Assembly: GCA_019748295.1 (NCBI GenBank)
Contig: JAIEPT010000024.1
Location: forward strand, 1-64,000
From: Gemmataceae bacterium
GTDB taxonomy: Bacteria; Planctomycetota; Planctomycetia; Gemmatales; Gemmataceae
DNA length: 64,000 nucleotides
Direction of reading: 5' to 3'
Below are positions 1-64,000 of the stretch, piece by piece (position 1 is the first letter of the stretch; every line of letters begins with the position of its first letter). The position numbers were made by a program, and so were the translations under genes. The notes under the pieces are model-generated. The model did not search any database. It worked only from the letters and a program-made list of their open reading frames with translations, and was not told where the DNA came from.

Positions 1-73
1 GAAACCGCCGGATACGATGAGTACGTCCGGTGGTGTGGGAGGACGGGGGAAGTAATTCCCCCTCCTACCCGAT
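1..73 (+). ncRNA. 3' end of a group II intron (domains V and VI)
   Basis: Bases 4-34 fold into a domain V hairpin: nine pairs (4-12 with 26-34), a two-base bulge (CG, 24-25), three more pairs and a GATGA loop. The catalytic triad position reads CGC with a G-U wobble, which is the form known for bacterial class C introns. Bases 37-70 form domain VI, with a seven-pair stem capped by GTAA (45-62) and a bulged adenosine at 67, seven bases before an AT end at 72-73. That spacing fits a branch-point A and the usual AY intron terminus. The rest of the intron and any reverse transcriptase lie left of the window. Confidence 0.8.
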
Positions 74-168
74 TCCAGCACGATGATGGCCTCGACGGAG
101 AACGCGTCCCTTCGAGGCAGAACGGCACTCGTCGCCCGGAAACTCCCGGCTCGCCCGAACATCGCCTT

Positions 169-313
169 AGGCGAACGGCAGGAGATAGTCTCCCTCTCCC
201 ACCGGGAGAGGGCTGGGGTGAGGGCGCCCTTTTCTCCCGCAGCACCACGTCGCACGCCCTTACCACCGGCCCCTTTCCCGAAGAGAGGGGAGACTTGCAG
301 TTGCCGCTCGCCT
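169..313. repeat. REP-like inverted repeat, family R1
   Basis: An imperfect inverted repeat with ends AGGCGAACGGCAGGAG and CTTGCAGTTGCCGCTCGCCT, containing the CTCTCCCnnnGGGAGAG and GGTGAGGG blocks that recur across the window. It abuts the end of proS. Bases 74-168, between the intron and this repeat, show nothing recognisable. Confidence 0.75.
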
Positions 314-1827
314 CAATACGACAGGGCGAAGACGACCCGTTGCTTCGACGGTTGGCCCGTCACCATGCATTTGCCCGGCTCAGCGGGAAGGTGCGATGGG
401 ATGCAGCGGATGGTGGCTGCGGTTTCGTTTTTGATGCGGTCTTCGGTTTCGCGCGTGCCGTCCCAGTGAGCGAGGAAGAATCCGCCGGGGGAATCGATCT
501 GGGCTTTGAAGTCGTCGTAGCTGTCCACCGTCTTCAGGTTCGCATCGCGGAACGACCGGGCCTTTTCCATAAGGCCGGTCTGCATCTCCTTGAGGATCGC
601 CGCGATTCGCTCCGGGGCGCTGGCGAGCGGCACGCCCATGATCTTTCCTTCCTTGCCGGGGACATCGCGGCGAGCAAGCACGCAGGCGTTTTGAGCCAAA
701 TCCTTGGGGCCCAATTCGACGCGAATGGGAACGCCCTTCACTTCCCATTCGTTGAACTTGTAGCCCGGTTGGTACTGCTCGCGATCGTCCACCTTCACGC
801 TGATCGGCTCATAGTGCAGCCAAGGATCGGGGGCGATGCCGCGAATGCCGGCGGCGAGCTTGTGGCACGCTTCAATGACGGCGGTCTTTTCTTCTTCCTT
901 GCGATAGATCGGGACGATCGCGACATGGATCGGCGCGAGACGCGGCGGCAGCACAAGCCCCTGATCGTCGCTGTGCGTCATGATCAGGCCGCCGATGAGA
1001 CGCGTGGAAACGCCCCAACTCGTGGCCCATGCATGTTCGAGCTTCCCCTCGCGGCTCTGGAAGGTGACGTCGAACGCTTTCGCGAAGTTTTGACCCAGGA
1101 AATGGCTCGTCCCTGCCTGCAGCGCCTTCTTGTCCTGCATCATCGCTTCGATGCAGAGCGTGTAGATGGCTCCCGGAAACTTCTGGCCATCGCTCTTGGG
1201 GCCAGTCAGCACCGGCATCGCCATCCAATCCTCGGCGAAGGTGCGGTAGACCTCGAGAATCTTCTTCGCTTCTTCCTCCGCTTCCGCCTGGTTCGCGTGG
1301 GCCGTGTGGCCTTCTTGCCACAGAAACTCGGCCGTGCGGAGGAACAACCGCGTGCGCATTTCCCAGCGGACGACATTGGCCCACTGATTGATGAGGATCG
1401 GCAGATCGCGCCAGCTTTGGATCCAGTTGCGGTAGGTGTTCCAGATGATCGTTTCGGACGTGGGCCGAATGATCAGCTCTTCGCCCAGCTTGGCCGCGGG
1501 ATCGGGGATCAGCCCTTTGCCGTCGGGGCCCGCGATGAGTCGGCTGTGGGTGACGACCGCACATTCCTTGGCGAAGCCTTCGACATGCTCCGCTTCCTTC
1601 TCCAGGAATCGCTTCGGGATGAACAAGGGAAAGTACGCATTCACATGCCCCGTCGCCTTGAACATGCGATCGAGAGCCTGCTGCATCTTTTCCCAGATCG
1701 CGTAGCCATGCGGCTTGATGACCATGCAGCCGTGGACGTCGGAATTCTCGGCCAAGCCGGCGTTCTTGACGACATCCTGATACCACTTCGAGTAATCCGT
1801 CCCGCGAGGCGTGATCTTTTCGGCCAT
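313..1827 (-). CDS. proS: prolyl-tRNA synthetase, archaeal/eukaryotic-type
   Basis: Class II aminoacyl-tRNA synthetase charging tRNA-Pro in the cytoplasm. The 504-residue product begins [20 protein letters not shown], and has the motif RPTSETIIW near residue 121 and [16 protein letters not shown] in the catalytic core. An anticodon-binding domain and a C-terminal zinc-type extension follow. This is the short form without the YbaK editing insertion that is typical of E. coli ProS. I chose the ATG at 1827 because AAGGAAGC lies about 8 bases upstream; an in-frame start 10 codons earlier lacks such a site. The gene stands alone between repeats. Confidence 0.93.
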
Positions 1828-1918
1828 GGCCGGTGCTTCCTTGGGTGGTGAAACCAATGCGGCTTTTCTACGGGGTTGCCGCGTCTTTTCGAACTACAGA
1901 GAGCACAGGAGATGCAGT

Positions 1919-2028
1919 TCAAAGCCCAGGGGCGAGCGCAGCGAACTCCTGGGTTCCAGACGGAAATCGTTTCGCGCAACCGGCGCTCTGAACCCAGGAG
2001 TTCGCTGCGCTCGCCCCTGGGCTTTGAG
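1919..2028. repeat. inverted-repeat element, family R4 (copy 1)
   Basis: The arms read AAAGCCCAGGGGCGAGCGCA and, in reverse, its complement, flanking a short unrelated centre. About 40 bases pair on each side. A second, more diverged copy sits at 31383-31491. It lies in the gap upstream of proS and of the riboswitch. No coding sequence is associated. Confidence 0.75.
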
Positions 2029-2235
2029 TCTGACGTTCACATGTTTCCATCCGTTAGCGCCTCGCCTCTCCCGCACCACCCGTTCTCGTGCATGAACGTG
2101 TTCTTCGGGAAAAACTCAAGCAAAGAGCCGGTTTTGCCGACCATGCCGATTTTTCGTGCTAAGGTTTTGTCGTTGACGGCCAACGCTCCCGTCCGGAGCG
2201 GCAGCCGGCGACATTTACGGAACGGTATCCGCGAT

Positions 2236-2311
2236 ACGGCAAACCCGTCGTGAGGCGGGGACGCAAAGCCATGGGCCTCGATCGGTGGATCGAGGTTGCC
2301 AGGTTGCCTAT
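2236..2311 (+). ncRNA. cyclic-di-GMP-I (GEMM-I) riboswitch aptamer
   Basis: All the conserved parts of the GEMM-I aptamer are present: GGCAAACC (2238-2245), a P2 stem 2244-2249/2254-2259 with a GTGA tetraloop, the invariant GGACGCAAAGCC (2259-2270), a P3 stem CCTCGATC/GATCGAGG (2276-2283/2288-2295), then TTGCCAGGTTGCC (2296-2308), whose end pairs with GGCAA to close P1. It binds the second messenger c-di-GMP and should control the HtrA-like gene 30 bases downstream. Nothing else is recognisable in 2029-2235. Confidence 0.95.
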
Positions 2312-2327
2312 GGCCTTCCCTAAGGCC
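2312..2327 (+). promoter_or_regulatory. hairpin between the riboswitch and the ribosome binding site
   Basis: GGCCTT and AAGGCC pair around a CCCT loop. The hairpin sits directly between the c-di-GMP aptamer and the GAAAGGA ribosome binding site (2328-2334). It has no T-run, so it is more likely part of a translational expression platform than a terminator. That role is inferred. Confidence 0.5.
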
Positions 2328-2341
2328 GAAAGGATCGAACG

Positions 2342-3403
2342 ATGAAGCTCCTCCCGTCCCGGGGCGGCGTCGCCCTGCTCGTCTGCACATGGTTTGTCGC
2401 TGCCGCCCAGGCCCAGACCGAAACCAAGGCCTACGCCCGCCGCAGCCCCGTCGTCGAAGCCGTCCAAAAAGTCAAAGCAAGCATCGTCTGCATCAAGGTG
2501 ACCCGCTCCTCCGGAGCCAAGGAAACCGCCGGCACCGGCGTCATCGTCGATGAACGCGGCATCCTGATCACCAATCGCCACGTCGTCGGCAACAACCGCA
2601 ACGTCGTCGTCCGCCTGCATGACGGCGCCGAACTCAACGGCGAAGTGACGGTCGCCGAGACTCGCTTCGACCTGGCCATTGTGCGAATCGTCACGGAAAA
2701 GAAACTCCAAGCCCTCGAACTCGCTCCGGTCGCGGACCTCATGGTGGGCGAATCGGTCATCGCCGTCGGCCATCCTTACGGCTACGTCAACACGGTCTCG
2801 ACCGGCATCGTCAGCGCCCTGGGTCGCGAAATCACGCTCCCCTCCGGCGACGTGCTCAACGGGCTGATCCAAACCGACGCCAGCATCAACCCGGGCAACT
2901 CGGGCGGCCCGCTGCTCAACATCAACGGCGAACTGATCGGCATTAATGTCGCCCTCCGCGAAGGCGCCCAGGGCATCGCGTTCGCCATCAACGCCGGCAT
3001 GGTGAAGCATGTCCTCGGCAAGCACATGAGCGCGGTGAAGGTGGCCGGCGTGAGTCATGGCCTGAAAGTGTCCGAAAAGATCCTCGGCGAAACCGGCGAC
3101 CGCCAGCGCGTCGTGGTAGCCGAGACGCAAGGCGCCGACCTCAAGAGCGGTGACGAAATTCTGATGGTCGGCAGCCGGCAAGTGGGCAACTCGTTCGACA
3201 TGGAACGGGCTTTGTGGGACAAGCGGGCTGGCGAAACGGTCGAATTGAAGGTGCTCCGCGCGGGCCAGATCATGACCGTCGGTCTGACTCTGGAGCGTGG
3301 TCAAGGAGGGGCCGGGACGTTCGCTGAAGCGGCTCCGCCGACCGGAAACGGCACGGCATCGCCGGCAGCGAGCTACGTGAGCGTGCCGAGCAGCCGCCGC
3401 TAA
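2342..3403 (+). CDS. secreted HtrA/DegP-like trypsin-type serine protease
   Basis: A 353-residue S1C (HtrA) family protease. An N-terminal signal peptide ends near AQAQ (residues 22-25). The catalytic triad is visible: His80 in NRHVV, Asp110 in RFDLAIV and Ser187 in NPGNSGGP. A C-terminal region of about 90 residues (from about 240) resembles a single PDZ-type domain, and the last 35 residues are low-complexity Gly/Ala/Pro. It is probably periplasmic and acts in protein quality control or processing. The start follows GAAAGGA at a good distance. A c-di-GMP riboswitch precedes the gene, linking its expression to the lifestyle-controlling messenger. A strong terminator follows. Confidence 0.92.
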   Translation: MKLLPSRGGVALLVCTWFVAAAQAQTETKAYARRSPVVEAVQKVKASIVCIKVTRSSGAKETAGTGVIVDERGILITNRHVVGNNRNVVVRLHDGAELNGEVTVAETRFDLAIVRIVTEKKLQALELAPVADLMVGESVIAVGHPYGYVNTVSTGIVSALGREITLPSGDVLNGLIQTDASINPGNSGGPLLNINGELIGINVALREGAQGIAFAINAGMVKHVLGKHMSAVKVAGVSHGLKVSEKILGETGDRQRVVVAETQGADLKSGDEILMVGSRQVGNSFDMERALWDKRAGETVELKVLRAGQIMTVGLTLERGQGGAGTFAEAAPPTGNGTASPAASYVSVPSSRR

Positions 3404-3434
3404 GGCGTTGCTCGACGCGACAAGGAAGAGGCAG

Positions 3435-3464
3435 AGCCCATGGGCCGGAACCCATGGGCTTTTT
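3435..3464 (+). terminator. rho-independent terminator of the HtrA-like gene
   Basis: AGCCCATGGG (3435-3444) pairs perfectly with CCCATGGGCT (3451-3460) around CCGGAA and is followed by TTTT. It lies 31 bases past the stop codon. Confidence 0.85.
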
Positions 3465-3481
3465 CCAATTTCCGGCTCCCG

Positions 3482-3571
3482 GTTAGCCGCGACGCGCAGC
3501 GGAGCGCGGACATGGAACTAGGCGACGGCATGGCGCGCTGTCCGCGTTCCGCTGCGCGTCGCGGGCTAACC
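3482..3571. repeat. inverted-repeat element, family R2 (copy 1)
   Basis: A roughly 90-base palindromic element with arms GTTAGCCGCGACGCGCAGCG and the matching complement, and a variable centre around CATGGAACT. Other copies are at 22297-22385 and 59013-59100. All three lie between genes. Confidence 0.85.
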
Positions 3572-3604
3572 ACTAGCGTTAACTCGCGATTCTTTTGCGT
3601 ACAG

Positions 3605-3633
3605 TGAAGGGAGCCAGAACCCGTTCCTATAAT
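3605..3633 (+). promoter_or_regulatory. candidate sigma-70-type promoter of the class V aminotransferase
   Basis: A perfect TATAAT is at 3628-3633, 45 bases before the ATG at 3678. The -35 region (TGAAGG, 3605-3610, 17-base spacing) is a poor match, so only the -10 box is convincing. Confidence 0.4.
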
Positions 3634-3677
3634 GACATCGTGAATCTTTTCCCAAAGTCCCCGCAAGGACCGGTTCC

Positions 3678-4817
3678 ATGAAATTTCGCTTGATGACGCC
3701 CGGACCGACCCCCGTACCCGAGGAGACGCTGCTCGAACTCGCCAAGCCGATGGTCTACCACCGCACGGCTGAGTTCCGCGAACTGCTCGGCGAAGTGATT
3801 GCCGACATGCGGAAGGTGTACATGACGGAATCGAACGTCGTGTTGCCGCTTACTGCATCGGGGACCGGGGCGCTTGAAGCGTCGCTCGTGAACTCGGTTC
3901 CCGCCGGCAAGAAGGCGATTTGCTGCGTGGCCGGCAAGTTCGGCGAGCGCTGGACGAACATCGCCAAGGCATACGGCATCGAGCCGATCGTCATCAGCGT
4001 GCCGTGGGGTCAGGCGGTTCAGCCGGAACAGATCGAGAAGGCCCTGAAGGATCACCCCGATGCCGTCGCTGTCTGCACGACGCTGAGCGAAACCTCGACC
4101 GGCATTGGCCATGACATCCAGGCCTTCGGCAAGATCGTGGCGGCAACGCCGGCGATCCTGCTCGTCGATGCGGTCAGCGGACTGGGCGCCATGGAGTTCC
4201 GCCAGGACGCATGGCAGGTCGATATCTGCGCGACCGGTTCGCAGAAAGCGTTGATGATGCCGCCGGGCCTGGCGTTCGTGTCGGTGAGCCCGAAAGGGTG
4301 GAAGACGATCGAAGCGAACCCGAATCCGCGGACGTTCTACTTCGACCTCAAAAAAGCTCGCAAGAGCATCGAAGGAAACGACACGCCGTTCACGCCTGCC
4401 CACACGCTCATCAAGGCGATGCGGCTCAGCCTGAAGCGGATCGTCGGCGAGGGGATGGAGAACATCTTCACCCGCCAGGACAAATACGCTCGCGCCGCCC
4501 GCGCTGGCTTCCAGGCATTGGGCCTCGAGATTTTCCCGACCCAACCGAACACGGCCCTGACCGTCGTGAAGTCGCCGAACGGCGTGGACAGCACGCAGGT
4601 GTTGTCGAAACTGGAAAAGAAGTATGGCCTGAAGCTCGCGAACGGGCAGGACGCGCTGAAAGGCAAGATCCTTCGCATGACCCACATGGGCTACATCGAT
4701 CAGTTCGACATCCTCGCCGGCATCGCGGGGACGGAACTGGTGTTGGCCGAGATGGGCGTGAAGGCGGAAGTCGGCGCCGGCGTCGCCGCGGCACAGCGAG
4801 TGTTCGCGGGGAAGTAG
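3678..4817 (+). CDS. class V aminotransferase, serine-glyoxylate/alanine-glyoxylate type
   Basis: A PLP-dependent aminotransferase of 379 residues in the class V family, which includes serine-pyruvate, serine-glyoxylate and alanine-glyoxylate aminotransferases. The N-terminus MKFRLMTPGPTPVPEE is characteristic of that group. The Schiff-base lysine is K190 in ATGSQKALMMPPG, and DAVSGLG at 164-170 supplies the cofactor-binding aspartate. It probably moves amino groups between serine or alanine and glyoxylate in the cytoplasm. AAGGA lies about 8 bases before the ATG. The exact substrate cannot be read from the sequence. Confidence 0.9.
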   Translation: MKFRLMTPGPTPVPEETLLELAKPMVYHRTAEFRELLGEVIADMRKVYMTESNVVLPLTASGTGALEASLVNSVPAGKKAICCVAGKFGERWTNIAKAYGIEPIVISVPWGQAVQPEQIEKALKDHPDAVAVCTTLSETSTGIGHDIQAFGKIVAATPAILLVDAVSGLGAMEFRQDAWQVDICATGSQKALMMPPGLAFVSVSPKGWKTIEANPNPRTFYFDLKKARKSIEGNDTPFTPAHTLIKAMRLSLKRIVGEGMENIFTRQDKYARAARAGFQALGLEIFPTQPNTALTVVKSPNGVDSTQVLSKLEKKYGLKLANGQDALKGKILRMTHMGYIDQFDILAGIAGTELVLAEMGVKAEVGAGVAAAQRVFAGK

Positions 4818-4853
4818 TTGAGATCCTAAAGGTCCGCATCATCGCGCGTCCAG

Positions 4854-4882
4854 GTCTCCTCCCCGGAGACATGGACGCTTTT
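4854..4882 (+). terminator. possible terminator after the aminotransferase gene
   Basis: GTCTCC (4854-4859) pairs with GGAGAC (4865-4870), and a loose T-rich tract (CTTTTGTTTTTT) follows after about 7 bases. The gap between stem and T-run makes it weaker than usual. The rest of the gap to 5076 shows nothing further. Confidence 0.4.
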
Positions 4883-5076
4883 GTTTTTTCCAAGGGCCGA
4901 CTTTTTTCCGTGACCCCTTTTCCTTGCGGCTTTCGCGGGTTCAGCTGCTCGCACCACGAACTTTTCGCCAAGTAACGTCCCCTTCGGCTACGCCGCGGTT
5001 GGCCTCTCATGGCTTTCTCCTTCGGCGATGACGATAATCGAGCGAAACAATCCGCCTTGGCACGAAGGAAAGAACA

Positions 5077-5984
5077 ATGACTTATTATCAGCTCGCCATG
5101 GCCGCCCTCAGCTTTTTGGCATGGTCCGCGGCCATCGCATCTGCACAGCCCGCAGCTGGTAAGGCGCTCGCCGAGCCGCCCAAGGGGTTCGACGTCGTCC
5201 GCGAAGGATCAGCTCGCGGCAAGATGGAAACGGTCGAATACGATTCGAAGACCGTCGAGATGCGACGCAAGGCGAAGGTGTACACGCCGCCGGGGTACGA
5301 CAAGAACGCGAAGTATCCCGTCCTCTATCTGCTGCACGGCACGGCATCGGCGGCGACGACAACGAATGGGCTCGCGGCGGGGCGCCGAACGTCATCCTCG
5401 ACAATCTCTACACCGACAAGAAGGCGACGCCGATGATCGTCGTGATGCCGAACGGCCGCGCGTCGAAGACGCTCACGGCCCGAGATCCGATCCCCAAACA
5501 ATGGCCGGCGTTTGCGCTCTTCGAAAAGGACCTGCTCCACGATCTGATCCCGTTCATTGACAAAACGTACCCCGCCCAAACGGATCGCGAATCGCGTGCG
5601 ATCGCGGGGCTTTCGATGGGAGGCGGGCAGTCGCTGAACTTCGGCCTGGGAAACCTCGATACCTTCGCCTGGGTCGGCGGGTTCTCATCCGCTCCCAACA
5701 CGCGTTCGCCTGCGGCCCTGATCAAAGATCACGCGGAGGCCGCCAAAAAGCTACGACTGCTTTACGTTGCGTGTGGCGACAAAGACGGGCTGTTCAAGAT
5801 CAGCCAGGGCGTGCATGCGATGCTCGATGAGAAGAAAATCCCGCACCTCTATCACGTGATTCCCGGCGGCGGCCATGACTTTCGTGTGTGGAGAAGCGAC
5901 TTGTGGCGATTCGCCCAACTCGTCTTCCGCGATCGCGAGCCGGACGTTTCGTCCGAGAAGGGCGCGGGCACCCCATCTCCGTGA
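5077..5984 (+). pseudogene. secreted esterase (esterase D/feruloyl-esterase-like), frameshifted by a 5-bp duplication
   Basis: The gene encodes an alpha/beta-hydrolase of the PF00756 putative esterase family. The first part (5077 onward) has a signal peptide and reads YPVLYLLHG. The continuing homology GIGGDDNEWARGG lies in another frame and runs to 5984. The break is a tandem duplication of ACGGC (5336-5340 and 5341-5345); removing one copy restores LLHGIGGDDNEW. The catalytic residues are intact downstream: Ser in GLSMGGGQS, Asp in GDKDG and His in GGGHDFRVW. AAGGAAAG precedes the start. Members act on carbohydrate esters outside the cytoplasm. It is a recent pseudogene, a phase-variable site or a sequencing error. 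Confidence 0.85.
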
Positions 5985-6038
5985 CGCTCCCACGACTTGC
6001 CGTGTCGACGACCACAATGCGGCAAAGGGGAGCAGAAC

Positions 6039-7583
6039 CTATTCTTCGCGTTTGGCGAGGTCGCTGTTGGCGGGGCCGATGACGACGCGGCCATGTTTGT
6101 CGAAGCGGGAACCGTGGCAGGGGCAGTCGAAGGTTTTCTCGGTCACGTTCCAGTGGACGATGCAGCCCATGTGCGGGCAGGTTGCGGTGCACTCGGTGAG
6201 GGATCCTTTTTCGTCGCGGTAGAGCGTCACTTTGCCCAGGCCGCGACGCATCACGGCGCCTTGGCCGGGCTTCAAATCGTCCGGCGAGGAGATGTCGCCG
6301 CTCGTGACCCAGTCCTTGTATTGCCAGGCGACATTGAGGTTTTCGTAAGCAAATTCACCGACCGCCTTCACTTTCTTGCGAGAGGGATCATAAAGGGCGG
6401 CCCACGGGCTTTCGCGTTTTGCGATCAGATCGCTGATCAGCATGCCGGCGATCGTGCCGTGGGTCATGCCCATGCCGCTGTCGCCGGTCGCGACGTACAC
6501 GTTTTCGTCGTCGCCCGGATTACGGCCGATGAAGGCGAGCCCGTCGATCGATTCCATCACTTGGCCTGACCACTGGAAGCGGACGGCCCCTGCCATCGTG
6601 AAGCGTTTCTTGGTCCACTCGAGCAAACGCCCAAACCGCTCCTGGGTGTCGGTCGCCTGTCCTGTCTTGTGGTCTTCGCCGCCGACGACGAGCACCTCGG
6701 TGGCTGCATCAACGTCTGGGGCCACTCGGACATAGTGGTAGGCGTTGGCGTCTTCGCTGTAGCCGGTGTCCCAGTAGAGCGCGTGCGGGACGGAGCCTTT
6801 GGGAATCGCCACGCCGATCGCGTAAGTAGCGTAGGGCGCCTGCTTGGTGTGGATGGCGAGCATGTCGTTGATGGGCGTGTTCGTCGCCACGACGACGTGA
6901 TCGCAAACAACGGAAAACCCACCTTTCACTTCGACCTTGGCCGGCGCGCCCCCCTTGATGCTTTGCGCGTGAGAGCCGCTGTAGATTCGGCATCCTTGGC
7001 CGAGCAGGGATCTTGCCAGGCCGGACAAATACTTGAGCGGGTGGAACTGGCCCTGTCGCGGGAAACGCAGGCAGGGGCCCGTGTCGAAGGAAGCGACCGG
7101 CGCTCGCCGAATCATCTCCACGTCCTTGAGGCCGGCGCGATGGGCGGCTTCCATTTCGCGTTGCAGCAGTTCTTGATTGTGCTTCTCGGACGGAAAGAGA
7201 TAGCCGTCGAGCCGTTCGAAGTCGCAGTCGATTGCCTGGTCCCTGACGATCGACTCGATGCGGTCGATGGCGGCGCCATGGCTTTCGGCCGCCAGCTTCG
7301 AGCCTTCCTGTCCGTGCAGGCGTTCCATTTCGAAGAAGCGATCGTCGATGGCGTTCGACAGATGCGCGGTGGTTCGTTGCGTCTGCCCGCCGCCGATGGG
7401 GCCGTCATCGAGGACGATGACGGCGTATCCCAATTTCATGAGGTGGTAGGCGGTCGAGAGGCCCGCGATGCCGGCGCCGACGACGCAAACATCAGCCCGC
7501 TGATTCTCTTTCAGCGGGCCGTAGGTGGGGCGCTTTTCGGTCGCCATCCAGAGAGACGTAGTTTGCTCGGCAGGCGTTTTCAT
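6039..7583 (-). CDS. FAD-dependent oxidoreductase with C-terminal Rieske domain
   Basis: A 514-residue fusion. The N-terminal DAO-type FAD domain carries the dinucleotide-binding motif VVGAGIAGLSTAYHL (about residues 33-47), and a second FAD contact VYVATGDSGMGMTHG lies near residue 360. The last 100 residues form a Rieske [2Fe-2S] domain with CPHMGC and CPCHGSRFD. Related proteins oxidise amines or small organic acids, but the substrate is unknown here. I chose the ATG at 7583 with GAGGT upstream; the longer open frame to 7721 overlaps the small upstream gene. It is the last gene of a three-gene minus-strand operon with 7594-7773 and 7770-8081. Confidence 0.9.
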   Translation of the reverse strand: MKTPAEQTTSLWMATEKRPTYGPLKENQRADVCVVGAGIAGLSTAYHLMKLGYAVIVLDDGPIGGGQTQRTTAHLSNAIDDRFFEMERLHGQEGSKLAAESHGAAIDRIESIVRDQAIDCDFERLDGYLFPSEKHNQELLQREMEAAHRAGLKDVEMIRRAPVASFDTGPCLRFPRQGQFHPLKYLSGLARSLLGQGCRIYSGSHAQSIKGGAPAKVEVKGGFSVVCDHVVVATNTPINDMLAIHTKQAPYATYAIGVAIPKGSVPHALYWDTGYSEDANAYHYVRVAPDVDAATEVLVVGGEDHKTGQATDTQERFGRLLEWTKKRFTMAGAVRFQWSGQVMESIDGLAFIGRNPGDDENVYVATGDSGMGMTHGTIAGMLISDLIAKRESPWAALYDPSRKKVKAVGEFAYENLNVAWQYKDWVTSGDISSPDDLKPGQGAVMRRGLGKVTLYRDEKGSLTECTATCPHMGCIVHWNVTEKTFDCPCHGSRFDKHGRVVIGPANSDLAKREE

Positions 7584-7593
7584 CGGAAGAACC

Positions 7594-7773
7594 TCACTCG
7601 GGCTTGATGGCGACGCCCCACACGGCGGAGGGGACGGCTCCGATCCATTTCCGCTTAGGGAGCAGCAAGGGCCGGCGAGCCGAATAGACCCATGGCCCGC
7701 GGGGCGTCCGATCGGCGGCATCGCGGCGCGTCTTGCGGAAGGTGTTGGTGACGATTTCCTTGGGAGCGATCAT
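7594..7773 (-). CDS. small basic protein of unknown function
   Basis: A 59-residue product starting MIAPKEIVTNTFRKTRRDA, rich in Arg, Lys and Pro, with no membrane segment and no family I recognise. Its ATG overlaps the stop of the upstream DUF2892 gene by four bases (ATGA), and its stop is 10 bases before the oxidoreductase start, so all three are probably translationally coupled. GAGG lies 11 bases upstream. The case rests on position rather than on homology. Confidence 0.45.
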   Translation of the reverse strand: MIAPKEIVTNTFRKTRRDAADRTPRGPWVYSARRPLLLPKRKWIGAVPSAVWGVAIKPE

Positions 7774-8081
7774 GCTTGGGCAGCCTCTAAAGAATTTCTG
7801 GCGTTCGCGCGTCCGAAGCCTTCCATCATGCCGGGAGTGCGGTAATCGCCTCGCATCGACTTGAGGGCGTTTCGCTCGTCGTCGATTTCGCGAGCCGTGC
7901 GAAAACCCAGATGGCGAAAGATCGGCAGCGGCGGACACCAACCCTGTACGGCATGCTGGAGCAAGAATCCTGCCACCAGACCAGGAAGCGCGAAGAATCG
8001 TCGATCAACCGTGAAGCCGAGGAGGGATCCGATCAGCGATACGCTTGCCGCATTGGCTTCCAGCGTGCGTTCGACGTCCAC
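7770..8081 (-). CDS. DUF2892 (YgaP-like membrane domain) protein
   Basis: A 103-residue protein with the DUF2892 pattern: an NxxS-type helix near residues 11-25 (ASVSLIGSLLGFTV), a second hydrophobic helix (FFALPGLVAGFLLQHAV) and the motif GWCPPLPIFRHLGFRT. A soluble C-terminal tail follows. The family inserts in the inner membrane and often accompanies rhodanese or redox proteins. It heads the operon with the FAD/Rieske oxidoreductase. The start is a GTG with GGAAG upstream. A second DUF2892 gene is at 30967-31299. Confidence 0.8.
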   Translation of the reverse strand: MDVERTLEANAASVSLIGSLLGFTVDRRFFALPGLVAGFLLQHAVQGWCPPLPIFRHLGFRTAREIDDERNALKSMRGDYRTPGMMEGFGRANARNSLEAAQA

Positions 8082-8199
8082 TCTTTTCTTCCAATTCCTT
8101 CAGACATGCAGCCAACGTGCCGATCGAAGGAGATTTGGAACGGCTATTGCGATTGTCGAAAACCGCCCCGCCTTGGTTTCCAAAGGTTTGGAGGTTTTG

Positions 8200-8673
8200 A
8201 TGATCGAGCCCATTCACACTGCGCAACGCCGCGGCACGTTGCTTGAACGCCTTTCGCTCTTGGCGGCCCGTTGGTCCGGTAGTGCATGGGCGTTTGCCAC
8301 GGCCGTCAGCATCGTCGTCGTGTGGGTCCTCACGGGTCCGATCTTCAAGTACTCCGATACTTGGCAGCTCGTCATCAATACCGGAACGACCATCGTCACG
8401 TTCCTGATGGTATTTCTCCTGCAGCGTTCGCAGAACAAGGATTCGCTCGCCATCCAACTTAAACTCAACGAGATTGTGGCCGCCATGCGTGGAGCGAGCA
8501 ATCAGCTCATTAACGTCGAAGACATGTGCGAAGAGGACATCAATCGCCTTCGCGACCACTACGCGCAACTCGCCGACCGCATTCGGGAAGAGAAGAACCC
8601 GAGTCGAGCCCATTCCATCGAGGAAGCGCAGGCGGATTTGCTGACGGAGATGAAGACGGTCCAATCCGGTTAA
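8200..8673 (+). CDS. low-affinity iron permease family membrane protein
   Basis: A 157-residue member of PF04120. The conserved block SDTWQLVINTGTTIVTFLMV (about residues 49-68) is very typical, preceded by a first membrane helix (AWAFATAVSIVVVWVLTG). After the membrane part comes a charged helical tail (EEDINRLRDHYAQLADRI). Iron transport is known only for distant fungal members; the bacterial function is unproven. GGAGG at 8190-8194 decides the ATG at 8200, although the open frame extends upstream. It is divergent from the DUF2892 operon. Confidence 0.85.
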   Translation: MIEPIHTAQRRGTLLERLSLLAARWSGSAWAFATAVSIVVVWVLTGPIFKYSDTWQLVINTGTTIVTFLMVFLLQRSQNKDSLAIQLKLNEIVAAMRGASNQLINVEDMCEEDINRLRDHYAQLADRIREEKNPSRAHSIEEAQADLLTEMKTVQSG

Positions 8674-8850
8674 GCGACCGGCGCCTGCATTTCCCCTCTC
8701 TCCCTCCGGGAGAGTCCGGGAGAGCGGGGCCGGGGAGGGGCCGGGGGTGAGGGCGTGCGGGTTGGCGTTACGTGAGAAAAGGCAACCCTCACCCCAACCC
8801 TCTCCCGGAGGGAGAGGGAGGTAGACTAGCTCCCGCCGCTCACCTAAGAG
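8674..8850. repeat. REP-like inverted repeat, family R1
   Basis: Two facing copies of the CTCTCCC/GGGAGAG unit with GGTGAGGG and its complement, and outer ends resembling GCGACCGGCGCCTGCATTTC and GAGCCGCTC-type sequence. The unit GGGAGAGTCCGGGAGAG is locally duplicated in this copy. It fills the space after the iron-permease-like gene. Confidence 0.75.
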
Positions 8851-8896
8851 GCTGCGCGTGCCCATGCCGACGGTCACGCAACCTGTTGCGCGACAA

Positions 8897-8927
8897 GAGC
8901 CGCAAGCGTCATCAACGCTTGCGGCTC
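8897..8927. terminator. perfect 13-bp hairpin after the selenoprotein gene
   Basis: GAGCCGCAAGCGT (8897-8909) pairs perfectly with ACGCTTGCGGCTC (8915-8927). It lies 23 bases past the stop of the minus-strand selenoprotein gene. There is no long T-run on either strand, so termination is plausible but not certain. Confidence 0.5.
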
Positions 8928-8949
8928 TCGCGGAAAAAGAGGCGGCTCC

Positions 8950-9189
8950 CTATTTTTTGGCCAGCCCCGAGACGGTTTCGAGAATCGCTTTTTCGTCGGG
9001 GAATCGGCCTGTGGCGAGTTTGGAGTAGACGAGTTCGCCGTTGATGGTCAGTTCGAAGCACCCGCCGCTTGCGGGAATGAGGGTGCAACCCTTGATCTTC
9101 TGCTTGAACGCGTTGAGCAATTTCGCCGTCAGACTGACGGCTTGCGGCTCGTAGTTTCACATGGAGCAGTATTTGAGTTCCAAATGCAT
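8950..9189 (-). CDS. SelW/Rdx-family selenoprotein with in-frame UGA (Sec11)
   Basis: Reading the minus strand from the ATG at 9189, codons give MHLELKYCSM, then TGA (9159-9157), then NYEPQAVSLTAKLLNAF and on to a TAG at 8950. That makes 79 residues, with U at position 11. The resulting C8-x-x-U11 motif, the following NYEPxAVSLT and the C-terminal FELTINGELVYSKLATG block match the Rdx (SelW/SelT/SelH) thioredoxin-like redox family. Directly after the UGA a perfect 7-bp hairpin GCCGTCA-GTC-TGACGGC (9141-9125) lies with its loop 22 bases from the UGA and a G as first loop base, as in bacterial SECIS elements. AAGGGGAG sits 6-7 bases upstream of the ATG. Standard gene callers would miss it. Confidence 0.88.
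9125..9141 (-). promoter_or_regulatory. bacterial SECIS-like hairpin
   Basis: Seven perfect base pairs and a three-base loop (GTC on the coding strand), starting 15 bases past the UGA codon. Bacterial SECIS elements lie inside the coding region at 16-37 bases from UGA to loop and carry a G among the first loop bases; both conditions hold. It should recruit SelB with Sec-tRNA. Confidence 0.75.
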
Positions 9190-9275
9190 GCCGATCTCCC
9201 CTTCGGTAGTCGCTGGACGCTGTCGGGTCCAGATTGCGACAATAAGTTGGTCCTTCACCCATTCTAGGCACGCGC

Positions 9276-9725
9276 ATGGCCGGCTATCCTCCAACAATCG
9301 TGGTTCGCAGTCCGAAAGAGAATCCGAAGAAGTGTTCGATCCTTCCGCTCAAGGGCCGGGAGGACATGCTCTTCTTCAACTATCCGCTCACGCGGTCGTT
9401 CGATTGGACGAGATATGTTCGACTTGCGCCGGATGCCCCCGAACTTTCGGATGCAGATGCCGAGCGCGGATTGCTGCTGATCGACGGCAGTTGGCGTTGG
9501 GCGGCGACGATGAGCGATGATTTCTTAGTCGCCGAGCCGCGGTCTTTGCAAGCATTCGCAACGGCTTATCCGCGTGTCTCGAAGCTCGGAACTGATCCGC
9601 GGGAAGGACTTGCGACGATCGAGGCACTCTACTTGGCGTACCGAATCTTGGGCCGCTCCACGCTGGGTCTGCTCGAACACTATCGCTGGGCAGACGAGTT
9701 TCTCCGGAAAAACGGGCTTTCTTAA
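9276..9725 (+). CDS. Tsr3-like (DUF367) aminocarboxypropyltransferase homologue
   Basis: A 149-residue protein that aligns by eye with Tsr3, the SPOUT-like enzyme that adds the acp group to a hypermodified pseudouridine in archaeal and eukaryotic small-subunit rRNA. Matching blocks are the N-terminal NPKKCSILPL (RCT-type), LLLIDGSWRWA (IDCSWA in Tsr3), the ATIEALYLAYRILG helix and the C-terminal YRWADEFLRKNG. The substrate in a bacterium is unclear. It is divergent from the selenoprotein gene with an 86-base gap. The ATG at 9276 has only a weak upstream site (TAGG). Confidence 0.65.
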   Translation: MAGYPPTIVVRSPKENPKKCSILPLKGREDMLFFNYPLTRSFDWTRYVRLAPDAPELSDADAERGLLLIDGSWRWAATMSDDFLVAEPRSLQAFATAYPRVSKLGTDPREGLATIEALYLAYRILGRSTLGLLEHYRWADEFLRKNGLS

Positions 9726-9897
9726 CGCGCCCCTCTCCCGACGCCCCTACGATTGAAGCGAGGTAAGGTCGGCAGACTTTGACGGCGCCCGTTGCCGGTC
9801 GCGTAGTTCTCCGTACCTTATCTCTCCTGCCCGCCGGGAGCGTTCAACGCTCATCCGCCGCAAGGCTGCTTGGTTGCAATCCGATTGTCCTGCCGAG

Positions 9898-10359
9898 ATG
9901 GTGATGAAGTTTTCGCTTTCTTCCCGGTTGTTCGTCAACGCGATCTGGTGCGGCGCCTTCGGTACGGCGCTGTTCGTCATGCTCGCCCATCGGCCCGAAG
10001 CACTCGCTCCGAAGATGTCGCTCGATACCGGCCCCAACGAATACCTCACCGAAACGTTGCCCCTGCGCGCGATGTTCGCTCATCTCGAGCACGATTTGAC
10101 GGCTGGGACCGTCAGTCTCGAAGAAGGCATCACGACGGCCGAATCGTTTATGGAGAATTCGCTGCAGAAGGAAGGCTTACGCGACTTTCTAGGCGACACG
10201 GAGCGCGAACGCATCAGCCACATGCTCCTTCTGTGGGTGGAACGCAACATCGAGGGAGAAACTGATCCTGCCTTGAAGGAACGATTGAAGCACCTTGGCG
10301 AAGAGCATGAGCGGCTTTTCCCTGCATCCGCTGCCTTCCCCGCTTCCCGCCGTCATTAG
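9898..10359 (+). CDS. hypothetical membrane-anchored protein
   Basis: About 153 residues, starting MVMKFSLSSRLFVNAIWCGA. One N-terminal membrane helix (LFVNAIWCGAFGTALFVML) is followed by a soluble, mostly helical part rich in Glu and Leu, ending SAAFPASRRH. I recognise no family. The start may be the ATG at 9898 or the one at 9904; neither has a strong ribosome binding site. It is convergent with xdhC. Confidence 0.55.
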   Translation: MVMKFSLSSRLFVNAIWCGAFGTALFVMLAHRPEALAPKMSLDTGPNEYLTETLPLRAMFAHLEHDLTAGTVSLEEGITTAESFMENSLQKEGLRDFLGDTERERISHMLLLWVERNIEGETDPALKERLKHLGEEHERLFPASAAFPASRRH

Positions 10360-10412
10360 TCGGACCTGCGCGATCGTCCATTCGCATGACGCGGCATCCG
10401 CGTTGATTTGCA

Positions 10413-11504
10413 CTAAGACTTTTGTCTCACGCGTGCTTCCGGAATCGAATGGCCTAGATTGCGGCACGCGATCAACTCCGCAACGATGCTGACGCCGATC
10501 TCGGGCACCGTCTGCGAACCGATGGCGAAACCAAGCGGAGCATGAACCCGGTCGAGCTTTTCCGCCGAAATCCCGCGGGCTTTCAAATCGTCGAAGATCA
10601 GTTTGATCTTCCTTTTGCTGCCGATCATGCCGACATACCCAGCTTTCGAGGCGGCGAGGTGGAACAAGGCCTCCTCGTCATGAGCATGGCCGCGCGTGAC
10701 GATCAACGCGTAGACGCTCGGATGAACTTCGCCCGCCAAGGCGTGCAGCGTTTGGCCGATATCTCCGGTCATTCGGCGAAGCGCCTTGGGAAACCGCTCG
10801 GCCGAGACGTAGTTCTCGCGATCGTCGAGCACCCAGACGTCGAAATCGACGTCGCCTGCCAGCTTGGCGACCGCTTGCCCTACATGGCCGCCGCCGACGA
10901 TGAGCAGTGTGATGCGCGGCAACACCGGCAGATATGCGACGCCTTGCTTCGAGTAAGCCCTGGGGCGCGCCGACAGCGAAACCAAGTTGTCTCGTATCAT
11001 CTGCGGAACGCTTGCTGGGCCGCTTGCTGGGCCGCTTGATGCGACCGCTTCCCCATCGCCGTCGAACAGCCAGCGCGAGCCGACGCCCGCATCGACCGCT
11101 TTCGGATCGACGACGACGGCTTCCGTGCAGCCGATTCCCTTTTCGACTCGATCGCGAAAAGCTTCGTAGTAGCCGCAGTCGCCATGCGACAAGGGAGTCG
11201 CCAGGATGTGCATGCGGCCGCCGCAGATGAGGCCGTCGTCCCAGCCGTAATTGTCGTCGAGGCAGAAGTCGAACAAGCGAGGGGATTCGCCTTCGGAGGA
11301 GGCGAGCGTTGTAAGGGCGGAGCGTTTCACTTCCGCTTCCACGCATCCGCCGCCAAGCGTGCCGGCTTGGCTGCCGTCGGGGAAAACGAGCATGGCGGCG
11401 CCTGCCTTTTGCGGGGTCGAACCACGCGTGTCCACGACGGAGCAATAGACGCAGGGTTGTCCCTGATCAAGAGCGAGGCAAAGGGCGTGCAGCAGGTCGC
11501 GCAT
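10413..11504 (-). CDS. xdhC: XdhC/CoxF family protein
   Basis: A 363-residue XdhC-family protein. The N-terminal domain has STPQKAGAAMLVFPDGSQAGTLGGG-type sequence around residues 30-55, with the conserved GGGCVEAEV. The C-terminal Rossmann domain (LLIVGGGHVGQAVAKLA, near residue 205) ends with GYVGMIGSKRK and PIGLAIGSQTVPEIGVSI-like motifs. XdhC proteins bind and sulfurate the molybdenum cofactor for insertion into xanthine dehydrogenase-type enzymes. No molybdoenzyme gene is visible nearby. The ATG at 11504 is preferred over the TTG two codons before. Confidence 0.9.
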   Translation of the reverse strand: MRDLLHALCLALDQGQPCVYCSVVDTRGSTPQKAGAAMLVFPDGSQAGTLGGGCVEAEVKRSALTTLASSEGESPRLFDFCLDDNYGWDDGLICGGRMHILATPLSHGDCGYYEAFRDRVEKGIGCTEAVVVDPKAVDAGVGSRWLFDGDGEAVASSGPASGPASVPQMIRDNLVSLSARPRAYSKQGVAYLPVLPRITLLIVGGGHVGQAVAKLAGDVDFDVWVLDDRENYVSAERFPKALRRMTGDIGQTLHALAGEVHPSVYALIVTRGHAHDEEALFHLAASKAGYVGMIGSKRKIKLIFDDLKARGISAEKLDRVHAPLGFAIGSQTVPEIGVSIVAELIACRNLGHSIPEARVRQKS

Positions 11505-11540
11505 AAGCAAAGTTAAAGAGAAAGATTGGCTTGCGGATTA

Positions 11541-11976
11541 GAACCTATTTCGAAACCCGGCGGAGATTGGGGAGGGCGAGGCCTCCGCTGTGCACAACTG
11601 CCGAAGAAGAGCTGCGACGGACGTCATCGGCTTCCCAGCCCCGTTCACGGGGCTTTCGCGAAGCGTCTAGGCCCGCCGTTGACGGCGGGCCTAAATCAGC
11701 GTGCGCGATTTCGCCGCAGCACCTTTCGCACGAACCCGAAGCGTTCGCGAGGGATTCACGTCGTCCCTCGCTGACTGACGCTTCGGGCTAGTGCGGGCGA
11801 CTGGCATGTTTTGATCGGATGCGCGACGCCCGCTCTTATTTGCGCACGCTGATTTAGACGCTTCGCGAAAGCCCCGTGAACGGGGCTGGGAAGCCGATGA
11901 CGTCACACGCAAGTTCCCTCCAACAGTTGTGCACAGCGGAGGCCTCGCCCGGCCAATCCGCCGGGTTCTGAAATAG
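11541..11976. repeat. nested inverted-repeat element, family R5
   Basis: The outer arms (11541-11670 and 11849-11976) are imperfect inverted copies over about 120 bases, sharing CATCGGCTTCCCAGCCCCGT and GAGGCCTCCGCTGTGCACAA. Between them lie a perfect hairpin GCCCGCCGT/ACGGCGGGC (11671-11690) and a second palindromic element (11734-11789) with ends ACCCGAAGCG and CGCTTCGGGCT. One mobile palindrome seems to have landed inside another. No open frame here looks real. Confidence 0.75.
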
Positions 11977-12062
11977 CCTCTGAACTGAGCGATCGAGGGC
12001 CGGCAGCGTCCGCTCGTTAAGCCGCAAGCGGGGGGGGAACCCTGGGATATTGTATCGCTGCC

Positions 12063-12103
12063 AAAAAGAGAAACGCCATGCCCCAATTGAAGGCACGGCG
12101 TTT
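12063..12103 (-). terminator. terminator of the YTV-type protein gene
   Basis: AAACGCCATGCC (12071-12082) pairs with GGCACGGCGTTT (12092-12103) with one mismatch. On the minus strand it is followed by TTTCTCTTTTT. It begins 34 bases past the stop of the minus-strand gene. Confidence 0.75.
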
Positions 12104-12136
12104 CGCATCTTTGGTGGTGCGGAGCGTTGCGAGCAC

Positions 12137-13390
12137 TTAGTTGCAGCAGCCGCTGCTGCTGCCGCAGGACGAACCGCCGCGACGGCTGAAGAGGCCGCTG
12201 AACATGCCGCGACGACCGCTGCTGCCGCAACCGGTATCGCAGCAATCGCCGTGGGCGGAACCGTGGGCGGAACCGTGGGCGGAACCGTGGGGGGAGCCGC
12301 AGCAATCGCCGTGGGCGGAGCCGTGGCCATTCATGGAGCACGGGGAAGCGGCCGGCACCATCACCTTTTCGGTGTAGGGAACCATTTCGCAAACTTGGAC
12401 CTTGCGGGCCACGTTCTCGGTGACGCACTTGTGGATCGTGCGAACGCCTTCGCGGGTCTCGGTCTTGCAGGTCGTCACGTTGACGACGACTTCCTGCGTG
12501 GTCGGAACCGTTTCGCAAACGGTGCGAGTGCCCTTACGGGTTTCGAGGTTGCACTTCACGACGTTGACGACCACTTCCTTCTGCTGCTGAACCATCTCGA
12601 CGACGGTGCGGACGCCCTTGTGAGTCACCGGTTCGCAGATCGTGCGGTTCACGGTCACGTTGGTGGTGACCGGGATGCGCTTCGTCACGCAACGGGTGCG
12701 GGTTTCCATTTCCGTCACGCGCTGCAGGCACGTGCGGCAATGGCCGCATTCGTCGGTCACGGTCACGCAGCGGACGCGGCAGACCGGGACGCACTCAGTC
12801 ACGTTTTCGGTGACGCAGGTGTAGGTAGTATGCGGAACGACGTGCTGGACGGTCTTGGCGACCATCGTGGTGTAGGTGTGTTCCACCTGCTTGGTCACGG
12901 GAACGCATTCGGTCACCATCCGCTTTTCCTGGACGGTTACCGGCACCTGGACCTGGAAGGTGTATTCGACCTGCTTGTTGACGGTCTGGTAGGTCGTCAC
13001 TTGGCGCTTTTCAGCGGTGGTGACGGGAACCTGGACGGTGTAGGCGTACTTTTCCTGCACCGGAACCAGCTTGGTGACCGCTTCGGTGACGGTCCGTTCG
13101 GACATCACTTGCTTGTAGCGGGTGACGACTTGCTCGACCATGGCCGGGGCCGTAGCGGGGGCGCAGGCGCTGCCGGCGCAGGCGCCGTCCGCACAGCCTC
13201 CGCTCGCGTGGCTGGTCGAACCGCAGCAGTTGGCGTGCGAGGAGCCGTAGGTCGTCGCATACGAGGTCTGACACGCCGGGGCGCACTCGTTGCAGCTGCT
13301 GCGACGGCGGTGGCACGCTTCGGCATCGGCGGGGATCAGGCCGAACACCGCAACGGCGGCGACCAAGGTAGCCTTGAGGAAACACTTCAT
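12137..13390 (-). CDS. cysteine-rich YTV-type planctomycete envelope protein
   Basis: A 417-residue secreted protein. After a signal peptide (MKCFLKATLVAAVAVFGLI) come a Cys/Ser/Gly-rich stretch, then about 260 residues of short repeats such as KYAYTVQVPVTTAEK, VEYTFQVQVPVTVQEK and RTVCETVPTTQEV. These match the YTV-rich proteins described as cell-wall components of planctomycetes. Cys residues (CRVRC, CGHCRTC) suggest disulfide cross-linking. The C-terminus has GSAHG units from a 12-bp tandem repeat (12251-12286 and beyond) and a CGSSSGCCN end. The ATG at 13390 has GGAG 10 bases upstream. Function is structural by inference. Confidence 0.82.
   Translation of the reverse strand: MKCFLKATLVAAVAVFGLIPADAEACHRRRSSCNECAPACQTSYATTYGSSHANCCGSTSHASGGCADGACAGSACAPATAPAMVEQVVTRYKQVMSERTVTEAVTKLVPVQEKYAYTVQVPVTTAEKRQVTTYQTVNKQVEYTFQVQVPVTVQEKRMVTECVPVTKQVEHTYTTMVAKTVQHVVPHTTYTCVTENVTECVPVCRVRCVTVTDECGHCRTCLQRVTEMETRTRCVTKRIPVTTNVTVNRTICEPVTHKGVRTVVEMVQQQKEVVVNVVKCNLETRKGTRTVCETVPTTQEVVVNVTTCKTETREGVRTIHKCVTENVARKVQVCEMVPYTEKVMVPAASPCSMNGHGSAHGDCCGSPHGSAHGSAHGSAHGDCCDTGCGSSGRRGMFSGLFSRRGGSSCGSSSGCCN
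12251..12286 (-). repeat. 12-bp tandem repeat inside the YTV-type gene
   Basis: Three exact copies of GTGGGCGGAACC in a row, with degenerate copies on both sides to about 12330. They encode repeated GSAH units on the minus strand and are a likely site of length variation. Confidence 0.8.
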
Positions 13391-14771
13391 GGAACTCACA
13401 CTCCGTGGAACAGGGAAACGGAAACGAAGCTTTTTGCCCTATTGGTCGCTGGGTCCCTTGGGGGACACTGGGATGTCTGGGCGACATAAGAACTTTGAGA
13501 AAAGAGTAACGGAGTCGCAGCCCCGTTACAACACCTTTTTTCGCTTTCATGCCAAAAAATTTACCGATAGCTCCAACTCTGCCGACACCGAACAAACGCC
13601 CCGATCTACCTAAGCCGCCAAGGAAGGTTTAGTCTACGATCTTTTTTGGCCTTTGTCCGATTTTTTCGAAAAACACATTCCCGGAGTGAGTATCACACAG
13701 CATTCGAAAGCGATCGAAGATCGCGATGTTGCTGGCATCCCGAGTAGGTTGGTGAAACTTTGACGGCGACCGGAAAGCAAAAACTGGACCGAAATCGTCC
13801 ACTTCGCGGGATTGGCATGAACGACTCAAGTTCCCCGACCAACCCAAATCGTGCGAGTCATCGGCTCTCTCATTCATCGTGGGAAAGCCTCAGGTCGCAT
13901 CGGACGCTACATCCGCGTACCACGGGGGGAGCGACCGCGTAGCATGGATCGAGTTTGCCGGAACCCTGCATGCCCTCGCGAAGCTGCTTCTGATCGCCGC
14001 TCTTGGTCAAGCAGACGCCCCACTACATCACTGGCATCTCGCGGGGGCGGAGGCTTCGCGGCGACGAATTCCTTCCCTTAGCTGGGCCGCACAGTGCAGC
14101 TGCGCTGGGGCCGGGGATCTTCGAGAAGGAGAAATCTCACGCTGCGCGTCACGGCCAGCCGCGTGCCCGGAAAATGCCGTTTGGTGACGGCGGTTAAAGA
14201 TATTTTCCGAAATCCGACCGCAAACCACGAACCCGGTAAGCTTGCGTATCTTTGCACGTCCCGGGCGGCGAAAAACACCGTGGTATGTCGGCTGGTTCAG
14301 AGAAAAATCGTTTTCCGCTCTTGCGGTGAACGGAAAGCCAGTCCTACATCCTCCTTCGATGGTGTTGGAAGGAATTTCCTCCTTCTTGCTCGAAAGGCTT
14401 CGTTCCATGGCTCGTTCACGGTCCCGCTTCCAAGACGTTCCCAAGGCTCGCAAGGCGTTTCTCGTTCAGAAACCCTCCGGCCAACTCTCCGCTCGCGTTT
14501 GGTGACGGCGGTCGTTGCGCGAAAAGCCGTTTGGTGACGGCGATTTCAAGACCTTACGGTCTTGAAATCGCCGGGCTTCGTTTCGTGCCAACCTTCCATC
14601 ATCTCATCCTGCAAACCATTTCGCCAACTCAGCACAACGCAAAACCATGGCGAAGTCTTATTTTGCAGAAGCATTCGAACGGCTCGTGCCCCAAGCGAAT
14701 CCTCTTGATACAATCGGTGCGTCGCGTGGGCCCTGCCCGAAAAACCAACGAATGCATCTTCGGTGGAAACC
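13391..14771. other. gene-free stretch with small hairpin repeats
   Basis: Open frames in this 1.38 kb have no recognisable protein features. The segment GTTTGGTGACGGCG occurs three times (about 14172, 14496 and 14528). In the first and third copies it forms a GCCGT-TTGGTG-ACGGC hairpin; around 14168-14206 an outer stem GGAAAAT/ATTTTCC encloses the hairpin. A perfect 15-bp hairpin follows at 14539-14572. The 5' flank of the YTV gene contains no clear promoter. Confidence 0.5.
14539..14572. repeat. perfect 15-bp stem palindrome
   Basis: GGCGATTTCAAGACC (14539-14553) pairs without a mismatch with GGTCTTGAAATCGCC (14558-14572) around TTAC. There is no T-run after it. It may be a terminator, a protein-binding palindrome or a remnant of a mobile hairpin. 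Confidence 0.7.
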
Positions 14772-15572
14772 ATGCTCTCGCTTTCCTTGGCGGTGTCCGC
14801 GTTTCTCGTCGCCCAAGCCGGGCCGCTGGAAGTCGCCAATGTTCGCCCCACCGTTGGACCCCTGGGCCCCACGGTCAGCAAGGCGGATCGCGAGCACGGA
14901 CGATTGCCGGGCGATCAGGCGTGGTTCGCCTTCGAGGTGAAGAACGCCAAGACGGACGCGCAGGGCAAAGCCAAGATCGGCCTTTCCTACGAAGTGACCG
15001 ACAGCGACGGCTCGCCGATCTTCAAGGAAGGCCCCTCCGTCGGCGAACTTTTCGACTTCCTCGGCAGCGGCAGCTTTCCCGGCATGATGCACCTGGATGT
15101 GCCGATGGATGCCAAACCCGGCATTTACGACGTGAAGTTGACCATCACCGACATGGCGACCAAGAAGGATGCCGTGCATCAAGCAAAGGGCAAGGTTCGC
15201 GAACCGGAGTTCGGCATCGTCCGCGTGGCCGTGTTCGCCGATCCCCTGGGCCGCGTGCCGAGTCCGTCGGTCGGCGTCCTGGGCCAAAACCTTTTCATCC
15301 GCTTCGCCGCGATCCACTTCGGGAAAAAGGGAAAGGAATCGAACATCGAAGCCGCGCTCAAGGTGCTCGACAGCGACGGCAAGAACATCCTCGTACATGG
15401 CCAAACCAAGAAACTCGGCGGCGGGCTGGTTCCCGATTCCCCCTGGGCCCCCGGCGATTTCGGCCTGACGCTCAACCGCGTCGGCGAGTTCACGGTCGAA
15501 ATCCATGCGGAAGACAAGGTCGCGAACAAGTCGGCCAAGATGTCGTTCCCGCTACGAGTGGTGACGCCGTAG
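14772..15572 (+). CDS. secreted protein of unknown function
   Basis: A 266-residue protein with a signal peptide (MLSLSLAVSAFLVAQAG) and an otherwise soluble, beta-rich sequence. Two similar Ig-like halves are suggested by PGIYDVKLTITDMATK near residue 115 and GEFTVEIHAEDKVANKSAK near 240. I recognise no family. An in-frame GTG three codons earlier is possible; I prefer the ATG at 14772, with GGTGGA upstream. It is probably periplasmic or surface-located. Confidence 0.7.
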   Translation: MLSLSLAVSAFLVAQAGPLEVANVRPTVGPLGPTVSKADREHGRLPGDQAWFAFEVKNAKTDAQGKAKIGLSYEVTDSDGSPIFKEGPSVGELFDFLGSGSFPGMMHLDVPMDAKPGIYDVKLTITDMATKKDAVHQAKGKVREPEFGIVRVAVFADPLGRVPSPSVGVLGQNLFIRFAAIHFGKKGKESNIEAALKVLDSDGKNILVHGQTKKLGGGLVPDSPWAPGDFGLTLNRVGEFTVEIHAEDKVANKSAKMSFPLRVVTP

Positions 15573-15596
15573 ACAGGCATCATGAGGAAGTCTGGC

Positions 15597-15722
15597 AGGA
15601 AAAGGGGGACATTCATCTTTTATACTTGCCGATTTTGCCGACATCGATCGCGCGCCGAGTCCGAAAGAGCTGACGGGACGATAAATAGCGGCATAGAAAA
15701 GATGAATGTCCCTTTTCCCCTT
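15597..15722. repeat. REP-like inverted repeat, family R8
   Basis: The left arm AAAGGGGGACATTCATCTTT and right arm AAAAGATGAATGTCCCTTTT are inverted copies about 65 bases apart. Repeats with GGGACATTCATCTTTT cores are commonly linked to RAYT (TnpA-REP) transposases in other bacteria. No transposase gene lies in this window. Confidence 0.65.
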
Positions 15723-16015
15723 TCCCGGCATCCCCTTTCGCCGCAAAGACAACCTCGTTCTCGAAATCGCCCAGCCCGAGTTGGCGCAGTCGCTTTTGGA
15801 AGAGCAGACCCGCACCGACTGGGAAGCGGGGGCGCGTCCCACGCAGCTCCGACGCCGGCCACGAAGAAAGTCCAAGCGATCTGCGGCAAGATCAGCGTGG
15901 AGACTCGCCGACAAACGGCGTTTCGTACCGAGCGGGAGCAAGTGACCAAGCTGAACGGAACGCCGGTGTCCACCGGCAAACCGCGTCACCGCTCGACTCT
16001 ACCCTTTTCGAACCG
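15723..16015. other. gap of about 290 bases without a supported gene
   Basis: A short open frame on the plus strand reads KDNLVLEIAQPELAQSLLEE and might be a gene remnant, but it ends quickly in Arg-rich sequence with no family signature. The hairpin CGCCGGTG/CACCGGCA near 15960-15980 is the only other structure. Confidence 0.35.
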
Positions 16016-16927
16016 CTACTTTCGCTTGATGCCGCTCATCGATTCGAGGGCGAGGATCAAGGCCTGCGTCCCCTTGCGGCCATAGCCCTGGGCTTGCAGG
16101 GCCAGGTACAACTGGTGGGCCAAGGCGAGCCCCGGCAAGGCGAGGCCCATGCGTTTCGATTCGTCGAGCGCGATGCCCATGTCTTTGATGAAATGCTCGA
16201 CGTAGAAGCCGGGCTCGAAATTGCCGGCGAGGATGCGCGGGCCAAGCACTTCGAGCGCCTTGCTTCCCGCGGCGCCGACGGTGACCGACTTGAACACCGT
16301 TTCGAGATCGAGCCCCGCTTTGTGGCCGTAGAGCAGGGCTTCGCAGACCGCGACCATGTTCGATGAAATCAGAATCTGGTTCACCATCTTGGTGTGCTGG
16401 CCGGCCCCGGCGCCCCCCTGATGCACGATGGTTTTCCCCATGCACTCGAAGATGGGTTGGGCGGCATCCACCACTTCCTTGTCGCCGCCGATCATGATCG
16501 AGAGCGCGGCATTCTTCGCGCCGACGTCGCCGCCGGAGACGGGGGCGTCGAGCGAATGCACGCCTTTCGCCTTCGCGGCTTCATGGATCTCGCGGGCCAG
16601 CGAGGGTTCGCTGGTCGTCATGTCCACGAGGATGTTCCCCGCCTTGCTGCCGGCGAGGGCTCCATCGTCGCCGAGAAAGACGGCGCGCACATCCTTCGGA
16701 AAGCCGACGATGGCGAAGACGACGTCCGCCTTCTGGGCCGCCTGCTTGGGGGTGTCGGCCCATTCGGCTCCCTGGTCGAGCAGTTCCTTCGCCTTTTCCT
16801 TCGTGCGGTTGTAGACGACGGCCTTGTAGCCCTTGGTCATGGCATGCTGGCACATCCAGCGTCCCATGACGCCGGTGCCGATCCATGCGATCGTCGTCTT
16901 CCCCGGTTCCGCTTTGGCGATGGCCAT
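16016..16927 (-). CDS. beta-hydroxyacid dehydrogenase (tartronate semialdehyde reductase / 3-hydroxyisobutyrate dehydrogenase type)
   Basis: A 303-residue NAD(P)-dependent enzyme. The nucleotide-binding motif is [10 protein letters not shown] near residue 16, the substrate-binding signature is [11 protein letters not shown] near residue 128, and the catalytic lysine lies in [11 protein letters not shown] near residue 180. It reduces or oxidises small 3-hydroxyacids such as tartronate semialdehyde. The specificity cannot be told from the sequence. The product could belong with the aminotransferase at 3678 and GlcD at 52489 in glyoxylate and glycerate metabolism. A palindromic element separates it from truD. 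Confidence 0.9.
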
Positions 16928-17018
16928 GACGCCCGTCCTCGGTGCAGGTTCATTCGGATGCGGCCTATCCTACCCGCCGACGAAAGATCAGGCAAACAGG
17001 GGGCTCGGAAAGGAGGAC

Positions 17019-17246
17019 GTGGACAAAATAATGGGGAACAAAATGATGAAGGCAGGGGGAGGCAGAGAGGCAGGATAATGAAGAGAGCAGGATAATAGGA
17101 AAAAGCTGTTATGGCGAAGGGCAAGCCTACCGAAGGCGTGTTAGCCTCTACGTCTCTACTGTCTTTATTCTCCTGCTCTCTTCATTATCCTGCCTCTCTG
17201 CCTCCCCCCTGCCTTCATCATTTTGTTCCCCATCATTTTGTCTACG
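17019..17246. repeat. inverted-repeat element, family R7
   Basis: Two nearly perfect inverted arms of about 78 bases (17019-17095 and 17167-17245) rich in purines on one strand: AATGGGGAACAAAATGATGA and AGGCAGAGAGGCAGGATAAT are in the left arm. The centre of about 70 bases is unrelated. Low GC contrasts with the flanking genes, which supports recent arrival. It fills the gap between the dehydrogenase and truD. Confidence 0.85.
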
Positions 17247-17250
17247 TCGC

Positions 17251-18420
17251 TTAACGATCGCCGCCGAGGCGTTTGATGAGCAGGGTGGCGTAGCTGCCGC
17301 GGTTGAGTTCGAAGGACAGGATCAGCTTCTTGCGGCCTGCATGGGCGTCGTCGTCGGCGAATTCCCACGTCAAATCGCGGGGCAGATTCAACACGGCGCG
17401 CTCCCCCTTCGAGAAGAACAGGTCGCGTAGGCCGCGTATCTTCAGTTGGTCCTGCGAGATGCCGTCTTCCTGAAGCGCTTGGTCGTAGACCTGGCGGCGC
17501 GGATCCAAATCGTTCCAGCGCTGACGTGCCGTGGGCAGCGGGAGTTGCGTGTCCCGAAGCATGTCGATCTGCTCGGCCGTCAGACCTCGATGCATGGGAA
17601 GGTCGCCGAGACGAAGGCCGACTTCAACGAGCCGATCCGCGGGGATCGTTTCGCGGAGCCAAAGGGCGAGCATGCGGTTCCACAGATGGCTCTGATAAGC
17701 GGAAAGATATAGCCCGCGCAACTCGGGGCGCATGCGGGCGATGGCGCCGCGGAAATCGGCGGGGTGGGAGACGAGGTAGTCGGTCAAACTTCGGGCATGC
17801 GACCTGGGAAGTTGCTCCTTGCAACGAGGCCAATCACCCCAATGTTCGCGGAGGATCGCCTTTTCTTTCTTCTGTTCGGCACGATCGAACGCATAGGGAG
17901 CAGTCAGTGCGGTCTTGAGAGCAGTCTCGAAGTTTCCAAGAACCATATGCTTGGCGACGAAGTCGTTTTCGCCGCCAACAGAACCGAAGCGCTGATCGTC
18001 GAAGTAATTCGGAACCCCGTAGTCCTTCAGTTCGGGCAAGGCCTGAATTGCGGTCGCTGACTGCTCGTCAGACAAGTTGCGTAGCGTGAGCCGAAAACCG
18101 TTGGCCGCGATGTCGCGCGAATCGAAAGGCTGCTCGATCTGTCCCAGGTATTCGACGCGGATGCCTTTTTGGGAGAGCTGGCGCTGCGGCCCTCGCCAAA
18201 TCGTAAAGTGTTGCGTGGTTTGAGCATGTCGATCTTTGAGGCCGCCGTAAGACAGCCGTTGCGGGACGATATTCCACCGTCGCCGAACGACGCTGAGAGC
18301 ATCCGGAGTGGTCCATCCGGTTTTCTCCAGACGATAAAAAGCGAACGCCCCCGCCTGATCGGGAACGACATGCGTTTTTTCGTTCACAACGAAATCGTCA
18401 GGATGTTGCTTGACCTTCAT
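17251..18420 (-). CDS. truD: tRNA pseudouridine(13) synthase TruD
   Basis: A 389-residue TruD-family pseudouridine synthase that converts U13 of tRNA-Glu. The catalytic aspartate is D63 in YGGLKDRHAQTTQ, and the conserved GVPNYFDDQRFGS lies near residue 135. NRMLALWLRE and the C-terminal ELNRGSYATLLIKRL are also typical. Full length. It stands between the R7 palindrome and a divergent two-component-like operon. Confidence 0.93.
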   Translation of the reverse strand: MKVKQHPDDFVVNEKTHVVPDQAGAFAFYRLEKTGWTTPDALSVVRRRWNIVPQRLSYGGLKDRHAQTTQHFTIWRGPQRQLSQKGIRVEYLGQIEQPFDSRDIAANGFRLTLRNLSDEQSATAIQALPELKDYGVPNYFDDQRFGSVGGENDFVAKHMVLGNFETALKTALTAPYAFDRAEQKKEKAILREHWGDWPRCKEQLPRSHARSLTDYLVSHPADFRGAIARMRPELRGLYLSAYQSHLWNRMLALWLRETIPADRLVEVGLRLGDLPMHRGLTAEQIDMLRDTQLPLPTARQRWNDLDPRRQVYDQALQEDGISQDQLKIRGLRDLFFSKGERAVLNLPRDLTWEFADDDAHAGRKKLILSFELNRGSYATLLIKRLGGDR

Positions 18421-18475
18421 ATTCGCTTCAGCGATAAAAATTCGCTGGAAAACAGACTTCCATTTGTCGTTGATC

Positions 18476-18505
18476 TTGGCGTCCCGTTAGGTATTCGCCT
18501 ACAAT
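18476..18505 (+). promoter_or_regulatory. candidate promoter of the kinase/regulator operon
   Basis: TTGGCG (18476-18481) and TACAAT (18500-18505) are spaced by 18 bases, 34 bases before the ATG at 18540. It fits a sigma-70-type promoter by eye only. Confidence 0.35.
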
Positions 18506-18539
18506 TCAGTTGGCAGCATAAATCGAAGGGCGACTTGGG

Positions 18540-20153
18540 ATGAATCCGTCCACAGCAGAGACAAACGGCGCTACGACGCGTGAAGCGTCGTTTTTTCGCC
18601 GCATCGAAGCGTGGCTGGCCCAGGGCGCTTTCGAAAGCGAACCGACCCCCATCTTAGCGGACTTGGCGGGTTGCTTCGACGCCCAAGCCGCCGGGTTTTC
18701 CCTTCCCGATGCCGCGTGGCCCCTTTATGTGGGCGGCAATTCCGCCCCAAGTTCCATTGGCTGGGCCGAGGAACCCGCCTTCGTTCGACAGATTCGTTGC
18801 GAATGCCGGCCTGCGGTTCATGCCGATGCCACTGGAGCGTGGCTGCTAGCACCCGTATCGTGCGGCGTCGAAGTCGGCGGCGTGCTGTGGCTGCTGGCCG
18901 ACGCCGAGCGAAAGTGGACGCCTTCGGAAACGGCTGCATTCTCGGTCGTCGCCGCCACGCTCGCTTCGCTGGGCGGCAAACCTTGGCGACGCGCCTTCGA
19001 AAAAGGCGCCCTCGATCAACGCCTTGAATATGCCGCCAGCCTCGCCGGAAAATTGGGACATGGCTTCGGCAACTTCCTGACAGGGATCCTCGGGTTCACC
19101 GAACTGAGCTTGAATGAGGTGTCGGCGCAAACGACGCTTCACACCTACTTGCAGGAAGTGTGGCAATCGGCCACCCAAGGCGCCCAGTGGGTTCACCTGC
19201 TGCAACTCTTTAGCCGCAAGCTGGCCATCAACCCGCAGCCCACGCCCCTTGGTCCCATCGTCCATGAAGAAGCGGCCCGGCTCAAAGCCGTTTGGAACCA
19301 GGTGCTGAGTTTCACGACCGACATTCCAGCCGACCTGCCCGCCCCCACGATCGACCCCGATTCGTTGCGGAAGCTGCTCGCCCACCTGCTCGACAACGCA
19401 TGCGAATCGATCCGCCAAGCTCCCGGCAGCGTCCGCCTTTCCGCACGCATCAAGGATTTAGCAGCAGCTGAATGCCTGGATTTGATCGGCGCCTGTCGGC
19501 CTGGGCAGCACCTTGAAATTGCGATCCAGGATAATGGCATCGGCCTCTCCGACGATCAACGCCGCAAGCTGTTCCACGAGGTGTTCTTCAGCACCAAGCC
19601 GCGGCATCGCGGGATGGGGGTGGCCGTCGTCTACTCGCTTTTGAAGGCGTATCAGGGGGGCATTCGCTACCTTCAAGGCGAACCGCGAGGCACGCTCGCT
19701 CAGATCTATCTGCCGCGCCATCGGCAAACAGAGACGCCTCGCGAGCTGCCCCTCGCAGGAGCCCGCATTCTTATCGTCGATACCGATCCGGCCGTTCGCG
19801 ACTCGGTTTCACGGCTCTTCGAAGCGAATGGCGCCAAGACCACCGCGTGCGGCAATCCGCATGATGCCCTGAAAGCGTACACGCAGCCGGCAGCGGGGTT
19901 TCACCTCGTGCTCGCCGAAGTGCTGATGCCGGGGATGAACGGTTACGATCTGGCTCACCGCATTCTCGAGCGCGACCCGCTCGCCAATTTCATGTTCGTC
20001 ACCGACAAGCCGTCGATGCACGGCCTGGCCAACCAGGACCTGGCTCGGAAATACGACCTGGTCCGCAAACCGTTCGACCCACCCCAACTGTTGCAAGTCA
20101 TCCGCGGATCGCTGCGCCGCGGCTTGCGTCCTATCGCGGGACGCGCCCATTAA
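18540..20153 (+). CDS. histidine-kinase-like protein with degenerate receiver domain
   Basis: A 537-residue soluble protein: a GAF-like sensor region (about 1-155), a dimerisation/H-box region with H174 in KLGHGFGNFLTGILGF, a HATPase domain (N box LLDNACES, G1 QDNGIGL, G2-like HRGMGVAVVY) and a C-terminal receiver (about 410-535). Two key residues deviate. The acidic residue normally next to the H-box histidine is Gly, and the receiver phospho-site is Glu (E460, in LVLAEVLMPGMNG) instead of Asp. The receiver may therefore be locked in an active-like state, and kinase activity may be weak; both are inferences. It lies 10 bases ahead of the regulator gene. Confidence 0.85.
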   Translation: MNPSTAETNGATTREASFFRRIEAWLAQGAFESEPTPILADLAGCFDAQAAGFSLPDAAWPLYVGGNSAPSSIGWAEEPAFVRQIRCECRPAVHADATGAWLLAPVSCGVEVGGVLWLLADAERKWTPSETAAFSVVAATLASLGGKPWRRAFEKGALDQRLEYAASLAGKLGHGFGNFLTGILGFTELSLNEVSAQTTLHTYLQEVWQSATQGAQWVHLLQLFSRKLAINPQPTPLGPIVHEEAARLKAVWNQVLSFTTDIPADLPAPTIDPDSLRKLLAHLLDNACESIRQAPGSVRLSARIKDLAAAECLDLIGACRPGQHLEIAIQDNGIGLSDDQRRKLFHEVFFSTKPRHRGMGVAVVYSLLKAYQGGIRYLQGEPRGTLAQIYLPRHRQTETPRELPLAGARILIVDTDPAVRDSVSRLFEANGAKTTACGNPHDALKAYTQPAAGFHLVLAEVLMPGMNGYDLAHRILERDPLANFMFVTDKPSMHGLANQDLARKYDLVRKPFDPPQLLQVIRGSLRRGLRPIAGRAH

Positions 20154-20163
20154 GGAACCCACC

Positions 20164-20865
20164 ATGAGCCGCCTCTCGGATCCCGCCATCCTCGAACCGC
20201 ACAAAAACGGCGAAGCAGCCGTTACCACCAAGGCCGATTCCCCTTGGCTGTTCAATACCGGCGAAGTCCGCATCCTCATCCTCGACGACGATCCGGCCAT
20301 CGGCCGACTGATTCAGGCCGCGTTGGCGAATCACGACTTCACCATCGACGCGATCTCCGACCCGACGACGATGGAACAGCAGCTTCGCAGCCACACCTAC
20401 CACGTCGTCATTCTCGACTACGTGATTCCCGGCCATGAGCCGCAGAAGATGCTGGAAACGGTGAAGGAGACGCAGGCGGATGCGAGCATCATCGTGGTCA
20501 CCGCGTTCCCTTCGATGGACAGCGCGGTGCAGTGCCTGCGTAGCCATACCTACGACTACATCACCAAGCCGTTCCAAATCGAGCAACTCAAGCGAACCGT
20601 CATGCGTTGCCTGGAAAGCCGCGGCCTCTTGCGTCTCTCGGAAGAAGCCCTCCGCGAACAACTCGGCGCCGCCATCCGCGAACGCCGCAAGGCGTTGAGC
20701 CTTACGTTGGCCGAAATGGCGAAGCGGACCAACGTATCGCTCGGCTATTTGTCGCAGATCGAACTGGGCAAGAACTCGGCATCGATCGAAACGCTCTACC
20801 GGATCGCATTGGGCCTTCGTCTGCGGGTCGCGGACCTCTTTCAATCCGTGCAAACGCCGCTCTAA
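20164..20865 (+). CDS. response regulator with XRE-type helix-turn-helix output
   Basis: A 233-residue protein with a receiver domain (residues 35-155; phospho-acceptor D85 in VVILDYVIPG, acidic pair DDD41-43, lysine in ITKPFQ) and a C-terminal Cro/C1-type HTH (about 165-228: LSLTLAEMAKRTNVSLGYLS). REC joined to XRE is an uncommon output arrangement. It probably regulates transcription downstream of the kinase-like protein encoded just before it. AAGGA precedes the ATG. Its receiver is intact, unlike that of its partner. Confidence 0.9.
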   Translation: MSRLSDPAILEPHKNGEAAVTTKADSPWLFNTGEVRILILDDDPAIGRLIQAALANHDFTIDAISDPTTMEQQLRSHTYHVVILDYVIPGHEPQKMLETVKETQADASIIVVTAFPSMDSAVQCLRSHTYDYITKPFQIEQLKRTVMRCLESRGLLRLSEEALREQLGAAIRERRKALSLTLAEMAKRTNVSLGYLSQIELGKNSASIETLYRIALGLRLRVADLFQSVQTPL

Positions 20866-21014
20866 GGCGAGCGGCAGGAGATGGCCTACCCCCCTCTCCC
20901 TCCGGGAGAGGGTTGGGGTGAGGGTGCTTTTTCTCGCGCAACGCCACGTCGCACGCCCTCACCCCCGGCCCCTCTCCCGGAGGGAGAGGGGAGAAATGCA
21001 GGCGCCGCTCGCCT
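20865..21014. repeat. REP-like inverted repeat, family R1
   Basis: A well-preserved copy: ends AGGCGAGCGGCAGGAGATGG and AATGCAGGCGCCGCTCGCCT, with CTCCCTCCGGGAGAGGGTTG and its counterpart inside. It starts right at the stop codon of the regulator gene. Confidence 0.85.
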
Positions 21015-21223
21015 AATCGCTCAGACGAAGGCAGGGCCGTTGTGGGGCGATCACTTGCCGCATTGGGGTGGGGAAGGGCGATTGAGTTCGGCCTTCCCTA
21101 CCCCTAAACGGCATCCACAGGCAGTTCTTCAGAACTTACTGTGCATGACGAGACTTTTGCGGGATGCTATACCAGCCGCCTAACAGCGGCTTGCTCGCGC
21201 TTTCCCACAGGAGAACTTCCGCC

Positions 21224-22279
21224 ATGCTCCGACTTCTCTCCCTGATCGCCCTCATGTTCGCATTTGCTTTCGCTCAGGCCGACACGTTTCTCTACGTGTC
21301 GATGGCGCCCGAAAAAACCATTCGCATCTACAAGCTGGATCCCGCTGACGGCAGCCTGACGAAAGTCGATGACGTCGAGCTGGCGGGCGCTCCCGGTTCG
21401 CTCGCCGTCGATCCTGCCAAGAAGCTGCTTTTCGCGTCGGTTCGCTCCAACTCTTCGTTGGCCAGCTTCTCGATCGATCGCGCCACAGGGAAACTGAAAA
21501 GCATCAACACAGTGCCCCTCGGCATGAACGAAAACGCGGCTTTCGTCGCGGTCGATCCGACCGGGAAATATCTGCTGTCGGCTTCCTATGCCGCAGGCAA
21601 AGTCGCGGTGCATCGTCTGAAGGATGGGACGATTGAAGAGCCCGCGGTGCAAACGATCAAGACGGTAATGACTTCGCATGCCGTCGTGTTTGATCCGACC
21701 GGCAAGTTTGCTTTTGTGCCGCATGTCGCGCCGAATGCGATCTACCAATACCGCTGGGACGCCGAAGCGGGCAAGCTCGCCGAAGCGGGCAAAGCCGAGG
21801 GGGGCACGCCCAAAGCCGGGCCGCGGCATTTGGCGTTTCACCCGAGCCTGAAGATGGCGTTTTCGTCGAACGAAGTCGCGAACAGCATCACCGCATATCG
21901 CTTCGATGCAGACAAGGGGCTAACGCCGCTCGAGACGAAATCGACGCTGCCTGAAACGTGGCAAGGCAAGAACACGACGGCCGAGGTGAAGGTCCATCCG
22001 AACGGGCGATTCGTTTGGGTTTCCAATCGCGGACACAACAGCCTCGCCGGTTTCGGCATCGATGCGAAGACCGGCGTCTTGACTCCACTCGAACCGACGA
22101 AGACGGAGCCGACGCCGCGTTCGTTCGAGTTCGACTCGGAGGGGAAGTACTTGTTCGCTGCTGGGGAAGGATCGGGGAAAATCGCCACCTACCGCATCGA
22201 AGCGAACGGCCGGCTCGAACTGCTTCGCACCACCGAGGTCGGCAAGAGCGTGACCTGGGTGATGGCGGTGAAGTTCTAG
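21224..22279 (+). CDS. secreted lactonase-type seven-bladed beta-propeller protein
   Basis: A 351-residue protein of the lactonase family PF10282 (related to 6-phosphogluconolactonase YbhE and muconate lactonizing enzymes). It has a signal peptide (MLRLLSLIALMFAFAFAQA), then repeated blades such as FLYVSMAPEKTIRIYKLD, GPRHLAFHPSLKMAFSSNE, WVSNRGHNSLAGFGID and PRSFEFDSEGKYLFAAGE. The signal peptide makes a cytosolic pentose-phosphate role unlikely. CAGGAG lies 10 bases before the ATG at 21224; the longer open frame has no such site. Confidence 0.85.
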   Translation: MLRLLSLIALMFAFAFAQADTFLYVSMAPEKTIRIYKLDPADGSLTKVDDVELAGAPGSLAVDPAKKLLFASVRSNSSLASFSIDRATGKLKSINTVPLGMNENAAFVAVDPTGKYLLSASYAAGKVAVHRLKDGTIEEPAVQTIKTVMTSHAVVFDPTGKFAFVPHVAPNAIYQYRWDAEAGKLAEAGKAEGGTPKAGPRHLAFHPSLKMAFSSNEVANSITAYRFDADKGLTPLETKSTLPETWQGKNTTAEVKVHPNGRFVWVSNRGHNSLAGFGIDAKTGVLTPLEPTKTEPTPRSFEFDSEGKYLFAAGEGSGKIATYRIEANGRLELLRTTEVGKSVTWVMAVKF

Positions 22280-22296
22280 ACTGCCTGAGCCAGATG

Positions 22297-22385
22297 GTTA
22301 GCCGCGACGCGCAGCGGAGCGCGGACTGAATGCCATGCGATTCCATGGTTCACTGTCCGCGCTCCGCTGCGCGTTGCGGCTAACC
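22297..22385. repeat. inverted-repeat element, family R2 (copy 2)
   Basis: The same arms as the copy at 3482-3571 (TTAGCCGCGACGCGCAGCGG and complement) with centre TGAATGCCATGCGATTCCAT. The right arm differs by a single base (GCGTTGCGG for GCGTCGCGG). It begins 18 bases after the lactonase stop. Confidence 0.85.
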
Positions 22386-22470
22386 ACTTGACGAAGTGTG
22401 TTAAATGCGGCTTGCCGCCCTTCCGCTCCCATGCCACAATCGGTTCGACCTCACCCTAGGAGACCGCGCC

Positions 22471-23751
22471 ATGCGTTTGCTGTTCTCTCCCCGACTGTGG
22501 CGAGCCCTGTTCCTCGGCTCGCTCGTCGTCCTGCTCACCGGGGCCGATATGCCGAGCATCGACAAGTTGCCTTCGCACGCCGAGATGCCGAACCCGCTCG
22601 TGATGATGGACGGCGCCAAGGTCACGACCAGGGAAGAGTGGAACGAGAAACGCAAGCCGGAGCTGAAGAAGCTCTTCCAGGAATACATGTACGGCTACTT
22701 TCCGGCCAAACCGGACAACCTGTCGTTCAAAGTGGAGCGAGTCGATCCGAAGGCGCTCGGCGGCAAGGCGACGCTGAAGGAAATCACCATCTCCTTCGGC
22801 CCCCCTTCGACGCCGAAGCTGCAGATGTTGCTGGCGATTCCAAATCAGCGCAAGGGGAAGGCGCCCGTCTTTCTCGGCTTGAATTTCACCGGCAACCACA
22901 CCGTATTGAGCGATCCGAAGATTCGCCTTACCGAGACCTGGCTCGACAAGAGCCGCAAGGGCGTGAAGGACAACAAGGCGACGGAGGAGGGACGCGGGAC
23001 CGCGATCGACACCTGGGCGATCGAGCAAACGATCGACGCGGGTTACGCCGTGGCGACCGTCTACTACGGCGACATCGACCCAGATCGCAAAGACGCACGC
23101 ATCGGCATTCAGCCGCATCTGCAAGGCAAGGAACACAAGGCCAGCCCGAGCGATTGGGGTTCGGTGGCCGCGTGGGCGTGGGGACTGCAGCGCTGCATCG
23201 ACTATCTCGTGACGGACGAAGACATCGATGCAACGAAGATCATCGTCTTCGGCCATTCGCGTCTCGGAAAGACGGCGTTGCTTGCTTCCGCGTTCGACGA
23301 ACGCGCGGCCCTGGCGATTCCGCATCAAGCGGGCTGCGGCGGCACGGCCCCGAGCCGGGGCAAAGTCGGCGAATCGGTGAAACGCATCACCGATTCGTTC
23401 CCGCACTGGTTCAACGGCAACTTCCCGAAGTTCGCCAGCCAGGTGGACCGTTTGCCGTTCGACCAAAACTGTCTGGCAGCCCTCATGGCGCCTAGACCCG
23501 TCCTGTTTTCGAACGCCATCGAAGATCAGTGGGCGAATCCCGATGGGCAGTTCGAGGTGCTGAAAGCGGCCGAGCCCGCGTATCAACTGTTCGGCATCGC
23601 GGGCGTCGATGCGAAGAAGCGGCCCGACATCGGCGTCTTGGTGGACAGCACCCTGGGATACTGGATCCGCTCCGGTACGCACTCGACCACGCCCGAGGAT
23701 TGGCGCATCTTCGTCCGCTTCGCGGATAAGCATCTGAAGGCAACCAAGTAG
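22471..23751 (+). CDS. secreted CE15-like carbohydrate esterase (glucuronoyl esterase type)
   Basis: A 426-residue alpha/beta-hydrolase with an N-terminal signal or anchor (LFLGSLVVLLTGADM). The nucleophile is S263 in VFGHSRLGKTALLAS, which corresponds to the GCSRxGK motif of CE15 glucuronoyl esterases. The downstream DQNCLAALMAPRPVLFSNA and SGTHSTTPEDW supply the remaining catalytic part. It probably removes ester groups from plant-type polysaccharides outside the cytoplasm. AGGAGA decides the ATG at 22471. Alternative: a general acetyl-xylan-esterase-like enzyme. Confidence 0.85.
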   Translation: MRLLFSPRLWRALFLGSLVVLLTGADMPSIDKLPSHAEMPNPLVMMDGAKVTTREEWNEKRKPELKKLFQEYMYGYFPAKPDNLSFKVERVDPKALGGKATLKEITISFGPPSTPKLQMLLAIPNQRKGKAPVFLGLNFTGNHTVLSDPKIRLTETWLDKSRKGVKDNKATEEGRGTAIDTWAIEQTIDAGYAVATVYYGDIDPDRKDARIGIQPHLQGKEHKASPSDWGSVAAWAWGLQRCIDYLVTDEDIDATKIIVFGHSRLGKTALLASAFDERAALAIPHQAGCGGTAPSRGKVGESVKRITDSFPHWFNGNFPKFASQVDRLPFDQNCLAALMAPRPVLFSNAIEDQWANPDGQFEVLKAAEPAYQLFGIAGVDAKKRPDIGVLVDSTLGYWIRSGTHSTTPEDWRIFVRFADKHLKATK

Positions 23752-23760
23752 CGATCGCTT

Positions 23761-23860
23761 CTATGTAGCCCTCTCGCTCCGCGAGAGGTAAGCGGCAGCA
23801 AAGCTTGCAACGGCACGGCATGCATCCGCTTACCTCTCGCGGAGCGAGAGGGCTACATAG
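23761..23860. repeat. 100-bp inverted-repeat element, family R3 (copy 1)
   Basis: Exactly 100 bases: arms of about 35 bases (CTATGTAGCCCTCTCGCTCC and complement) around a 30-base variable centre. Identical arms occur at 60132-60231 and 63273-63372. Size and structure resemble a MITE. Confidence 0.9.
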
Positions 23861-23875
23861 AAGCAGAGATAGACC

Positions 23876-25204
23876 ATGTCGAACGCCTGCTGCTCACGCC
23901 GCACGATTCTCCTTGTCTACGCATTTTGCCTCGCGGCAATCGCCGTGTGCGTGGTGCGTTCGTTTCAGGACGTCAATCGCACGATCGGCGTCGATTTCCG
24001 CAATCGCGTCGTTGGGGCGAGGGTTCTGGCAGCCGGGCAGGATCCGTATCGGTTCGAGTGGAAGGAAGGGATGCCGGAGGAGCAACTCGATCCCTTCTTC
24101 AACGAAGAAGGCACGCCGCGACTGACGGTTCCTCCGACGGTCCTCTCGCTCTATTTGCCCGTTTCGTGGATGCCGTATCGTTGGCTGCGCAATCTTTCGT
24201 GCGGCATCGAGTGGGCGTTTCTCGTCGCGACGATTCTCGTCTGCAAACGCAGCATCCCGACAACGGGGCCGCGGCTGGCGTTTCTGATCTTCGCCACCGT
24301 CTGCGTCGCCGCCTCGGACTTTTGGCGGATCCATGTCGAACGCGGGCAAATCTACGTCTTCCACACGCTGCCCCTCGCGTTGGGAATCGCATGGTCGCTA
24401 CGCGACAAACGCGACTCGTGGCGGGCCGGCATCATGTTCGGACTGGCGACGGCGCTGCGACCCAATCTGGGTCTGCTAATCCCCGGCATGCTCGTGTTGG
24501 GCCGCAAAAAGACGACGCTGAGCGCGACGGCAACCACCTTGGCGTGCGTCGTGCTGACCCTGCCTTTTGCTCCCCCCGCAATGTGGCAAAGCTACTTCGC
24601 GATGGGCGACATCTATTACCAGTCGCTATCCGACCCGTATTCGATCGAACCCGCCCCACGGCCGCCTGCTCGGCAGTCGGTCGAAGGCTACTCGACCAAG
24701 AGCGACGAGGCCGTCCTCGATCATCCGGTTCTGCCAACGTCGATCGCGGTCTGGCTCAGCCAAGGACGCAGCGGCATCGACTGGGGGTTCGCCTGCAAAC
24801 TCGGCCTGCTGCAGCTCGGGGGCCTAGCGATCGGCGGCCTTGTGCTGATGCGTTTCGCTCGAACGGATGAAGAATCACGCGGTCCGGTTCCTCGGGCCCC
24901 GCTCGCGTTTCTCGCCGCCGCCGCGATTGCCACGGAGTTTCTGCTGCCGCAACGATGGACCTATTGCGACGTCATTCTGCTGCCGTTGATCGCGCTGTCG
25001 TGGCCCTGGTTCGCGGAGCAATCGCTGGGGCGGATGATCGCCATCGTTCTCGTCCCCGCGTGGATTTTGAGCATCGGCGGATTGCCGGTTTCGGCCGAAC
25101 TGGCGGCGACGACTTGGCGGGCGTGGGGCACGGTCGCCGGCATTGCGTTTCTTTCAGCAGCCATGGCGCGGGCCGAACCTCGCCTTCCTATCGCTCCCGC
25201 CTAG
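23876..25204 (+). CDS. GT87-like (DUF2029) polytopic membrane glycosyltransferase
   Basis: A 442-residue membrane protein with about ten hydrophobic segments. The early loop holds the acidic motif TIGVDFRNRVVGARVLAAGQDPYR, typical of family 87 and DUF2029 polyprenol-phosphate-dependent mannosyltransferases (Asp after the first helix). GLATALRPNLGLLIPGMLVL near residue 190 is also characteristic. It would act at the membrane using a lipid-linked sugar donor; the acceptor is unknown. It starts 15 bases after an R3 element and precedes the sdh genes. Confidence 0.75.
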   Translation: MSNACCSRRTILLVYAFCLAAIAVCVVRSFQDVNRTIGVDFRNRVVGARVLAAGQDPYRFEWKEGMPEEQLDPFFNEEGTPRLTVPPTVLSLYLPVSWMPYRWLRNLSCGIEWAFLVATILVCKRSIPTTGPRLAFLIFATVCVAASDFWRIHVERGQIYVFHTLPLALGIAWSLRDKRDSWRAGIMFGLATALRPNLGLLIPGMLVLGRKKTTLSATATTLACVVLTLPFAPPAMWQSYFAMGDIYYQSLSDPYSIEPAPRPPARQSVEGYSTKSDEAVLDHPVLPTSIAVWLSQGRSGIDWGFACKLGLLQLGGLAIGGLVLMRFARTDEESRGPVPRAPLAFLAAAAIATEFLLPQRWTYCDVILLPLIALSWPWFAEQSLGRMIAIVLVPAWILSIGGLPVSAELAATTWRAWGTVAGIAFLSAAMARAEPRLPIAPA

Positions 25205-25245
25205 AATGTCATTGCCGCCACTCCTCATCCCGATTGCACGAAACT

Positions 25246-26022
25246 ATGTCGAATCTGGCACCTACCAAACGCGAAGTTCCCGTCAATTCGCTCGCTTCCC
25301 GAACCGGCCTCGCCGCATGGTTTCGGCCTTACGTCACCTCGACGGTCGGCTCGAAAATGCTCGTCGCCGTCACGGGATTGATGCTGACGGGCTTCGTCCT
25401 CGCCCACATGATCGGGAACCTGAAGATTTTCGCCGGACGCACTGCCCTCAATGACTACGCGGCGTTTCTCAAAAGCCTCGGCCCGCTTCTCTGGGTCGCC
25501 CGCATCGGATTGCTCGTCGTCTTCGCACTGCACATCTACCTTGCATTGAAACTGAAAAAACGTTCCCTCGAGGCACGCCCCATCAACTATGCCTACCAGA
25601 ACACGATGATCGCTTCAGTCTCCTCCCGCACCATGTTGTGGACTGGCCTGGCGATCCTCGCGTTCACGATCTTTCACCTCGCTCATTTCACGTTCGGATG
25701 GGTAGGCCCGGTGGAAGCAAACGGAAAAATGGTCGGCAACCACGAACCGAATGATGCCGAAATGCCGACCCGCCATGACGTCTACGGAATGGTGATCCAC
25801 GGCTTTCGCCAACCAGTCGTTTCGATTCTGTACATCGTCGCCCAAATGCTGCTGCTGATGCACTTGGGCCACGGTATCCCAAGCACCTTCCAGTCGCTGG
25901 GCCTGAACACGCCGCGAACGCAGCGGATGATCCGCGCCGTCGGCTGGCTTCTCGCGTTGGTGATCGTGGCCGGGAACATCGGCATCGTGGTGGGCGTCTG
26001 GTTCGACTTCGTCAAACCGTAA
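25246..26022 (+). CDS. sdhC: succinate dehydrogenase cytochrome b subunit
   Basis: A 258-residue membrane anchor of the b558 (SdhC-type, five-helix) class, as found in succinate:quinone reductases with a single large cytochrome subunit. Helices start at SKMLVAVTGLMLTGFVLAHMIG (35-56). Candidate haem-ligand histidines are H55, in a helix, and further ones in FHLAHFTFGW and LLLMHLGHGIPS. It anchors SdhA and SdhB to the membrane and passes electrons to quinone. It is the first gene of the sdhC-sdhA-...-sdhB cluster. A longer open frame extends back into the upstream gene, but similarity begins at the ATG at 25246. Confidence 0.9.
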   Translation: MSNLAPTKREVPVNSLASRTGLAAWFRPYVTSTVGSKMLVAVTGLMLTGFVLAHMIGNLKIFAGRTALNDYAAFLKSLGPLLWVARIGLLVVFALHIYLALKLKKRSLEARPINYAYQNTMIASVSSRTMLWTGLAILAFTIFHLAHFTFGWVGPVEANGKMVGNHEPNDAEMPTRHDVYGMVIHGFRQPVVSILYIVAQMLLLMHLGHGIPSTFQSLGLNTPRTQRMIRAVGWLLALVIVAGNIGIVVGVWFDFVKP

Positions 26023-26102
26023 GTCGGCCACTGGCGTCTTTCGCGTAGATTGCGATTCATTCGGTTCCTTGAATCTGGAACCCCTTCCGCTGGAACAGAA
26101 TC

Positions 26103-28013
26103 ATGCCGCTCGAATCGAACATTCCTCCCGGACCGGTGGCCGAGAAGTGGACCCGCTATCGCTCCGAATGCAAGCTGGTGAACCCGGCCAACAAGCGGAA
26201 GTTCAAGGTGCTGGTCGTGGGCACCGGCCTCGCCGGCGGGGCCGCGGCGGCCACGCTTGCGGAACTCGGTTATCAAGTCGAAGCGTTTTGCTATCAGGAC
26301 AGCCCGCGCCGCGCTCACTCGATTGCCGCCCAAGGGGGCATCAACGCGGCGAAGAATTATCAGAACGACGGCGACAGCGTCTATCGCCTGTTCTACGACA
26401 CGATCAAAGGCGGCGACTTCCGCGCCCGCGAATCGAACGTCCATCGCCTCGCGGAAACCAGCGTTCAGATCATCGACCAGTGCGTGGCCCAAGGAGTGCC
26501 CTTCGCCCGCGAATACGGCGGGTTGCTCGCGAATCGCTCCTTCGGCGGCGCTCAGGTGTCGCGCACCTTCTATTGCCGCGGCCAGACCGGCCAACAACTG
26601 ATGCTCGGCGCCTACCAGGCGTTGTGCCGGCAGGTCGGCTACGGCAAAGTGAAGGTGCGCTCGCGTTGCGAGATGGTCGATCTCATCGTCGTCGATGGCC
26701 GGGCTCGCGGCATCGTGGTCCGCGATCTGGTCAACGGCAAAATCGAAAGCCACACCGGCGACGCCGTCCTGCTCTGCACCGGCGGCTACTCGAATGCGTT
26801 CTTCCTCTCGACCAATGCCGCTGGCTGCAATGTGACGGCCACCTATCGCGCTCACAAGCGCGGCGCCTACTTCGCGAATCCTTGCTACACCCAGATTCAT
26901 CCCACGTGCATCCCCGTCTCGGGCGATCATCAGTCGAAGCTGACGCTGATGTCGGAATCGCTTCGCAACGATGGCCGCATCTGGGTGCCGAAGAAAGCGG
27001 GAGAGACACGTCGCTCCGCGGACATCCCGGAGTCGGAACGCGACTACTATCTTGAGCGCAAATATCCCAGTTACGGCAACCTCGCTCCGCGCGACATCGC
27101 CTCGCGTGCCGCCAAGGAAGTGTGCGATGAAGGCCGCGGCGTCGGTTCCGGCGGACGCGGCGTCTATCTCGATTTCGCCGAGGCGATCAAGCGTGACAGC
27201 CGCTCGCGCATCCAAGACAAGTACGGCAATCTGTTCGACATGTACGAGAACATCACCGGGGAGAACGGCTACGAACAGCCGATGCGCATCTACCCGGCCC
27301 CGCATTACACCATGGGCGGATTGTGGGTCGATTACAACTTGATGTCGAACGTCCCGGGCCTGTTCGTGCTCGGCGAAGCGAATTTCTCCGACCACGGAGC
27401 CAACCGCCTCGGCGCCTCCGCACTCATGCAGGGACTGGCCGACGGGTACTTCATCATCCCCTACACGCTCGCCAACTACTTCGCTTCGACCAAGCAAGAC
27501 CGTATCTCAACCGACCATGCGGAATGCAAACGGCTGGAGCAGGAAACGGATGCTCAGGTGAAGAAACTGCTCTCCATTAAGGGGAAGAAGACGGCGGTCG
27601 AGTACCATCGCGAAGTGGGCCGTCTGTTGTGGGACAACTGCGGCATGGCCCGCTCGAAGGAAAGCCTCGAGACGGCGATCAGCAAGATCCATGGATTGCG
27701 ATCGGAGTTTTGGGAGAACGTCAACGTGCCCGGCACTGCCCTCGACCTCAACGTCGGACTTGAGCGAGCCTGGCGCGTGGCCGACTTCATGGAGTTCGGC
27801 GAATTGATGGCCCGCGACGCCCTTGCCCGCGACGAAAGCTGCGGCGGCCATTTCCGCGTCGAGCATCAGTATCCCGATGGCGAAGCCAAGCGCGACGACG
27901 AGCGGTTCATGCATGTGGCCGCGTGGGAATACCAGGGCACGAAGGATCCGGTGCGGCACATCGAACCGCTCGAGTACGAAAAGGTCAAGCCGTCCGTGCG
28001 AAGCTACAAGTAG
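26103..28013 (+). CDS. sdhA: succinate dehydrogenase flavoprotein subunit
   Basis: A 636-residue flavoprotein that oxidises succinate to fumarate in the citric acid cycle and respiratory complex II. The FAD-binding motif is [20 protein letters not shown] (36-55), and the covalent FAD histidine is H72 in [17 protein letters not shown]. Active-site residues lie around [10 protein letters not shown] and HPTCIP. The C-terminal domain ends in [18 protein letters not shown]. The family's ordinary length is matched. It is separated from sdhB by a repeat and a nuclease-like gene. Confidence 0.96.
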
Positions 28014-28019
28014 ATCGCC

Positions 28020-28130
28020 TGACTCCCCTCTCCCTCCGGGAGAGGGGCCGGGGGTGAGGGCGAACCATCGCGTTCAACGAAGAAAGGCACGCTCACCCCA
28101 ACCCTCTCCCGGAGGGAGAGGGAGAATGCA
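28020..28130. repeat. REP-like inverted repeat, family R1 (short copy)
   Basis: CTCCCTCCGGGAGAGG and GGGTGAGGG face CTCACCCCAACCCTCTCCCG about 40 bases later. It lies exactly between the sdhA stop and the inserted nuclease gene, and its right end supplies the purine-rich GAGGGAGA that serves as ribosome binding site. Confidence 0.75.
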
Positions 28131-29114
28131 GTGGACGACTTCGACAGCCCCTGGAAGGAAGCCCTCGACCTTTACTTCGAGTCGTTCGTCAGCCTCTGCT
28201 TGCCTACCGTACATGCCGCAGTCGATTGGTCGCTCGGCTACGAGATGCTCGACAAGGAATTGCAGCAAATCGTGCCCGAGGCAAACGATGGCAGGCGATA
28301 TGTCGATAAGTTGGCGAAGGTGTGGCTGATGAGCGGCGAGGAAGAGTGGTTGCTGATCCATGTGGAAGTGCAAACGCAGGGCGAATCCGATTTTGCTCGG
28401 CGAATGTTCGTCTACCACACGCGGATTCGCGAACTCTATCATAAGGACGTACTGAGCGTCGCGTTGTTGGCCGACGACCGCCCCGACTGGAAGCCGCAGG
28501 TTTACCGATACGAATGTATGGCTTTGTGCCGAGTGACGTTCGAGTTCCCGGCGATCAAACTGCTCGAGCTTGCGAGCGATGAAGCGAATTTGCTGGCGAC
28601 AGGCGGACCGTTTGCCGTGGTGGTCATTGCTCACGTGCGGGCTTTGCGCACTCGGAAGGACGACAAGACCCGCCAGCAAAGTAAGCTGCAATTGGTTAAG
28701 AACCTGTACGAAGCAGGACTAGGAGCCGAGGACGTCCGCAAGCTGTTCCGTCTGATCGATTGGCTGATGCGGCTTCCGAAGGCGCTGGACATGGAACTTT
28801 GGCGATCGGTTCGGGATTTCGCAAGGGAGAAACAGATGCCCTTCGTTGATATCGCAGAACAGATGGGCCTCGAGAAAGGTCTCGAGAAAGGTCTCGAGGA
28901 AGGCCTCAAGGAAGGCCTCGAGAAAGGGCGCCGAAAAACGACCTTTGAGTTATTGGGAACGGCCCTCGAATTGAAGTTCGGCCAACTCGGTCGAGACTCG
29001 GCACAAGAGTTGGCTTCCGTCATGGACGTCGATTTGCTTCAACAGGTGTTTGTCGCCTTGCTCTCGGGTCGCACTTTGGCGGAACTCCGAGAGATGTGGA
29101 CCAAGTGCGCCTGA
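28131..29114 (+). CDS. Rpn-family (PD-(D/E)XK) recombination-promoting nuclease/putative transposase
   Basis: A 327-residue member of the Rpn/PDDEXK-transposase group. The nuclease core includes [20 protein letters not shown] (catalytic E-x-Q pair near residue 80) and the preceding [20 protein letters not shown] follows. The C-terminal third has a run of [21 protein letters not shown]-type charged repeats that is typical of the family. Such proteins promote RecA-independent recombination. The start is a GTG downstream of GAGGGAGA. It sits between sdhA and sdhB on the same strand, so it would be co-transcribed with them. Confidence 0.88.
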
Positions 29115-29155
29115 CCCGATTACGCATCGTACCGAGCGAAACTGCGGAAACCATT

Positions 29156-29932
29156 ATGAACCTCACCCTGAATGTTTGGCGTCAGAAGGATCGGAACGCC
29201 GCGGGGCGGATGGAGACGTACAAGGCGTCTCACATCAGCCCGGACATGTCGTTCCTGGAGATGCTCGACGTCGTCAACGAAGACCTGATCAAAACGGGCA
29301 AGGAGCCGATCGCCTTCGACCACGATTGCCGCGAAGGCATCTGCGGCATGTGTTCGCTCATGATCAACGGCATGGCTCACGGCCCGGAGCGAGCAACCGC
29401 GACTTGCCAGCTCCACATGCGTAAATTCCGCGACGGCGACGAGATCACGATCGAGCCGTTCCGCGCCCGGGCTTTCCCCGTGCTTCGCGATCTCGTGACC
29501 GACCGCGGGGCGCTCGATCGCATCGTTCAGGCAGGCGGATTCGTCGGCGTGAACACCGGAGGGGCGCCCGACGGCAACGAGATCCCGATTCCCAGAGAGC
29601 GCCAGGAAACGGCCATGGACGCGGCCGCTTGCATCGGCTGCGGGGCGTGCGTGGCGGCGTGCAAGAACGCTTCCGCCATGCTGTACGTCTCGGCGAAAGT
29701 CGGCCATCTCGTCAACCTGCCCCAAGGCCAGCCGGAACGTCAGCAACGCGTACGGGCCATGGTCGCTCAGCATGACCACGAAGGCTTCGGCCATTGCACC
29801 AATCAGTACGAATGCCAGGCCGCCTGCCCCAAGGAAATCAGCGTCGGCTTCATCGCCCAACTCAACCGCGAGTATCTGCATTCCTCCTTCGGATTCGCCG
29901 AGCGGGAAGATTCAAGTACCGGCGTGGGCTGA
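29156..29932 (+). CDS. sdhB: succinate dehydrogenase iron-sulfur subunit
   Basis: A 258-residue protein that carries electrons from SdhA to the membrane anchor. The N-terminal [2Fe-2S] domain has [20 protein letters not shown] and the later CQLHM cysteine. The C-terminal ferredoxin-like domain has [15 protein letters not shown] and a final AACPKEIS for the [4Fe-4S] and [3Fe-4S] clusters. I chose [12 protein letters not shown] at 29156; an in-frame ATG 60 bases earlier overlaps the nuclease gene. It closes the cluster. Confidence 0.95.
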
Positions 29933-29953
29933 TCTGAATTCCCTGCCGAATCG

Positions 29954-29990
29954 AATGCCCGTGCCGATCACGTTGAGCGGCACGGGCATT
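29954..29990 (+). terminator. perfect 13-bp hairpin closing the sdh cluster
   Basis: AATGCCCGTGCCG (29954-29966) pairs with CGGCACGGGCATT (29978-29990). It lies 22 bases past the sdhB stop. The following bases (GTCGTTG) contain no T-run, so it may be a non-canonical terminator or an mRNA-stabilising hairpin. Confidence 0.55.
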
Positions 29991-30039
29991 GTCGTTGACG
30001 CCCATCGGCGAGGTCCGTTTGCAACTCTACAATCAACGC

Positions 30040-30522
30040 ATGCGTTTCACCATCTTCTGGCGTTGGCTGCTCCTCGCGAGTTATGCGTTTTGGCTCGGCG
30101 GCTTCGTCTTTTATGCGGCCGTCGTTGTCCCTATCGGAACGGACGTGCTGGAATCGAGGGTCGAGCAAGGATTCATCACGCGCCGTGTGTCGTACTGGAT
30201 CAACATCAGCGGCGCGATCGCCCTGGCGCTGTTCGCAATCGATCTGCTCATGCCGCCGCGGCGAATGCGATGGGGGTTGCTGCCGCTGTGGATCAGCATG
30301 GCGATCGCCCAGGCCGTGTTGATGTGGATGCATCCGCGCATCGACGTCTACATGGACCTCGAAACGCACCGCGTTCTCGAACGATCGGTCTTTCGGCCCA
30401 TGCACAAGATTTATTTGTGGATCCACACCGTCCAGTGGCTGGTTGGTTGCGTCTATCTAGCCTTGCTTTTACGCCGCTGGAGTATCGACGACAGCACGAA
30501 TGCCCGCACTGCGGAGATTTGA
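30040..30522 (+). CDS. small membrane protein of unknown function
   Basis: A 160-residue protein with four predicted membrane helices: WRWLLLASYAFWLGGFVFYA, ISGAIALALFAIDLLM, LLPLWISMAIAQAVLMWM and WIHTVQWLVGCVYLALLL. I recognise no domain. The arrangement resembles small DUF4149-type proteins, but that is a guess. It overlaps nothing and its stop is two bases before the NUDIX start, so the two are likely to be translated together. Confidence 0.65.
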   Translation: MRFTIFWRWLLLASYAFWLGGFVFYAAVVVPIGTDVLESRVEQGFITRRVSYWINISGAIALALFAIDLLMPPRRMRWGLLPLWISMAIAQAVLMWMHPRIDVYMDLETHRVLERSVFRPMHKIYLWIHTVQWLVGCVYLALLLRRWSIDDSTNARTAEI

Positions 30523-30524
30523 TC

Positions 30525-30965
30525 GTGGCCAAGAGGAAATACGTCTACGACTATCCGATGCCGGCGGTAACTGCGGACGTGGCGATTGCGAGCAAGGGCA
30601 CGCCGCGGAGCATACTGCTGATACGCCGCGAGCGCGATCCCTTTGCGGGCGCGTGGGCATTGCCGGGCGGATTCATCGAGATGGACGAGACGCTCGAAGC
30701 ATCGGCTCGGCGCGAGTTGCAGGAGGAGACGGGCCTTTCGACCCGTTATCTGGAACAGATCGGCATCTTCGGCGACCCAGGCCGAGGTCCACGCGGGCGG
30801 ACGATCAGCATCGCCTATCTCGCGGAAGTGGACCCCGCCAAGATAGAGCCTGCTGCGACAGACGATGCAGCCGAGGTAGGGTGGTTCTCGCTTCAGCGGC
30901 CGCCGAAGCTCGCATTCGACCACGCCAAGATCCTCGCCGCCGTCCGCAAGCGATTGGCGCAGTAG
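30525..30965 (+). CDS. NUDIX hydrolase
   Basis: A 146-residue NUDIX protein with the complete box GGFIEMDETLEASARRELQEETGL (G-x5-E-x7-REUxEExGU). The start of the domain (PAVTADVAIASKG) and IGIFGDPGRGPRG resemble ADP-ribose pyrophosphatases and the NrtR-related group. It hydrolyses a nucleoside diphosphate linked to another moiety; the substrate is not determined. A GTG start at 30525 with GGAG upstream, 2 bases after the preceding stop, sets it in one unit with the membrane protein. Confidence 0.88.
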   Translation: MAKRKYVYDYPMPAVTADVAIASKGTPRSILLIRRERDPFAGAWALPGGFIEMDETLEASARRELQEETGLSTRYLEQIGIFGDPGRGPRGRTISIAYLAEVDPAKIEPAATDDAAEVGWFSLQRPPKLAFDHAKILAAVRKRLAQ

Positions 30966-30966
30966 A

Positions 30967-31299
30967 TCAGCCGCCGCGGTAGACGGTTTCCTGATTCATC
31001 TTGGCCGGTCCGGCCGTGTTGATGCCGAGCATGGAATACAGTTGGCAATGTCCGCTGACGCCGCGGTAAGCGAGAGCCCCGCCCGCCAACGTCATCAGGA
31101 TCGAACCGCGAGCCATGCCCAGGCCGGCGAGCAATGCTCCGCCCACCAGGGACATCGACTGTTCGCTTTTGCCGACATTGGGCGCCTGAGCAGGCGGCTG
31201 CACCGGACTGCCGCTCCAGGGGAGAACCGGTTCGCGGAGCGCGTCAAGGTTGCGGACGCCAGTACGGGTTCGCGGAATGCTCATCGTTGATTGCTGCAT
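30967..31299 (-). CDS. DUF2892 (YgaP-like membrane domain) protein
   Basis: A 110-residue protein. The first 45 residues are soluble and Pro-rich, then comes the DUF2892 pattern: SMSLVGGALLAGLGMARG and SILMTLAGGALAYRGVSGHC, with the conserved GHCQLYSMLGINT after the second helix. AGGAGA lies 8 bases before the ATG at 31299. It shares the domain, but not the layout, of the protein at 7770-8081. It is convergent with the NUDIX gene, with the stops almost touching. Confidence 0.8.
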   Translation of the reverse strand: MQQSTMSIPRTRTGVRNLDALREPVLPWSGSPVQPPAQAPNVGKSEQSMSLVGGALLAGLGMARGSILMTLAGGALAYRGVSGHCQLYSMLGINTAGPAKMNQETVYRGG

Positions 31300-31382
31300 G
31301 GCCTATCTCCTAGGGATTGGTTTTCGGAGTTTCGGCCGGGACAAGATGCAAGCGGTGTGCCGATTTATTCGACAAACAGCGA

Positions 31383-31491
31383 CCCAAGCCCCGGGGCGAG
31401 CGTAGCGAGTTCCTGGGATCGGAGCGTCGTATGCGGGATGTGTGTTTACGGTCTGGATCCCAGGAGCTTCCTACGGTCGCCCCTGGGCTTG
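31383..31491. repeat. inverted-repeat element, family R4 (copy 2)
   Basis: Arms resembling CAAGCCCCGGGGCGAGCGTA and the complementary CGGTCGCCCCTGGGCTTG, a diverged copy of 1919-2028. The gap between the DUF2892 and DUF1501 genes is filled by it. Confidence 0.65.
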
Positions 31492-31509
31492 CGGACGTTG
31501 CACTCACGC

Positions 31510-32979
<1,470 letters not shown>

Positions 32980-33028
32980 CGCGTTCTCACCTCAATGCGG
33001 GCGCCAAGTTTTTGAATCGCATCAACAG

Positions 33029-33691
33029 TTATCGCGGTCGCGGCCAAATCTTGTCCATTTCCAGAATGAGGCCTGCAAGCTCAGGTTCGCATGAAACTTT
33101 ATCCGGATTTGAAAGCACGATCGGCGTGTTATCTGGGCGGTAAATGCTTACGGAGAAATTTCGCGGATTGAGCATGATGCCGAGACGGACGCCGTTGCTG
33201 ACGTATTCCGTCATTTTCTCCATCGTCTGCTTCACGGAATCCGAAGGCGAAATGATCTCCGCGACGAAGTCGGGTGCGACAGGAGGATACTTCCGCATAT
33301 GTTCCGCGGTTACCTGAGACAAACGCTCATCCGAAATCCACGAAACATCAGGGGCGCGAACGGCTTTGTTCGGCAACCGATACCCGCCGCTCGACTCGAA
33401 GATCCGCCCGCCGCCGCCTGAGAACGACCATGCGCCAAGTTGAAGGATGATGTTGACGCCGTAGCCGCTGTACTCGAGAGCTGATGGCGACATGACAACC
33501 ACATCTCCATCTGCGGTAAGCTCGAGCCGAAGATCCTCGTTTTGTCGGCACAGATCGTAGAACTGATCCGGCGTCATCTTGATCGCCGGCGCCAATCGAA
33601 GCACGACGGGATCGCTCTCCTCCGAATTCGATCTTGGAGAGTTGAATGGCGCATCGATCAGTGTCGGTGGAGCGACGATTGAAACGCTCAT
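33029..33691 (-). CDS. Uma2-family (DUF820) endonuclease-like protein
   Basis: A 220-residue Uma2 protein with a PD-(D/E)XK core: the RLELTADGDVVVMSP strand, GYRLPNKAVRAPDVSWISDE (catalytic Asp) and PPVAPDFVAEIISPSDS (catalytic Glu). Uma2 genes are greatly expanded in planctomycetes and cyanobacteria; their biological role is unclear. It lies between the DUF1549/DUF1553 gene (14 bases downstream of that stop) and the DUF1501 gene, in the same orientation, so the three probably form one transcript. Confidence 0.88.
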   Translation of the reverse strand: MSVSIVAPPTLIDAPFNSPRSNSEESDPVVLRLAPAIKMTPDQFYDLCRQNEDLRLELTADGDVVVMSPSALEYSGYGVNIILQLGAWSFSGGGGRIFESSGGYRLPNKAVRAPDVSWISDERLSQVTAEHMRKYPPVAPDFVAEIISPSDSVKQTMEKMTEYVSNGVRLGIMLNPRNFSVSIYRPDNTPIVLSNPDKVSCEPELAGLILEMDKIWPRPR

Positions 33692-33705
33692 GGTTCGCCT
33701 CCAGA

Positions 33706-36258
33706 TCAGTTGCGGTTCAGCGACTCGTCCAGGTTCAGCAGCAGGTTGGCCACCATCGCCCAGCTCGCGACTTCGGCTTCGTTCAGCCCCGCTCTCGCGG
33801 GCGATTCGCCGTAACGCAGCGCCTGCTTCGCGGCTTCCGGGTTCTTCTGGAAGCGATCAAGATACGCGGCCTGCGTTCGCTGGACGATCTCGATCTCGCC
33901 CGCTTCCGGCTGGCGCGACACCGTAGCCCGATACGCGTAGCGAATGCGGTCGGCAGGACTTGTGCCGCCTTCAGTAAGGATGCGCTCCGCGAACTTGCGG
34001 GCGGCCTCGAAGTGTTGCACATCGTTCATCAGTTGCAACGCTTGCATCGGCGTGTTGCTCCGCTCGCGCCGGCTGCATGACGACTCGCGGTTGGGAGCGT
34101 CGAAATTCGTCAGGAACGGCGGCGGCGCCGTTCGCTTGTAGAAGGTGTAAAGGCTGCGGCGATAGAGAGCCGGGCCTTTGTCCTGCGCGTAGTTCATCGT
34201 GTTCGATCCGGTGAACGCCACCGGTTCCCAAATGCGCGGCGGTTGATACGGCCTCACGCCGCGGCCGCCGATCTCGAGGTTGATGAGGCCGCTAATAAAG
34301 AGTGCGTTGTCGCGGATTTGCTCGGCATCGAGCCGGAAACGCGGACCGCGAGCGTAGAGGCGGTTCTCCGGATCGCGCCGCAGCAGGTCGGCGGTCAGCT
34401 TCGAGTCTTGTCGGAACGACGCGGAGGTCAGCATCAGTCGAAGCAGCTTCTTCGTGTCCCAGCCGTTTTCCTGAAACCAAATCGAGAGGAAATCGAGCAG
34501 TTCGGGATGGCTCGGCACTTCTCCCTGGACGCCGAAATCGGCACTCGTCTTCACGAGGCCCGTGCCGAACATCTGCTGCCATAGCCGATTGACCGCGACG
34601 CGAGACGTCAGCGGTTGTTCGCGGGCAGTCAGCCAATTCGCCAGATCGAGGCGCGTCGCCCGTTTCGGGTTCGCCTTCTTGAGCGGCGGCAGCACCGAGG
34701 GCGTGTTCGGCTCCACCTCTTCGCCCGGCTTGTCGTACTGCCCGCGCATCATCACGTTCGTCTTCCGCGGCGTCGGCAGTTCCTTGAAGACGACGGAACC
34801 GATGATCGCCTTCTCGACATCCGCCTTCGTCTTCGTCAATTCCGCAAGCTGCTTCGCAAGCGGCTCCAGCATCGGCTTCGTCGCTTCGCAAACCTTCTCA
34901 AGGTAATATTCCTTGATCTGATTGTCCTGGGCCGGGTTCGCCTTCGCCGCCTTCACGATGGCAATGATTTCCTTGGGCAGCCCTTTCTGGTCCTTCTCCG
35001 CGTGTTTCTTCCAGGCTACGAACGAATGAGCCGGGCTGTTGGCCAACTTCGGATCAGCCGGCTCCTTGTAATCGACCGACTTCAGCGACTTGGCGCGCTG
35101 GTCCTGCGCCGCCGCGATTTGCTTCGTCAGTTCGTCGAGCTTTTTCGTCTGCTCCGACGAAGGCGCCTTGATGGCGGGTTCCGTCAGCATCGCGTTGCCG
35201 TCGAGCGCGGGGCCGGCGGCGGAGTAGAAGAACGCGAACAGCGAGTAGTAATCCTTCGCCGAGATCGGATCGAACTTGTGATCATGGCAGACCGCACAGC
35301 CGCCTGTGAGCCCGAGCACGCCCTCCATCATGGTGGAGGTGCGGTCGACGGCATTGCGGAAGACCCACTCGGAATCGATCGACCCGCCCTCGCCCGTCGT
35401 CACATTGCAACGGCTGAAACCTGTGGCGATGACTTGCTCCGAGGTCGCGTTTGGAATCAGATCGCCCGCGATTTGTTCAGTGAGAAACTGGCTGTAAGGC
35501 AGATTGTTGTTGAACGATCGCACAACCCAATCGCGGTAGAGCCACATTTGGCGTTCGTTATCCAGATGCAGCCCATGCGTGTCGGCGTAGCGTGCGACAT
35601 CGAGCCAATAGCGGGCCATCTCCTCGCCGAAGCGGGGCGACGCGAGATAGCGATCGACCATCTTCTCGTAGGCATCCGCATTGTTGTCCGCGAGAAACGC
35701 ATCGATCTCCGCAATCGTCGGAGGCAGCCCGGTGACGGCGAACGACACTCGGCGAATCAACGTGGTCCGATCCGCTTCGCGTGACCGCTGCAGGCCTTCC
35801 TTCTTGAGCCGAGCCGTGATGAATGCATCAATGGGATGGGCATCGCCCGTCTGCGGAATCGCCGCCTTCGTCGGCGTCTCCAGCGACCAGTGCTTCTGAT
35901 ACGCCGCCCCCTGAGCGATCCACCGCTTGAGGATTTCCTTCTCCGCCGGCTTCAGCGTCTTGTGCGACGCGGGAGGCGGCATCACCTTATCCACATCCGT
36001 CGCGAGAATGCGGCGAATCAATTCGCTCTGCTCCGGCTTCCCCTCCACAATCGCAATCGCCTTGCTGCGCCCCGGCTTGATGGCGTCTTCGCGCGAGTCG
36101 AGCCGAAGCCCGCCTTTCTTGGCGGCAGGCCCATGACACTTGAAGCACGCCTCGGCCAAGATGGGCCGAATATCGCGATTGAATTCCAGCTTGTCCTGAG
36201 CGTCGGCCCCCGAAACGGCGAGACCAAACGCAAGGCAAGCGAACGCAAACTTGTTCAT
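33706..36258 (-). CDS. PSCyt1-DUF1549-DUF1553 exported cytochrome-like protein
   Basis: An 850-residue exported protein. It has a signal peptide (MNKFAFACLAFGLAVSGADA), a planctomycete cytochrome C domain with haem-binding CFKCHG (38-43), DUF1549 (about 140-350) ending in a second CxxCH (CAVCHDHKFDP), a coiled linker (about 375-490) and DUF1553 (about 540-800) with SRVAVNRLWQQMFG and RRSLYTFYKRTAPP. The family always accompanies DUF1501 proteins and is thought to act in periplasmic redox or polysaccharide degradation; this is unproven. It heads the operon. Confidence 0.92.
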   Translation of the reverse strand: MNKFAFACLAFGLAVSGADAQDKLEFNRDIRPILAEACFKCHGPAAKKGGLRLDSREDAIKPGRSKAIAIVEGKPEQSELIRRILATDVDKVMPPPASHKTLKPAEKEILKRWIAQGAAYQKHWSLETPTKAAIPQTGDAHPIDAFITARLKKEGLQRSREADRTTLIRRVSFAVTGLPPTIAEIDAFLADNNADAYEKMVDRYLASPRFGEEMARYWLDVARYADTHGLHLDNERQMWLYRDWVVRSFNNNLPYSQFLTEQIAGDLIPNATSEQVIATGFSRCNVTTGEGGSIDSEWVFRNAVDRTSTMMEGVLGLTGGCAVCHDHKFDPISAKDYYSLFAFFYSAAGPALDGNAMLTEPAIKAPSSEQTKKLDELTKQIAAAQDQRAKSLKSVDYKEPADPKLANSPAHSFVAWKKHAEKDQKGLPKEIIAIVKAAKANPAQDNQIKEYYLEKVCEATKPMLEPLAKQLAELTKTKADVEKAIIGSVVFKELPTPRKTNVMMRGQYDKPGEEVEPNTPSVLPPLKKANPKRATRLDLANWLTAREQPLTSRVAVNRLWQQMFGTGLVKTSADFGVQGEVPSHPELLDFLSIWFQENGWDTKKLLRLMLTSASFRQDSKLTADLLRRDPENRLYARGPRFRLDAEQIRDNALFISGLINLEIGGRGVRPYQPPRIWEPVAFTGSNTMNYAQDKGPALYRRSLYTFYKRTAPPPFLTNFDAPNRESSCSRRERSNTPMQALQLMNDVQHFEAARKFAERILTEGGTSPADRIRYAYRATVSRQPEAGEIEIVQRTQAAYLDRFQKNPEAAKQALRYGESPARAGLNEAEVASWAMVANLLLNLDESLNRN

Positions 36259-36451
36259 AAGATTCGCACCCGTGACAACAGGCGGCGTGAGAAAGAGGCA
36301 TCAGGCAGGATACCCCCATTGTCGCGCGAAACCGCCCAAAACGCAAGCGGTCAACCGAAGCCTATTCAATCATGCGATCGAAAGAATTACGGAATTTGCT
36401 TGCAGGCATTGCAGAACTGCGAGTAGCGTGTCGGCATCCGGGAGACTACGC

Positions 36452-37543
36452 ATGACGACGTGGCAGCAATTCGCCCGAATGTCGAACGAAGAGCTCAGCC
36501 TTCGCAACGTGGCCGAAGTCAATCTGGCGTGTGCTGAAGGATTGCCGGGCGTCGATGCTTCGGTCGTCAATCGTTCGCTTCAATCCCTTGAAGAAGCGGT
36601 CAAGCGAACGCGCTAGGCCACGATCAAGCAGATGAACCGCTTCGATCGAAATCCTTCGGAATTTTTCCATTCACGCGAGTACTTCCGTTCGCTTGCCCTC
36701 CTGACGGTGTTGCGGCGAGATTGCGGGATTCGCTACAACCCCGACGTCATGGACGAATCGGCGCCTTTCACGCCGGCGGAATCGTTCGTTCATGGGGCGT
36801 TGATCGGCAACGGCGGTTCGTGCGCCTCCATGCCTGTCATCTTCGTCGCCGTTGGCCGAATGCTCGGATATCCGCTCAAACTGGTTTCGGCCAAAGGCGC
36901 ACGATTTACTCACCTCATCGCGCGATGGGATGAAGCGAAAATCGACCGGCACATCCGCTTCAACATCGAAGCAACCTCCCAGGGATTGAGTTGCAATCCG
37001 GACGACTACTATCGAATTGGCCGCTACGAACTCGACAAGGAACTTGAACGTCGGGGCCGCTTCCTGGTTTCAAAGTCACCCCGCGAGGAACTCGCTTGCT
37101 TCTTGATGGAGCGAGGTTGGTGCTTCCATGAGCTTGGCGGTTGGCGACGGAAAACCGAAGCGTTCGCTTGGGCATTGGGTCTTGCACCTGAGAACGACTT
37201 CTATCGCAACACTCTTTTCGTCTCGATCAATGGCTGGAAGCAGGAGATCGTCAAGCGAAAGCCGCGAGGGTTTCCGGAACTGCAAATCGAATCGCCTTTC
37301 CGCCGATTTCCGAGAGGCGTTCCCCTGGAAGCTGAGCGGGACATCTTCGCGACGGAAGCGACCGAAAACCTGCTGAACAATCCGGAGCTGGAGCGCGACT
37401 TTTGGGCGCCGATGCGTCAGAACAAGCTGTCGGAAGTCCCCAAGTTCGCCGTCGCCGATTTTCACCCGTCAGGGAATTGCAGAATTCGATTCCAAGGCAG
37501 AACGACGTTGAAGCGAAATAGCGAGGGAGGCAACCATGTTTGA
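36452..37543 (+). pseudogene. transglutaminase-like protein gene interrupted by an in-frame amber stop
   Basis: Two open parts share one frame: 36452-36616 (54 residues, MTTWQQFARMSNEELSLRNV) and, after TAG at 36614-36616, 36632-37543 (303 residues). The second part has the transglutaminase-like core: GNGGSCASMPVIFVAVGRML (Cys nucleophile), GYPLKLVSAKGARFTHLIAR (His) and the following Asp. I recall related planctomycete proteins in which both parts form one chain, so TAG is probably a nonsense mutation; the second part may also be translated alone from the ATG at 36632. GGGAG precedes the first ATG. The 3' end overlaps the RHS fragment by 8 bases. Confidence 0.65.
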
Positions 37544-38612
37544 TCCGAGCATCGGCCGGTGGCTGTCGGAAGACCCAATGGGATTCGACGCTGGAGATTC
37601 AAATCTGTATCGGTACGTCGGCAATCGGGCAACGATCGAAACGGATCCAAGCGGATACCTTCCGAGTGCCCGGCGCGGCACCTGGATTCGAGGACAGCCG
37701 GGAAACGGAGTCTTTCGCTTTGGCGACACACTCCTCAATCGGCTGCGCGGGGTAGTCGGCGCGGAGGTTCGATTCGTCAACAACACTATTCCGCAAGGGG
37801 GATTTCCGGCAAGTCGATACTGGCGAGGAAATTCCGCCCTCTCCCGTGTAGACATTGGGCGGATTGACGGAACCAGAGCCGATTTCACCGCTGCCGACCG
37901 ATTGTTCAGGCAACGAAATCCTGGGATAGCGAGGAGGCCTCCAGGATTCACTTGGCATCACGTCGGCGAACCAGGCTCTACGATTCTGGAACTGGTGGAA
38001 ACAGGAATTCACTCGACGACAAGCCATGACGGTCCTGCAGCCCCGTTTCGCGCGGCGCGAAGGAATGGTGGCGCACCTCCTGGCGTGGTAAATCCAGCTG
38101 TCCGCGGATCCTATGTGATGACGGGCTTAAGAGTCCTGGGATACGTCGGGATGGCATACACGGCTTGGCAAGCCTACGATGAATGGAACTGGCCGTTCGA
38201 GGAACGCATCGAAAGAGAGGCCGCAATGTATGGAATTACTCCGAGAAGTTGGTGGCTGATACGAGACAGCGAACCGCCGTGGCCGATGGCTATCAACCGT
38301 TTTCTTGGTAACATGACAGATGCCTTCCGCACGAACAACCAGCAAGCGATTGGCGGCATTGAGGGTCTAGGGTTAAATTCTGAGGATTGGACTTCGGTGC
38401 GCAGTTTTGTCGCGAACCATCGCTTGTCACGTGTAAGCTCTCCGTTCCTGCTTCAGCAAATCGATGTGCAGATCGCGAAGGCACGACAGCAGGAGAGCTT
38501 CTTGGAAGCAATCGAGATTTTGGGCTGGGTTCTCGAGAATTTCGCCGATAGTGTCGACCTCTACACTGAGTATGCGCAACGAATATTCAACAGTCTTGGA
38601 CCGCGAAGATAA
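37536..38612 (+). CDS. orphan RHS C-terminal tip with WHH (HNH/endonuclease VII-like) toxin domain
   Basis: A 358-residue product. Residues 2-40 are the end of an RHS core (FDPSIGRWLSEDPMGF and NLYRYVGN-x-DPSG), starting exactly where the core terminal signature begins. A variable region follows with RYWRGNSAL, then W140-H141-H142 in PPGFTWHHVGEPG, LELVETGIH and SHDGP, the pattern of WHH nucleases (PF14414). About 190 further residues are of unknown fold, with a hydrophobic helix near 195-210. RHS tips deliver DNA-degrading toxins. No secretion part or full RHS shell is nearby, so it may be a displaced cassette. GAGG precedes the ATG. GC content is lower than that of neighbouring genes. Confidence 0.82.
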   Translation: MFDPSIGRWLSEDPMGFDAGDSNLYRYVGNRATIETDPSGYLPSARRGTWIRGQPGNGVFRFGDTLLNRLRGVVGAEVRFVNNTIPQGGFPASRYWRGNSALSRVDIGRIDGTRADFTAADRLFRQRNPGIARRPPGFTWHHVGEPGSTILELVETGIHSTTSHDGPAAPFRAARRNGGAPPGVVNPAVRGSYVMTGLRVLGYVGMAYTAWQAYDEWNWPFEERIEREAAMYGITPRSWWLIRDSEPPWPMAINRFLGNMTDAFRTNNQQAIGGIEGLGLNSEDWTSVRSFVANHRLSRVSSPFLLQQIDVQIAKARQQESFLEAIEILGWVLENFADSVDLYTEYAQRIFNSLGPRR

Positions 38613-38659
38613 CGAGTAATCGGAAAGTGTGCAAGAACGGCCTAGTTGATGGAGGCAGA

Positions 38660-39898
38660 ATGAGCAGCTTGCTCGTGATTGGACTGCTTTTGATTGCGGG
38701 AAGCTTGTTTTTCAGCATGCATATGCCGTCCGACGACGAGCATTCCTGGGTTCCTGAAAGGGTAAATCGGCTCAAAGGAGAAATCACCTTTGAAGGCAAG
38801 AAGATCGTCGCCGTCAATCTCGCATACGCGAATGCGAAAAACTCCGATATGAGTTGGGTCTCGCGTTTGACTGATCTTCGGTCGCTGGACATTAGCGAAA
38901 CGAAGGTGTCCGATCTTGGCCTAGCACCGCTCGCCAAGTTGCAAAAACTTCAAGAATTGAAATTGCCTGGAGGGATTACTGACGCGGGAATGAAGAGTTT
39001 GACGGAGTTGAAAAGTCTGGAAACCTTAAGCATCGTCTATGCGGAAATAAGCAATACTGGATTGGCCTCCTTGCGTGGGTCAGGATCACTTAAGGAACTC
39101 GAATTGTATGGGACCAAGGTTAGCGATCCGGGAGAAGCCTTGAAGGGCCACGGCTTGCATCGCCTTGATTTTTGTTATTCTCCTCTTTCCGCAACGGCGA
39201 TTGACAATCTTAAGTTGCTTTCGAGCCTCACGGCTTTGAGCTTAGCGGAGGCAAATGTCACGGACACGGAACTTGATCGCGTTTTTCGGCTTAGTCAACT
39301 GAAGAAGTTAAACGTTTCGTTCAATGACATCACGGATGCCGGACTGCAGCGTCTGGATGAAATGAAAGCGATTCAATCGTTGTATCTTGGAGGGACGAGA
39401 ATTTCGAACGATGGGGTTGCGCGTATAGCCCGATCGAACACAATTGAAGATCTTGCGCTTCAGTTCGCTGAAAACATCACGGACGAAGGATTTAGTCATT
39501 TAGGCGGCATGACACAACTCAAGTTTCTCAATCTCAATGGAACTAGTATCACTGATGAAGGGCTACGTCATCTCTCCACGCTCACGAAGATGGAAGTCCT
39601 TCAACTCGACAACACGAAAATCAATGGTTCCGGCTTTCGCCATCTCAAGGCTATGCGTCGCTTGAAGCACCTCGATCTGGGATTTTCGCCGATCGTCGAC
39701 GGGTCGCTGACTCATCTAAAAGACTTTCCTGCCTTAGAGAAACTGGGGCTTGTCCAAGCCCATGTCACCGATGCGGGCCTTAAAGCTTTGGCCGACCTGC
39801 CTTCGCTGCGTGAACTTCAGATGCAAGGCTCAAACGTTTCCCCGGAAGCAGTCGAAAAGCTAAAGATGACAAGACCCGACATGCTGATCACTCCTTAA
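38660..39898 (+). CDS. leucine-rich-repeat protein with N-terminal membrane anchor
   Basis: A 412-residue protein. An N-terminal helix (MSSLLVIGLLLIAGSLFFS) is a membrane anchor or lipoprotein-like leader. About twelve LRR units of 23-25 residues follow, for example DLRSLDISETKVSDLGLAPL, KKLNVSFNDITDAGLQRLDE and LKFLNLNGTSITDEGLRHLS, of the type common in planctomycetes (LxxLxLxxTxITDxGLxxL). It is probably a protein-binding surface outside the cytoplasm. GGAGGCAGA decides the ATG at 38660. It is noticeably AT-richer than the flanks and belongs to the toxin island. Confidence 0.88.
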   Translation: MSSLLVIGLLLIAGSLFFSMHMPSDDEHSWVPERVNRLKGEITFEGKKIVAVNLAYANAKNSDMSWVSRLTDLRSLDISETKVSDLGLAPLAKLQKLQELKLPGGITDAGMKSLTELKSLETLSIVYAEISNTGLASLRGSGSLKELELYGTKVSDPGEALKGHGLHRLDFCYSPLSATAIDNLKLLSSLTALSLAEANVTDTELDRVFRLSQLKKLNVSFNDITDAGLQRLDEMKAIQSLYLGGTRISNDGVARIARSNTIEDLALQFAENITDEGFSHLGGMTQLKFLNLNGTSITDEGLRHLSTLTKMEVLQLDNTKINGSGFRHLKAMRRLKHLDLGFSPIVDGSLTHLKDFPALEKLGLVQAHVTDAGLKALADLPSLRELQMQGSNVSPEAVEKLKMTRPDMLITP

Positions 39899-39929
39899 TG
39901 GAGCGGCGGAATGAACCTCGACGCCGAAT

Positions 39930-40110
39930 GCGCGAGTTTGCAGCAACGCGTTCTCCCACCCCAAAGGAAAAGACATTCAGGACTTGGAAGAGCAATTGGG
40001 CGTCATTCTTCCTGACTCATATCGAGATTTCTTGCTTGGCTATAATGGGGGCTTCTTCAACGAGCCAAGAAATTTGCTGCCCGGCGCCAGAATGCTGCGG
40101 ATCGATTGAC
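39930..40110 (+). pseudogene. decayed SUKH (SMI1/KNR4) immunity-like gene
   Basis: In the frame of the triplet at 39966, the plus strand reads GKDIQDLEEQ followed by LGVILPDSYRDFLLGYNGG and FFNEPRNLLPGARMLRID, then TGA at about 40108. LxVxLPxxYxxFLLxxNGG is the SUKH-superfamily hallmark. There is no start codon in this frame; the nearest ATG (39911) is in another frame, and a stop lies in-frame upstream, so the gene is frameshifted. SUKH proteins are the usual immunity partners of WHH-type toxins, which matches the upstream gene. Homology fades after about 40110. Confidence 0.7.
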
Positions 40111-40205
40111 GCTCCTCCGATCGGCTACACGATCATGGGGGAAAATGATCTTCATGCTCGTCGATCCGACCGGCGAGGGCTGCCGTATCGTCTGATCGGA
40201 TCCTG

Positions 40206-40475
40206 ATGCGGCTCGAAGAAGTGCGAGCACGATGCCCGGAACTGCGTTTCGGGCAGATGATTGCCGCCATCGGCCTGCTTGCCGAGGATGATACAGGCTT
40301 TTCTTTATGGGAAGTCGAAGACGCCGATTTTGGGGCTGCTTTAGCACGCTTTGCCGCGGACATGGCACGACGAGATACAGTCCCTTTAGAACCAGCAGTT
40401 GCACCCGGCGGCGACACAGGCCCTGCTCCTTCCGCATTCTCGGATCCCCAACAGCCGCAAAGGCAGCCACGCTGA
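40206..40475 (+). CDS. small acidic protein of unknown function
   Basis: An 89-residue product with MRLEEVRARCPELRFGQMIA, LWEVEDADFGAALARFAADM and a Pro-rich end. Short proteins with the pattern P-x-LRxGQ...WxVEDxxxxxAA recur in planctomycete genomes by my recollection, without a known function. The start is uncertain: the D-P-D-A sequence just before it, in another frame, hints at a longer ancestral protein disrupted by a frameshift. Confidence 0.5.
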   Translation: MRLEEVRARCPELRFGQMIAAIGLLAEDDTGFSLWEVEDADFGAALARFAADMARRDTVPLEPAVAPGGDTGPAPSAFSDPQQPQRQPR

Positions 40476-40556
40476 TTCGTTCGGAGGCGACTATGGCAAT
40501 GAAGAAGGTGGCCCCTGGGGTCAAGATTGTGCTGGTCAAGCAATGGTTGAACAGCG

Positions 40557-40586
40557 AAAAGGAGGCGCCGTCTTGCGTCTCCTTTT
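40557..40586. terminator. bidirectional terminator
   Basis: AAAAGGAGGCGC (40557-40568) pairs with GCGTCTCCTTTT (40575-40586) with one mismatch, around CGTCTT. With A's on one side and T's on the other, it could end both the plus-strand island and the minus-strand TIGR03067 gene, whose stop is 33 bases away. Confidence 0.75.
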
Positions 40587-40618
40587 CTCTCGCAGCATTC
40601 ATTTGGAAGCACCATATT

Positions 40619-41086
40619 TCACTGAATGGGCCGTCGCAGGTTGAGAGTCAGCACGCCCGGCTTCGGAGAAAAATCCGTAGGGCGCGATCCAGGGCCGGAG
40701 GTTGCAAGCGAAAGGGCGATGCGAAGGGAGTCGCCGTTCCATTCGATGATGCCGTGCTGGATTTCGATCTTGTCGAAGCCCGCCTGTCGAGCCACATCGA
40801 ACCGAACGAGTTTTTGCGAAGCGTCGATACGGAAGCGGACGATTCCCGTTCTGCCGCCGCGAGGACTCATCGAGAATTGGTCCTCCCAGAACTCCGCCGT
40901 GAGCTTTTCGATTTCCGCGTCCGGCACGCGAACGCCTTCCTTGTTCATGGAAGAAGCGACCCAGTTCCCCTGAAGTTTCGACCCCAGTTCAGCTTCGGGC
41001 AGCAGCGTTGCCTTGCCTTGAGCGACCGCGGAATTGGCGATCACAAACGCGAATGCGACGGCTGCGACGATGCGAAGGCAATTCAC
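40619..41086 (-). CDS. secreted TIGR03067-domain protein
   Basis: A 155-residue protein with a signal peptide (MNCLRIVAAVAFAFVIANSAVA) and the planctomycete TIGR03067 domain: LQGNWVASSMNKEGVRVPDA, GIIEWNGDSLRIALSLA and RPTDFSPKPGVLTLNLRR. The domain is found almost only in this lineage, often in paralogous sets, and has no assigned function. It stands alone between two terminator-like hairpins. Confidence 0.85.
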   Translation of the reverse strand: MNCLRIVAAVAFAFVIANSAVAQGKATLLPEAELGSKLQGNWVASSMNKEGVRVPDAEIEKLTAEFWEDQFSMSPRGGRTGIVRFRIDASQKLVRFDVARQAGFDKIEIQHGIIEWNGDSLRIALSLATSGPGSRPTDFSPKPGVLTLNLRRPIQ

Positions 41087-41171
41087 GGCTTGACTCCTTA
41101 ACGCGAAGGTTTCTGAGGGGGAAGCTGAGCCGACATTCGCTTCGCTCTCTTCCCGCTGCCATTACGGAGAT

Positions 41172-41208
41172 AGCCGTCCGCTGTGACAAATGCAGAACGG
41201 CTTTTTTT
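41172..41208 (+). terminator. rho-independent terminator without an assigned gene
   Basis: AGCCGT (41172-41177) pairs with ACGGCT (41197-41202), followed by seven T's. No plus-strand gene ends nearby: the TIGR03067 gene runs the other way, and the CocE gene starts 260 bases later. The transcript it ends is unknown. The rest of 41087-41468 holds only the promoter-like site at 41370. Confidence 0.65.
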
Positions 41209-41369
41209 CGATAGGAGCTCCGATACCCTTTCGTCTCGCCTTCAGCCGAACCAGGAGGTCCAGCGGTTTTAGCACGCTGCGAAAGCAAGTGTCGGCGACG
41301 GGCTCCACAGATGAATCAATCGACCTCCGGGAAGCTGCGAACACTTGCCTTCCCAGCGTGCCAAGGTCG

Positions 41370-41398
41370 TTGACATTCGTCTTCGCTCCGTCCATAGT
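41370..41398 (+). promoter_or_regulatory. candidate sigma-70-type promoter of the CocE-like gene
   Basis: TTGACA (41370-41375), a 17-base spacer and CATAGT (41393-41398) lie 71 bases before the ATG at 41469. The -35 box is perfect and the spacing optimal; the -10 box matches at four of six positions. Confidence 0.45.
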
Positions 41399-41468
41399 CG
41401 ATGCGACATCGCATGTTGCCGGCCGTCCCCCCTGCCTTTTCGACGGTCGCCATTGCAGAGGAATCGTC

Positions 41469-43439
41469 ATGCATCTCCGCGCGTTCGTGATGCTCTTGCT
41501 TCCCCTCCTGGCGATCGCGTCGCCTCTGACGGCTCAAGACGACGTGAAGCCGGCGAAGACGTATCCGGAATTGCCGAGCGAGATCCCCAAGGAATTCAAG
41601 CCGGTTCAGGACACGTTCGACTTCGCCAAACGCACCGCGATGATTCCGATGCGCGACGGCGTGAAGCTGCACACGGTCATTCTCGTTCCCAAGGGGGCGA
41701 AGGGGGCGCCGATGCTGCTGACGCGCACCCCGTACAACGCAGTTCGGCTCACGAGCCACGCGTCGAGTTCGCACCTGGGGCCGATGCTCGCGGGCTACGA
41801 CAACGCGCTCGACGTCATCCTCGAAGCCGGGTACATCCGCGTCGTGCAGGATGTGCGCGGCAAACATGGTTCCGAAGGGGACTACATCGTCAATCGCCCC
41901 TTGCGCGGCCCGCAGAACAAGACCCCGGTCGATCACGCCACCGACACCTACGACACGGTTGAATGGCTCGTCAAAAACGTCACGGAGAGCAACGGCAAAG
42001 TCGGCATCCTTGGAATCTCGTATGACGGTTTCCTGCCCCTCATGGCCCTGGTCGATCCGCACCCGGCTCTCAAGGTTTCGGTGCCGATGAACCCGATGGT
42101 AGACGGCTGGATGGGGGACGATTGGTTCCACTATGGCGCCTTTCGCCAACTCATGGCGCCATGGATTTACAATCAAGTCGCGACGCAGCGCGGCGATGCT
42201 CGCTGGTGGCGCAGCCATGCGGATGATTACGACACCTATCTTCAAGCGGGGTCAGCGGGCGAATTGGGCCGGCGACGCGGACTCGATCAACTCGGCTTCT
42301 GGAAAAAGCTGACCGACCATCCCGCCTACGACGAGTTTTGGCAGGATCAGGCCCTGGATAAGCTGCTCGCGGCTCAACCGCTCAAAGTGCCTGTGATGCT
42401 CGTCCACAGCTTGTGGGACCAGGAAGACATCTACGGGGCGCCGGCGGTTTACAAGACGCTGAAGCCAAAGGATGCCGCAAAGGACAAGGTGTTTCTCGTC
42501 CTGGGGCCGTGGAATCATGGGCAGATGATCAACAACGGCAGTTCGCTCGGCGCCATCAAGTTCGGCAGCGATACTTCGCTCCACTTCCGCAAGAAGATTC
42601 TGGCGCCGTTCCTCGCTCAATACCTGAAAGACGGGGCTCCGAAAGCGGACATCGCCCCGGTTCATGCGTTCGAGACGGGGACCAACGAATGGCGCCGTCA
42701 CTCCACCTGGCCGCCGGCGCAGCAGCCGATGGCGAAGCTTCACCTGCGGGCTGGGAACAAGCTGACCCGCGAGGCCCCGAAGCAAGGGGACGCGGAGTAC
42801 GAGGAGTATGTATCGGACCCCGCGAAGCCGATCCCCTACGTCCGTAGGCCGATCAAAGGGCCAGGCTCCGAAGATTGGCCGCGCTGGCTGACCGACGACC
42901 AACGCGATGCGGCCACGCGTACGGATGTGGTCACGTTCGTCTCTGACGTGTTGACGGAGCCGATGAAGATCGCGGGCGAACCGATCGCGAACCTGATCGC
43001 TTCAACGAGCGGGACGGATTCGGATTGGGTCGTCAAAGTGATCGATGTATATCCCGACGAGGTGGGCGACGACGCCGCGATGGGCGGCTACCAGCTGATG
43101 GTTTCCGCCGACATCTTCCGAGGCCGCTATCGCGAGAGCTTCGCCAAGCCGAAGGCGATCACGCCGGACACGCCCCTCGCGTATCGCTTCGCGCTGCCGA
43201 CCGCGAACCATGTCTTTCGGCCTGGGCACCGGATCATGGTGCAGATTCAGTCGAGTTGGTTCCCGCTTTACGACCGCAATCCGCAGACGTTCGTGCCCAA
43301 CATCTTCTGGGCCAAGCCAGGCGACTACCGCAAGGCGATTCAGCGAATCTACCATTCGCCTTCGAACGCCGCCTTCATCGAACTGCCGATCGTCGCGCCA
43401 ACCGCCCCCGCGAAGAGCCTTCGACGGGAAGAAGAATGA
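41469..43439 (+). CDS. secreted CocE/NonD-family hydrolase (S15-type acyl hydrolase)
   Basis: A 656-residue CocE/NonD protein, related to cocaine esterase, glutaryl-7-ACA acylase and X-Pro dipeptidyl peptidase. A signal peptide (MHLRAFVMLLLPLLAIASPL) is followed by the hydrolase domain (about 55-370). The nucleophile is S184 in VGILGISYDGF; Asp lies in SLWDQEDIYG and His in GPWNHGQ. The C-terminal jelly-roll (about 400-640) is the PepX_C domain. It probably cleaves amide or ester bonds in the periplasm. GAGG precedes the ATG; the longer open frame upstream is not coding-like. Confidence 0.9.
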   Translation: MHLRAFVMLLLPLLAIASPLTAQDDVKPAKTYPELPSEIPKEFKPVQDTFDFAKRTAMIPMRDGVKLHTVILVPKGAKGAPMLLTRTPYNAVRLTSHASSSHLGPMLAGYDNALDVILEAGYIRVVQDVRGKHGSEGDYIVNRPLRGPQNKTPVDHATDTYDTVEWLVKNVTESNGKVGILGISYDGFLPLMALVDPHPALKVSVPMNPMVDGWMGDDWFHYGAFRQLMAPWIYNQVATQRGDARWWRSHADDYDTYLQAGSAGELGRRRGLDQLGFWKKLTDHPAYDEFWQDQALDKLLAAQPLKVPVMLVHSLWDQEDIYGAPAVYKTLKPKDAAKDKVFLVLGPWNHGQMINNGSSLGAIKFGSDTSLHFRKKILAPFLAQYLKDGAPKADIAPVHAFETGTNEWRRHSTWPPAQQPMAKLHLRAGNKLTREAPKQGDAEYEEYVSDPAKPIPYVRRPIKGPGSEDWPRWLTDDQRDAATRTDVVTFVSDVLTEPMKIAGEPIANLIASTSGTDSDWVVKVIDVYPDEVGDDAAMGGYQLMVSADIFRGRYRESFAKPKAITPDTPLAYRFALPTANHVFRPGHRIMVQIQSSWFPLYDRNPQTFVPNIFWAKPGDYRKAIQRIYHSPSNAAFIELPIVAPTAPAKSLRREEE

Positions 43440-43646
43440 AATCGCCGGCGAACGGATCGCAGAGTCGGGTGGGCATGGTCGTCAGCTGCTTCGTGCGCGT
43501 TATTAGTCTAAATTTAGGGATGCACATCTCCTTTTCGCGAGGCAGACACGATGTTGCGCATCTCCGCCCTATGCGTGCTTATTTGGACCAGCGCGACGGA
43601 GCGACGCTGTTTTTCGAATGGCGGAATCGATTTTAGGAGCCCTGCA

Positions 43647-44303
43647 TTGTTGCCGCGAGTGTTGGAACCTGAGGTCATGGATTCGGCCGAGGAGGCCCAC
43701 GACTACGACGCGATGGACCATAGTCAGGTCAATCGCGTCTTCGTGGACGACTTTCGCGCCCTCTACGCGGGGCACGGGCCGGTGCTCGACGTGGGCACCG
43801 GCACGGCGCAGATACCGATCGAGCTTGCCAAACGTGACCCGCGGATCACGGTGGTGGGCGTCGATCTCGCGAAGCACATGCTTGCCGTCGCCCGACGCAA
43901 TATCGATCGAGCAGGTTTGGCGTCGCAAGTGCGTATGGAACAGATCGACGCGAAAGGATTGCCGTTTGGCGATGCGTCTTTCGTCGCAGTCATGTCGAAC
44001 AGCATCGTGCATCACATCCCGGAACCGCTCGGCGTTCTGAGCGAGATTGCCCGAGTGGTTGGAAAACAGGGCGTGATTTTCGTCCGCGATTTGCTGCGGC
44101 CTGCCAATGATGCGGAAGTGCGTCATCTCGTCGTCACCTATGCCGCGGACGCGAATGCCCACCAGCGAGCGATGTTCGATGCATCTTTACGAGCGGCCCT
44201 GACGTTGGACGAAATCCGCGACATGGTTGCGTCACTCGGCTTTCCCCGCGAGACGGTGCAGCAAACGAGCGACCGCCATTGGACGTGGTCGCAAGTCGAA
44301 TAA
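43647..44303 (+). CDS. class I SAM-dependent methyltransferase
   Basis: A 218-residue methyltransferase. Motif I is GPVLDVGTGTAQIPIELAKR (near residue 44), the acidic residue of motif II is VVGVDLAKHML, and SFVAVMSNSIVHHIPEP matches motif IV with the HHxPEP signature of small-molecule methyltransferases (type 11/25). It transfers a methyl group from SAM to an unknown substrate. I propose the TTG at 43647 because AGGAG lies 7 bases upstream; an ATG at 43551 gives a longer, non-homologous N-terminus. Confidence 0.82.
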   Translation: MLPRVLEPEVMDSAEEAHDYDAMDHSQVNRVFVDDFRALYAGHGPVLDVGTGTAQIPIELAKRDPRITVVGVDLAKHMLAVARRNIDRAGLASQVRMEQIDAKGLPFGDASFVAVMSNSIVHHIPEPLGVLSEIARVVGKQGVIFVRDLLRPANDAEVRHLVVTYAADANAHQRAMFDASLRAALTLDEIRDMVASLGFPRETVQQTSDRHWTWSQVE

Positions 44304-44333
44304 AATCCGGACGCCACTGGCCATGAATGCAAA

Positions 44334-44371
44334 AACGAAGCGGGCGGGATGTGAGTCCCGCCCGCTTCGTT
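44334..44371. terminator. bidirectional terminator between convergent genes
   Basis: AACGAAGCGGGCGGGA (44334-44349) pairs perfectly with TCCCGCCCGCTTCGTT (44356-44371). On the minus strand it is followed by five T's. It lies between the methyltransferase and the cytochrome-WD40 gene and can serve both. Confidence 0.88.
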
Positions 44372-44389
44372 TCGAGATCCGCAGTCCGC

Positions 44390-45823
44390 TTACTTCTTCT
44401 TTTCGTCCTTCTTCTCCGGTTCCTTCGGCATGGCGTCCGGCGGGAGGAGGGCCTTGATGAGTGCGCCGCTCGCGCCGTTGTAGACGCGGAGTTGGCCGTC
44501 CTGGCTGCCGGTCGCGACCACCTCGCCGTCGGGGGAGGCGCCGATGCCGTAGACGAAGTCGGTGGCTCCGGGGAAGTTTTTCGTGTTGCCGCCGTTGGTG
44601 ACGTTGAACATCTTCACCGCGTTGTCGCCGCCGGCGGTGAGGATTTCCGGCTTTTTGCCGATGAAGAGCAGGCGAGTCACCTGCTTGGCGTGAGCCTGGA
44701 TGGTGCGAGCCTGTTCGCCTTTCTCGAAATCCCAAACCTTGACGGTGTTGTCGCCGCCTGCCGAGGCGAGCAATTTGCCGTCGGCCTGCCAACCCACGTC
44801 AAGCACATGGTGCGTGTGGCCTTCGAACGACTTCACGAACTTGGCCGAGGGCACTTCCCACACCTTCACGAATTTGTCCGCGGACCCCGTGGCGAGCATC
44901 TTCGCATCGGGCGAGAAGGCGACGCCGTAGACGGTGTCGCTGTGGCCGTTCTTGACGTCCATGATCTGCTTCCAGCCGGCCACTTCGAAGATCTTGACTT
45001 CGCCGTCGCCCGTGGGGACGCCCCCGCCGGTGGCGAGCAGCTTGCCGTCGAGCGAGAAGGCGAGCGCGACGACATGGTACGCGAAACCGCCGATGCGTTG
45101 GACGACCTTGCCGTCTTCCGGGTTCCATACGGTGAGTTGTTGGAAGCTGCCCGAGACGAGCAGCTTGCCGTCGGGCGACCACGTCATCGATTCGACGAGC
45201 GACACATGGGCTGCCTTCACTTCCTTGCCGTCCACCTTGGCATCCGGATCGACGAGCGTGCGGACGAACTTGCCGTCCTTCGCCTCATAGACATGGATCT
45301 GATTGCCGCGGCTGCCGGCCACCAGCTTCTTGTCGGGGCTGACCGCGACCGCACGCACGGGAACAACATTCGCCGGCGGCAGGCTGACGACCACCTTCGG
45401 CGCCTCGCGAACGCCGGTCGGCGCCTTGGCGCCCTGGTCGATCCAGAGTTTCATCAGGGCGAGTTCTTGCGGGGTAACCGGTTCTTCGCCTTTCGGGGGC
45501 ATGTAGGGCTTCATTTCCTTGTGCACGAGTTTGTACACAAGGCTCTCGCTCCCCTTGCCGGGGATGAACGACAGACCGCGGCGGCCCCCCTTGGCGAGCC
45601 CTTCGTAGGTCGCCATATCGAGCTTGCCTTCCTTCACCGAACCGGAATGGCAGGTAATGCATTTCTTGTAGAAGATCGGCTCGATCTCCTTGTCGTAGGA
45701 AACAGGGTCGTTCCGCTTGAGATCGACGACCGCGAGCGGTTCCACCTTCTTCGTGTCTTTTTCCTGCGCCGCCGCCAGCGACGGCAACAAGGCGATCAGG
45801 CCGAACAGGAACGTCGAACGCAT
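44390..45823 (-). CDS. exported cytochrome C (PSCyt1-like) and WD40-repeat protein
   Basis: A 477-residue secreted protein. A signal peptide is followed by a PSCyt1-type domain with haem motif CITCHSG (about 55-61) and the distal MPPKGEEPVT. Seven WD40-like blades follow (about 155-455), e.g. MTWSPDGKLLVSGSFQQLTV, VAFSPDAKMLATGSADKFVK and WQADGKLLASAGGDNTVKVW. The Lys/Glu-rich tail (EPEKKDEKKK) is common in this group. The combination is typical of planctomycetes; the redox role is unproven. GGAG precedes the ATG. Confidence 0.9.
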   Translation of the reverse strand: MRSTFLFGLIALLPSLAAAQEKDTKKVEPLAVVDLKRNDPVSYDKEIEPIFYKKCITCHSGSVKEGKLDMATYEGLAKGGRRGLSFIPGKGSESLVYKLVHKEMKPYMPPKGEEPVTPQELALMKLWIDQGAKAPTGVREAPKVVVSLPPANVVPVRAVAVSPDKKLVAGSRGNQIHVYEAKDGKFVRTLVDPDAKVDGKEVKAAHVSLVESMTWSPDGKLLVSGSFQQLTVWNPEDGKVVQRIGGFAYHVVALAFSLDGKLLATGGGVPTGDGEVKIFEVAGWKQIMDVKNGHSDTVYGVAFSPDAKMLATGSADKFVKVWEVPSAKFVKSFEGHTHHVLDVGWQADGKLLASAGGDNTVKVWDFEKGEQARTIQAHAKQVTRLLFIGKKPEILTAGGDNAVKMFNVTNGGNTKNFPGATDFVYGIGASPDGEVVATGSQDGQLRVYNGASGALIKALLPPDAMPKEPEKKDEKKK

Positions 45824-45858
45824 GAGGAAAACTCCAAGGAGGCGATTGTCTTGTTTTA

Positions 45859-46080
45859 CTCCCCTCTCCCCTTGGGGAGAGGGGTTGGGCTTCTTGCTCC
45901 CCTATCCCCTTGGGGGAAAGGGGCTGGGGGTGAGGGGTAACAGCGGTGCAAACGCTTGTCTTTCCTCTCAATCAACGCGACTGCCGGCGGGATCTTCGGC
46001 GGATGAGAACGAGTCCATGCACCGCTTCAACCCCTCACCCCCTGCCCCTCTCCCCCAAGGGGAGAGGGGGGCCGGAGCGG
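45859..46080. repeat. REP-like inverted repeats, family R1 (variant)
   Basis: Several copies of CCCCTCTCCCCTTGGGGAGA-type hairpins, with GGGGTGAGGGG and CCCTCACCCCCTGCCCCTCT facing each other over about 150 bases. The loop CTTGG replaces the usual TCCGG. It separates two exported-protein genes on the minus strand. Confidence 0.7.
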
Positions 46081-48633
46081 TTACTTCACCACGTTTACGT
46101 TGATCTTCAGATCATGATTCAGCGTCACGTTGCCGTTCACGATGGCGACGGCGCGGATCGTCAGGTTGGATCGCTGGCCTACAGCGCCCGCGGCGGGGAC
46201 TTTGAACGTCGCTTTCGCATCGGTTTGGCCCGGCGGAATCGTGACTTCGGCCAGCGTGACGCCATTCGCGTTCTCCGGCAACAACGAGACCTTGATCGCT
46301 TCGTCGTAGTCGAACTGGCGGGCGGCCTTCAGGGTGACGACGACTTCGCCGCCGAGCTTCAGCGTCGGGTTGCCGTTGTCTACCGTCAGCTTGGCGACTT
46401 CCTTCGGAAGTACCGTCACTTCGACCGCGTTCGCGGCAAGGATGGTGTTGGCGGCCTTGGTCTTTTCCTTGGCGGGAGCAATCGTCGGCGCCGGGATTGG
46501 GGCGAAGCCGCGGAAGGTGATGCCGTATTTGCCGGGCGGCACGGTCGCGGCCACTGCGAGGTCGGCGGTTTGGTCGTCCTTGCCCGGAGCGAAGGTCAGG
46601 GCGCCGAAGGTCAGGCCTGCCGGCAACTCGGCGGGGACCGGCGTTACCTGGAAGTTGCCTTTGAATTCAGGATTCGTCCGCGTCAGCTTCAGCGGAATCT
46701 TCAACTTGTCCCCCATGCTGACGACGAACTTGTCCGGCGCGGCCGTCAACTTGCCAGGAGCTTTTTCCGGCCGAACCGCCAAGAGAAATGCACGGTCGAG
46801 CCGGGTAATGGCGGGCTGATTCTGCTGCGGTTGCGTCGGCCAACTGATCGTGGCGGGCCGGGCTTCCCGAATCAGTTTGGTTGCTCCGACCGTTGCCGTG
46901 CCCATGACCTTCACAGCTCCCGTGAAGTCGGCAGCGCCATCGGCGGCGCTGAGCACCAGATGCACCAGCTTTTGCGTTTTGCCGATCGTCTGAGGCGGGC
47001 ATGTCACGCCCGCGGGGAGGCCTTCCACCGTAACCGTGACATCCCCCTTGAACCCATCCTTGCGTTCCACATACACGGTTGCATATTGGTTGCCGTTTTG
47101 CTGGAGCACCAACGAGTCGTGGCGGTAATCTTCGCCTGGCATCACGAACAGGCGGAAGTCCGGCTTCTCCTGCCCGATGCGGACGGTGTAGACATGGGAC
47201 ACGTCCGGCGTCGTATCGAGGTGGCTTGCGACGAGCAGCTTGTATGTTCCGTCGAGCGGGGCGACGAACTTGAAACTGCCCGGATCGCGGTGGGCGTTGT
47301 AGAACGCCTTGATGCTGAGAGTGTCCTGCACGTCGTCCTGCAGCGTGACGTCGGTCTTGCCGTCAGGCGACTTGATGAGGAAGTACATATCCGTCGGCGC
47401 CCCGAGCCGATGGCTCAGAACTTCGAGGTTGAACGAATCCCCCTTCTTGGCGTCGAACGCGAACCAATCGCGATCGCGTGCCTTGTCCACGCGTCCCGCG
47501 ATTTCGCTGGGGACCGTCACCTTTTGCGCTTTCTCTGCCGTGTCGTTGTCGTCGTTCTCAAGCGTAACGGGGCCCGTCGTGAGGCCGATGAAGTAGGGGT
47601 TCGAAACGCCGCCCGGACCGGTGATGCGATACTGGAAGCCGTCGGCAACCGCTTGCGTTGGGGCGATGGAGCCAAGCACTTCGAGCTTGCTGGCATCCGC
47701 GGGCGCCGTCACGCTGACGACCGCCTTTTCGAGAGGCGCCCCGTTCACCATCGCCTTGGGATCCGGCGTGCCCCCCGGCAGATTACGCCCATACACGGTG
47801 ATCTGGGCTGGCTTCCCCGCTTCGATCGCGGGCGGATACACTGCTTCGATCCACGGCGTAGGGCCGACCATCAGGCGATAGAAATGGTCGGCGGATCCTG
47901 CCGTGTAGGTGAAGTGGTTAAGCCGAATGAAGTACTCGCCGTCTTCCGGCAACACCGTGTCGATCACGCCGTCGCCGCGGGAGAGCGCCCGGCTGTAACC
48001 GATCTGACGATTGCCGGGACCAACGAGTTTCATCTCGGGATTCAGTTTGCTGTCGAGCGATTCGGCGAGGCAGACGATGGTGACGCGTTGCCCCTTCTTC
48101 CCCGCGAGCAAGTAATAATCGACATCCGTAGGCGCGGCGACGGAACCGCTGATGATGGAGCCGACTTCGATCTTCTGCGCCTGCTCGACGTCGTTGTTCG
48201 GTTCCTTCTCGGCCACTTCATTGAGCGTGGCGACATGAAAAACGCGCGGGTTGCTGACGCCGTTCTTGCTGACGATGCGGACGTCGTAGAACCCGGCGGG
48301 CACATCGGCGGCAATGGTCACATTGAACTTGGCGATCGGCGGCGGATCTTTCTTCGGCGGATCCTTGACCTTGGGGTCAGGCGTGGGCGGCGGCGGAATC
48401 ACCGGCGTCCCCTTGATGCCGGGATGGCTGAACCAGAGCGATTGCGGCGTATCGACCTCAGCGCCTGCGAAGGTGGTTTCGACGGACGAACCTGCCTTGC
48501 CGCCGCAGGGATTGAGATTGGTCAGGCGCGGCTTGGGCCATTGATTGCCGTTGGCGATTTGCGCGTGCGCGGGAGCGGAAAAGCAAAGAGCCGCGGCGCC
48601 GAACGCCAGGGAGAGAAACAGCCGACGCAACAT
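46081..48633 (-). CDS. large exported protein with PPC-type domains
   Basis: An 850-residue protein with a signal peptide (MLRRLFLSLAFGAAALCFSAPAHA). A Pro/Asp/Lys-rich linker (IPPPPTPDPKVKDPPKKDPP) precedes a bacterial pre-peptidase C-terminal (PPC)-like domain (EKEPNNDVEQAQKIEVGSII, about 145-240). IPT/TIG-like and second PPC-like units follow (DNDTAEKAQKVTVPSEIAGR, DWFAFDAKKGDSFNLEVLS). The C-terminal half has Ig-like modules with DGFKGDVTVTVEGLPAGVT. There is no catalytic domain; similar planctomycete proteins lie beside cytochrome-WD40 proteins, as here. GGAG lies 7 bases before the ATG at 48633. Confidence 0.85.
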   Translation of the reverse strand: MLRRLFLSLAFGAAALCFSAPAHAQIANGNQWPKPRLTNLNPCGGKAGSSVETTFAGAEVDTPQSLWFSHPGIKGTPVIPPPPTPDPKVKDPPKKDPPPIAKFNVTIAADVPAGFYDVRIVSKNGVSNPRVFHVATLNEVAEKEPNNDVEQAQKIEVGSIISGSVAAPTDVDYYLLAGKKGQRVTIVCLAESLDSKLNPEMKLVGPGNRQIGYSRALSRGDGVIDTVLPEDGEYFIRLNHFTYTAGSADHFYRLMVGPTPWIEAVYPPAIEAGKPAQITVYGRNLPGGTPDPKAMVNGAPLEKAVVSVTAPADASKLEVLGSIAPTQAVADGFQYRITGPGGVSNPYFIGLTTGPVTLENDDNDTAEKAQKVTVPSEIAGRVDKARDRDWFAFDAKKGDSFNLEVLSHRLGAPTDMYFLIKSPDGKTDVTLQDDVQDTLSIKAFYNAHRDPGSFKFVAPLDGTYKLLVASHLDTTPDVSHVYTVRIGQEKPDFRLFVMPGEDYRHDSLVLQQNGNQYATVYVERKDGFKGDVTVTVEGLPAGVTCPPQTIGKTQKLVHLVLSAADGAADFTGAVKVMGTATVGATKLIREARPATISWPTQPQQNQPAITRLDRAFLLAVRPEKAPGKLTAAPDKFVVSMGDKLKIPLKLTRTNPEFKGNFQVTPVPAELPAGLTFGALTFAPGKDDQTADLAVAATVPPGKYGITFRGFAPIPAPTIAPAKEKTKAANTILAANAVEVTVLPKEVAKLTVDNGNPTLKLGGEVVVTLKAARQFDYDEAIKVSLLPENANGVTLAEVTIPPGQTDAKATFKVPAAGAVGQRSNLTIRAVAIVNGNVTLNHDLKINVNVVK

Positions 48634-48850
48634 GGAAAGCTCCGAGGACATTCGCATCCGTGGGCGCCCGGCCCGGAGGGATGGATGCGTTCGTTCGCTG
48701 GGCTGCGAGGAAGGATCAAGCAAGCGGAGGCAGGCCGAACTTCGATAACCCATGCTACTTCGGCGGGAAAACGCGGTCAAGCGCCCGCGTTGGAATTTGG
48801 AGTGATGAGCGAGATTAGGACATCTCGACCATGCAATCGCGTCACGCACT

Positions 48851-49059
48851 TGTAGGGAACGCCCTCCGTGGCGTTCCGCCTAACTGGACGCGTCCGATTG
48901 TTCATCACCCAATATGCAATCGTCTCCCCCGCTTGCGGCTTGGCGATCCGGATGGTCGATCCGGATCGCTACTAAGCCGCAAGCGGTGATCGCGGAATGC
49001 GGATGTTGGCGCATGTACGCGCCCATTCAGGCGGAACGCCACGGAGGGCGTTCCCTACA
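48851..49059. repeat. inverted-repeat element, family R6 (complete copy)
   Basis: The outer arms TGTAGGGAACGCCCTCCGTG and complement enclose an inner stem CCGCTTGCGGCTT/AAGCCGCAAGCGG and a palindromic centre GCGATCCGGAT/ATCCGGATCGC (about 48930-48985). A related half-copy is at 52395-52482. The other part of the gap (48634-48850) shows nothing recognisable. Confidence 0.8.
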
Positions 49060-49069
49060 GCGCAAACGG

Positions 49070-49285
49070 TTACCGCTTGCCTTCGTGGTGGCAGGGCAAA
49101 TCCTTGATCGCTTCGCAGCCGGGCGGAAGCGTTGCCTCCTCGGCGACGAGGATGGGGAAATCGTCTTTGACGGGGAATCGGAGCCGGCACTTCTCGCATT
49201 CGAGGTAGTCGCCGACGAGGACAAGTTTCGCGTTCCGGGGATTCAGCGGGCAGCGAAGAATGTCGAGCAGTTCGGGAGAGATCAT
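49070..49285 (-). CDS. Trm112-family (UPF0434) small zinc-ribbon-like protein
   Basis: A 71-residue protein with the Trm112 pattern MISPELLDILRCPLNPRN..., YLECEKCRLRFPVKDDFPIL. Cys12 and the CEKC pair form the remains of a zinc-ribbon-like site. In other organisms Trm112 stabilises methyltransferases that modify translation components; free-standing bacterial members have no settled role. It is followed on the same strand by a repeat element and preceded by the membrane-protein gene. Confidence 0.85.
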   Translation of the reverse strand: MISPELLDILRCPLNPRNAKLVLVGDYLECEKCRLRFPVKDDFPILVAEEATLPPGCEAIKDLPCHHEGKR

Positions 49286-49357
49286 GGGGACCGGGGCTCC
49301 GCAGCCGTTCGGGGATGGGCATAGCTTAGCCGAAATCCCCGCCTCTGGCGAATGGCG

Positions 49358-51268
49358 TCAGCGCTGCGGTTCCCAGGTCAAGGTGACCCGCGCCACCGGA
49401 CCCGCGGTGCGAAGGCGAAGAAAGCCGATCGGATCATGGCCGCTCGGTTCGCGTTCCGGCTGCACGCGATCGGGCGAGGCGGCGAGCCCTGCTTGCCAGT
49501 GATAGCTCAGCACGACGACGCCGTTCTCAGGCGCCAAATCCGCGAGCGTCAATCGCTGGCCGTCCGCGTGCACGATCGTCGCCTGGCCGCGCAGCACGAA
49601 GCCCTGTTCGGGCTTTTTGAGCACATACAGAAATCCCTTCGCCCCATCCTGGATCGGAATCGCCCGCTCCACGCCGGACCAATCCGCGAACCGCTTGATG
49701 GTGGCTGGCGTCCACGCGGCGACCCAGCCGACGTTGTAACGGCGAACATACTCGTCGAGGCTGCGATCGCTCCAGGTGGAGATGTGTCGGCCTTGCAGCA
49801 TTTCGTCGAGGAAGCCGATCGACGAATGCTCGATCGAGCCATGCGGATCGAGTCCGCCGAGCATGGGCCGTTCGGTCAGCAGCGGCAGCAACGCGGCCCA
49901 GTGCGAACTGGTGCGCGGAATGGGCCGATCTTCCCAAAGAATGCGGTGATCGGAACTCGTTTCGAGAACCAATGTGTCCACGATCTGCTTTTGTTCGGGC
50001 GAGAGGCCGATCTTCAACGGCTCCGTGCGAATGGAGCGTTGCATGATGCTCGCAAGTTCGCCCCATCCCAGATAGGCGGCGATGCTGCCCGTAGCGCAGG
50101 CGCTCGCCAGAAGGATGCGGCCGGTCTTGGAGGAGACCAAACAGCCGACGGTGCGGACCAATCCATATCCCGCGGCCGGGCACGCGAAGCAGAGCGCGGG
50201 GCCGAGCAACGCCGAGGTGCCCATCTGCCCGAGCGGTTCCCAGGAGATGCCGAGAAAAGCGAGGACCGTCATGCCGCCGGCGCCCATGAGCAGAAGCCGA
50301 GCAGCGGGTCGTTGGCGAGTGCGGTTCATGAGCACGATGCCAAGACTCGCAAGGGCGAGCAAAACGAGTGCGAACCAGCGCTGGCTGCATCCGCCCCACA
50401 GAGGCGCTTCCCACAGCGTCCGGAAAGTGCGATGGGCCAGCATGTCGCTGGCGCCTGGCAACGGCGAGCGCAGCCACCAGAACGACACCCAGTCCGTAAG
50501 CCAAAAAAGATTGACCGCGAACGCCGCCACCTCCACGACGAGCAGCATCACGTGCCACGTGACGCTGCCGTGGCGTACCCCAGCGCTCAGGTAGTACAGA
50601 AGCAAAAGCGGCAATGCGATGGGGAAGAGCAACGGCTGGCAGAACCAACCCAACGCCCCCGATGCAAGCAGCCCCATCCAACTGATCATCCCCGGATGGC
50701 GATCATAGCGGATCAGCAACCCCATATGGGCGATCACCGCGAGCGACGCCATCCACAGTTCGAGTTCGCCCGATTCGAGGGCCATCCGCCCTTGGGGGCC
50801 CCACCAGATCAAGGTGCTGAGCGCCACCGCCACCGTTCGCCCGCTGAGGCAGAGGCCAAAGCCCCATGCTGCGGTCCAAATGAGCAGAGGCGCGAGCATG
50901 CACGCGGCGACGATGCCGAACTTGTAAGCGCGCGGATCGTAGTCCCCGCCGTTCAGGAAGAGAACGACCTCCGCGCCGCGGCTGCCGTCGAAGATGGGCG
51001 TTTTGGGATAGCCCGCGGCCTGAGTCCAATCGTAGACGCAGTTGGTCCCCGTTCGGGCCAATGCGTAAGCGCCGCGGTATCCGAGGTAAAGCTGGCGAGG
51101 ATGCGTGCCCGAGGTGATCGGTTCTTGATTGGCGAGATCGGTCCACGGCGCAACTCCGAACAGGCCAAGCGTCAGCCATCCTTGCCAGGCGAGCAAGGTC
51201 GCCAGGCAAAGCAGATTGGCGGCCGCAATCAGCCACGCTCGAGTAGGACTAGTGGGAGCGCACTCCAT
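49358..51268 (-). CDS. polytopic membrane protein of unknown function (glycosyltransferase-like layout)
   Basis: A 636-residue protein with about eleven hydrophobic segments in the first 420 residues and a soluble C-terminal part of about 210. The loop after the first helix contains APWTDLANQEP and YDWTQAAGYPKTP, resembling acidic loops of GT-C enzymes, but no signature is firm. The C-terminal part (WVAAWTPATIKRFADWSGVE, GFLYVLKKPEQGFVLRG) resembles the extracytoplasmic domain of YfhO-type proteins. It has no strong ribosome binding site; the start at 51268 is a choice between two ATG/GTG codons. Confidence 0.6.
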   Translation of the reverse strand: MECAPTSPTRAWLIAAANLLCLATLLAWQGWLTLGLFGVAPWTDLANQEPITSGTHPRQLYLGYRGAYALARTGTNCVYDWTQAAGYPKTPIFDGSRGAEVVLFLNGGDYDPRAYKFGIVAACMLAPLLIWTAAWGFGLCLSGRTVAVALSTLIWWGPQGRMALESGELELWMASLAVIAHMGLLIRYDRHPGMISWMGLLASGALGWFCQPLLFPIALPLLLLYYLSAGVRHGSVTWHVMLLVVEVAAFAVNLFWLTDWVSFWWLRSPLPGASDMLAHRTFRTLWEAPLWGGCSQRWFALVLLALASLGIVLMNRTRQRPAARLLLMGAGGMTVLAFLGISWEPLGQMGTSALLGPALCFACPAAGYGLVRTVGCLVSSKTGRILLASACATGSIAAYLGWGELASIMQRSIRTEPLKIGLSPEQKQIVDTLVLETSSDHRILWEDRPIPRTSSHWAALLPLLTERPMLGGLDPHGSIEHSSIGFLDEMLQGRHISTWSDRSLDEYVRRYNVGWVAAWTPATIKRFADWSGVERAIPIQDGAKGFLYVLKKPEQGFVLRGQATIVHADGQRLTLADLAPENGVVVLSYHWQAGLAASPDRVQPEREPSGHDPIGFLRLRTAGPVARVTLTWEPQR

Positions 51269-51823
51269 CGTGCGCGGGACGATAGCGAGCAGGCGTTTCG
51301 CGCACAAGGCGACTTCGCCCAACGAGGGCGTTCGGCGGCCATGCGTCTATCGAAACCGGCAATCCGACGATGGCGGGCGTCGAGCCGAAAGGCCGACGTG
51401 GAAGCGTACCCCCGCGCGGCTCAATCCACGTCGGGCTAACGCCTCGACGCTCGCCGTCCAAATAGCCGTTCAGCAACGGCGAACTTGACGGTCGGGTTCA
51501 GGCCGCGTTGGTCAGTACCAATCGAGGTCTTCCGAGATGCCGCCAAGCGAAACCGCGGCACTTTGCTTCGCAAGAAAAAGTCATGAAACGTCTTCTCTCT
51601 GGCCCCTTTCTTCATGAAACAGTATAAGTTACGCTAATACTTTGGAAGAGCGAAGCCCGGTAACGATCCCGCGATTGCCGTCTGAGCTACGCTGCCCAAC
51701 TCACCACGGATTCCACGGAACTCACGGATGCAGACGGTCTGATCGATGTTATCCGTGCCATCGGCGCCATCCGTGGTTACGGTTTTGCTCACGTTTTTTT
51801 CTTTATTGGTACCAAAGCACGTT
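51269..51823. other. gap of 555 bases with small palindromes
   Basis: Contains an inverted repeat GCCGACGTGGA/TCCACGTCGGGC (51391-51436) and, at 51695-51785, a direct repetition of CACGGA and ATCCGTG words (CCACGGATTCCACGGAACTC, CATCCGTGGTTACGG). No open frame is convincing. Confidence 0.45.
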
Positions 51824-52482
<659 letters not shown>

Positions 52483-52488
52483 GGCGAA

Positions 52489-53919
52489 TCACATCGCGGC
52501 GCGACGCGCGGGGCCGGCGGCTTCGATGCAGGCGCCCGCGGTGGGGAACATCTTCGCGGGGCTGCAGCGGTTCTCGGGATTGAATGCCGACCGCAGGCGG
52601 ACCATCATCGACAGGTCGTCCGGCGTGAACAGCTTGGGCATGAAGTCGATCTTTTCGACGCCGATGCCGTGTTCGCCGGTGACGGAGCCGCCGCAGGCGA
52701 TGCACTCGTCGAGAATTTCGCGGCTCGCATCCATGACCCTTTTCACCTGGGCCGGATCCCGTTCGTCGAAGAGCAGGATCGGATGGATGTTGCCGTCGCC
52801 GGCGTGAAAGACGTTGGCGATGCGTAGATCGTACTTTCGACCGATGTTCTGAATGACGCGCAAAATGTGCGGCAACTTCGTCCGGGGAACCACGCCATCC
52901 TGCGTGCAATAGCTGGGCGCCAATCGGCCCACGGCGCCGAAGGCTTGCTTGCGGCTCTTCCAGAGCAGCAGTCGCTCAGCTTCCGTGTTGGCTCGCCTCA
53001 CTTCGCGGGCGTTGTTCTTCTTGGCGATCGCTTCGATCCGCTCGGCGTCCTTGTCGAGTCCCGCTTCGAGCCCGTCCACTTCCATGATGAGCACGGCCCC
53101 CGCATCGAGCGGGAAACCGAACTTGAACGCCTCTTCGACAGCCTTCAGGATCAGCTTGTCGAGCAGCTCTAGAGCGCCCGGGATGATGCCGGCGCCGATG
53201 ATGTCGCTGATCGTGTTGGTCGCGTCATCTATCGACTCGAAGACGCCCAGCAGCGTGCGGAACGCTTCCGGGTTGCGCGTGATGCGAACCCACGTGCGCG
53301 ATGCGATGCCGAAGGTGCCTTCGGACCCGACGATGACCCCGGTCAGATCGTAGCCCGGACGATCTTCGATCGGGCCGCCGGTCGTCGCTACTTGGCCGTC
53401 CGGCATCACGAACTCGACGCCGATGACATGGTTGACGGTGACGCCGTACTTCAGCGTGTGCGGCCCGCCGGAGTTGGTGGCGACATTGCCGCCGATGGTG
53501 CAAGCGCCCTGGCTCGATGGGTCCGGAGCGTAGTGGTAGCCGTGCGGCTTGAGGTGATTCTGCAGCCAAAGATTGACGACGCCCGGCTCAACCACGGCAT
53601 AGCGATCGCGGGAATTGACTTCGAGGATGCGCTTCATGCGAGTGAGCGAAATCATGACGCCGCCGCCGACGGGCAAGCACCCGCCTGCAAGGCTCGTCCC
53701 GGCTCCGCGCGGCAGAAACGGGACATTCGCTTCGTTGCAGATCCTCACGATCCGCACGATTTGCTCGGTGGATGTCGGGAAGACGACGACGTCCGGCTTG
53801 TTCTTCTCGATGGTGTAGCCGTCGCATTCGTAGACCACGAGCTCGCTGGGCGAGGACAGCATTCCTTCGGGGCCGACGACCTGCTTCAAGCGATCCAAGA
53901 GCGTCATCACCGCAGTCAT
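52489..53919 (-). CDS. glcD: glycolate oxidase FAD-binding subunit GlcD
   Basis: A 476-residue FAD-linked oxidase (D-lactate/glycolate dehydrogenase family) that oxidises glycolate to glyoxylate. The FAD domain carries VPFLPRGAGTSLAGGCLP and GACTIGGNVATNSGGPHTLK with VIVGSEGTFGIASRTW. The C-terminal domain has ANVFHAGDGNIHPILLFDE and CGGSVTGEHGIGVEK. GlcE and GlcF partners are not adjacent. GGAGAAGGC directly before the ATG at 53919 fixes the start; an in-frame start 36 codons earlier lies inside a repeat. The enzyme may feed the aminotransferase at 3678. Confidence 0.92.
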   Translation of the reverse strand: MTAVMTLLDRLKQVVGPEGMLSSPSELVVYECDGYTIEKNKPDVVVFPTSTEQIVRIVRICNEANVPFLPRGAGTSLAGGCLPVGGGVMISLTRMKRILEVNSRDRYAVVEPGVVNLWLQNHLKPHGYHYAPDPSSQGACTIGGNVATNSGGPHTLKYGVTVNHVIGVEFVMPDGQVATTGGPIEDRPGYDLTGVIVGSEGTFGIASRTWVRITRNPEAFRTLLGVFESIDDATNTISDIIGAGIIPGALELLDKLILKAVEEAFKFGFPLDAGAVLIMEVDGLEAGLDKDAERIEAIAKKNNAREVRRANTEAERLLLWKSRKQAFGAVGRLAPSYCTQDGVVPRTKLPHILRVIQNIGRKYDLRIANVFHAGDGNIHPILLFDERDPAQVKRVMDASREILDECIACGGSVTGEHGIGVEKIDFMPKLFTPDDLSMMVRLRSAFNPENRCSPAKMFPTAGACIEAAGPARRAAM

Positions 53920-53931
53920 GCCTTCTCCATC

Positions 53932-54330
53932 CGGTTTGCTCCGCTCTCCCCTCTGGGGAGAAAGGCTGGGGGTTGAGGGGAATAAGCGGTGCACAAGGTT
54001 CATATCGTGCACCAAGCCGCAGGGCAAGCGCAGCGCACCCTGGGGGGCGCGCCTGCGGACTGATCCCCACCGTGCGTTCCGCTTAGGCGAGCGGCAGGAG
54101 CTCGTCTACCTCCCTCTCCCTCCGGGAGACCGGGAGAGGGTTGGGGCGCCTTTTCTCGCCCAACGCCGCGTCGCACGCCCTCACCCCCGGCCCCTCTCCC
54201 GGACTCTCCCGGAGGGAGAGGGGAGAAATGCAGGCGCCGCTCGCCTTACGATGGGGGTTGGCGGAGAATAACATACTACTGCATCGCTCACTCCCCTCGC
54301 CCCGAGCCCCTTCTTCCGGAGGGAGAGGAG
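53932..54330. repeat. cluster of REP-like inverted repeats, family R1
   Basis: A complete copy (54085-54246, ends AGGCGAGCGGCAGGAGCTCG and GCAGGCGCCGCTCGCCT) is flanked by partial units at about 53938-53980 (CTCTCCCCTCTGGGGAGA) and 54285-54330 (CCTTCTTCCGGAGGGAGAGG). The whole gap between glcD and the beta-propeller gene consists of this family plus short unmatched sequence. Confidence 0.75.
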
Positions 54331-54364
54331 CCAGATGGGCCGTCGCGCATTCGCTGCCCGACGA

Positions 54365-55876
54365 TCAACAGACATCGTCTCTTTTGCGTGCTGCCAGGCG
54401 ATGAAGTTCGACGATTCCCGCGGTCGGCCTCTCGGTTGCCGCGACCTTTTCCGTCTCTTTTCGGCGAAGCCAGGCGAATTGCCGAACCCGCAAGGAAGAC
54501 TGTGCCGCTTCCTTTTTCTCGTCCTTCTTCTCTTCTTTTTTCTCCTCCTTCTTCTCGTCCCCTTTCTTCTCCGGCTCCTTCTTCTCCTCGTCCGTTTTCG
54601 GTTCGTCCTTCTTCTTCGGCGTCACGACGGTCTTGATCACGAGGGGCCGAACGAAATCGCGGCAGCGGAGGCAGAGCACTTGGCCGTCGTGGGCGGCGAG
54701 GTAGATGCGATCGGTCCATTCGTTGGGAACGAGAAGGATCCAATCGCGCATGTCGAGCTTCGCCATCGTCGCTCCGCGCCAGCCGTCAAGCACTAGTAAC
54801 TTTCCCTGGCGGTCCATCGCGTAGACGTATTTGCTGTTGGTCGCCAAGTAATTCGCGCCGTCCGGGTTCGACCAGTAAACCTTGCCGCTGGTCCGTTCGA
54901 GGCGGGTGAGCCCTTGCTTCGCCTTGACGAAGATGTCGTTGTCCGTGGCGAACGGCTGGCGATCGATTTGCTGCCCCGCCAGGAACCGCCACAGAATACG
55001 CTCGGTGTTCATGTCCACCGCGTAGACGACCGAATCGAGGGAGCCGAGGTACGCGATATTCTTGTACTGCCCGGCAGGAGCGGTGATGCCGCTGTTCGTT
55101 CGAAATTCGAATCGAATGATATTTTCGTACTTGTTGTAAGAGAGCAATCGGCCATCCGAAGAAACCATGCCGAACTGACCCGTGGAGACGAGCGGGGGTT
55201 GATCGTATTGCACCTTCACTTCCAGGCCGGACCAGCGAAGCTCCGGCTGAGGCGAATCGTTCAAGGAGCCGAACGCTTCGATGTCTTCCGGCTTTCGCGC
55301 GGCTTTCTTGGCCAGCAATTCATACTGCGGCACATCGTACGTAAGAATTCGGTTGCCCATCGGAATGTAGAGCCGTTCGTCGTCCGCCGTGGGGCCGGCG
55401 GAAGGGACGAATTCGAGCTTGAAGCCGACGACTTTTTCCTTGTTGGCCGGATGAAAATGATAAACGCGATGCCGGCCGGTTCCACGCTCCAGGATGTAGA
55501 GCATGTCGCGGCGCGTCACATAGAGCGAATAAGCGTTATGAGCGACGGGTTGACTGTTCCAGTAGGGAGGGCCAATCTGGGCACGCCATTGCACATCGCC
55601 GGTTTCGCCGTCGAAGAGCACCAGCGAGCCCCCCGCGGTTTGCACCGCGAGCTGAAGAATGCCGGTGTCGGGATGCGCGAGAAGCTGCAGGTGGGCGAGG
55701 TTGTCGCGGTTGCCGTCGAGCTTGACTCGGCCATGCCATGCGACTTCGAGGTTCATTCGCTCCAGCGCTTCGCGCTGCGGGACGCTGGGACGCGTGAGGA
55801 TGCGATAGTCGGGCTGCGCCTGCGCCATCGTCGCAATCGTCAGGCACAGGATGCACGTCAGAATCAGCTTCCGCAT
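54365..55876 (-). CDS. exported PQQ-like beta-propeller protein
   Basis: A 503-residue protein with a signal peptide (MRKLILTCILCLTIATMAQA) and propeller blades of the PQQ/WD type, e.g. GGSLVLFDGETGDVQWRAQI, YLGSLDSVVYAVDMNTERIL, TRLERTSGKVYWSNPDGANY and YVYAMDRQGKLLVLDGWRGA. A highly charged low-complexity segment near residue 430-465 (EEKKEPEKKGDEKKEEKKEE) precedes a short basic tail. No PQQ-binding or catalytic residues can be claimed; the protein is probably a periplasmic scaffold. Confidence 0.8.
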   Translation of the reverse strand: MRKLILTCILCLTIATMAQAQPDYRILTRPSVPQREALERMNLEVAWHGRVKLDGNRDNLAHLQLLAHPDTGILQLAVQTAGGSLVLFDGETGDVQWRAQIGPPYWNSQPVAHNAYSLYVTRRDMLYILERGTGRHRVYHFHPANKEKVVGFKLEFVPSAGPTADDERLYIPMGNRILTYDVPQYELLAKKAARKPEDIEAFGSLNDSPQPELRWSGLEVKVQYDQPPLVSTGQFGMVSSDGRLLSYNKYENIIRFEFRTNSGITAPAGQYKNIAYLGSLDSVVYAVDMNTERILWRFLAGQQIDRQPFATDNDIFVKAKQGLTRLERTSGKVYWSNPDGANYLATNSKYVYAMDRQGKLLVLDGWRGATMAKLDMRDWILLVPNEWTDRIYLAAHDGQVLCLRCRDFVRPLVIKTVVTPKKKDEPKTDEEKKEPEKKGDEKKEEKKEEKKDEKKEAAQSSLRVRQFAWLRRKETEKVAATERPTAGIVELHRLAARKRDDVC

Positions 55877-56078
55877 GGCAATGCTCGGCAAGGCGCGAAG
55901 TGTCCCCAATGCAGTCTATCACGACGCTGTTCAGACCGGAGCGGGCATGGACCGCTTGGATCCTGCAATCTTGCTTCAGCCCGCAGATTCAATCGCTAGA
56001 TTTGGCAAACCATGCAGAAAACGCAGGGTGCCTGCCGGAGCTTTCGCCGAGGCGAGGCGAAAATCGCTTAAGGTGTTA

Positions 56079-56612
56079 TCACTTCTTGCCGAGACGGCGT
56101 TTCGCCTGAAAGAACTCGCTGAGCAACCGACTGCACTCCTCCCCCATGACGCTTGGCACGATCTGGCAGCGGTGGTTGAGCCGATCGTCGGAAAGGATGC
56201 GGTAGAGCGATTGGCAGGCGCCCGCCTTCGCATCGATGGCGCCGTAGACGACCATCGGAATGCGAGCCAGCACGATGCCCCCCGCACACATGGCGCACGG
56301 TTCGAGCGTGACATAGAGGACGCAGTTTTCGAGTCGCCAATCTCCTAGAGCCTGAGCGGCCTGGGTGATGGCGATCATCTCGGCATGGGCGGTGGGATCC
56401 TTCAGCGTCTCGCGTTGATTGTGAGCGCGAGCGATCACGCCGCGCTGCAGGGAGACGATGACGCAGCCGATGGGAACCTCATCCTCGGCGAAGGCCGTCC
56501 GCGCTTCGTCGAACGCCATGGCCATGTGTTCGAGGTGAAACGGATGACGCGGGTCGCTCAGCAGCAACGAGGTTTGCTGCGAAGGGAACTCGAAATCGGG
56601 CTCATCGATCAT
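56079..56612 (-). CDS. tadA: tRNA(adenine34) deaminase TadA-like nucleoside deaminase
   Basis: A 177-residue cytidine/deoxycytidylate deaminase-family protein. The zinc site is visible: H76-A-E78 (catalytic Glu) in DPTAHAEM and P-C106-A-M-C109 in [20 protein letters not shown] before and [14 protein letters not shown] after are typical of TadA, which makes the inosine at the tRNA-Arg wobble position. A specialised guanine or cytosine deaminase is an alternative. AGGAAG lies before the ATG at 56612; the longer open frame runs through a repeat. Confidence 0.88.
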
Positions 56613-56701
56613 CCGCTTCCTTCTTCGAAGATTGGCGCCATCTGATTGAGCTTGCGATTCAGCAGCAAAACATCGGTTTGCGTGAAGAAGTGCAATCGTG
56701 G

Positions 56702-56877
56702 TCGCCCCTCTCCCCTTGAGGGAGCTCTCCCGGAGGGAGAGGGGAGGGAGAGGGGTGCCGTCACCCAATGTTCCGCATGAGGGTATCTGAGGGCGCCATC
56801 TTTGTCGTTTGTGCGTGACGATACCCCTCACCCCCGGCCCCTCTCCCTCAAGGGGAGAGGGGAGAAATGCAGCCGCA
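56702..56877. repeat. REP-like inverted repeat, family R1
   Basis: CCCCTCTCCCCTTGAGGGAG and GGAGGGAGAGGGGAGGGAGA are at the left, with CTCACCCCCGGCCCCTCTCC and GGGGAGAAATGCAG at the right, around a 60-base centre. One hairpin unit is doubled. It fills the gap between tadA and the SDR gene. Confidence 0.75.
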
Positions 56878-56885
56878 GCCTTTGA

Positions 56886-57617
56886 TTACACGAACGCCTG
56901 CCCCGTGGGCTTCACCGTCACTTCCGGAATCGACACGTGCGGCGGCTGGCTGGCGACGAACACCACGGTGCGGGCGATGTCTTCCGGCTTGAGAATGCGG
57001 GCCCGATGGTCTTCGCTCACCGGCGTGGGACGAAATTCGAGGATCGGAGTATCGACTTCGCCCGGGTAGATATTGGTGACACGAATGCCGCTCGCCATCT
57101 CCTCCGCATGCAACCCGATGCCGAGCGCCCTCATGCCGAACTTCGAGGCAGCATACGCGATCCCACCCAGCGGCGACGCCCGCAAGCCGGCCACGCTGTT
57201 GATGTTGATGATCAGGCCCTCCTTGCGCTCCAGCATCGCGGGAATCGCATAGTGGATGCAGTAGAAGGCGCCGTCGAGATTGGTGCGGATCACCTGCTGC
57301 CAGCTTTCCGGCGTCAGCTCGCGGAAGGTGCGTTCCTTGAGATTGGTCCCCGCGTTGTTCACCAGGATGTCGATTCGGCCGAACTTTTTCACGGTCGCTT
57401 CGACGACCGCCTTCGCTTGTCCCGGCTCCGCCACATCGGCGACGAAGGTGAAGATGCGTTCGGTACCCAGATGTTTGGCCGCCTCATCGAGCTTCGCTTT
57501 GTTGCGTCCCGTGATGGCGACATTCGCGCCTTGCTCGAGGAAGAGCCGGGCGGTGGCGAGGCCCATGCCGCTGCCGCCGCCGGTGATGAGGACAGTCTTG
57601 CCGTCAAATGTCGCCAT
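56886..57617 (-). CDS. short-chain dehydrogenase/reductase
   Basis: A 243-residue classical SDR. The cofactor motif is TGGGSGMG (12-19), the structural motif NNAG is near residue 88, the catalytic Ser is in INSVAG and YAASK supplies Tyr and Lys. VYPG-type IYPGEVDTPI follows. Substrate and cofactor (NAD or NADP) are not clear; Arg34 in TGRNK suggests NADP. The ATG at 57617 begins MATFDGKTVLITGG. An inverted-repeat element lies just upstream. Confidence 0.92.
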   Translation of the reverse strand: MATFDGKTVLITGGGSGMGLATARLFLEQGANVAITGRNKAKLDEAAKHLGTERIFTFVADVAEPGQAKAVVEATVKKFGRIDILVNNAGTNLKERTFRELTPESWQQVIRTNLDGAFYCIHYAIPAMLERKEGLIININSVAGLRASPLGGIAYAASKFGMRALGIGLHAEEMASGIRVTNIYPGEVDTPILEFRPTPVSEDHRARILKPEDIARTVVFVASQPPHVSIPEVTVKPTGQAFV

Positions 57618-57650
57618 GATCGGACCTCGAATGAAATGGTTGTCCGCGGT

Positions 57651-57764
57651 TGGGAGGGCGAGGCGGGCGAGGCTCCTGCCGAGCCGCGGGACATGTTTCC
57701 TGTGTCTAACGCCGATTTTTCCGCAGTTTTCTGCAACACCGGCTCGGCAGGAGCCTCGCCCTTC
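57651..57764. repeat. inverted-repeat element, family R9
   Basis: GAGGCTCCTGCCGAGCC (left) and GGCTCGGCAGGAGCCTC (right) are inverted copies, part of arms of about 25 bases, with a 65-base centre. Only one copy is seen. It lies between the SDR gene and aspC. Confidence 0.75.
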
Positions 57765-57792
57765 CAACGGACGCGAGCCATGTGTTGCAGTA

Positions 57793-58989
57793 CTACAACT
57801 CCCCGCGGAAGAGGGCGCCGAGGCGATCCATCCCCTTGTTGATCTGCTCGACGCTGGTCGCGAACGACAGCCGGGCGTAACCCTCGGCTCCGAACGCCGA
57901 TCCCTGCACCAAGTTCACGTGAGCCACCTCGAGAGCGACCGCACAGAAACTCGCGGAGTCGGTGATGGGCCGACCGGCGAGCGTCTTGCCGAACCAGGAG
58001 GAGACGTTGAAGAAGGCATAAAACGCGCCGTCGGGCATGGTGCAGCGGATGCCAGGCAATTCGTTCAGTCGTTTCACAACGAGATCACGCCGCTTGACGA
58101 ACTCCGCCCGCATTTGGCCCACGCATGCTTGATCGCCTTCAAGGGCGGCAATCGTCGCCAGTTGGCTGACGCTCGAAGGGCAGCTCGTTTCCTGGCTCTG
58201 CACCGTATCCATCGCCTTGACGACATGCGCCGGGCCGATCGCCCAGCCGATGCGCCATCCAGTCATCGCGTAGCTCTTGCTGACGCCCGAAATGGTGATC
58301 GTGAGATCGGCGAGGCCGGGGCGTAGGGTCGCGAAGCAGGTTGCCTTGGCGTCGCCGTAGACGAGTTGTTCGTAGATTTCGTCGCTGATGACGCCGATCT
58401 GCTTTTCGATGCAGATGTCGGCAATCGCTTCCAGTTCCGCCCGCGTGTAGACGCTGCCGGTTGGGTTGCTTGGCGAATTGAGCATCACAAGCCGAGTCCG
58501 CGGCGTGATGGCGCTACGGAATTGGACCGGCGTCATCTTGAAGCCGTTCTCCTCGGTGGTGGGCACGAGGATGTAGGTCGCGCCGGTCATTTGCACGAGG
58601 TCGCTGTAGCTAACCCAGTACGGCGTCGGGATCATCACTTCGTCGCCAGGGCCGACCATTGCGGCGAGAGCGTTGTGCAGCGAGTGCTTGGCGCCGTTCG
58701 AGACGATGACCTGCTCAGGCTTGAACTCGATGCCATAGGTTCGCTTGTACCACTTCGCGACGCACGATTTCAGTTCGGCAAGACCGCCCGCCGGCGTGTA
58801 ATGGGTGTGGCCTTGCTGCATCGCCTTGTGGGCCGCATCGCAAATGTGGGCGGGCGTGTTGAAGTCGGGCTCGCCGAGGCTGAAGTCGTAAATCGTCTTC
58901 CCTTCCGCCTTCAAAACGCGAGCCTTGGCCCCCGCGGCCAACGTCGCGGAAGGCTTCACGGCGGCGGCCATCTTGGAAATGGGTAGCAT
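57793..58989 (-). CDS. aspC: aspartate aminotransferase (class I, type Ib)
   Basis: A 398-residue PLP enzyme moving the amino group between aspartate and 2-oxoglutarate. The phosphate-binding region is SNGAKHSLHNAL (98-109), NSPSNPTGSVYTR holds the cofactor-stacking Asn-Pro, and the Schiff-base lysine is K238 in ISGVSKSYAMTGWRIGW. Features match the Thermus-type Ib group, some of which also act on prephenate. GAGG precedes the ATG. It is divergent from pyrB; aspartate is the substrate of PyrB, a functional though not operonic link. Confidence 0.92.
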   Translation of the reverse strand: MLPISKMAAAVKPSATLAAGAKARVLKAEGKTIYDFSLGEPDFNTPAHICDAAHKAMQQGHTHYTPAGGLAELKSCVAKWYKRTYGIEFKPEQVIVSNGAKHSLHNALAAMVGPGDEVMIPTPYWVSYSDLVQMTGATYILVPTTEENGFKMTPVQFRSAITPRTRLVMLNSPSNPTGSVYTRAELEAIADICIEKQIGVISDEIYEQLVYGDAKATCFATLRPGLADLTITISGVSKSYAMTGWRIGWAIGPAHVVKAMDTVQSQETSCPSSVSQLATIAALEGDQACVGQMRAEFVKRRDLVVKRLNELPGIRCTMPDGAFYAFFNVSSWFGKTLAGRPITDSASFCAVALEVAHVNLVQGSAFGAEGYARLSFATSVEQINKGMDRLGALFRGEL

Positions 58990-59012
58990 CGAAAAACCTC
59001 AAACTGACCCTG

Positions 59013-59100
59013 GTTAGCCGCGACGCGCAGCGGAGCGCGGACAAGATGCCATGTGATCGCAGGGTTCGCTGACCGCGCTCCGCTGCGCGTCGCGGCTAAC
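59013..59100. repeat. inverted-repeat element, family R2 (copy 3)
   Basis: Same arms as 3482-3571 and 22297-22385 with centre AAGATGCCATGTGATCGCAG. It lies in the divergent gap between aspC and pyrB, so it could carry or disturb the promoters of both. Confidence 0.85.
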
Positions 59101-59173
59101 CGGGGACGGAAACTCGAAATCCAGTCTTCTTCCAACCGTTCGGAGGCCTATTGTATGGATTGAGGTGAACGCC

Positions 59174-60130
59174 ATGACTGCCGTCGAATCGCCGAAAACC
59201 GTCTCGTGGACGCGCCGCCATCTGCTGGGGTTGGAGGATCTTTCGGCCGCGGAATTGCGGGCGATCCTCGATCATGCGGAGACGTTCGCGAGCGCCAGCC
59301 AACCGCCTCGAGTGAAGCGATCGGGCCTCACGGGGCGGGTGGTCGTCAATCTTTTCTTCGAACCCTCCACCCGCACCCGCGTCAGCTTCGGCCTCGCCGC
59401 TCGCCGATTGGGCGCGGATGTGCTCGACTTTTCGTCCTCCGGGTCCAGCACCAGTAAGGGCGAAACCTTCATCGACACGGCGAAGAACATCGAGGCGATG
59501 GGGGTCGACCTCATGGTCGTTCGCCACGCTTCCTCCGGGGCGCCTCACCTTTTGGCCCAGCATGTCGATTGCGGCATCGTCAATGCCGGCGACGGCGCCC
59601 ACGAACATCCGACCCAGGGCCTGCTCGACATCTTCACCATCCGCCAAAAGCTGGGCCGGGTGGACGGATTGACCGTCGGCCTCGTCGGCGACATCGCGCA
59701 TAGCCGGGTGGCACGAAGCAACATCCACGGCTTGCTCAAGCTCGGCGCCAAGGTCATCGTCTGCGGTCCGCCGACCCTAATGCCGCAGGCGATCACCAAG
59801 TTCGGCGTCGAAGTTTCTCACGATCTGGATCCGATCTTGCCGCGTTGCGACGTCATCAACATGCTTCGCATCCAATTCGAACGACAACGCAACGGCCTGT
59901 TTCCTTCCATTCCGGAATACGCCCGGCTCTTCGGCATGAACGTGGAACGCCTGCGGAAAGCGAAGCCGGAACTTTTGCTGCTTGCCCCCGGCCCCATCAA
60001 CCGCGGTGTGGAAATCACGCCGGAAGCCGCCGATGGGCCGAACTCGGCGATCCTTGAGCAAGTGACGAACGGCCTTGCCGTCCGCATGGCGGTGCTGCAT
60101 CTGCTCAGCGGCCAACCCGCGGATCAGTGA
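59174..60130 (+). CDS. pyrB: aspartate carbamoyltransferase catalytic subunit
   Basis: A 318-residue ATCase catalytic chain, the committed step of pyrimidine synthesis (carbamoyl phosphate plus aspartate). The carbamoyl-phosphate loop is [12 protein letters not shown] (61-72) and the aspartate part [14 protein letters not shown] is near residue 140, with [13 protein letters not shown] and [10 protein letters not shown] following. The ATG at 59174 has GAGGT about 8 bases upstream; a GTG at 59165 is possible. pyrC does not follow, as it commonly does; putA is next after an R3 element. Confidence 0.95.
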
Positions 60131-60131
60131 T

Positions 60132-60231
60132 CTATGTAGCCCTCTCGCTCCGCGAGAGGTAAGCGGATGAATGCCGCGCGATCGCATGGCGCACAGCCGC
60201 TTACCTCTCGCGGAGCGAGAGGGCTACATAG
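60132..60231. repeat. 100-bp inverted-repeat element, family R3 (copy 2)
   Basis: Exactly 100 bases with the same 35-base arms as the copies at 23761 and 63273 and a different centre (ATGAATGCCGCGCGATCGCA). It begins directly after the pyrB stop codon. Confidence 0.9.
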
Positions 60232-60266
60232 GCCGCCTACAATGAAGGAAACGGCGGGGAGCGGCC

Positions 60267-63242
60267 ATGGGCATCGATTCGACGGCTTTGGAGAAGCGGA
60301 CGCGGGCTTACGGCGAAGAGCTGTTCGCCCGCATCGAGCGCTCGGGGCCGATCCTTCTGTCCCCCTCTTGGTGGGACGACCGCCTCATGGAATGGTCCAT
60401 GGCCAACGAGGCGGTGAAGCTGCAGCTCTTCCGCTTCATCGATGCCCTGCCGCTGCTCCGCGAACCCAAATCGATCAGCCGCCATCTCCGCGAATATTTC
60501 CACGCCGGCGGCGACAAAGTCCCCGGCCCGATACGTCTCGCCACCGACTGGATGCCTCGGCGTGGCCTCGGCGCCAAACTGCTCGCATGGTCGGTCCGCC
60601 GCAATTCATCACGCCTCGCCCGCCGATTTATCGCGGGGACCGATGTGCCGGAGGCGATCGACGCCGTCGCGAAGCTGCGGGCCAAGAAGCTTGCGTTCAC
60701 CGTCGATCTTCTCGGCGAAGCCACGGTCACGGAACCGGAGGCGGAACGATATCAACAGCAATACCTGGATCTGATTGATGGCCTGACGGATGCCGTCAAC
60801 GGTTGGCCGGAGATCCCCGAGATCGACCGCGATGCGGAGGGCGTGTTGCCCCGCGTCAATGTGTCGATCAAGCTGTCGTCGCTGTTCAGCCAGTTCGATC
60901 CGATCGACCCGATCAACACCAGCAGCATCGTCCGCGATCGCCTGAGGCCCATCCTTCGTGCCGCCCGGCGACGCTCGGCGTTCGTCAACGTGGACATGGA
61001 GCAGCATTCCTACAAGGACATGACGCTCCGCATCTTCAAGGAACTGCTCGACGAGCCGGAGTTTCGCGATTGGCCCGACGTCGGCATTGCGATCCAGGCT
61101 TATCTGAACAGCTGCGAGAAGGATCTGGCCGATCTCGCCGAGTGGGCGAAACGCCGGGGTACGCCCGTGTGGATCCGGCTCATCAAGGGAGCCTACTGGG
61201 ACTACGAGAATGTGATTTCCGCCCAGGAAGGTTGGCCCCTGCCGGTCTTCCGACGCAAGCCGGAGACGGATGCGAATTACGAGCAGATGTCGCTGTTTCT
61301 GTTGCAAAATCATCGCCTGCTCCGCCCCGCCTTCGGCAGCCATAACGTCCGCAGCCTGGCTCATGCGATGGCGGCGGCCGACCTTATGGGCCTGCCGCCG
61401 CGAAGCATCGAGATTCAAACGCTCTACGGCATGGCCGACCCGATCAAGCAAGCCCTCGTCCGCCTCGGCCAGCGTGTTCGTGTTTATGCCCCATTCGGAC
61501 AATTGCTGCCGGGGATGGCGTATCTGGTTCGCCGACTGCTTGAAAACACCGCCAACGACTCCTTCTTGCGAGCCTCGTTCACGGAGCATGTGCCTGAGGA
61601 GAAGCTGCTCATGAATCCGCTCGTGCATCTCAACGGCCAAGAAAGCTCCGCCCCACCGCGTGAGCCGGACGTGTTCCGCAATGAGCCAGTACTTGATTTC
61701 GCGATCGAGGAACATCGGGACGCAATCCCGGCCGCCCTTGCGGAGGTGCGCAAGCAGTTCGGCAGGACGTATCCCCTGGTGATCGACGGCAAAGCCATCA
61801 CCTCGCCCAAACCGATCGAGGTCCGCAACCCTTCGCATCTGCGCGAAATCGTCGGCACCGTCAGTGCTGCGACTCCCGAGCAAACGAAGCAGGCGATCGA
61901 AGCCGCTGCTCGTGCGTATCCCATGTGGCGCGACGTCGATCCCAACGAACGAGCCGATCTGCTGGTTCGGCTCGCTCAGCGCATGCGGGAACGGCGGGCG
62001 GAACTGATCGCGTGGGAAATCGTCGAATGTGCCAAACCCTGGCGCGAAGCGGATGCGGATGTGGCCGAGGCGATCGATTTCTGCGAATATTACGCCCGCG
62101 AAATGCGCCGGCTTGCAACGCCTCAAAAGGTCGAACTGCCCGGCGAAGACAACGCCAACTTCTACGATCCGCTCGGCGTCGCCGTCGTCATCGCGCCCTG
62201 GAACTTCCCCCTCGCCATCGTGACCGGGATGACAGCCGCAGCCTTGGTCACGGGCAACACCGCCATCATCAAGCCGGCGGAGCAATCGTCGATCGTCACG
62301 GCGAAACTGATGGAAATGCTGCAAGAAGCCGGCGCGCCGCCTGGCGTCGTGCATTACCTTCCTGGTATCGGCGAAGAGATCGGGCCGACGCTTGTGGAGC
62401 ATCCCTCGGTCGCCTTGATCGCTTTCACCGGCTCGCGCGGCGTCGGCACGATGCTGCATCGCGAGATGGCGAAGATGGGTCCGGGCAACACGCAATTCAA
62501 ACGCCTGATCGCGGAACTCGGCGGCAAAAACGCCATCATCATCGACGACGACGCCGACCTCGATGAAGCCGTGCTCGGCGTCGTCGCCAGCGCCTTCGGC
62601 TACTCAGGTCAAAAGTGCTCCGCATGTTCCCGCGCCATCGTGCTGGCGCCGATCTACGATGTATTTCTCAACCGCCTGATCGAGGCCACGCGGGCACTCA
62701 AGATCGCTCCCGCGGAAGATCCGGGTTGTCGCGTGGGACCGGTGATCGAGGCAGCCGCACGCGAACGCATGCTCAAGTACATCGAGTTCGGCAAGCAGCA
62801 ATCACGGCTCGCGTATGCAGGGGATCTTGGTTTCCTCGTCAACGAAGGCCATTACCTCGCGCCGCATATTTTCGCCGAGGTGCCGCCGACCGCCGCCATC
62901 GCCCAGGAAGAAATATTCGGCCCCGTGCTCGCCGTCATGAAGGCGAACTCGCTCGACGAAGCGCTAAGCATCGCCAACGGCGTGGACTACGCCCTTGTCG
63001 GCGGCTTCTTCTCGCGCAGCCCGGAAAATATCCGCCGCGTTCGCCGCGAGTTCCGCGTCGGCAATCTCTACATCAATCGCAAGATCACCGGGGCGATGGT
63101 GTCGCGCCAGCCGTTCGGCGGCTTCAAGATGTCGGGGTTGGGAACCAAAGCCGGCGGCCCCGAGTATTTGCAGCATTTCATGGCGCCGCGCTGCGTGACC
63201 GAAAACACGATGCGCCACGGCTTCGCCCCCGACGCCGGTTGA
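60267..63242 (+). CDS. putA: bifunctional proline dehydrogenase / 1-pyrroline-5-carboxylate dehydrogenase
   Basis: A 991-residue enzyme that oxidises proline to glutamate in two steps. The N-terminal PRODH barrel (about 1-450) includes VNVSIKLSSLFSQFDPID, GTPVWIRLIKGAYWDYE and FGSHNVRSLAHAM. The C-terminal ALDH domain (about 510-975) has APWNFPLAIVTGMTAAALVT, the ELGGKNAIIIDDDADL segment with the catalytic Glu and GQKCSACSRAIV with the nucleophile Cys. There is no N-terminal DNA-binding domain, so this is a non-regulatory PutA. CGGGGAG precedes the ATG. It is flanked on both sides by copies of the 100-bp element. Confidence 0.95.
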   Translation: MGIDSTALEKRTRAYGEELFARIERSGPILLSPSWWDDRLMEWSMANEAVKLQLFRFIDALPLLREPKSISRHLREYFHAGGDKVPGPIRLATDWMPRRGLGAKLLAWSVRRNSSRLARRFIAGTDVPEAIDAVAKLRAKKLAFTVDLLGEATVTEPEAERYQQQYLDLIDGLTDAVNGWPEIPEIDRDAEGVLPRVNVSIKLSSLFSQFDPIDPINTSSIVRDRLRPILRAARRRSAFVNVDMEQHSYKDMTLRIFKELLDEPEFRDWPDVGIAIQAYLNSCEKDLADLAEWAKRRGTPVWIRLIKGAYWDYENVISAQEGWPLPVFRRKPETDANYEQMSLFLLQNHRLLRPAFGSHNVRSLAHAMAAADLMGLPPRSIEIQTLYGMADPIKQALVRLGQRVRVYAPFGQLLPGMAYLVRRLLENTANDSFLRASFTEHVPEEKLLMNPLVHLNGQESSAPPREPDVFRNEPVLDFAIEEHRDAIPAALAEVRKQFGRTYPLVIDGKAITSPKPIEVRNPSHLREIVGTVSAATPEQTKQAIEAAARAYPMWRDVDPNERADLLVRLAQRMRERRAELIAWEIVECAKPWREADADVAEAIDFCEYYAREMRRLATPQKVELPGEDNANFYDPLGVAVVIAPWNFPLAIVTGMTAAALVTGNTAIIKPAEQSSIVTAKLMEMLQEAGAPPGVVHYLPGIGEEIGPTLVEHPSVALIAFTGSRGVGTMLHREMAKMGPGNTQFKRLIAELGGKNAIIIDDDADLDEAVLGVVASAFGYSGQKCSACSRAIVLAPIYDVFLNRLIEATRALKIAPAEDPGCRVGPVIEAAARERMLKYIEFGKQQSRLAYAGDLGFLVNEGHYLAPHIFAEVPPTAAIAQEEIFGPVLAVMKANSLDEALSIANGVDYALVGGFFSRSPENIRRVRREFRVGNLYINRKITGAMVSRQPFGGFKMSGLGTKAGGPEYLQHFMAPRCVTENTMRHGFAPDAG

Positions 63243-63244
63243 CT

Positions 63245-63272
63245 CCCCCTCTCCCCAAAGGGGAGAGGGGTT
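63245..63272 (+). terminator. hairpin just after putA
   Basis: CCCCTCTCCCC (63246-63256) pairs perfectly with GGGGAGAGGGG (63260-63270) around AAA, 4 bases past the stop codon. Only two T's follow. It is also half of an R1-type unit. Confidence 0.55.
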
Positions 63273-63372
63273 CTATGTAGCCCTCTCGCTCCGCGAGAGG
63301 TAAGCGGATGAATTCCACGCGTTCGCATGATTCTTTGCCGCTTACCTCTCGCGGAGCGAGAGGGCTACATAG
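63273..63372. repeat. 100-bp inverted-repeat element, family R3 (copy 3)
   Basis: Exactly 100 bases, with arms identical to the copy at 60132 and centre ATGAATTCCACGCGTTCGCA. It lies between putA and tsaB and ends 15 bases before the tsaB start codon. Confidence 0.9.
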
Positions 63373-63387
63373 GGGAGCCGGACCAAC

Positions 63388-64000
63388 ATGATGCCGCGAT
63401 TGCTGTTGATCGAAACGTCTCATCGCCGCGGCTGGGTTGCCCTCGCGCAAGGAGAACGCGTGCTCGGCATGCGACATCTCGAGGAATCGCGCCGCCACGC
63501 GCGCGACCTTGTCCCCTTGGCGAAAGAACTGCTCGACGAACAGGGGTGGAAGCCTCGCGACCTGGAAGGCGTCGTCGTCGATCGCGGGCCCGGCAGTTAC
63601 ACCGGTCTCCGCGTCGGCATCATCTCGGCGAAGACTCTAGCATATGCGGTCGGTTGCCCGCTCGTTGCTTATGACGCCTTCGATGCGATCGCGGAGCAAT
63701 CGCCAAATGCGTCAACGATCGATGTGATTGCCGATGCACAGCAGGAAAAGGTCTACGTGCAACGCTTCCGCCGCGACGGAGAGTCGGTGAAGGCGGTAAC
63801 GGAGCTAGCGATCATCCCTGTCGCGGAGTGGATGATGCGATTGCAAGTCGGGCAAACGGTCAGCGGGCCAGGATTAGAGCTGTTTCGCGAGCGATTGCCG
63901 TCTTCGGTCGTAGTTGCCCCCGAAGACGCGTGGACGCCGCTGCCCGCGACGGCGTTGCGACTCGCGTTGGCTCGATTGCAACGCGGCGAGCGTGATGATC
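63388..64000 (+). CDS. tsaB: tRNA threonylcarbamoyladenosine biosynthesis protein TsaB (partial, runs off the window)
   Basis: The first 204 codons of a TsaB (YeaZ) protein. It partners TsaD in making t6A37 of tRNA. MMPRLLLIETSHRRGWVALA is the ASKHA phosphate-1 region, and VVVDRGPGSYTGLRVGI with SAKTLAYAVGCPLVAYDA is the family's most characteristic block. IADAQQEKVYVQRF follows. The frame is open to the end of the window. GGGGAG, at the edge of the R3 element, is about 10 bases before the ATG at 63388; a second ATG follows immediately. Confidence 0.92.
   Translation, partial: MMPRLLLIETSHRRGWVALAQGERVLGMRHLEESRRHARDLVPLAKELLDEQGWKPRDLEGVVVDRGPGSYTGLRVGIISAKTLAYAVGCPLVAYDAFDAIAEQSPNASTIDVIADAQQEKVYVQRFRRDGESVKAVTELAIIPVAEWMMRLQVGQTVSGPGLELFRERLPSSVVVAPEDAWTPLPATALRLALARLQRGERDD

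Follow-up and report, generated by a model that had tools for sequence, protein, structure and literature searches.

A predicted SelW-like selenoprotein gene in a Gemmataceae planctomycete, with a conserved in-frame UGA, a SECIS-type hairpin and selD as the adjoining gene in many relatives

SelW-like selenoproteins with the PF10262 domain and a CxxU redox motif are already known from bacteria, and in Sec-decoding organisms these proteins mainly occur in the selenocysteine form, with few Cys homologues (Zhang et al., 2006, PMC1794560; GOS survey, PMC2398784; review, PMC13188914). Recent reviews give their motif solely as CxxU. In the 2006 survey the Planctomycetes, then represented by one or two genomes, constituted an exception to the SelD-containing phyla (PMC1794560). 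Epsilonproteobacterial SelW genes were entirely overlooked in annotation (PMC4607533), while for SelW from Campylobacter jejuni (CJnc60) a full-length product extending past the UGA has been shown by Ribo-seq and proteomics (PMC11955535). The gene described here shares with the known bacterial SelW-like selenoproteins the domain, the CxxU motif, the small size and a bacterial SECIS element downstream of the UGA. The resemblance extends to the C. jejuni and epsilonproteobacterial proteins, which are likewise small (80-81 aa), were missed by annotation, and depend on UGA decoding via tRNA-Sec and on a short SECIS hairpin in whose loop one G is invariant (PMC11955535; PMC4607533). Campylobacter, however, belongs to a distant phylum and its SelW is backed by Ribo-seq and proteomic proof, whereas the present gene is predicted from sequence. 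As bacterial SelW-like selenoproteins are known and the Campylobacter one has been demonstrated by proteomics, the gene adds another, very well supported member to this family and not a new kind of selenoprotein.

The window, i.e., the whole analysed stretch of 64,000 nucleotides, stems from a 6.47-Mb draft genome of the Planctomycetota (399 contigs, about 94% complete), and Planctomycetota also supply the nearest named SelW relatives, among which are several Gemmataceae or Gemmatales. On the minus strand, the selW-like frame (8950..9189) begins with ATG at 9189, contains a single internal stop, TGA at 9159-9157 (codon 11), and ends with TAG at 8952-8950. Reading through the TGA as selenocysteine yields the 79 residues that a preliminary description had predicted, with exact coordinates (MHLELKYCSMUNYEPQAVSLTAKLLNAFKQKIKGCTLIPASGGCFELTINGELVYSKLATGRFPDEKAILETVSGLAKK), and the good ribosome binding site claimed for the gene is found as the Shine-Dalgarno-like sequence AAGGGGAG at 9203-9196, 6 nt before the ATG. 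An overlapping ORF of 121 aa in a different frame (8912..9277, minus strand) is probably spurious and a likely mistake of gene callers at this locus, as several relatives have stops in this frame. Standard gene callers would end at the UGA or pick this wrong-frame ORF. Since the latter covers the gene and epsilonproteobacterial SelW genes were also missed, it is plausible that the selW-like gene has been overlooked.

Assignment to the SelW/Rdx family was based on profile searches in which U was replaced by Cys. The Rdx profile PF10262 matched residues 3-73 with 73 bits (curated cut-off 22.6; E=2.3e-20), and its alignment spans both sides of the UGA, just as had been proposed. TIGR02174 (CXXU_selWTH) gave 71 bits against a cut-off of 34.2, while the score for the NCBIfam equivalog NF041051 (SelTWH_Campy), 79.2 bits, lies under the cut-off of 88 bits, which places the predicted protein in the same superfamily but outside that equivalog. 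Among proteins of known structure, 2fa8 is a relative (E=1.5e-10), and the alignment with solved Rdx structures covers almost the entire protein. The redox motif, C8-S-M-U11, is located near the N-terminus, and C8 and U11 align with the CxxC of 2fa8 and other solved Rdx proteins, so that the motif is rightly placed. The Cys-form proteins 2fa8, 2p0g and 2obk thus agree with the window gene in family and motif position but have Cys where it has Sec.

The 68 codons 3' of the UGA received a strong coding score in a coding-potential scan of the window, and in close pairs of relatives the dN/dS of these codons amounts to about 0.06-0.2 (dS 0.08-1.45 vs. dN 0.01-0.10), values that point to purifying selection. 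That conservation after the stop codon argues against chance, as originally put forward, is sustained by this coding score and by the conserved TGA, the covariation and the codon bias described below. The same constraint bears on the idea that the UGA is a regulatory stop, with read-through acting as a selenium sensor and a 10-aa peptide as the usual product. The UGA comes very early, at codon 11, and little would be wasted by termination, but the coding constraint spans the entire length and a full-length SelW product has been observed in C. jejuni (PMC11955535); we consider such a regulatory stop highly improbable.

A search of the genome for selA, selB, selC and selD returned all four, each over its curated cut-off, i.e., SelA with 576 bits, SelB with 385 bits, SelD with 346 bits and tRNA-Sec with 73.8 bits and a TCA anticodon, in agreement with the claim that the organism uses selenocysteine. 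The SelD gene itself has an in-frame TGA within DYASCAGUAGK, and therefore the recoding serves a second gene of this genome as well. A global reassignment of UGA can be dismissed, because genes in the window end more often with TGA (20 of the 47 rough gene calls) than with either TAA or TAG; several relatives terminate selW itself with TGA. These observations weigh against a decoding of UGA as some other amino acid, be it by global reassignment or by near-cognate suppression. The frame would be open whatever sense meaning UGA has, and one relative has Gly at the UGA position (see below), yet TGA is in regular use as a stop, tRNA-Sec, SelA, SelB and SelD are all encoded, the UGA occupies the known Sec position of SelW, and the hairpin discussed in the following is specifically conserved. 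We give this explanation only a minute probability.

When every TGA in the window was examined by the coding-potential scan for other Sec candidates, one further case emerged (TGA 49360-49358, minus strand, followed by 95 open codons). It was rejected, because the part downstream has an ATG of its own and looks, by eye, like a separate small protein of the zinc-ribbon (Trm112-like) type. An Rfam scan of the whole window detected no Sec-related RNA, only a c-di-GMP riboswitch (c-di-GMP-I-GGC, 2229-2312, plus strand, 64 bits).

The SECIS-type hairpin, GCCGUCA-GUC-UGACGGC, is located at 9141-9125 on the minus strand, with arms at 9141-9135 and 9131-9125 and the loop GUC at 9134-9132, whose first base, a G, is reached 22 nt downstream of the UGA. 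Folding of the single sequence gave a z of about -2.1 relative to dinucleotide shuffles, which is weak alone, and tests on an alignment of 99 distinct codon-aligned sequences were therefore used. Among these, the inner five base pairs of the stem are paired in 88-100% of sequences and the outer two hold in 54-67% of relatives. The perfect 7-bp hairpin of the preliminary description, including the spacing and the G at the start of the loop, is thus present in the window, whereas conservation across relatives is confined to the inner 5 bp. Exchanges in the stem comprise G-C to A-U, C-G to U-A and C-G to G-C, with 28 double-change cells compared to a mean of 5 and a maximum of 12 in 500 shuffles, a test that ignores phylogeny and codon constraints. 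Control partners slid by 1-3 columns reached only 22-56% pairing. The loop dinucleotide GU is retained in 87 of the 99 sequences, and AGT encodes the loop Ser in 67 of 75 sequences, compared to 5.5% of Ser codons in the rough gene calls of the window, a choice that the hairpin forces. In 11 sequences with GTG in place of GTC (e.g., L022, L023, L030 and L048) a hairpin displaced toward the UGA by about 4 nt can be drawn, CAGGC-CGUGA-GCCUG, again with GU in the loop, and this predicted structure represents an alternative SECIS register.

Codon 11 is exactly TGA, and never another type of stop, in all 109 homologous loci fetched first, 79 of which derive from named GTDB records and which overlap somewhat with the following set of phylum genomes. 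A SelW-like match was obtained in 138 of 392 sampled Planctomycetota genomes, in 136 of them in the TGA form; Sec-encoded SelW is accordingly widespread in the phylum. TGA-SelW and selA occur together in 124 genomes, SelW alone in 12, selA alone in 118 and neither in 138 (odds ratio 12, nominal p=2.5e-20, the genomes being related); the 12 of the 136 TGA-SelW genomes in which selA was not detected are mostly draft assemblies. Of 102 genomes from the order to which the window genome belongs, SelW was matched in 80, and selA exceeded its cut-off in 90. Frameshifts or random stops at the codon in relatives had been named as evidence that would count against the gene; later-fetched relatives contributed one Gly codon (GGT, giving CxxG, in L168 from G644, a genome that retains selA) and one frameshifted selW (L169 from G408, a one-contig genome that retains selA and tRNA-Sec), the latter reflecting either a recent loss or a sequencing error. 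That the locus is a pseudogene, derived from a Cys-form Rdx gene through a nonsense mutation, fits the stop within the frame and the frameshifted copy in G408, but is of virtually negligible probability given TGA in 109 of 109 loci and in 136 phylum genomes, the fact that TAA or TAG never occurs at this codon in the loci read, and the low dN/dS after the UGA across the phylum.

We are hardly in doubt, from the combined sequence evidence, that the locus represents a functional selW-like selenoprotein gene (Rdx, CxxU) in a Sec-decoding planctomycete. The recoding step corresponds to the established bacterial pathway of SelA, SelB, SelC and SelD plus SECIS. A ribosome would arrive at the UGA at codon 11, the hairpin 22 nt downstream would recruit SelB with Sec-tRNA-Sec, Sec would be inserted, and translation would run on to the TAG. 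Family membership predicts a small thioredoxin-fold protein, here of about 8.7 kDa, in which Cys8 and Sec11 form a redox-active pair undergoing selenenylsulfide exchange.

In a few species the motif itself deviates. In two congeneric species, TGA occupies both codon 8 and codon 11 (RYUAMUGYEP; L060:3001-3240 (= L130) and L064:3001-3240 (= L131)), with a dN/dS of about 0.1 between them, while codon 8 reads TGT/TGC in their sister species from that genus (L132, L133). A third UxxU case, L166 (KYUSMU), has a CxxU sister and shows signs of recombination or assembly mixing. G456 shares synteny and about 92% DNA identity with G526, yet from codon 9 onward the two do not differ at all for about 230 nt. 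Because recombination or assembly mixing could account for this, we propose that UxxU arose independently in G456 only tentatively. UxxU SelW proteins are predicted to be capable of diselenide formation, with one SECIS element perhaps serving two UGAs 9 nt apart, and they offer natural double-Sec proteins for studying the decoding of closely spaced UGAs.

With regard to gene neighborhood, the counts refer to loci picked by similarity to the window protein and are not phylum-wide frequencies. Divergently oriented to selW, with its start 86 nt from the selW start, lies a gene for a DTW/DUF367(Tsr3)-like protein (9276..9725, plus strand; weak DTW and DUF367 matches), and 21 of the 110 distinct loci whose upstream sequence was long enough share this divergent arrangement. 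On the downstream side, 112 distinct loci were long enough for inspection, and in 27 of them selD follows directly on the same strand after 24-347 nt (e.g., L052, L071, L078, L102, L132 and L146, of which L078 comes from Aquisphaera insulae, a cultured Sec-decoding relative); in 25 of these 27 cases SelD is Sec-encoding (CxxU, CxGU). Planctomycetota thus differ from their portrayal in the 2006 survey (PMC1794560) in that Sec-form SelW is widespread and often adjoins selD. In the literature searched, which was covered in part, no mention of a selW-selD pair was found. In the window genome itself the two genes occur on separate contigs, and the link comes from the relatives.

To our knowledge, no physiological role of bacterial SelW has been established. 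Given that selW is followed by selD in many relatives, the likeliest role, in our tentative view, is that of a thiol/selenol reductase or carrier connected with selenium metabolism. A more specific scenario, possible but doubtful, is that planctomycete SelW acts in selenium supply as part of a SelW-SelD pair, usually with both partners Sec-encoded, SelW reducing or carrying selenium for selenophosphate synthesis and being diselenide-capable as UxxU in few species. The selW-selD pairing and the UxxU variants may be taken as a hint in this direction, and the pairing provides a concrete, testable lead on the cellular function of bacterial SelW.

Dispersed, partly palindromic intergenic repeats of the CCTCTCCCTCCGGGAGAGGG type are located in the window at 166-274, 8700-8850, 20860-21019, 28026-28124 and 54079-54244, and one also lies upstream of selD in L018. 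A shared repeat may have separated selW from selD in the window genome, a link that is tentative given how common the repeat is. A putative esterase (5077-5984, plus strand) is split over two overlapping frames of 119 and 183 aa, which reflects either a frameshift or an assembly error.
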